Source of the DNA: a virus
Length of the DNA stretch: 22,239 nt
Reading direction: 5' to 3' (one strand)
Virus record (IMG/VR): IMGVR_UViG_3300005294_000167
Span: 1 to 22,239 of that record
Shown: piece by piece, positions 1 through 22,239 of the stretch
How positions within the stretch are numbered: the stretch's first letter is position 1
Layout: the number at the start of each line of letters is the position of its first letter
The notes under the pieces: generated by a model
Seen by the model: only the letters and a program-made list of their open reading frames with translations
What the model was told of the DNA's origin: nothing
The model's database searches: none
Made by a program: the position numbers and the translations under genes

Positions 1-43
1 TTAGGACCGGCCGACCTGCCGACCCTCTCTCACCGCCACTACC

Positions 44-72
44 ATCCTAGCACGTCCTGAGCCGGTTGTCAA
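44..72 (-). promoter_or_regulatory. Strong leftward sigma-70-type promoter
   Basis: On the minus strand, TTGACA (67-72) is followed after 17 bases by TAGGAT (44-49), preceded by TGC, which makes an extended -10. The start would fall near base 37, running out of the window to the left. It probably drives early genes that lie outside the window. No start codon with a convincing SD lies in the few transcribed bases that remain. Confidence 0.6.
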
Positions 73-90
73 TGTCCAAATTAGTGGACA
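73..90. promoter_or_regulatory. Palindromic operator candidate next to the leftward promoter
   Basis: TGTCCA and TGGACA form a perfect 6-bp inverted repeat with a 6-base spacer, directly upstream of the -35 of the leftward promoter. Its size and position suit a dimeric repressor or activator. The regulator is not visible in the window. Confidence 0.4.
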
Positions 91-108
91 CTTATGATAG
101 TGTATGTT

Positions 109-133
109 GTAATATATATTAATATATATATAG
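109..133. other. AT-rich alternating palindromic stretch
   Basis: A run of alternating A and T (TAATATATATTAATATATAT and onward) sits between GC-richer flanks. It lies in the same control region as the divergent promoters and the 11-bp repeats. An easily melted element of a replication origin or an upstream promoter element are both possible. Nothing in the stretch itself decides between them. Confidence 0.4.
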
Positions 134-267
134 AATAAACTACTACCTACCCCTCAGAGTGTCCTAAAAACAGGATTAGAGGACCGATATTGACATAGGC
201 AGGGGAGAGAGGGTAGCCGGTAAGTCGTTGAAAACAGAGAGGTTAGGTCGAAACAGGTGCGTTGGCA

Positions 268-322
268 TTGCGTAGTAGTTAGGTAGGGGTTGCGTGGGTA
301 TTACGTGGGAGTTACGTAGTAG
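268..322 (+). repeat. Five tandem 11-bp repeats (iteron-like array)
   Basis: The units are TTGCGTAGTAG, TTAGGTAGGGG, TTGCGTGGGTA, TTACGTGGGAG and TTACGTAGTAG, at 268, 279, 290, 301 and 312, with no gap between them. Positions 1, 2, 5, 6 and 8 (T, T, G, T, G) are invariant. A degenerate unit may precede at 257, and one inverted unit (9 of 11 matching) lies at 140-150. The 11-bp period puts every unit on about the same face of the helix, as expected for a cooperatively bound protein. A replication-initiator iteron array and a regulator array like the Pho box of PhoB-family proteins are both plausible. Confidence 0.7.
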
Positions 323-353
323 TCCTACTTTCGATTTTGTCATAAATTACCTC

Positions 354-382
354 TTGACATTTCCGGCGAGTTGTGGCATACT
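354..382 (+). promoter_or_regulatory. Rightward sigma-70-type promoter
   Basis: TTGACA (354-359), a 17-base spacer and CATACT (377-382). The -10 matches the consensus at four of six places. The start would be near 389, on the ATG of a possible 42-codon frame. The promoter lies about 30 bases downstream of the 11-bp repeat array, so that array could regulate it. Confidence 0.45.
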
Positions 383-388
383 TAGAAC

Positions 389-517
389 ATGGTCAAGCGA
401 GACAAGGCAGAGGCAAACGGAGATGAAAGAAAGTGCTCGAAAGGCACGAGAGACACCTTTGACCGAGTTTTCCGCTTGACAAATGTTACTTATCATGTTA
501 GTATCTTAAACAGTTAA
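389..517 (+). CDS. Possible 42-codon leaderless protein
   Basis: A frame of 42 codons starts MVKRDKAEANGDERK and ends LNS. It is highly charged and basic in its first half. No SD precedes the ATG, but the ATG falls where the promoter at 354-382 would start transcription, so a leaderless message is conceivable. The frame runs through the next promoter (476-504). The stretch also holds overlapping short inverted repeats (CTCG/CGAG and GTGC/GCAC near 433-450). No family is recognised. It may be chance, and the stretch may simply be the leader of the gene at 543. Confidence 0.22.
   Translation: MVKRDKAEANGDERKCSKGTRDTFDRVFRLTNVTYHVSILNS
476..504 (+). promoter_or_regulatory. Rightward extended -10 promoter for the gene at 543
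   Basis: TTGACA (476-481), a 17-base spacer and TAGTAT (499-504), with TGT directly before the -10. The predicted start near 511 leaves a leader of about 32 bases carrying AGGAG (528-532) ahead of the ATG at 543. Confidence 0.6.
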
Positions 518-542
518 CAATCGTTTCAGGAGTATCAACAAC

Positions 543-881
543 ATGGCACAGGAAAAGACGGCAAAGTTTAAGCTCGGCGAAGTCAACGGTGTTACGGTTA
601 ATAAGGAGTTTGATTACACGTATCGTGAGTTTGATTCTTTTGATGAGGTAAAGAGTTCTGCTGACTGGACTCCTTCTGCTCTGTTGTCACTTGTCAATAG
701 CCATGAGAAGGCATCAGCTAAGGCGAATGAGTATCAGAAGCAGGCCAAGCCTTACATGCCTGATCCTTCTGATCCTGCACAGAAGCGTCTTACGCTCATT
801 AAGAATCTTGTGTCAATGGGTGTTCCGAAGGAGATTGCGGAACAGCAAATTGACGCGATTCTTGCAGCGTCTAAGTCGTAG
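543..881 (+). CDS. Hypothetical protein, likely early or middle gene
   Basis: This 112-residue soluble protein has no signal peptide or membrane segment. The middle is helical and charged (HEKASAKANEYQKQAK, about residues 54-69). The end (about 84-110, including LVSMGVPKEIAEQQIDAIL) resembles a small three-helix UBA-like motif, which is often a protein-binding module; this is only a resemblance. The start is supported by AGGAG ten bases upstream and by its own promoter at 476-504. It stands alone, facing a converging operon, with a hairpin terminator behind it. Its codon use is more mixed than in the late operon. No family name can be given, but it is clearly a real gene. Confidence 0.8.
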   Translation: MAQEKTAKFKLGEVNGVTVNKEFDYTYREFDSFDEVKSSADWTPSALLSLVNSHEKASAKANEYQKQAKPYMPDPSDPAQKRLTLIKNLVSMGVPKEIAEQQIDAILAASKS

Positions 882-932
882 TGATAACAGTTCGGTAGCA
901 TCTGTAAAAGCTACCAATTAATAGATAAAGTT

Positions 933-974
933 ATGGCCTAGGTAAGAGGTAATAGAACCTCAAGCCTAGGCCAT
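933..974. terminator. Symmetrical hairpin between converging genes
   Basis: ATGGCCTAGG (933-942) pairs perfectly with CCTAGGCCAT (965-974). Inside, GAGGT (946-950) pairs with ACCTC (957-961). The long stem sits exactly between the end of the rightward gene at 881 and the end of the leftward operon at 986, so a two-way terminator is the natural reading. The T-tracts are poor on both sides (GATTGTTTGTG on plus, AACTTTATC on minus), so termination may be partial. Confidence 0.6.
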
Positions 975-985
975 GATTGTTTGTG

Positions 986-1138
986 TTACCACTTTCTAGT
1001 TTTATCAGGTTCTGGTAACATTTTGAGATAACATTGGGGACATAACCATTTATCCCCAACTGACATAACTGTGATAAGAAAGAGTGTTTCATTCTCTTTC
1101 TTACAAAGGTCACAAACAAGCGGTTTGTCATTCTGCAC
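986..1138 (-). CDS. 50-residue zinc-ribbon microprotein (GTG start)
   Basis: This is the last gene of a leftward operon. It starts at GTG (1138-1136) inside the end of the gene before it, overlapping by 11 bases. GAGGTG four bases upstream is a good SD. The protein has two CxxC pairs, CDLC (residues 9-12) and CPQC (33-36), about 20 residues apart, with the second after a tryptophan (KWLCPQC). This is a classic zinc-ribbon spacing. The tail is basic (DKTRKW). A frame beginning at the ATG at 1131 overlaps it but lacks the cysteine pattern and is taken as a shadow. Function is unknown. Small ribbons of this type in phages usually bind nucleic acid or host polymerase, which here is inference only. 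Confidence 0.7.
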   Translation of the reverse strand: MQNDKPLVCDLCKKENETLFLITVMSVGDKWLCPQCYLKMLPEPDKTRKW

Positions 1139-1334
1139 TGTTCACCTCAAACTCCCTACCAGACATACGATACTCGTAAAACCCCTTAACAATTTCCTTA
1201 CCATTCGCCACGTCAATGTGTACTGTTTTACCATTAACAGCACAGCCAATAGACGCGCCACAGCTCGGACAATGCCCGCGAAATGGTGAATACCAAAAGG
1301 AACAGATTGAGCATTTGAGTAGACGGAGTTTCAT
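1128..1334 (-). CDS. 68-residue zinc-ribbon microprotein
   Basis: The protein has CSIC (residues 8-11) and CPSC (22-25), ten residues apart with aromatic residues between them: a compact zinc ribbon. The rest is a short beta-rich domain (NGKTVHIDVANGKEIVKGF). AAGGTG four bases upstream of the ATG supports the start. It is the middle gene of the leftward trio and overlaps the next one by 11 bases, so the two are probably translationally coupled. No membrane segment or signal peptide is present. No specific family is recognised; a nucleic-acid-binding or host-takeover role is only a guess. Confidence 0.75.
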   Translation of the reverse strand: MKLRLLKCSICSFWYSPFRGHCPSCGASIGCAVNGKTVHIDVANGKEIVKGFYEYRMSGREFEVNSAE

Positions 1335-1350
1335 GGTACACCTTACCTTT

Positions 1351-1524
1351 CTACACGTTAGGACGAAGTAAAAAAACTTTTGTATCAGGATTAAACGTCA
1401 CATAGCAGTTAAATTCAACTGCCCACTTGTGAGTTAAATCAAGTGCATCCTTTTCTGACAAATTCAATACTGACTTGCCAGTGAATGCTTTCAATTCAAG
1501 TTTTACTGTGTAATCGTTTTTCAT
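1351..1524 (-). CDS. 57-residue hypothetical protein, first gene of the leftward operon
   Basis: The frame starts MKNDYTVKLELKAFTGKS and ends FLLRPNV. The pattern is strand, strand, helix (SEKDALDLTHKWAVEF), strand, a compact mixed fold. A purine-rich stretch with AGGTAGGG and AAAAGG lies upstream of the ATG. Sixteen bases separate its stop from the next start. It has one cysteine and no membrane segment. I see no convincing sigma-70 promoter upstream on the minus strand. It is short, but its spacing within a three-gene operon supports it. Function is unknown. Confidence 0.65.
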   Translation of the reverse strand: MKNDYTVKLELKAFTGKSVLNLSEKDALDLTHKWAVEFNCYVTFNPDTKVFLLRPNV

Positions 1525-1617
1525 AACCTTTTACCCTACCTTTCGCAAACAGTCTACCACAACATTCTAACTTTGCACATTAAAGTGGTGTGACAAAGGT
1601 ATGGCAGAAATATTCTG

Positions 1618-1633
1618 TGGCACGTTATATGCA
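1618..1633 (+). promoter_or_regulatory. Sigma-54-like promoter site, upstream copy
   Basis: TGGCACGTTATATGCA matches the -24/-12 consensus TGGCACGNNNNTTGCA at 11 of 12 fixed positions. The GG (1619-1620) and GC (1631-1632) are ten bases apart, as RpoN promoters require. It points toward the late operon, about 365 bases upstream of the first gene. No enhancer-binding site is recognised. Confidence 0.4.
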
Positions 1634-1767
1634 TACAATATACATGTATTAACAACCATACAACATCATTTCTTATTTACTTACTATAAATATTTTCGCC
1701 TCTAAGTCCCTTGTTTTCAATCACTTACGAAGACACCCCCATACACATCTCAAAAGTAGTTACATCT

Positions 1768-1783
1768 TGGCATGAAAATTGCG
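1768..1783 (+). promoter_or_regulatory. Sigma-54-like promoter site, downstream copy
   Basis: TGGCATGAAAATTGCG matches the -24/-12 consensus at 10 of 12 fixed positions. GG (1769-1770) and GC (1781-1782) are correctly spaced. It lies exactly 150 bases downstream of the first site, in the same orientation. The start would fall near 1794. Confidence 0.38.
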
Positions 1784-1887
1784 CGGATCGACTATAAATA
1801 TCTTAGTAAAGAATATAAAAATAGAGTCTCATATTTTAGTAACATATGAAAAAGTATATAGTACAAAAATAAATGTTGTTCAGACGC

Positions 1888-1917
1888 TTGACTTTGCCTT
1901 GTGGTCTGTGTTACAAT
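1888..1917 (+). promoter_or_regulatory. Sigma-70-type promoter of the late operon
   Basis: TTGACT (1888-1893), an 18-base spacer and TACAAT (1912-1917). Each hexamer matches the consensus at five of six positions. The predicted start is about 1924, giving a leader of some 70 bases before the first late gene. Confidence 0.6.
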
Positions 1918-1924
1918 GCCCCTA

Positions 1925-1959
1925 CCTGTTGGGTACGTAAGAACTACCCTCTGAACAGG
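1925..1959 (+). ncRNA. Leader hairpin at the 5' end of the late message
   Basis: CCTGTTGGGTA (1925-1935) pairs with TACCC (1945-1949) and AACAGG (1954-1959). This gives 11 base pairs with a 4-base bulge and a 9-base loop. It begins at the predicted transcription start. A 5'-terminal stem of this kind commonly protects messages from decay, but a binding site for a regulator is equally possible. Confidence 0.45.
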
Positions 1960-1996
1960 ATGATTATGCGATTAGTGTGTTATAGGTAAAAGAATC

Positions 1997-2545
1997 ATGG
2001 CAATGGGAATTGTTTCTGAAGAAGATTTCATAAGAGAACAGGAGCGTCTCATTAGTATACCTCCTGTTGTAGAAATACGCGAGCAGAATATTGGACGTGG
2101 TAAAGATGTTGGTAATGTTCCTAATGAAGTAAGAAAGATTATTGGAGAAGTAGGACAAGTTGATAGGCAGGGTGCTCTTGCTTTAGCTAGTAGTCTTGGT
2201 ATAGGCAAGGATAGTGTTGGTGCTTATAGTAATGGTGCTACTAGTGCAGCTACCTATAATGAAAAGCATCCCTCATTAGGTGCGCATGTTGATAAGGTTC
2301 GTAATAGAATAGTCAAGAAAGCTAAGAACAGATTACTTAATGCGCTTGATAGTATTACGGAAGAGAAATTACAATCGGCAGAACTTAAAGATGCGAGCAG
2401 CGTTGCAAAAGACATGAGCACTATTATTAAGAATATGGAGCCTGAAAAGGTTGATAATAAAATAGGTCAACAGAACAATTTCGTACTCTATCGACCTATG
2501 ATGAAATCTGAAGAAGCTTTTGACGTAATATATTCAAAGGAATAA
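1997..2545 (+). CDS. Possible small terminase subunit (first late gene)
   Basis: This 182-residue protein is soluble and mostly helical. Residues about 50-90 (GEVGQVDRQGALALASSLG) look like a helix-turn-helix-type DNA-binding region. Residues about 98-150 form charged helices (VRNRIVKKAKNRLLNAL, then LKDASSVAKDMSTIIKNMEPE), as in the oligomerising middle of small terminases. The tail ends in YRPMMKSEEAFDVI. Small terminases recognise phage DNA and load the large subunit for packaging. A weak SD (AGGT) lies upstream of the ATG, and the gene follows the late promoter. The odd point is that the large terminase is almost 7 kb away, whereas the two usually adjoin. The assignment is from overall pattern only; another DNA-binding late protein is possible. 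Confidence 0.45.
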   Translation: MAMGIVSEEDFIREQERLISIPPVVEIREQNIGRGKDVGNVPNEVRKIIGEVGQVDRQGALALASSLGIGKDSVGAYSNGATSAATYNEKHPSLGAHVDKVRNRIVKKAKNRLLNALDSITEEKLQSAELKDASSVAKDMSTIIKNMEPEKVDNKIGQQNNFVLYRPMMKSEEAFDVIYSKE

Positions 2546-2549
2546 TAAG

Positions 2550-2765
2550 ATGCCTAATCAAGTAACTGTTACGGGAAAGACAGGACCAGGTAGTACTGCT
2601 ACGGCGCAGTTATTTACCGATTTGACGAATGTTAATGTCGATTTTAGTAAGCAGACATTAACAGTTGTTCAGACAGGAAATAGAATTACTACATTCGACC
2701 TTTATGGTATTGCTACGGTTACTTATACTATTGCTTCTCATGTTGCTACTCTTGCTTTTAGTTAG
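2550..2765 (+). CDS. Small beta-rich structural-type protein
   Basis: This 71-residue protein is made almost wholly of short beta strands rich in threonine and valine (QVTVTGKTGPGSTATAQ, then TTFDLYGIATVTYTI). It has no signal peptide, membrane segment or cysteine. The composition resembles small virion decoration or fibre-domain proteins, and the next gene is of the same kind. It starts five bases after the stop of the gene before it, whose end supplies AAGGAATAATAAG as an SD. The exact role is not recognised. Confidence 0.65.
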   Translation: MPNQVTVTGKTGPGSTATAQLFTDLTNVNVDFSKQTLTVVQTGNRITTFDLYGIATVTYTIASHVATLAFS

Positions 2766-2774
2766 GTATGATAA

Positions 2775-3122
2775 ATGTCATACACAAAATCACCAATGCG
2801 AGGCGTACCAGTAGTTATTATTCCAGCAGGAACATCGGCTACTGGACGTTATCAAGTATTAGCTATTCCTAATAGTTTTCGTAGGCATATCTTTATTGTT
2901 AAAACTTCTGCTGGTGTAGCGTCGGGAGCAGTACAACCTGAAGCTGCTAATGAATCTGATTATGCAGGAACATGGGCACCTATTGGTGGTGGTCCTGTAA
3001 CTGTTCCGGCAGCAAGTAGTGAGTTAGCTATTGAATTTGAAGGTGTCTATAATTTCCTTGCGTGTCGTATTAGTACTGTTATAGGTGGTGGTACTATTGA
3101 GGTAACATATGAGGGTTCGTAG
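2775..3122 (+). CDS. Beta-sandwich virion-type protein
   Basis: The 115 residues are beta-rich with many glycines, serines and prolines (VVIIPAGTSATGRYQVL, GGGPVTVPAASSELAIEFEG, GGGTIEVTYEGS). This resembles a head-fibre, decoration or tail-appendage domain. No membrane segment is present. AGGT lies nine bases upstream of the ATG. Its end overlaps the next gene by 14 bases, so translation is probably coupled. With its neighbours at 2550 and 3109 it forms a run of likely appendage genes directly after the late promoter. No family is named with confidence. Confidence 0.6.
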   Translation: MSYTKSPMRGVPVVIIPAGTSATGRYQVLAIPNSFRRHIFIVKTSAGVASGAVQPEAANESDYAGTWAPIGGGPVTVPAASSELAIEFEGVYNFLACRISTVIGGGTIEVTYEGS

Positions 3123-4305
3123 TTATTCTTTCCTTCGTAAGTTAGTCATCTGGTCTACAATAATACTAATAGGCGCAAGCATACTTTACGCGCAGGGTTC
3201 AGGTACTCCTTCACAATTAAGAGTCATTACTGATGCTACTGGTGCCCTTTTAGCTACTACAGCTACGCAGACTCTTCCACTTTCTAATCCTACTATATTT
3301 ACTAATACGAGATTAAGAACAGATGCTTCTGGTAATTTAGTTGTAACTGTTTCTGGTGGCGGTTTTGCTCCTGCTGATGCTACATATATTACTCAGACTC
3401 CTAATGCTAATTTAACTAGTGAGCAGGCATTATCTACATTATCTACAGGATTAATGAATGTTACTACCACTACAGGAGTAGTAACATCCATTGCAAATGT
3501 AGCTGCCGGTTCAATTTTAACTTCTGGAACACCATCTGCGTGGTCAACCACTCCTAGTATCACAACATCTTTAACTGTTCCAAGATTAAGATTCGATGCT
3601 GGTAATATTGATATTGCATTATCTGGTGGAGCCGACTTAATATATACTGTTAATAATACTTCAAAGCATATATTTAAAAGCTCTACGTCTACGGGTGTAT
3701 ATTTTTATGTCGGTGGAACTACCCAAGGAGAAAGTTCTAATGCAGGAACAGAAAACTTAAATGGCTGGGTAGTTAGAACTACCGGACAATTCTTCTTCTC
3801 TGCTGATGACTTTGTAGGTCGTAATGGTGTAGATACTGGATTAAGTAAAGTTTCAGCAGGTAATGTTGGATTTACCAACGGTTCTACCACAGTTTACTGG
3901 AATATTGGTACTTCTGGTGCGAAAGATATTGGTTATACATCAGGTGCAAGGACTACTTCTAGTACACTTTTACATGCTACGGAAGCAGTAACATTATCTG
4001 GTGCAAGTACTGCTACTACTAATATTATTCCTGCTGGTGCAACTGTAGAAGGTATTGCTACTACTACAACTACAACTATTACAGGAGCAAGTGGTTATAC
4101 TGTTGGTGATGGGGCTGATGTTGATAGATATGGTGATATTACCGGGACAGCAGTAGGAACTAATAGTGGTAGTACTAATTACACAGCAGATCCACGTTGG
4201 TGGACTAATGCTGCAAGAGCAGTTACTCTTACTGCTAAAACTAGTAATTTTACTGGTGGAGTAGTTCAAGTATCAGTGTTCTATAGAATTGCGGCAGGGA
4301 CGTAA
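3109..4305 (+). CDS. Tail-fibre-like protein with N-terminal signal-like segment
   Basis: This 398-residue protein opens with a basic stretch (RSYSFLRK) and a hydrophobic core (LVIWSTIILIGASILYAQ, about 12-29), like a signal peptide or membrane anchor. Next comes a beta-strand module (LRVITDATGALLATTATQTL), then long threonine-, serine- and glycine-rich repeats. The C-terminal part (about 280-398) is another beta domain with TTTTTITGASGYTVGDGADVD. This build fits a fibre or spike-like appendage. GAGGT upstream of the ATG supports the start, so the hydrophobic segment is genuinely part of the protein. A signal peptide on a phage appendage is unusual: it could be cell-surface displayed, secreted, or anchored. 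Confidence 0.6.
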   Translation: MRVRSYSFLRKLVIWSTIILIGASILYAQGSGTPSQLRVITDATGALLATTATQTLPLSNPTIFTNTRLRTDASGNLVVTVSGGGFAPADATYITQTPNANLTSEQALSTLSTGLMNVTTTTGVVTSIANVAAGSILTSGTPSAWSTTPSITTSLTVPRLRFDAGNIDIALSGGADLIYTVNNTSKHIFKSSTSTGVYFYVGGTTQGESSNAGTENLNGWVVRTTGQFFFSADDFVGRNGVDTGLSKVSAGNVGFTNGSTTVYWNIGTSGAKDIGYTSGARTTSSTLLHATEAVTLSGASTATTNIIPAGATVEGIATTTTTTITGASGYTVGDGADVDRYGDITGTAVGTNSGSTNYTADPRWWTNAARAVTLTAKTSNFTGGVVQVSVFYRIAAGT

Positions 4306-4913
4306 TGCCGAATTTATTTTTTAGCCTAGTATTACTATCTCAAACTGTTGGTTCAGTAAATGTAGGAACTGGTAATACTTTACCATCTAAATGCGCAGTC
4401 GGACAAGTTTACATTACTACTACTAATCCATCATTAAATATCTGTTCATCTATCAATACTTGGACTAGTTTATCAACTGCTCCCGTTCCTTCAGGTAGTA
4501 TTCTTCTTGTTAATAGCGGCTCTTGTCCTACTGGTTTTACTGAACAGAGTGGAATGAATGGTAAAACTCTGTTTGGTACATTAAACGCGAACGGTGATGT
4601 AGGCGGAACTGGTGGTACTGATAGTATTACGCCTACTGGTACTAATGGTTCTCTTACATTTACAGGAACTCCTTTTACTGCTATAATCAATCATACTCAT
4701 GCTGTAACAAGTGTAGGAAGTGCTGCTACTGGTAGCACTACGAATTTAACAGGAACTTCTGATACATCTTCTACTACAGCAACAGCAGCTAATCCTGCCG
4801 GTGGAATTTCTTCAATTACTCCTGCTGGCACTATTAATACTCCATCCTTTACTGGTAATTCTTTTGACAATAGAAGTGCTTTCATGAAAGTTATTTTTTG
4901 TAAAAAAGATTAG
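4305..4913 (+). CDS. Tail-collar-like protein
   Basis: The 202-residue protein contains PSGSILLVNSGSCPTGFTEQ (about 62-81) and the shared A of a TAATG overlap marks its start. After a glycine- and threonine-rich middle with NHTHAV (about 128-133), it ends FDNRSAFMKVIFCKKD. The opening SCPTGFTE, the central HTH and the closing NRSAFMKVIFCKK are the layout of phage tail-collar-type tip domains, which build receptor-binding ends of fibres. Its first 17 residues (MPNLFFSLVLLSQTVGS) are hydrophobic, recalling a signal peptide without a basic start. It probably works with the fibre-like protein before it, perhaps as its tip. Confidence 0.65.
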   Translation: MPNLFFSLVLLSQTVGSVNVGTGNTLPSKCAVGQVYITTTNPSLNICSSINTWTSLSTAPVPSGSILLVNSGSCPTGFTEQSGMNGKTLFGTLNANGDVGGTGGTDSITPTGTNGSLTFTGTPFTAIINHTHAVTSVGSAATGSTTNLTGTSDTSSTTATAANPAGGISSITPAGTINTPSFTGNSFDNRSAFMKVIFCKKD

Positions 4914-4915
4914 AT

Positions 4916-5173
4916 ATGTTTCTTGATAAATTGAAACGAGCAGGTGAAGAAGGAATTCTTTTATTAGTTAAGTATGGTCTTATTATTGCATTTATAATAT
5001 TTGCTTTTAAATACTTTCTAACTATTCAGCAAATGGCGATTAATGGACAGCAAGCTGCGATTTATTTAATGGAGCTTCAAAAGAAGGGCTGGCTTCCTCA
5101 AATAATTAATGGTCAAGTTTCTGAAAAGGTAATTGAGAAGAGTTCTGGAGAAAAGAAAGAAGAGAAAAAGTAA
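4916..5173 (+). CDS. Small single-span membrane protein
   Basis: The 85-residue protein has a short amphipathic start (MFLDKLKRAGEEG), one membrane span (about 14-36, rich in I, L and F) and a soluble tail that ends in a strongly charged run (EKVIEKSSGEKKEEKK). It starts two bases after the stop of the collar-like gene and overlaps the next by TAATG. The N-in or N-out direction is not clear. A lysis accessory (holin or spanin-like) or membrane anchor role is possible, but no family motif is seen. Confidence 0.6.
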   Translation: MFLDKLKRAGEEGILLLVKYGLIIAFIIFAFKYFLTIQQMAINGQQAAIYLMELQKKGWLPQIINGQVSEKVIEKSSGEKKEEKK

Positions 5174-5514
5174 TGGCACATTGGATACCCACTACTGGAA
5201 AATTTAAGATTCCTAATTTAAATTTAGTTACCGGAATCCATGCTAGAATTGTTTCTGCTGCTACTGGTGGAACTTATGGAACTTTAGATAAAACTTTAGC
5301 TCAGTTAGGTTCTCCTGATGGTGAAGGTTATTATAGTGTTTCATTAGATGAATTTTCACCTGAACGTGGTGGAACTGATCCCCCTTGTAAATTACAGGTT
5401 GCTACTGTAGGAGTTGATGGTATGTCTGAATATGCTAGTAGTTCAGAGTATGTTAATCAACATGTTCCCGATTTACCAGATCCTCCTACTGATGTTATTG
5501 TTACTAATGACTAA
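5173..5514 (+). CDS. Fibronectin-III-like small virion protein
   Basis: This 113-residue protein has one beta-sandwich domain (GYYSVSLDEFSPERGG, then CKLQVATVGVDGMSEYA and SSEYVNQHVPDLPDPPTDV). The closing PDPPTDV is typical of the boundary before a fibronectin type III or Ig-like module. Phages often carry such domains on surface-exposed virion proteins. The TAATG overlap fixes the start. No signal peptide or span is present. The protein ends where another such module would start, so it may be a single-module relic of a longer protein; this is inference. Confidence 0.55.
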   Translation: MAHWIPTTGKFKIPNLNLVTGIHARIVSAATGGTYGTLDKTLAQLGSPDGEGYYSVSLDEFSPERGGTDPPCKLQVATVGVDGMSEYASSSEYVNQHVPDLPDPPTDVIVTND

Positions 5515-5538
5515 GTAGAAAAAAAGAAGGAAGAGGCA

Positions 5539-5625
5539 ATGACAGGATTTTTTAGAAGTTTTATAGAATCTTTTGTTGTCTCTTTCTTTATTACCTTCTT
5601 TACGATTTGGTTTGCTAATCTCTAA
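5539..5625 (+). CDS. 28-residue membrane microprotein
   Basis: The frame MTGFFRSFIESF continues as a single hydrophobic helix rich in phenylalanine and ends FANL. AAGGAAGAGG just upstream is a strong SD, and the stop shares its last A with the ATG of the next gene (TAATG at 5623-5627). These two signals make a real gene likely despite its size. It is one of several tiny membrane genes in this operon. It could serve lysis, adsorption or membrane anchoring, or chiefly couple translation to the next gene. Function is unknown. Confidence 0.6.
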   Translation: MTGFFRSFIESFVVSFFITFFTIWFANL

Positions 5626-6653
5626 TGAGAAAATGGATTGAGCACGACGGTTGGTACGGTGATTGCACGCTTGATGGCGATTATGTTAGCCTTCATCGTG
5701 ATGATTGTATTGTGGTTAATGGTAATAGGATTGAGTTACCTGATAATCAAAATATTCTTTTTCTTGTTTGTAATCGTTGGAATAATCAAATATTATTAGC
5801 AGGTCAGGGTCAAAACTACGGTAATTGGCTTTATAAAGATGGGAAATGGAAGAATATTGGACAGTCTTTCGCGACATTCCCATGTGCGTTTGGTACAAGT
5901 TCTCTTTATTTTGTTGTTGGTAATAATCAGTATCGTGTTTATGACTTGTTGACTGGTAACTGTTCTGAGATTATACCACGGGCAATAGGTGCGAATGGTA
6001 TTCGTTATATAGACTTTACTCAAAGTTATGATGGAATAGTAACTGGTGACAGTACTTATGGGCCAGCACCTTTTAATCTTTCTCAATGGTCTAGAAATAT
6101 TGATACTATTCTTGGACAAAGCTATACTGATGGAGCAATAGTTCAGCAAGTTTCTACAAGATATCGAATAGAGAATGGTGATACACAATTCTTACGATTG
6201 CACAGATTAGGTAACGATATATGCTGTGCTATTGTTAAAATGGTAGAGAATTCTACAGTATTCTACTGGATGAATATTGATGAATTAAAAGGTTTTCCTG
6301 TTGTAGATATAGATAAGATTAAGGGGCCTGTCAATAATACGTTCAAAAGTGACGGCATTCCCGAATATAAACCTAAATTTCCGGCCCCTGCTTTATTAGG
6401 TAAGAATATGTCAAAATCTGACGAACAGTTAAGAGCTGATGAAGATGAATTAGTTCGTTTTTACATGGAACCTGATGGATTAAATAGGCGTGCGCGTGGT
6501 ATGGCAGAACCTATAATCTATCATGACAAGGCAATTCTTAATTGGTTCAATATGGTATTCTCTAGACCTGTTGAAGAAGTTAAGAATGAGATACGTAAGT
6601 ATCCTGAATATAAAGAACAGCATCCTGAGGAAAATAAACCAAACCCCCAGTAG
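5625..6653 (+). CDS. Tail-associated protein, short (unshifted) form
   Basis: The 342-residue product of the zero frame starts at the A of the TAATG overlap. Its first 240 residues contain repeated WxxDG, GxxYxxW and LYFVVGNNQYRVYDLLTG-type strands, suggestive of a beta-propeller or similar beta repeat. The last 100 are a charged helical region (MSKSDEQLRADEDELVRFYMEP) ending EEHPEENKPNPQ-like, a proline- and glutamate-rich linker. The stop lies just after a slippery AAACCCC and before a hairpin (6641-6684). A -1 shift would add 335 residues of a hydrolase-like domain, giving 676 in all. A virion or tail role is inferred from position and build; no family is named. Confidence 0.7.
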   Translation: MRKWIEHDGWYGDCTLDGDYVSLHRDDCIVVNGNRIELPDNQNILFLVCNRWNNQILLAGQGQNYGNWLYKDGKWKNIGQSFATFPCAFGTSSLYFVVGNNQYRVYDLLTGNCSEIIPRAIGANGIRYIDFTQSYDGIVTGDSTYGPAPFNLSQWSRNIDTILGQSYTDGAIVQQVSTRYRIENGDTQFLRLHRLGNDICCAIVKMVENSTVFYWMNIDELKGFPVVDIDKIKGPVNNTFKSDGIPEYKPKFPAPALLGKNMSKSDEQLRADEDELVRFYMEPDGLNRRARGMAEPIIYHDKAILNWFNMVFSRPVEEVKNEIRKYPEYKEQHPEENKPNPQ

Positions 6654-6684
6654 GACCATTATCTTCGCTCAGAGTTGATGGTCC
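6641..6684 (+). other. Candidate -1 programmed ribosomal frameshift signal
   Basis: In the zero frame the codons read CCA AAC CCC CAG TAG. The heptamer A AAC CCC (6641-6647) is a canonical slippery site. After a 5-base spacer, GGACCATTA (6653-6661) pairs with TGATGGTCC (6676-6684). That is nine pairs, one of them G-U, with a 14-base loop. The -1 frame is closed by a TAA at 6635-6637 and the zero frame by the TAG at 6651-6653, so any shift must occur in the narrow window that contains the heptamer. A missing sixth C in the run at 6644-6648 is the main alternative. Confidence 0.65.
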
Positions 6685-7654
6685 GGTATTTAGAAGAGCA
6701 GATGGTAGTATCTTTTCTCATAGAGGTTTTACGGCGTTTAATCTAATAGACCTTCATGAAAAAGGTAAGAATATTGATGATATTCTGGTAGGTTATGAGG
6801 AATTTAATGCTTCACGTAATTTTCTATACACGCCTGTTAAAGATTGGGGAAGTAATGCTTGGGATTTACCAAGTAAAGAAGGCATAGTAGATTATGTTGA
6901 GAAGATTAATTCTCGTGGTTACTATCCTAAAATAGTTCTATGCACCGACGATGATGAGAGTAAGGTTGAAAGAATTAAAGAGATTGTTAATTATCTCAAT
7001 GATTTTGATTTATATTTACTCCTTGAAGCAGTTAATGAACCTTTTATTCATGATAAGTTAGATCCTTCAGTATTTAAGAATGTACTAAGTAATAGTAAGT
7101 ATCTATATTCTTCTGGAATATACAACGATAATAGAAAGTTTTGGGGCAAGTATTGGTTAGATCATTCGCCTCGCGATAGTGAATGGTATCGAAAAGGTGG
7201 ACATAATCTTTACGAAGCATATGTTGGTGGTGGACCTAATTTTCCTGATGAGCCGAAGCTATCTATTGCTTGTGTAGAAGACGAACCTATTAGACCAGAT
7301 CAGGCAGGAAATTCTTTACTCTATTATGCATACATTGCATCTTGTAAGTTAATGGGTAGCGGCGCAACACTACATACGGAATCTGGTAAACTTTGTAAGC
7401 CATTAAATGGTAATGAGATTGAACATCGAAATGCCTTTACCAAAGGAATGAATGTTTTCCCTGATGATGCTCCACTATTTATTCATACTTATAGACGTAT
7501 AGAAGAACCAGGCAATGAAGTAGGTGGAGATAATACTAGCGGACGAACTTATGTAGTAGGTAACTATAGTGTAAGGATTCATCAAAAAGGTAATAAGCAT
7601 CCTGAAAATGGTTGGAAGAATTTAGATGATTTTGGAATAGCATTTTCAAGATAA
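6647..7654 (+). CDS. Glycoside-hydrolase-like domain in the -1 frame
   Basis: These 335 codons have no ATG, GTG or TTG before codon 236 and no SD, so a separate product is unlikely; they are best read as the C-terminal extension of the gene before. The domain has the look of a (beta/alpha)8 glycosidase: HRGFTAFNLIDLHEKGKNI near its start, GYYPKIVLCTDDDES (residues 91-105), and LLLEAVNEPF (124-133), whose NE fits the acid/base end of strand 4 in clan GH-A. A second acidic pair lies in CVEDEP (209-214). It probably cuts host surface or capsule polysaccharide during adsorption. Substrate and catalysis are unproven. Its stop overlaps the next gene as TAATG. Confidence 0.6.
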   Translation, partial: PVGPLSSLRVDGPVFRRADGSIFSHRGFTAFNLIDLHEKGKNIDDILVGYEEFNASRNFLYTPVKDWGSNAWDLPSKEGIVDYVEKINSRGYYPKIVLCTDDDESKVERIKEIVNYLNDFDLYLLLEAVNEPFIHDKLDPSVFKNVLSNSKYLYSSGIYNDNRKFWGKYWLDHSPRDSEWYRKGGHNLYEAYVGGGPNFPDEPKLSIACVEDEPIRPDQAGNSLLYYAYIASCKLMGSGATLHTESGKLCKPLNGNEIEHRNAFTKGMNVFPDDAPLFIHTYRRIEEPGNEVGGDNTSGRTYVVGNYSVRIHQKGNKHPENGWKNLDDFGIAFSR

Positions 7655-7779
7655 TGATTGATAAAATCTTTACAAAATTCTTGAAATTATTTGTAAGGTT
7701 TATTCGCCTATTTATACGCGAGCCACAATTAGGAAATGTTGACATAAAGAAAACTGACTCATTAAGAGACAAGAGATGA
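7654..7779 (+). CDS. 41-residue cationic amphipathic microprotein
   Basis: The frame begins at the last A of the previous stop and ends in an ATGA overlap with the next gene, so both ends are tied to neighbours. The first 22 residues (MIDKIFTKFLKLFVRFIRLF) form an amphipathic helix with regularly spaced lysines and arginines among phenylalanines and leucines. The rest is polar. Such helices lie on or insert into membranes and resemble antimicrobial or pinholin-like peptides. Its place just before a holin candidate suggests a lysis role, but no family is recognised. Confidence 0.6.
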   Translation: MIDKIFTKFLKLFVRFIRLFIREPQLGNVDIKKTDSLRDKR

Positions 7780-8054
7780 ACCAGAAGTTAGCAATAGGAA
7801 TGTTCTTTGGCGGTTTAGGTACTTTTCTTATGTCTCTTGGTGAGTTCTTTTCTGCTCATCAAACATGGTCGTCTATGTCAACGCCTAATGAAGTTGCACA
7901 TATAATGGTTATTACTGGTTCATTCTGTATTACGGTAGCAGGTGCGTTAGGTACTAATTTGCCACGCAATAAAAACACGCGAGTTGATGATAGATTATCT
8001 AGTAAGGATATGGTTAATACTATAATTAAGGAAGAGAAAGATGTCCAAGATTAA
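7776..8054 (+). CDS. Holin candidate, two membrane spans
   Basis: The 92-residue protein has spans at about 4-25 (KLAIGMFFGGLGTFLMSLGEF) and 41-62 (HIMVITGSFCITVAGALG). A short polar loop lies between them, and the tail is charged (NKNTRVDDRLSSKDMVNTII). This is the shape of a class II holin, which makes holes in the inner membrane to release or trigger the endolysin. It overlaps the gene before it by ATGA and the one after by 14 bases. No endolysin is recognisable nearby, so the call rests on shape and position. Confidence 0.5.
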   Translation: MNQKLAIGMFFGGLGTFLMSLGEFFSAHQTWSSMSTPNEVAHIMVITGSFCITVAGALGTNLPRNKNTRVDDRLSSKDMVNTIIKEEKDVQD

Positions 8055-8331
8055 TTGGAAAGCAATAGGTTCTGTTGCATTAAATGTTGGTAAGCAGTTA
8101 TTTCCTGTTATTGGTATTGTTGAGGATCTTGCTAAACTTAAAGGACTAAGTAGCAAAGAAAAGCAGAACCTAGCCTTTAAAGCATTACATGATGATTTAA
8201 TTAAGGATCTTTTACCGGCAGCGGCAAGTGATCCTAGATTAGAACAAATGATACGTAGACTTATTGATGATGGCGTAGAATTAAACAATCTTATTGCTGA
8301 ATTGAAACAAACTTCTCCTTCTAATCAGTAA
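8041..8331 (+). CDS. Helical hypothetical protein between holin candidates
   Basis: The 96 residues are largely helical and soluble. NVGKQLFPVIGIVEDLAKLKGLSS-like sequence at about 15-38 is weakly amphipathic. KEKQNLAFKALHDDL and DPRLEQMIRRLIDDGVELNNLI follow. AAGGAAGAG upstream of the ATG is a strong SD. It overlaps the gene before it by 14 bases. Short helical proteins of this kind recur in phage lysis or tail cassettes. It has no clear membrane span, cysteine or catalytic motif. Confidence 0.55.
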   Translation: MSKINWKAIGSVALNVGKQLFPVIGIVEDLAKLKGLSSKEKQNLAFKALHDDLIKDLLPAAASDPRLEQMIRRLIDDGVELNNLIAELKQTSPSNQ

Positions 8332-8339
8332 AAAATATA

Positions 8340-8549
8340 ATGCCAGACTGGGCTACGATAACAGCATTATATACTTTCACTTTAGGTCTTGCTTTTTATA
8401 GTGGGAGATTAACAGTAAAAGTTGATACATTAAAGGAATCATATCAGGAATTTAAGGATGAAATGAAACAAGAGTTTAGTGATCTTAAATTTGATATTGA
8501 TTTAATTAGAAAACATATTGACACGCGTGCTGTTATTAATAAAAGGTAA
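8340..8549 (+). CDS. Membrane-anchored coiled-coil protein, lysis accessory candidate
   Basis: The 69-residue protein has one N-terminal hydrophobic span (about 5-22, ITALYTFTLGLAFYSG) followed by a charged coiled coil (LKESYQEFKDEMKQEFSDLKFDIDLI, about 32-57). This layout recalls small membrane coiled-coil proteins of phage lysis cassettes, such as the XhlA type, though XhlA-like proteins carry their span at the other end. It ends in a TAATG overlap with the next gene. A spanin-like or holin-partner role is possible. Confidence 0.5.
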   Translation: MPDWATITALYTFTLGLAFYSGRLTVKVDTLKESYQEFKDEMKQEFSDLKFDIDLIRKHIDTRAVINKR

Positions 8550-8890
8550 TGACTACTGAAACTGTTCCTTCTGCACCAATAACACCTGGAGTACAGTCTC
8601 AGGTACATGATCCTTCTTCACCTGCTACTACTACTTTTCAAGAGGATTTAGTAACAGCAGGACAAAGACGTGTTAATCTTATTTGGGAATATACGCAATC
8701 TTTTATATCTGTTATGGTAGTAGTTTTTACAATGTGTGCTGCTATTGTCGCAATGATTTATAAAGTAGAGATACCTAATATTATAGCTGCTGCATTTGGA
8801 ATGATTACAGGTTTCTACTTTTCGCGAACGAATCATAGTGCTATCGGTGGTGTAGGTATTAAGCCGATTGAGAAGTATTTAGGAAGATAG
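8549..8890 (+). CDS. Holin-like protein with two spans
   Basis: The 113-residue protein has a proline- and serine-rich polar start (about 1-45) and spans at about 50-70 (SFISVMVVVFTMCAAIVAMIY) and 74-92 (IPNIIAAAFGMITGFYF). The short tail opens SRTNHSAIGG. A second span ending GFYFxRTNH is a pattern I associate with small phage holin-type proteins. It begins in a TAATG overlap and closes the lysis-like cluster, directly before the large terminase. It may be the true holin, with the one at 7776 as antiholin or partner; the sequence cannot decide. Confidence 0.55.
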   Translation: MTTETVPSAPITPGVQSQVHDPSSPATTTFQEDLVTAGQRRVNLIWEYTQSFISVMVVVFTMCAAIVAMIYKVEIPNIIAAAFGMITGFYFSRTNHSAIGGVGIKPIEKYLGR

Positions 8891-8895
8891 TAATT

Positions 8896-10578
8896 ATGTC
8901 TTGGGACCAAGGAGAATGGAAGCCAAATAAGAAGCAGGCTGCTTTTATTGCACTTCCCTATACTATTAAGGAAGCTCTTCTTGGTGGTGGTGCTGGTAGT
9001 GGTAAGAGTGATGTATTACTGATTTATGGAATAATGCATAAATGGCATGAAAATCCATTATTTAAACAAGTATTCATGCGTCGTACTTATCCTGATTTAA
9101 AAAAGGAAATATTAGGACGTTCGCGTGAAATATATAGTAAATTTGGTGCAACATTCAATAAAACTGATATGCTTTGGACTTTTCCAAGACCAGATCAGTA
9201 TGGTGCTGGAATAATGGGTAATGCCGGTGCACAAATCTTTTTATCTCACTGCGAAGAGGAAAAGGACGTGCACAATTTTGATAGTATGGAGATTAGCCTA
9301 TTCACTCCAGATGAGTTGACAAACTGTACTGAATATATTTATCTCTACATAGGATTTGAGCGTAATCGTTCTCCTGTAGGTTCTGGTTTACCATCTATTA
9401 TACGTGCTGCAGGAATGCCTGGTGGAATAGGTCATACTTTTGTTAAGAAACGTTTTATTGATCCTTATCCAGAAGGTGGAAAAATAATCGTTGGTAAGGG
9501 TGGCAATAAGCGTATTTATATTCATGCTACTCTAGAAGATAATCGTGAGCATCTTGACCCTACTTACGCGCAGTCATTAGACGGCAGACCTGAGGCAGAA
9601 AGAAAAGCTAAAAAGTTAGGTGATTGGTCAGCTTATTTAGGACAAGTATTTGATGAGTTCCGGGATAAGAAGTATCCTGATGAACCTAATAATGCATTGC
9701 ATGTAATAGAACCTTTTGATATACCAACATGGTGGCCTAAGTTCGTTATTGGTGACTGGGGTTTTGCAGCTATGACCTATATTGGTTTTTATGCTGTATC
9801 ACCGCAGAAAAGAGTTTACTTATATCGTGAGATTTACTGGACCAAGACTAAGATAGAAGAATGGGCACCAATAGTTAAAGACTTTATTGAGAGAGATAAC
9901 GCGCGAACGGTTAAATTTTGTCAATCTGCTGGACAAAATAGAGGACAAGAACATACTATTGAACAGCAGATTAGCACTGCATTAGATCGTCCTATTGAAT
10001 TGAGTGTTAATTCTGCTGGTTCGCGTATAGCGGGAAAGATGCTTCTTCATGAATATCTTAGATGGAAGAAGAAACCAGTAGTACCTCCAAGCGAAATGCC
10101 GATATATTCTGAAGAAAAAGCTGCTTGGATAATGCGTAATAAATCGCTTGAAGAGTATAAATCATACCTTGCAATGTTTACTCCGCCTGAAGAGGAAGTT
10201 AATATACCGCGTTTACAGATATTCCGTTGTAAAGAAGAAAATCATGACGGGCATCCTAATTGTTGCCCTGTTATGATTGAATCTATTAAAGCATGTTCTT
10301 ATGATAAGAAAAGTAAAGACGGCAAACCTGCTGAAGATGTTGCAGAATTTGAAGGTGATGATCCTTATGATGATTTGCGTTATGCGCTTGACAGTGCTGA
10401 AAAGTATTTTGACGAAGCGAATGACGAGTTTAAGAGAGTTGTTAGGGAAGCCACTATTATTAATCAATTACAGAATACAGGTGATTTTACTGCGTTCTAT
10501 AGAAATATGAGATCGGTTGAAAGTAGTGAACAGGTTATGCCTGTTAGAAGATTTCATCGTGGTAGGCGTTTAGCATGA
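8896..10578 (+). CDS. terL: Terminase large subunit
   Basis: This 560-residue packaging motor has Walker A GGAGSGKS (31-38, K37) and a Walker B-like segment LFTPDE (135-140, D139-E140). The ATLEDN segment at 211-216 fits the coupling motif. The RNase H-like nuclease follows, with FVIGDWGF (283-290, D287) as its first acidic residue and DDPYDDLRYALDS near 495-507 as its last. It hydrolyses ATP to drive DNA into the prohead through the portal and cuts the concatemer. AGGAAG upstream supports the ATG. Length is in the usual range. Its end overlaps a tiny membrane gene by ATGA. The family is certain from the motifs; the packaging type (cos, pac, headful) is not shown. Confidence 0.93.
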   Translation: MSWDQGEWKPNKKQAAFIALPYTIKEALLGGGAGSGKSDVLLIYGIMHKWHENPLFKQVFMRRTYPDLKKEILGRSREIYSKFGATFNKTDMLWTFPRPDQYGAGIMGNAGAQIFLSHCEEEKDVHNFDSMEISLFTPDELTNCTEYIYLYIGFERNRSPVGSGLPSIIRAAGMPGGIGHTFVKKRFIDPYPEGGKIIVGKGGNKRIYIHATLEDNREHLDPTYAQSLDGRPEAERKAKKLGDWSAYLGQVFDEFRDKKYPDEPNNALHVIEPFDIPTWWPKFVIGDWGFAAMTYIGFYAVSPQKRVYLYREIYWTKTKIEEWAPIVKDFIERDNARTVKFCQSAGQNRGQEHTIEQQISTALDRPIELSVNSAGSRIAGKMLLHEYLRWKKKPVVPPSEMPIYSEEKAAWIMRNKSLEEYKSYLAMFTPPEEEVNIPRLQIFRCKEENHDGHPNCCPVMIESIKACSYDKKSKDGKPAEDVAEFEGDDPYDDLRYALDSAEKYFDEANDEFKRVVREATIINQLQNTGDFTAFYRNMRSVESSEQVMPVRRFHRGRRLA

Positions 10579-10712
10579 CTGCTTATAACATTATTGGCTG
10601 GACAATTATTATATTTTGGGTATATCTATTCTTACATTCGCCTATTTTAAAACCTTGGTTTGGATTTAGAAAACCTAAGAATCCATTACCTGGTCATAAG
10701 TGGTTTAGATAA
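10575..10712 (+). CDS. 45-residue membrane microprotein
   Basis: The frame starts inside the terminase stop (ATGA) and ends two bases before the next ATG. The first 21 residues (MTAYNIIGWTIIIFWVYLFL) are one membrane span rich in aromatics. The rest is basic with several prolines and tryptophans (KPWFGFRKPKNPLPGHKWF). The tight coupling on both sides argues for a real gene. It could be an i-spanin-like or membrane-tethered assembly helper, but nothing identifies it. Confidence 0.6.
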   Translation: MTAYNIIGWTIIIFWVYLFLHSPILKPWFGFRKPKNPLPGHKWFR

Positions 10713-10713
10713 T

Positions 10714-11052
10714 ATGTTCAATTGGCTTGAAGAATTTTATCGAATACGTCGTGAAAATAGATCATGTCCAACATGTGAAGTACTACGTCTTGAGAATGCT
10801 AGGCTTCTTCAGGAAAATAGTAAACTTATTGACAGGATATTAGAAAAGCCTGAAAGGGTAGAAGTTGTAGAACAGAAAGAATTCAAACCTATTCTTCCTC
10901 GTAATGTTAGCTGGAATGTAAGAAAACAAATGCTAGAACAAGAAGATAGGCGAAAAGCACAATTACTTAAGCAACAAGAAAAGGTTGAACCAATAACTAC
11001 TGAAGAACTTGAGAAAGAATTAGATGTAAAGGAAAGAGAAAATGCCATTTGA
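10714..11052 (+). CDS. Coiled-coil protein with one CxxC
   Basis: The preferred start is the ATG at 10714, one base after the preceding stop, giving 112 residues. An upstream in-frame ATG at 10660 would overlap the tiny membrane gene and lacks any support. The protein has an N-terminal helix, one CPTC (18-21), then coiled coils (EVLRLENARLLQENSKLIDR, and a charged stretch EQEDRRKAQLLKQQEK). It overlaps the next gene by 11 bases. A head-assembly helper is inferred from the position between terminase and portal. No family is recognised. Confidence 0.6.
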   Translation: MFNWLEEFYRIRRENRSCPTCEVLRLENARLLQENSKLIDRILEKPERVEVVEQKEFKPILPRNVSWNVRKQMLEQEDRRKAQLLKQQEKVEPITTEELEKELDVKERENAI

Positions 11053-11251
11053 CCAGGTGATGAAGAAGTTCAAAGAAGGCAAGCTAAAGATGGGCAGTAA
11101 GCATGGTAAGCCTGTTAAAGATAAGAAACAGGCATTAGCTATTATGCTTTCTGAGAAATCTAAGGCAAAAGAAGGTAAATCAGAATATAAGGGTAAGAAA
11201 CTTACTTCACCAAGTGCCAATTTTATGAAGCGTTTTTCTGCTGCTAAGTAA
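11042..11251 (+). CDS. Small basic protein of a DUF6496-like type
   Basis: The 69 residues are very basic. They begin MPFDQVMKKFKEGKLKMGSK and continue with DKKQALAIMLSEKSK (about 27-41). The pattern of an FK-rich start, then a GSK segment, then KQALAIMLSE matches my memory of the DUF6496 family of unknown function, common in phages and bacteria. It overlaps both neighbours (11 bases before; TAATG with the portal gene). Lysine content suggests nucleic-acid binding, but no function is known. Confidence 0.6.
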   Translation: MPFDQVMKKFKEGKLKMGSKHGKPVKDKKQALAIMLSEKSKAKEGKSEYKGKKLTSPSANFMKRFSAAK

Positions 11252-13611
11252 TGAAGAATTATCCTTCAGAAAAGATTCGTCAACTTCTTACCACAATATA
11301 CGAAGATTGTGACAAAGAAGATACGTCCGTTCGCGAAAGACAAATACGACAGTGGCGTCGTTTAAAACTTTTGTGGGAAGGATTTCAACGTACCTGGTAT
11401 AGTGAAGTCGCGCATGATTGGCGAGTCTATGATGAAACGCAAGAACAAGACAATGATCAAGGAGCTTATGATAAGCAAATAAATATCTTTAAGGCTTATC
11501 TTGAAACTATCATTGCTGTTTTATCAGTAGCTATTCCATCTATTAAATGTTTTCCTGATAATGCTGATGATACTTTAGACCTTGCTACGGCTAAAGCAGG
11601 TGATAAGATTGCACAGCTTATCTATCGTCATAATGATGTAGGATTACTCTGGTTACATGCATTATTTATCTTCCAAACGGAAGGTATGACTGCATGTTAT
11701 AATTATACTGATTCAGATCCTAAATACGGAACCTATGACGAACATTCCTACGATGATGTTGAAGAAGAGAGAGAAGTAAGCACTTGTCCTAATTGTAATA
11801 GTGTTATAAACGATGCCGCAAGCGATACAGAAGTTGCGAACGGAAACACAGGCGAGGAAGCCTTTCCACCTTCTCAAGCCGAAGTGGCGCCGCAGGCAGC
11901 CACGGAGGCAGTATTAGAAGGAACGCCACAAGCTTTATCTAATACTTCTGATGAATTTGATCCCAATAGTGATATTTGTTCTAATTGCGGTTCTATGGTT
12001 GTACCGCAAAAGACTAAGCAAAAGTTTATTGTTACCAAATTAGTAGGAATTACTACCTTACCAAAATCTCGCCAATGCTTAGAAATATATGGTGGATTAA
12101 ATGTAAAGGTACCGAATTACGCGAGGAATCAAAAGGCTTGTCCTTATCTTATATTTTCGCGTGAAGTTAATTATTCTTGTGTTCTTGATGAGTATGATTA
12201 TCTAAGAGACGATATTTTAGATAAAATTAAGAATACTAAAGGATCTTCTGACAACGCATATGCTCCTTGGATGAGATTATCTCCACAGTATATGGCAGAA
12301 TATCCTGAAAATGTTGTTACTATTCATAAAGCATGGATTCGTCCTTCTAAGTATCATATTCTTCCTAATGATGAAGATATTAGATTGCTTAAGAAAAAGT
12401 ATCCTCATGGAGTCTGTGTAACTTTTGTTAATGATCTTCTTTGTGAAGCATATGATGAATCTCTTGATGATCACTGGACTTTATTAGAGAATCCATTTAG
12501 TGATTATATACACTTTCAACCGTCTGGTGAAGGTCTTGTTAGCATTCAAGAGATTACAAACGATTTAATCTCTTTAACTCTACAAACTATTGAGCATGGT
12601 ATAGGGCAGACATTTGTTGATCCTAGCGTATTAGACTTTACAGCTTATGCTCAACAAGAAGTATTACCTGGTGGAGTGTTTCCAACAAAGGTTCAAGGTA
12701 GTAAACGTTTAGGCGATGGCTTTTATGAACTTCGTACAGCAACATTATCATCAGAAGTATTACCATTTGGTCAACAGATACAGACTTTTGGCCAGTTAGC
12801 TTCTGGTGCTAATCCTACATTATTTGGTGGTGCATTAGAAGGTAGTGAAACAGCTTCTCAGTATTCTATGGCAGGTGCTCAGGCACGTCAAAGACAACAA
12901 AATACTTGGAAGATGTTAACTCTTTGGTGGAAGAATATATTTGGTAAGACTATTCCTGCTTATATTAAAACTGTGCAGGAAGATGAGCATGATGTACAGA
13001 TTGGTGAAGATGGCAACTTCATTAATGTATTCATTAGAAAATCAGAATTAGAAGGTAAGATAGGTAAGGTAGAATTAGAATCTAATGAAAACTTACCTAT
13101 TACTTGGAGTCAGCAGAAAGATACCATTGAAAAAATGATGATGAATGGTAATCCGGAAGTATTAAAGATTCTATCTGCTCCAGAGAATGCTCCATTACTT
13201 CATGATGCTCTTGGTCTTACTGACTGGTATTTACCTGGTGAAGATGATGTTGTTAAGCAGTATGATGAGATAAAGTTATTACTTAATGCTCAGCCTATAG
13301 AAACTGGCGATCCTGAAATGCCAGAAATACCATCAGTAGAAATTGATCCTGATTTTGATAATCATCAGGTAGAATTTGAAACTTGTCGTAAGTGGATAAT
13401 TAGTGAAGCTGGTAGACAATGTAAGACTGATAATGAACCAGGATATCGTAACGTATTATTACATGGAAGGGCTCATTTAGCTATTATACAAGAACAACAA
13501 ATGCAACAAATGGCTCAAGAAAGTGCTGGTGCTGCACCTTCTAAAAAGCCTGCGAAAACTGAAACTAAAGAAGCGCCTATAACTGGAGAAGGTGATGTTC
13601 AACAGGTTTAA
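11251..13611 (+). CDS. Portal protein, with zinc-ribbon insert
   Basis: This 786-residue protein has the length and makeup of a podovirus portal, the dodecameric ring through which DNA enters and the tail attaches. The start has RERQIRQWRRLKLLWEGFQ, then a helical and beta core with repeated DEYDYL- and PENVVTIHKAW-type strands. The C-terminal part is acidic and glutamine-rich (QEQQMQQMAQE). CPNC (179-182) and CSNC (243-246) form a split zinc ribbon whose 60-residue gap is a low-complexity Ala/Glu/Pro segment. Bases 11811-11930 there count to about 58% GC, against about 35% just before. It starts in a TAATG overlap and runs 17 bases into the scaffold gene. The portal call rests on context and size. 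Confidence 0.75.
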   Translation: MKNYPSEKIRQLLTTIYEDCDKEDTSVRERQIRQWRRLKLLWEGFQRTWYSEVAHDWRVYDETQEQDNDQGAYDKQINIFKAYLETIIAVLSVAIPSIKCFPDNADDTLDLATAKAGDKIAQLIYRHNDVGLLWLHALFIFQTEGMTACYNYTDSDPKYGTYDEHSYDDVEEEREVSTCPNCNSVINDAASDTEVANGNTGEEAFPPSQAEVAPQAATEAVLEGTPQALSNTSDEFDPNSDICSNCGSMVVPQKTKQKFIVTKLVGITTLPKSRQCLEIYGGLNVKVPNYARNQKACPYLIFSREVNYSCVLDEYDYLRDDILDKIKNTKGSSDNAYAPWMRLSPQYMAEYPENVVTIHKAWIRPSKYHILPNDEDIRLLKKKYPHGVCVTFVNDLLCEAYDESLDDHWTLLENPFSDYIHFQPSGEGLVSIQEITNDLISLTLQTIEHGIGQTFVDPSVLDFTAYAQQEVLPGGVFPTKVQGSKRLGDGFYELRTATLSSEVLPFGQQIQTFGQLASGANPTLFGGALEGSETASQYSMAGAQARQRQQNTWKMLTLWWKNIFGKTIPAYIKTVQEDEHDVQIGEDGNFINVFIRKSELEGKIGKVELESNENLPITWSQQKDTIEKMMMNGNPEVLKILSAPENAPLLHDALGLTDWYLPGEDDVVKQYDEIKLLLNAQPIETGDPEMPEIPSVEIDPDFDNHQVEFETCRKWIISEAGRQCKTDNEPGYRNVLLHGRAHLAIIQEQQMQQMAQESAGAAPSKKPAKTETKEAPITGEGDVQQV

Positions 13612-14890
13612 GCTTTTATATAGTCCTGACGATAATCCTGCTGGTAATGCTAATTTACCAATGGGCAAAGAAGATACTATAACCTTTTTAGGAATGGAAG
13701 ATGAAAAAGAACAGGTTATTCCTCTTGATGAGAAAAAGCCTGTTGAGAAAGAAAAGGAAGAAGTTAAAGAACCTAAGAAGGACGTTGACGAGGTAAAAGA
13801 TAAAGAAGGCGAAGAAGAGGAAGAAGAAATAGACGAGTTAAAAGAGATTGAAGAGTCTCTTGAAGAAGATGAAATTGATGAAGAAAAATTAGAACTTGTT
13901 AATACAGTTTCAAGAAAAGAAATTTTAAAGAAGTATCCTATACTTTTTAAAGATTTTCCTTATCTTGAACATGCTTTTTACCGTAATTATCAATTTACGG
14001 AATATTTTTCTACGCCTAATGAAGCTAAAGAGGCGCTTGCTAAGGCAGAAACTCTTGATGCTTTTGATAAGGATTTACTTAGTGGTAATACGAAGAACAT
14101 CTTAGAAGCTGCTAAGAAAAGTGATCCTAAAGCATTCTATAAAATCGTCGATAATTACATGGCAACGCTTGCTGATGTTGACGAAAAGGCTTATCATCAC
14201 GTTTTAGGCAATAATATCAAGCAGACTATTGTTGCGATGGTTAAAGAAGGTAGACGTGGTGATAATGAGACTTTAGTTAATGCTGCGGCTATTCTTAATC
14301 AGTTTGTTTTTGGTTCTTCAGAATTTGAGCCGGCTAAGAATCTCTCGTCTGGTGAAGATAATAAAGATGATTCACGCGAAAAGCAATTAGAAAAAGAGAA
14401 ACAAGATTTTATACTTCAGCGATTAGAAACAGCTAATACTGAATTATCACGTACTGTACAGAATTCACTCAAAGCTACTATTGCTGCTAATCTAGACCCT
14501 AAGAATAGCATGAGTGAATTTGTCAAGAAACATGCTTCTGCTGAAGTATTACAGACTATTGAATCGTCTTTACAGAATGATAAACAATTTCAAGTACTTG
14601 TCGATCGTTTATGGGAAAAAGCGTTGGAAAGCAATTTTACTAAGGATTCTACCGATCGTATTAGAAATGCATTCTTTGCTAAAGCTAAAATGCTGTTGCC
14701 AGCAGCTATTAAAAAGGCTCGAATTGAAGCTTTACGAGGAATGGGTAAGCGTGTGAAGGAAGAAGCAGAAGAAAAAGAAGAACCTGTTGAAAAATCTGGG
14801 GATGACCGACCCGAACGTAAAAGGTCTAGTGGTAAAACAGGTGAAATACCGGCTGGAATGTCAACCCTAGAATTTTTAATGAAGGATTAA
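13595..14890 (+). CDS. Scaffold-like protein
   Basis: The ATG at 13595 is preferred over the GTG at 13592 because GGAG (13585-13588) is then six bases away. The 431-residue protein has a strongly acidic, low-complexity region (about 34-100, runs of E, D and K), a helical middle (LNQFVFGSSEFEP near 235) and a lysine- and arginine-rich helical tail (about 365-418). A helical, charged protein between portal and capsid genes is typical of scaffolds, which shape the prohead and leave it before packaging. It overlaps the portal by 17 bases and ends four bases before the capsid gene. No protease is visible. Confidence 0.65.
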   Translation: MFNRFKLLYSPDDNPAGNANLPMGKEDTITFLGMEDEKEQVIPLDEKKPVEKEKEEVKEPKKDVDEVKDKEGEEEEEEIDELKEIEESLEEDEIDEEKLELVNTVSRKEILKKYPILFKDFPYLEHAFYRNYQFTEYFSTPNEAKEALAKAETLDAFDKDLLSGNTKNILEAAKKSDPKAFYKIVDNYMATLADVDEKAYHHVLGNNIKQTIVAMVKEGRRGDNETLVNAAAILNQFVFGSSEFEPAKNLSSGEDNKDDSREKQLEKEKQDFILQRLETANTELSRTVQNSLKATIAANLDPKNSMSEFVKKHASAEVLQTIESSLQNDKQFQVLVDRLWEKALESNFTKDSTDRIRNAFFAKAKMLLPAAIKKARIEALRGMGKRVKEEAEEKEEPVEKSGDDRPERKRSSGKTGEIPAGMSTLEFLMKD

Positions 14891-14894
14891 TATT

Positions 14895-16148
14895 ATGGCA
14901 GTTGTTGAATCTCAGGTATCAGCACTAGAGCTGGAAAGGGTCATTCCTAAGATCCGTGTCCTGTTCGAACGGGACGATAAGTTTTTTGCTAATATCAAGA
15001 AGCGTGATGTTGAAGTCATTTCTAATCGTCAGATGCGTGTTCCTTTAGAATTAAGACCTGGTGGTTCTTTCCAGTATTTTGATCCTAATGGTGGTGATTT
15101 AGGTCGTGGTGGTGGTCCGACTTGGGATAAGGCAGTACTTAATTCAGTATTTGTTAGCGAGAATATTGAATATACTAAACTTACCCAGTGGTCTACTGAT
15201 GGTGATAAGAAGGCTATTACTAATGCTGTAAAGCGTCTTACTGCTACTGCTCTTGATGAATTAAGGCGGCAGTTAGATTCTCAGCTTATGCAGGCTGGTA
15301 ATGGTGTTGTAGGTACTATTACTTCTGTCTCTACTACTGCTGGAGTTGATACCTATACTTTAACGTCTGATGGTTTTGGCGCGCGTCTTGTGCGTTATGG
15401 TCAGACTATTCAGGTATTTGATACCACTTTAGCAACTTTACGCGGAAGTGGTGTTATTACAGCATGGGATGTTGAGAATAATACTATTGACGTTACACCT
15501 GCTGTAGCTGCTTCTGCTGCAACAGACGTTTTAGTTGTTAATGGTCTTAGTTCTCCTGCATCTTTACCTGCTATGTATGGTGTGCCTTATCATCATTCAA
15601 ATGCTAGTACGGGTACTTGGTTAGGTTTCTCGCGTAGCACTACTCCTGAAATCCGTTCTAACGGTGTTAATGGTGGCGGTTCTGCATTATCATTACCTTT
15701 ACCACGTCTTGCAATGAATAAGATTGGTAATCGTGTTGGTATTGACAATAACTTCAAGCCTGTTGCATGGCATCATCCTGCACAGTCTCAGGCTTATGAA
15801 GATATTGGTCAGGCTGTTATCATGCTTAATCAGCCAGGAGAAAATAAAGGCTTAGATATGTACTTTGGTGGAGTACAGAACTTTGCCGGTGCTAAGGGTA
15901 AAGAATCCTTTAACTGGGATAAAACTCGTATTGACTTCGTATCTGATGAAGTTTGGGGCCGTGGTGAAACGTTACCTATTGGCTTCTATACTACTGATGG
16001 TAGGAAGATTTTCGAGATTCGTTCTTCTTCAGGAGGTATCGCTACTAGTGATATCTTCTATATGGTATGTGGTATGCAGTTCTTCGTGAATAATCCTGCT
16101 GCTACTGCTTATATCTATAACTTGGCAATTCCTGCTGGTTATCAATAG
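14895..16148 (+). CDS. Major capsid protein
   Basis: This 417-residue protein begins MAVVESQVSALELERVIPKI and contains a QMRVPLELRPGGSFQYFDPN segment (about 46-65) and ELRRQLDSQLMQAGNGVVG (about 121-139), followed by beta-rich domains. Length, position after the scaffold, and the layout of an N-terminal arm, long helix, and beta body fit an HK97-fold coat protein of P22-like or N4-like type. It has AAGGA upstream of the ATG. A perfect 11-bp hairpin follows its stop, fitting a highly expressed message protected or processed at its 3' end. The call is firm for role, less for subfamily. Confidence 0.8.
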   Translation: MAVVESQVSALELERVIPKIRVLFERDDKFFANIKKRDVEVISNRQMRVPLELRPGGSFQYFDPNGGDLGRGGGPTWDKAVLNSVFVSENIEYTKLTQWSTDGDKKAITNAVKRLTATALDELRRQLDSQLMQAGNGVVGTITSVSTTAGVDTYTLTSDGFGARLVRYGQTIQVFDTTLATLRGSGVITAWDVENNTIDVTPAVAASAATDVLVVNGLSSPASLPAMYGVPYHHSNASTGTWLGFSRSTTPEIRSNGVNGGGSALSLPLPRLAMNKIGNRVGIDNNFKPVAWHHPAQSQAYEDIGQAVIMLNQPGENKGLDMYFGGVQNFAGAKGKESFNWDKTRIDFVSDEVWGRGETLPIGFYTTDGRKIFEIRSSSGGIATSDIFYMVCGMQFFVNNPAATAYIYNLAIPAGYQ

Positions 16149-16156
16149 ATTATTTA

Positions 16157-16190
16157 TTGGTGGGTAGTTTAGAAATATTCTACCCACCAA
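16157..16190 (+). terminator. Strong hairpin after the capsid gene, no T-tract
   Basis: TTGGTGGGTAG (16157-16167) and CTACCCACCAA (16180-16190) pair perfectly over 11 bases with a 12-base loop. The following bases (ATCATATATTAAG) lack a T-run, so it is more likely a processing, stabilising or attenuating element than a full terminator. Confidence 0.5.
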
Positions 16191-16216
16191 ATCATATATT
16201 AAGAAAGGAAACAAAG

Positions 16217-16543
16217 ATGAGCGAAGGAACGAACGAATTAAATAGGTATAACATTGGAGAACCACAGAGTCTCCAGAATGCCAAGCCAAATACTATTGCA
16301 TCAGCAGCTACTATTGCTCCAGTCCATAAGTTAACATTTGTTACTGGAACTGTACAGGTAGCTACTGTTACGCCTCCTGTTAGTGGTATGCATGTGTTGT
16401 GGCTTTGCTTTACTAATGCTGCTCCTGGATTGTTTTTAACTACTGGTAATCTTCAGGTAGCTTATCAGCCAATTCAGAATCGACCTGTAGCATTAATTTA
16501 TGATCCTTCTACTGCTAAGTATTGGGTTCAGGCTGTTGTCTAG
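16217..16543 (+). CDS. Small beta-rich decoration-like protein
   Basis: The start at 16217 follows AAAGGA; a longer reading from TTG at 16157 would cover the hairpin and is not credible. The 108 residues are soluble and beta-rich (HKLTFVTGTVQVATVTPP, then FTNAAPGLFLTTGNLQVAYQPI and RPVALIYDPSTAKYWVQ). Position directly behind the capsid gene, size and composition fit a head-decoration or fibre protein that sits on the capsid. It is flanked by strong hairpins on both sides, so its message may be separately processed. No family name is claimed. Confidence 0.6.
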   Translation: MSEGTNELNRYNIGEPQSLQNAKPNTIASAATIAPVHKLTFVTGTVQVATVTPPVSGMHVLWLCFTNAAPGLFLTTGNLQVAYQPIQNRPVALIYDPSTAKYWVQAVV

Positions 16544-16552
16544 TTTATAGGA

Positions 16553-16625
16553 TATTGGGTGTTGTGAATTTATTACAGGATTTTTATAAAAAGAATCATA
16601 AGTTAATAATAAGCAACACCCAATA
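16553..16625 (+). promoter_or_regulatory. 12-bp hairpin that could bridge a distant SD to the next start
   Basis: TATTGGGTGTTG (16553-16564) and CAACACCCAATA (16614-16625) pair perfectly. Inside the 49-base loop, TTATTA (16570-16575) pairs with TAATAA (16604-16609). AGGA (16549-16552) lies directly before the stem and the ATG of the next gene is 7 bases after it. Folding would bring AGGA into SD distance of a start that otherwise has none. No T-tract follows, so termination is less likely. Confidence 0.5.
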
Positions 16626-16632
16626 AACAATT

Positions 16633-17196
16633 ATGGAACTAACAGAATCAATCGAAACTATTAATCGTCAATTAGTTGATCTTTTTGGTGTGGACACAGC
16701 TTCTGGACAAGCTATGTGGCGAGTAGTCTGGGCAGAAGATCAATTTGAGAAAAGACTTACAGATTTTTATAATGGTGTAGAATTACTACATCCTGAAGTA
16801 AAATTATTACCAACGTATTCTTGGATTAAAGGTAGGTATATTCTTGAACATCTTGTAGGTGTTCCTGAAGTAAATATTCCAGAATTACCTACTCAGAAGA
16901 TTACTTATACTCTTATATGGACTTTTGAAGATAAGAATGAGAATTATCTTCCCCCTAACATAACTGCTTGTAAGTTTGTTATTAATCTTGTTGAATCAGC
17001 TATGTTACGTCATAAGCAAGGTCTCTCTCCGATAAAGAAGTATATTGATGAAGAATATTGTCAGGAAGCTTCGTTAGTTGCTAAAGCGAAAAGATTGAAC
17101 AAAATATGTGAAGAACTCTACGGCGAAGATGCATCGTTTCATGATAATTTGTTAGATGGTTCAGGTGTTGTTCTTTCTGATAAGAGGAGAAATTAA
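16633..17196 (+). CDS. Hypothetical head or tail connector-region protein
   Basis: The 187 residues are soluble, with INRQLVDLFGVDTASGQAM (about 10-28) and WRVVWAEDQFEKRLTDFYNG (about 29-48) near the start. A beta segment (TQKITYTLIWTFEDKNENYL) and a helical end follow. I have an impression of a conserved family in environmental phages with the opening WRVVWAEDQFEKR, but no function is known to me. No SD lies directly before the ATG; the hairpin at 16553-16625 may supply one. It lies one base ahead of the zinc-ribbon gene and is probably cotranscribed with the connector genes. Confidence 0.65.
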   Translation: MELTESIETINRQLVDLFGVDTASGQAMWRVVWAEDQFEKRLTDFYNGVELLHPEVKLLPTYSWIKGRYILEHLVGVPEVNIPELPTQKITYTLIWTFEDKNENYLPPNITACKFVINLVESAMLRHKQGLSPIKKYIDEEYCQEASLVAKAKRLNKICEELYGEDASFHDNLLDGSGVVLSDKRRN

Positions 17197-17895
17197 ATGA
17201 GTGTTGTAGGCTCTTTTCCCGGTACTATTAGTCCAAATCGTAGAACTATTCGTGCGCCTATCAATCCAATGGATAAGTGTACTGTAGTTTCTATTTACAA
17301 TAAGCCCGTTCGTTATGTTAGTCCTACTATTCAGCCTGGTGTATTCTTTATAGCTCCTGGTACTCTTGAAAATCCTACATTACTTGTTGTAGGTACTAGT
17401 TCATGGTGGAAAGAAATTGACGAAAATCAGCCATTACTTGAAATTCCAAATAGTTCTATTCAGGTAGCTGATGGTATTGTTAAAGACTATTGTAATGGCA
17501 TTTTTGGCTGTAATATGGCTGATTGTATGCCTGGTCTTTTCTGGTTGCCGGGAGAAATTAATATTATTACTTTACGCGCGAAATATGCTGATAAGTTAGA
17601 AGAGGCAAGGCAGAAACAGATTAACTTTTTCAAGAATATCGTTACTCTTACAGATGGTTTATGGTCACGTACTAACGGTAATCCTCTTGTAGTTAGTGAT
17701 GATGCTAGAATGGCTGCAAAAGCACTACAGTTAGATGCTAATAAACCTTGGATGAAGGATTTCACAACTCTTGGGCAGACGAATTGTCCTGCTTGTGGAT
17801 TTATGCGTAATCCTGCTTATCCTGTTTGTTCTAATTGTAAGGCTATTCTTGATCCGGTTGCTGCTAAGGCATTAAATATTCAGTTTGCTCAATAG
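17197..17895 (+). CDS. Structural-type protein with C-terminal zinc ribbon
   Basis: The 232-residue protein has a beta-rich N-terminal part (about 1-90), a cysteine cluster (C99, C105, C110), a helical middle, and a zinc ribbon near the end: CPAC (197-200) and CSNC (211-214). GAGGAG upstream supports the ATG, which directly follows the previous stop. The ribbon is of the same CxxC type as in the portal insert and the leftward small genes. Position between the decoration-like and adaptor genes suggests a head-tail junction or assembly role, which is inference. No family name is claimed. Confidence 0.6.
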   Translation: MSVVGSFPGTISPNRRTIRAPINPMDKCTVVSIYNKPVRYVSPTIQPGVFFIAPGTLENPTLLVVGTSSWWKEIDENQPLLEIPNSSIQVADGIVKDYCNGIFGCNMADCMPGLFWLPGEINIITLRAKYADKLEEARQKQINFFKNIVTLTDGLWSRTNGNPLVVSDDARMAAKALQLDANKPWMKDFTTLGQTNCPACGFMRNPAYPVCSNCKAILDPVAAKALNIQFAQ

Positions 17896-17910
17896 TTTTA
17901 GGCGAAAAGA

Positions 17911-18624
17911 ATGACCACAACAGCAGACCTAACAGCCGCACAAGTCATGGACGCTAGTGCTTCTATGCTTAATGATACGGCTAAAACGTCTTACACTTAT
18001 ACTGCTCAGATACCATACCTAAACATGGCGCTGAGAGAATTGCAGGAGTTTTTTGAATTAAATAATGTTCCTGTAACTGATAATAAGTCTGCTGTAATTG
18101 AGGTAGATGCCGGTGTAACTGTTGTAGGTTTTTCGCCTACTCCGCCTATAGCTGGTACACCATATTTACCTGATGATTTTATTGAAATTAAGAAATTATG
18201 GCAAAGGAATAGAGGAATTGATCCTTGGATTCCTATGACTCGTCTTGATACTCTTGATTTAGCACTTGATGGAACAGAAACTAGTCAATTCTATGGTTAT
18301 GTTTATCAGTCACAAGAGATTAGATTTCAACCATCTAATGCTGATAATGATTTGAAACTTGATTACATTAGGAGACTATTTACTACTGTTACTAGTAGTT
18401 CTGATACTCTTAATGTTGTTAATGCGCAGAGTTTCTTATCATTCCGCACCGCTGCATTATGCTGTGAATTTATAGGAGAGAATAAATCTCGTGCTGATTC
18501 TCTTAATGCTGATGCTAGTATTGCTCTTGATCGTACAATAGGTATATCTACAAAAGCTAGACAAGCTATATCTGTACGTCATAGACCTTTTAGAAGTGCT
18601 TACAAGCGTAGAGGTATAATGTAA
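17911..18624 (+). CDS. Probable head-to-tail adaptor
   Basis: The 237-residue protein starts with helices typical of adaptor or connector proteins: YTAQIPYLNMALRELQEFFE (about 30-49). The middle has beta strands and the segment YLPDDFIEIKKLWQR (about 86-100). The C-terminal part is helical and basic (DSLNADASIALDR, STKARQAISVRHRPFRSAYK). This resembles podovirus gp11/gp4-type adaptors, which dock to the portal and begin the tail. The upstream SD is weak (AGG). Its stop codon is inside an inverted repeat (18611-18630). Similarity is by pattern only. Confidence 0.5.
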   Translation: MTTTADLTAAQVMDASASMLNDTAKTSYTYTAQIPYLNMALRELQEFFELNNVPVTDNKSAVIEVDAGVTVVGFSPTPPIAGTPYLPDDFIEIKKLWQRNRGIDPWIPMTRLDTLDLALDGTETSQFYGYVYQSQEIRFQPSNADNDLKLDYIRRLFTTVTSSSDTLNVVNAQSFLSFRTAALCCEFIGENKSRADSLNADASIALDRTIGISTKARQAISVRHRPFRSAYKRRGIM

Positions 18625-18667
18625 TACCTCGTCTCTGGTGCAGAGTATTGCACTGTTTATAGTAAAC
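18611..18667 (+). other. Cluster of short hairpins in a junction
   Basis: GAGGTAT (18611-18617) pairs with ATACCTC (18624-18630) around the stop codon. CTCTG (18633-18637) pairs with CAGAG (18641-18645), or alternatively GTGCA (18638-18642) with TGCAC (18649-18653). GTTTA (18655-18659) pairs with TAAAC (18663-18667). No T-tract follows. Confidence 0.4.
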
Positions 18668-18677
18668 GGAGAAAACG

Positions 18678-19670
18678 ATGCCTAATGTCGAAACAAGCGT
18701 ACCTACTTTACAGACTAATTTATGGTCACAGATTAAAACTTTTGCTGGTAGAGCAGGTTTTCAGACCGGCTTAAATCCTGCAATGGTTGGTAGAGTATGG
18801 TTTGTTAATGCCAATACTGTAGCTTCTCGTGGTCCCATTGGTAGTGATGGTAATAGTGGATTATCTCCATTAACACCATTCGCTACAGTTGCGCGCGCGT
18901 TTACATTCCTCAAGTCTTATGATATTGTCGTGATTGATGGTGTCATACGCGAACAGGTAGTTTCACCTGCTAATATCTATGACATAACTATCATTGGTGC
19001 AGCTAATACGCCACGTCAGTCTACTTCAGGTGGTGTAGCTACTGGTGGTGGTGCTACTTGGATGCCTCCTACTAGTCCTACTGCTTCCACTCCATTACTT
19101 GAAGTATATAGTCAGGGTTGGACTATTGCTAATATTTCATTTACTCCTCATACTTCATCTGCTGGTATTCGATTTACTCGTTCCGCGTCTGTTGATACTA
19201 CTGATGGAAGTCATTTCCAAGTATTAAATTGTTTATTTGGTGCTCAGGGTGGGACTAGTCAGATTGGTATTGAGGATAATGGTGGTTCTAGCTTTGGTTT
19301 AATTAGTGGTAACAGATTTATTGGCCTTACTGGTACTGCTATTAAAGGCTTGTCTACAGCTTCTAACGTACCACAGGGCTGGAGAATTACTGGCAATCGA
19401 TTTAATGGTAATACTAATGCTATTGGTTTGTCATTGAATGAGAGTCTAGTAGATAATAACTATATTCGTCAGGCTGCTAATGATACTAACTTTAAGGTTA
19501 ATCTCGTTGCAGTTGCAGGACAGGGAGAAAAGAATCAGGTAATTAATAACATATTTCCTGATGCTGCTGCAAACGTTACGATTGCTAAGGGTTATAAGCC
19601 TGGAACAAGTGATGTTTGGCGTAATTGGGTGACTGATACGGCTGATTCTATTGTTACTGTGCCGGCGTAA
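18678..19670 (+). CDS. Beta-helix tail spike
   Basis: The 330-residue protein has the opening RVWFVNANTVASRGPIGSDG (about 39-58) followed by NSGLSPLTPFATVARAF, the usual entry to a right-handed parallel beta-helix of the pectate-lyase or spike type. Repeats of GNRF, NNYI and NNIF-like turns run through the second half (about 200-300). Such proteins bind and often cut surface polysaccharide. GGAG precedes the ATG. No catalytic residues are assigned. It lies between adaptor and nozzle genes, as expected for a tail-attached spike. Confidence 0.65.
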   Translation: MPNVETSVPTLQTNLWSQIKTFAGRAGFQTGLNPAMVGRVWFVNANTVASRGPIGSDGNSGLSPLTPFATVARAFTFLKSYDIVVIDGVIREQVVSPANIYDITIIGAANTPRQSTSGGVATGGGATWMPPTSPTASTPLLEVYSQGWTIANISFTPHTSSAGIRFTRSASVDTTDGSHFQVLNCLFGAQGGTSQIGIEDNGGSSFGLISGNRFIGLTGTAIKGLSTASNVPQGWRITGNRFNGNTNAIGLSLNESLVDNNYIRQAANDTNFKVNLVAVAGQGEKNQVINNIFPDAAANVTIAKGYKPGTSDVWRNWVTDTADSIVTVPA

Positions 19671-19680
19671 TTGTTGTTGA

Positions 19681-19717
19681 TTATGGTAGGGCAGGCTAAT
19701 AACTTGTCCTACCATAA
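19681..19717 (+). other. 15-bp hairpin directly before the nozzle gene
   Basis: TTATGGTAGG (19681-19690) pairs with CCTACCATAA (19708-19717). Five further inner pairs, two of them G-U, follow, leaving a 7-base loop. Only six A/T-rich bases then separate the stem from the ATG at 19724, so there is no room for an SD. No T-tract follows; an expression-control role is likelier than termination. Confidence 0.45.
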
Positions 19718-19723
19718 AAAATT

Positions 19724-21244
19724 ATGACGAAGTATAGAGATCACATCGGCATAGTTATTGATGAATTTAATGGATTATATGATCGAGATGATAAAGATCA
19801 TACTCCATTAGATCACTTTCAAGAATGTGAGAATATCAGATTCTTACCTGGAACCTCGTTTAAGACACGAGATGGTGTAGGTATTTCGCAGGATGTAGCG
19901 GTACCTTTAGCTAATGTTAGAAGAATTTATAATTATCCTACTAATCTTGGTAATACTCTTATTGTTCTCACGTATCTGTCGGGGGTAGGAAAGATTTATC
20001 ATGTTAAGGATAGTACAACGGTATATGGACCACTATTAACCATAACCGGCATGACAGATTTCGCTTTTGTACCTTATGGTGGAAGAGCATATATTTCACC
20101 CTTTTCTGATTTTACCCTTGGTGATTTAACTATTCAAAAAGGTCTACAAAATGAATTTCTTTATGTTTATGCCGGTGATGGTACCGCTGCAAGAAAAGCT
20201 GCTGGTTCTGCTATGTCTGGTGCTTTAGCAGTTGCAAATGGTGCTGCTGGTCATACTGATCCTGGATTACATATATTTGGTTTCGTTCGCGAAACTATTA
20301 GTGGTTATCTTTCTGCTCCGGGACAATTAACATCATTTACTACTGCTGCGGCATCATCTGTATCTTTCGGTACTGTACAAGCTACTGGTTCACCTCTAAT
20401 AAGCAAACGATATCTAGTAGCTACTAAAGCTATAACACTTCCTTGGGATGGTAATTTAACAGGACATACGTTCTATTTTGTACCAAATGCGACTATTAAC
20501 AATGATACCGACAATTTTCTCAACAATATATCGTTTTATGATGCAGATTTACTGGACGATGCTTCTCACTTGCTTGATAATTATGCTGAAATTCCGGCAG
20601 GAGCAGTATTATCACTTTACAGAAATAGATTGTGCTTAGCTACTACTTATACTGACATATCTACTATTCTCGTCTCATCACCGGGAGAACCTGAAGCTAT
20701 TGATCAAACTGTAGGATTAATTGAAGTACCTCCTGACGGTAATCCTATAACTAATATGCAGGATCTTCGTGATACGTTATATGTTACTAAGCGTTCTCGA
20801 ACGGTAAGTTATGTAGACACTGGCGACGATCCTATTAATTGGCCTCTAGTTATTATTGATAATGCCTTAGGCTCATCTGTTCATGGTATAGCTACTGTTC
20901 TCGATTCTGGTAGCAATAGTGTTGACTACCTAATTATATGTACTTATCAAGGAATATCTCTTTTCAATGGACGCTACGTTACTCCTGAATTAAGCTGGAA
21001 GGTTGAAAGTTACTGGAAACGATTAGATAGAGATGATTTTGGTAAGATACAGATAGTTAATGCTGTAATTCAAAAAGAACTTTATATAGTACTACCAAAT
21101 GGTAAAGTTCTCGTTGGAAATTACGCGAACGCTATGGACCCTAAAAAGATGAGATGGGTTCCTTGGACTTTTAGTGTAAACGTTAATAGTGTAGCAATAC
21201 ATAATGTTGATGAAATTGTACTTGGTGCGGATACGGCGGCATAG
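19724..21244 (+). CDS. Tail-nozzle or stabilisation-type protein
   Basis: The 506-residue protein starts with a segment of the sort seen in podovirus tail-nozzle proteins (EFNGLYDRDDKDHTPLDHFQ, then RFLPGTSFKTRDG). It continues with many short beta strands and aromatic-rich repeats (GKIYHVKDSTTVYG, FAFVPYGGRAYIS, LSLYRNRLCLATTY, DTLYVTKRSRTVSYVDTGDD). The repeat layout suggests a beta-propeller, as in T7 gp12 or P22 gp10, which extend the tail below the adaptor. No SD is seen, and the start lies just behind a strong hairpin. The role is inferred from pattern and position. Confidence 0.6.
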   Translation: MTKYRDHIGIVIDEFNGLYDRDDKDHTPLDHFQECENIRFLPGTSFKTRDGVGISQDVAVPLANVRRIYNYPTNLGNTLIVLTYLSGVGKIYHVKDSTTVYGPLLTITGMTDFAFVPYGGRAYISPFSDFTLGDLTIQKGLQNEFLYVYAGDGTAARKAAGSAMSGALAVANGAAGHTDPGLHIFGFVRETISGYLSAPGQLTSFTTAAASSVSFGTVQATGSPLISKRYLVATKAITLPWDGNLTGHTFYFVPNATINNDTDNFLNNISFYDADLLDDASHLLDNYAEIPAGAVLSLYRNRLCLATTYTDISTILVSSPGEPEAIDQTVGLIEVPPDGNPITNMQDLRDTLYVTKRSRTVSYVDTGDDPINWPLVIIDNALGSSVHGIATVLDSGSNSVDYLIICTYQGISLFNGRYVTPELSWKVESYWKRLDRDDFGKIQIVNAVIQKELYIVLPNGKVLVGNYANAMDPKKMRWVPWTFSVNVNSVAIHNVDEIVLGADTAA

Positions 21245-21258
21245 TTTTTAGAAAACAA

Positions 21259-22239
21259 ATGGGCACATATTCATCTAAAATTAAGACTATTCAAACCAAA
21301 ACTGCTACTCCAGGTGGTTGGTTTAGATATAAAGATTTAGGTGGTGGTATATTTGATCCTACAAGTTGGACTACAGCAGATGCAAATATTATTAGTGAAC
21401 TTAGAGGAGCTACTGGTGTTGATCATTATGTAGTTTATAGTACTTCACCTACACCTTGGGTTCCATTTGGTGCAATAGTTGGAACTGGAGTTTTATCTTT
21501 TTTATTAGATTTAGCTAATATTGTAACTGATCTTGGAACATTAAGTGGTTATCAGTTACCTCTAGGCTTTCGCGTATTAACAGGTAATTTTAAGCAAATA
21601 GGAACAAATTGTGCTAATGCTGGTGGTATAACTGGTACAGATATTTTACGTGATGGTCAGAGTATTTTAGCCATTTTTCCAGACAACGGTACAGTTAGTA
21701 CTGTTGCATTAGTTATAAATCAGGCTACTCCATTATCAGTTTTGGGTTCTTCGTATGGAGCAAAGTTTACTGCAAACGGTAGCTATAGTTACATAACTAC
21801 TTCAGGTGCTCAAGGATTAAGCGTAGAAGGTACCTATGATATTGTAGGCTTTATCTGGCGTGTATCTAATGGAATTGCTTACACGCCTACGGGAACTACA
21901 ATAGAAGGTAAACTATTTGTTGGTGATTCTGAATTTTCTGGGAATAAGATATTTCCTGGACCTTTACCTGCTGATCATGGTATATATACTGGATCACTAT
22001 TTGCTTTATCATCAGGTTATCCTGGCACTGGTCCCAGAGCTGGCGGAAGTGCTCTTTTAGGTAATGTACTTAATATTTATGATTCATTTACGAATCCATC
22101 TGCAACTGGACCTGACTTAAAAGGCACTTATGGAGCTGGTAGCGGTAATGGAATAGTTTCTATAGGATTTACTTGGATAGATTCTTCTAATGTTGTAAAT
22201 ACTATAACTGTAGCTTCTGCTGATTTTATTAATGATGGT
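21259..22239 (+). CDS. Virion-type protein, cut off by the window end
   Basis: The frame is open for 327 codons from the ATG at 21259 to the last base, with no stop, so the protein is incomplete. It opens MGTYSSKIKTIQTKTATPGG. A beta-rich, glycine-, threonine- and serine-rich sequence follows, with LTGNFKQIGTNCANAGG, KIFPGPLPADHG and GSALLGNVLNIYDSF as examples. No signal peptide is seen; a short hydrophobic stretch at about 74-90 is the only candidate span. The SD is weak (AGAAAA). Context and composition suggest a tail or virion protein. Its full domain content cannot be judged here. Confidence 0.6.
   Translation, partial: MGTYSSKIKTIQTKTATPGGWFRYKDLGGGIFDPTSWTTADANIISELRGATGVDHYVVYSTSPTPWVPFGAIVGTGVLSFLLDLANIVTDLGTLSGYQLPLGFRVLTGNFKQIGTNCANAGGITGTDILRDGQSILAIFPDNGTVSTVALVINQATPLSVLGSSYGAKFTANGSYSYITTSGAQGLSVEGTYDIVGFIWRVSNGIAYTPTGTTIEGKLFVGDSEFSGNKIFPGPLPADHGIYTGSLFALSSGYPGTGPRAGGSALLGNVLNIYDSFTNPSATGPDLKGTYGAGSGNGIVSIGFTWIDSSNVVNTITVASADFINDG

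Follow-up and report, generated by a model that had tools for sequence, protein, structure and literature searches.

An 11-bp repeat array in an uncultured phage as the probable right half of a replication origin with two-fold symmetry

We analyzed a 22,239-bp linear IMG/VR record (IMGVR_UViG_3300005294_000167; the whole stretch is referred to as the window), a fragment from an uncultured, mostly soil, phage family that carries a paired-array module. Nucleotide searches gave no DNA-level match to the window among isolate phages, and the window TerL has distant matches alone among isolates, with 25–33% identity among the matches listed, so there is no cultured host. The features of the window that enter the analysis are as follows.

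22–34, minus strand: mirror of the G-rich tract at 202–214, part of the truncated left half
44–72, minus strand: leftward promoter-like site TTGACA-17-TAGGAT, directed off the contig
73–90, unstranded: operator-like palindrome TGTCCA-AATTAG-TGGACA with 6-bp arms, directly adjacent to the -35 hexamer of the leftward promoter-like site
93–142, unstranded: AT-rich centre, putative melting element
202–214, plus strand: G-rich tract GGGGAGAGAGGGT, forming inverted pair I3 with 22–34 (13 nt, 92% complementary); similar tracts occur in relatives
221–245, plus strand: degenerate 25-bp box TAAGTCGTTGAAAACAGAGAGGTTA (consensus TAAGTCNTTGANNNNNAAGGACTTA), at a distance from the array that is constant to about 1 bp across 17 phages
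257–267, plus strand: degenerate sixth unit GTGCGTTGGCA, preceding the five; relatives also have a unit in that register
268–322, plus strand: right-hand iteron array, five 11-bp units TT(G/A)(C/G)GT(A/G)G(T/G)(A/G/T)(G/A), in register with the right-hand arrays of 16 relatives
268–278: array unit 1, TTGCGTAGTAG
279–289: array unit 2, TTAGGTAGGGG
290–300: array unit 3, TTGCGTGGGTA
301–311: array unit 4, TTACGTGGGAG
312–322: array unit 5, TTACGTAGTAG
354–382, plus strand: rightward promoter-like site TTGACA-17-CATACT, 31 bp past the array
476–504, plus strand: rightward promoter-like site TTGACA-17-TAGTAT, upstream of orf543
543–881, plus strand: orf543 (112 aa), of a family present beside the module in relatives
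1703–1727, minus strand: better-preserved second 25-bp box TAAGTGATTGAAAACAAGGGACTTA, upstream of a late promoter-like site at 1888–1917
8896–10578: terminase
11251–13611: protein in the portal position
14895–16148: major head protein

The preliminary description of this DNA had reported five contiguous 11-bp units with an invariant TT..GT.G between an AT-rich palindromic stretch and a rightward promoter, and the sequence bears this out. The lag-11 identity of the array is 30/44, a value reached in 0 of 500 first-order Markov (dinucleotide) shuffles of positions 1–540 at any period from 6 to 25, all of which were scored, and likewise never reached in 500 shuffles of 181–330 or 60 of the whole window. 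TT..GT.G is invariant across the five units, the AT-rich stretch includes the least stable 50-mer of all 22,239 bp (93–142), and rightward promoter-like sites are present at 354–382 and 476–504. An inverted copy had also been placed at 140–150 (GTAGGTAGTAG, minus strand); it is present but weak, ranking 13th among window motif matches, after the five units and seven matches of chance level at other places in the window. The window holds the right half of the module, its centre and the inner part of its left half, and the left array is cut off by position 1; the family's inverted array should therefore lie to the left of that position, off the contig, and not at 140–150. An RNA or terminator reading of the region was ruled out by the absence of any Rfam match in the window and of any terminator-like site within positions 1–2000.

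Relatives were gathered from terminase relatives and then from longer contigs, both of which showed short arrays with a period of 10–11 and differing unit sequences, and 33 further loci were fetched using as bait an early gene present in most relatives. In the upstream regions of these 33 relatives, 25 arrays had a period of 11 and 21 a period of 22, against 0 or 1 array for every other period from 7 to 25, so that the period of 11, which close relatives might have lacked, is instead dominant among them. Both sides of the module were readable in 20 phages, some of them close kin, which represent roughly 14–15 lineages by eye. In these 20, two inverted 11-bp arrays flank a poly-T/ATATAATATTAT centre at similar distances, roughly 130–180 bp on each side. 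The left half runs from an array of TTTCC-type units through a TAAGT...ACTTA box and a C-rich tract to the poly-T, which usually has at least 15 Ts and runs into ATATAATATTATA; after the centre, the right half continues with a G-rich tract, the box and an inverted array of GGAAA-type units. Each array has about 5–7 units of 11 bp. The best-scoring array windows begin 125–178 bp to the right of the centre, and those on the left begin at offsets of 115–219 bp from a point 60 bp outside the centre, to which 60 bp must be added for the true distance. The AT centre ranks 1–3 for low stability in seven relatives and lower in G022, G003 and G004. The contig ends of one relative (G005) overlap by about 145 bp at the module, with one T length difference, and the genome therefore looks circular or permuted, though classed as linear.

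Within a phage, the left motif agrees with the reverse-complemented right motif at 0.79, compared with 0.49 between phages and 0.18 for left versus right in direct orientation; the within-phage agreement was reached in 0 of 100,000 permutations. A motif shared by the paired arrays would fit one trans-acting binder per phage, and recombination between inverted arrays could yield it too. Conservation of the exact unit in related phages, by contrast with that of the period, did not hold up: an exact-motif scan of IMG/VR found it in no other family phage, and its one match (L002) is an unrelated Neisseria-type prophage repeat. In that contig, which is of Neisseria prophage type and outside this family, a perfect TTGCGTAGTAG tandem repeat occupies 2405–2445, just past a gene end. 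The unit sequence is thus private to the window phage, and the arrangement common to the family. When window positions 105–335 were aligned with 16 relatives, the alignment was almost gap-free from the box through the array, with an invariant G at window positions 264, 275, 286, 297 and 308, and the window array is therefore in register with theirs though the bases differ. The window motif is without the GAAA/TTTC core typical of most relatives. It comes closest to the motif of L285, at 0.53, and the motif alone leaves the orientation of the array undecided.

Some relatives carry further elements around the module. Several of them have arrays of a second kind, with a period of 10 and TGCACACCCC/GTGCA units, close to orf543 and the late genes (L040 1353–1420, L041 1186–1239, L009 about 2430–2515 and L285 1177–1227), and in G009 a GAGTCATATA array, also with a period of 10, is similarly placed (37361–37420). 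GTGTCC...GGACAC-like sites recur, scattered inside the module. Just outside the arrays, L268, L272, L273, L282, L287, L289, L275, L276 and G007 have inward promoter-like sites on the minus strand at about +300, joined in some of these relatives by plus-strand sites at -240 to -300. The sites point at the AT centre, and transcriptional activation of an origin is possible.

The 25-bp box, TAAGTNNTTGANNNNNAAGGACTTA, forms a full palindrome, TAAGTCGTTGA-NNN-TCAACGACTTA, in many phages. It is strongly over-represented in phages, with at least 120 stretches in IMG/VR (loci L082–L201) and more than 100 matches across 39 records versus 0 for a reversed control. Copies are often clustered within 5–15 kb, mostly intergenic and oriented at random to genes, and linkage of box and array was absent outside the family. 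A literature search matched the box sequence to primers alone. We dropped host inference from the box, as its 62 matches in a scan of genome contigs were taxonomically scattered. The helix-turn-helix protein A8 was present in just 2 of the 39 records with the box, one of which belongs to the family, and was therefore rejected as a general box binder. The box-rich phages are largely related to each other, and a gene of theirs was likewise discarded as the binder, none being common with this family in the clusters shown.

In relatives, the module sits between two divergent arms, late and early. The early arm encodes a SNF2/SprT helicase, a PD-(D/E)XK nuclease and a Sak4 ATPase, and further SSB-like and cold-shock proteins, a UDG-DNA polymerase A and a DUF3987 primase. 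The leftward promoter-like site at 44–72 points to the early genes if the family gene order holds in the window. Orf543 is directed to the late genes in the window and points the opposite way in those relatives in which it was located, and its gene block appears inverted relative to theirs; used as sole query against viral contigs, orf543 gave no match, and its predicted structure (pTM 0.38) gave no meaningful fold match. The window contig is without its own early arm. Among the 58 scanned proteins of two relatives, Pfam and PHROGs identified no initiator of known type (DnaA, RepA/Rep_3 or lambda O). An early protein with zinc and coiled-coil features (predicted structure pTM 0.31) was set aside as the specificity factor, being very alike in phages with different arrays, and orf1997 is also very alike in phages with differing motifs. 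In G019 and G020, for example, most of the conserved early proteins are about 80–97% identical and the units differ. Since the candidate proteins are alike despite differing motifs, either the variable bases go unread, and the binder would read a short core and the spacing alone, or the binder was missed; the window unit, without the usual GAAA core, limits the short-core idea.

We consider it probable (roughly 60%) that the array makes up the right half of a replication origin with two-fold symmetry, composed of paired iterons and a melting element. An origin of iterons and an AT-rich melting element had already been proposed for this region; the period, position, inverted pairing, box spacing and low-stability centre proved to be conserved, and the exact unit did not. 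The arrangement is built like a replication start and, as we read it, would work like an iteron-type origin. From the repeat and its period, pairing and spacing, and from the centre and its setting, we infer protein binding, melting, initiation and direction. Copies of a phage-encoded initiator would line up along each array in phase with the helix, all on the same face of the DNA, and the two mirrored initiator complexes would strain and melt the AT centre between the arrays. The phage primase, SSB-like protein and family A polymerase would then load at the melted centre, and replication would proceed from there in both directions. GC skew switches sign at the centre, within non-coding DNA. 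Whole-genome GC-skew minima lie 0–3 kb from the module, near the divergent gene switch, and also follow gene direction, and therefore cannot separate replication from transcription. We claim no membership of an iteron-origin family because the cognate initiator was sought and not found.

The same elements might instead form a transcription switch, in which a phage regulator of divergent early and late promoters would use the arrays as operators or activator sites and the AT centre would be only promoter DNA. The module does lie between oppositely transcribed arms, promoter-like sites flank the window array (72–44, minus strand; 354–382, plus strand), operator-like GTGTCC...GGACAC palindromes occur inside the module, and several relatives have inward promoter-like sites near +/-300 bp. 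We nevertheless regard such a switch as unlikely: promoter position relative to the arrays varies across the 20 relatives with no shared distance, and a simple operator can do without strict two-fold symmetry about a centre of homopolymer T. No OmpR/PhoB-type regulator was found, and the PhoB-family array suggested in the preliminary description gains no support: a Pfam scan of the 58 proteins of two relatives gave no winged-helix Trans_reg_C or response-regulator match, and promoters have no fixed position by the arrays. A functionless local tandem duplication, kept alike by slippage and inverted-repeat recombination, would account for motifs that differ among phages whose early proteins are mostly 80–97% identical, and slippage can generate tandem repeats; however, many lineages keep the period, the unit number, the distance to box and centre, and the pairing, and the array period equals the helical turn and is not random, which makes this explanation very improbable.

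Packaging offers another account, according to which the arrays would be a pac site ringed by terminase small subunits, with the DNA wrapped once per helical turn and packaging and genome ends starting here. In 8 of the 14 near-complete contigs (G003–G007, G009, G010, G019, G020, G022 and G025–G028; binomial P 6e-10), the ends lie no more than 600 bp from the module centre, and orf1997, located where the packaging/late arm starts, contains a conserved helix-turn-helix-like segment and is a TerS candidate. Against this, G007, G009, G010, G019, G020, G025 and L009 read straight through the module, and several contig breaks are at the poly-T run, a common assembly problem. Sequence searches of PHROGs, Pfam and PDB matched orf1997 to no TerS, and the helix-turn-helix-like segment of this protein does not vary with the motif. 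Packaging is one-directional and the module mirror-symmetric, a symmetry unusual for packaging, and we think a pac site quite unlikely. Least probable, in our judgment, is a parC-like centromere. Paired sets of about five 11-bp units do resemble parC (PMC4949242), but the family's sets are inverted, roughly 200–300 bp apart, rather than direct, the ParM, ParA and TubZ families had no match in the 58 proteins of two relatives, and no plasmid maintenance gene was seen.

If the origin reading is true, it would provide a testable origin for uncultured phages that have their own polymerase, primase and recombinase and no recognisable initiator. A single contig would suggest a private repeat, and it is the comparison that reveals the conserved arrangement. 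The result is a natural series of arrays, one architecture with many unit sequences, that would show what an initiator reads in an iteron row. More tentatively, and with somewhat less than even confidence, we suggest that the module represents a new class of bidirectional phage origin, in which mirrored, helically phased 11-bp iteron arrays, nearly phage-private, flank a homopolymer-T melting element. The initiator of such an origin would depend mainly on the spacing and on a short core for recognition, with the remaining bases of the unit changing fast between close relatives, and the TAAGTC...GACTTA box would be a module shared with many unrelated phages.

Two-fold symmetric inverted initiator sites around an AT tract are known from HSV-1 oriS and the SV40 core origin; these belong to eukaryotic viruses, with unrelated initiators and much shorter arrays, and the resemblance is an analogy only. 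Among bacterial replicons, ori-lambda is located inside the O gene, and iteron plasmids mostly have longer units, of about 17–22 bp, with an adjacent rep gene. What defines lambda and iteron-plasmid origins anatomically is a set of phased iterons adjoining an A+T-rich region (PMC5043065). The module resembles ori-lambda in having repeated candidate initiator sites by an A+T-rich region, in the replication/control region of the genome, but the lambda iterons are inverted repeats of 19 bp and have the A+T-rich region to one side (PMC5043065), whereas here the units are of 11 bp, two mirrored non-coding arrays flank the centre, and no O-like gene was found. With the RK2, pSC101, R6K, P1 and F origins it has in common helically phased direct repeats and an A+T-rich opening region (PMC5043065), and it is unlike them in its 11-bp units and paired inverted arrays, with no Rep family match found. 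Plasmid R1 parC has two sets of five helically phased repeats of about 11 bp each, a unit length that follows from its 22-bp two-iteron fragment (PMC4949242); here, the sets are inverted and not direct, they enclose a wide AT centre, and ParM/ParR were not found. With its paired, inverted arrays of 11-bp units about a homopolymer centre, the module departs from the origins of lambda and of the iteron plasmids.
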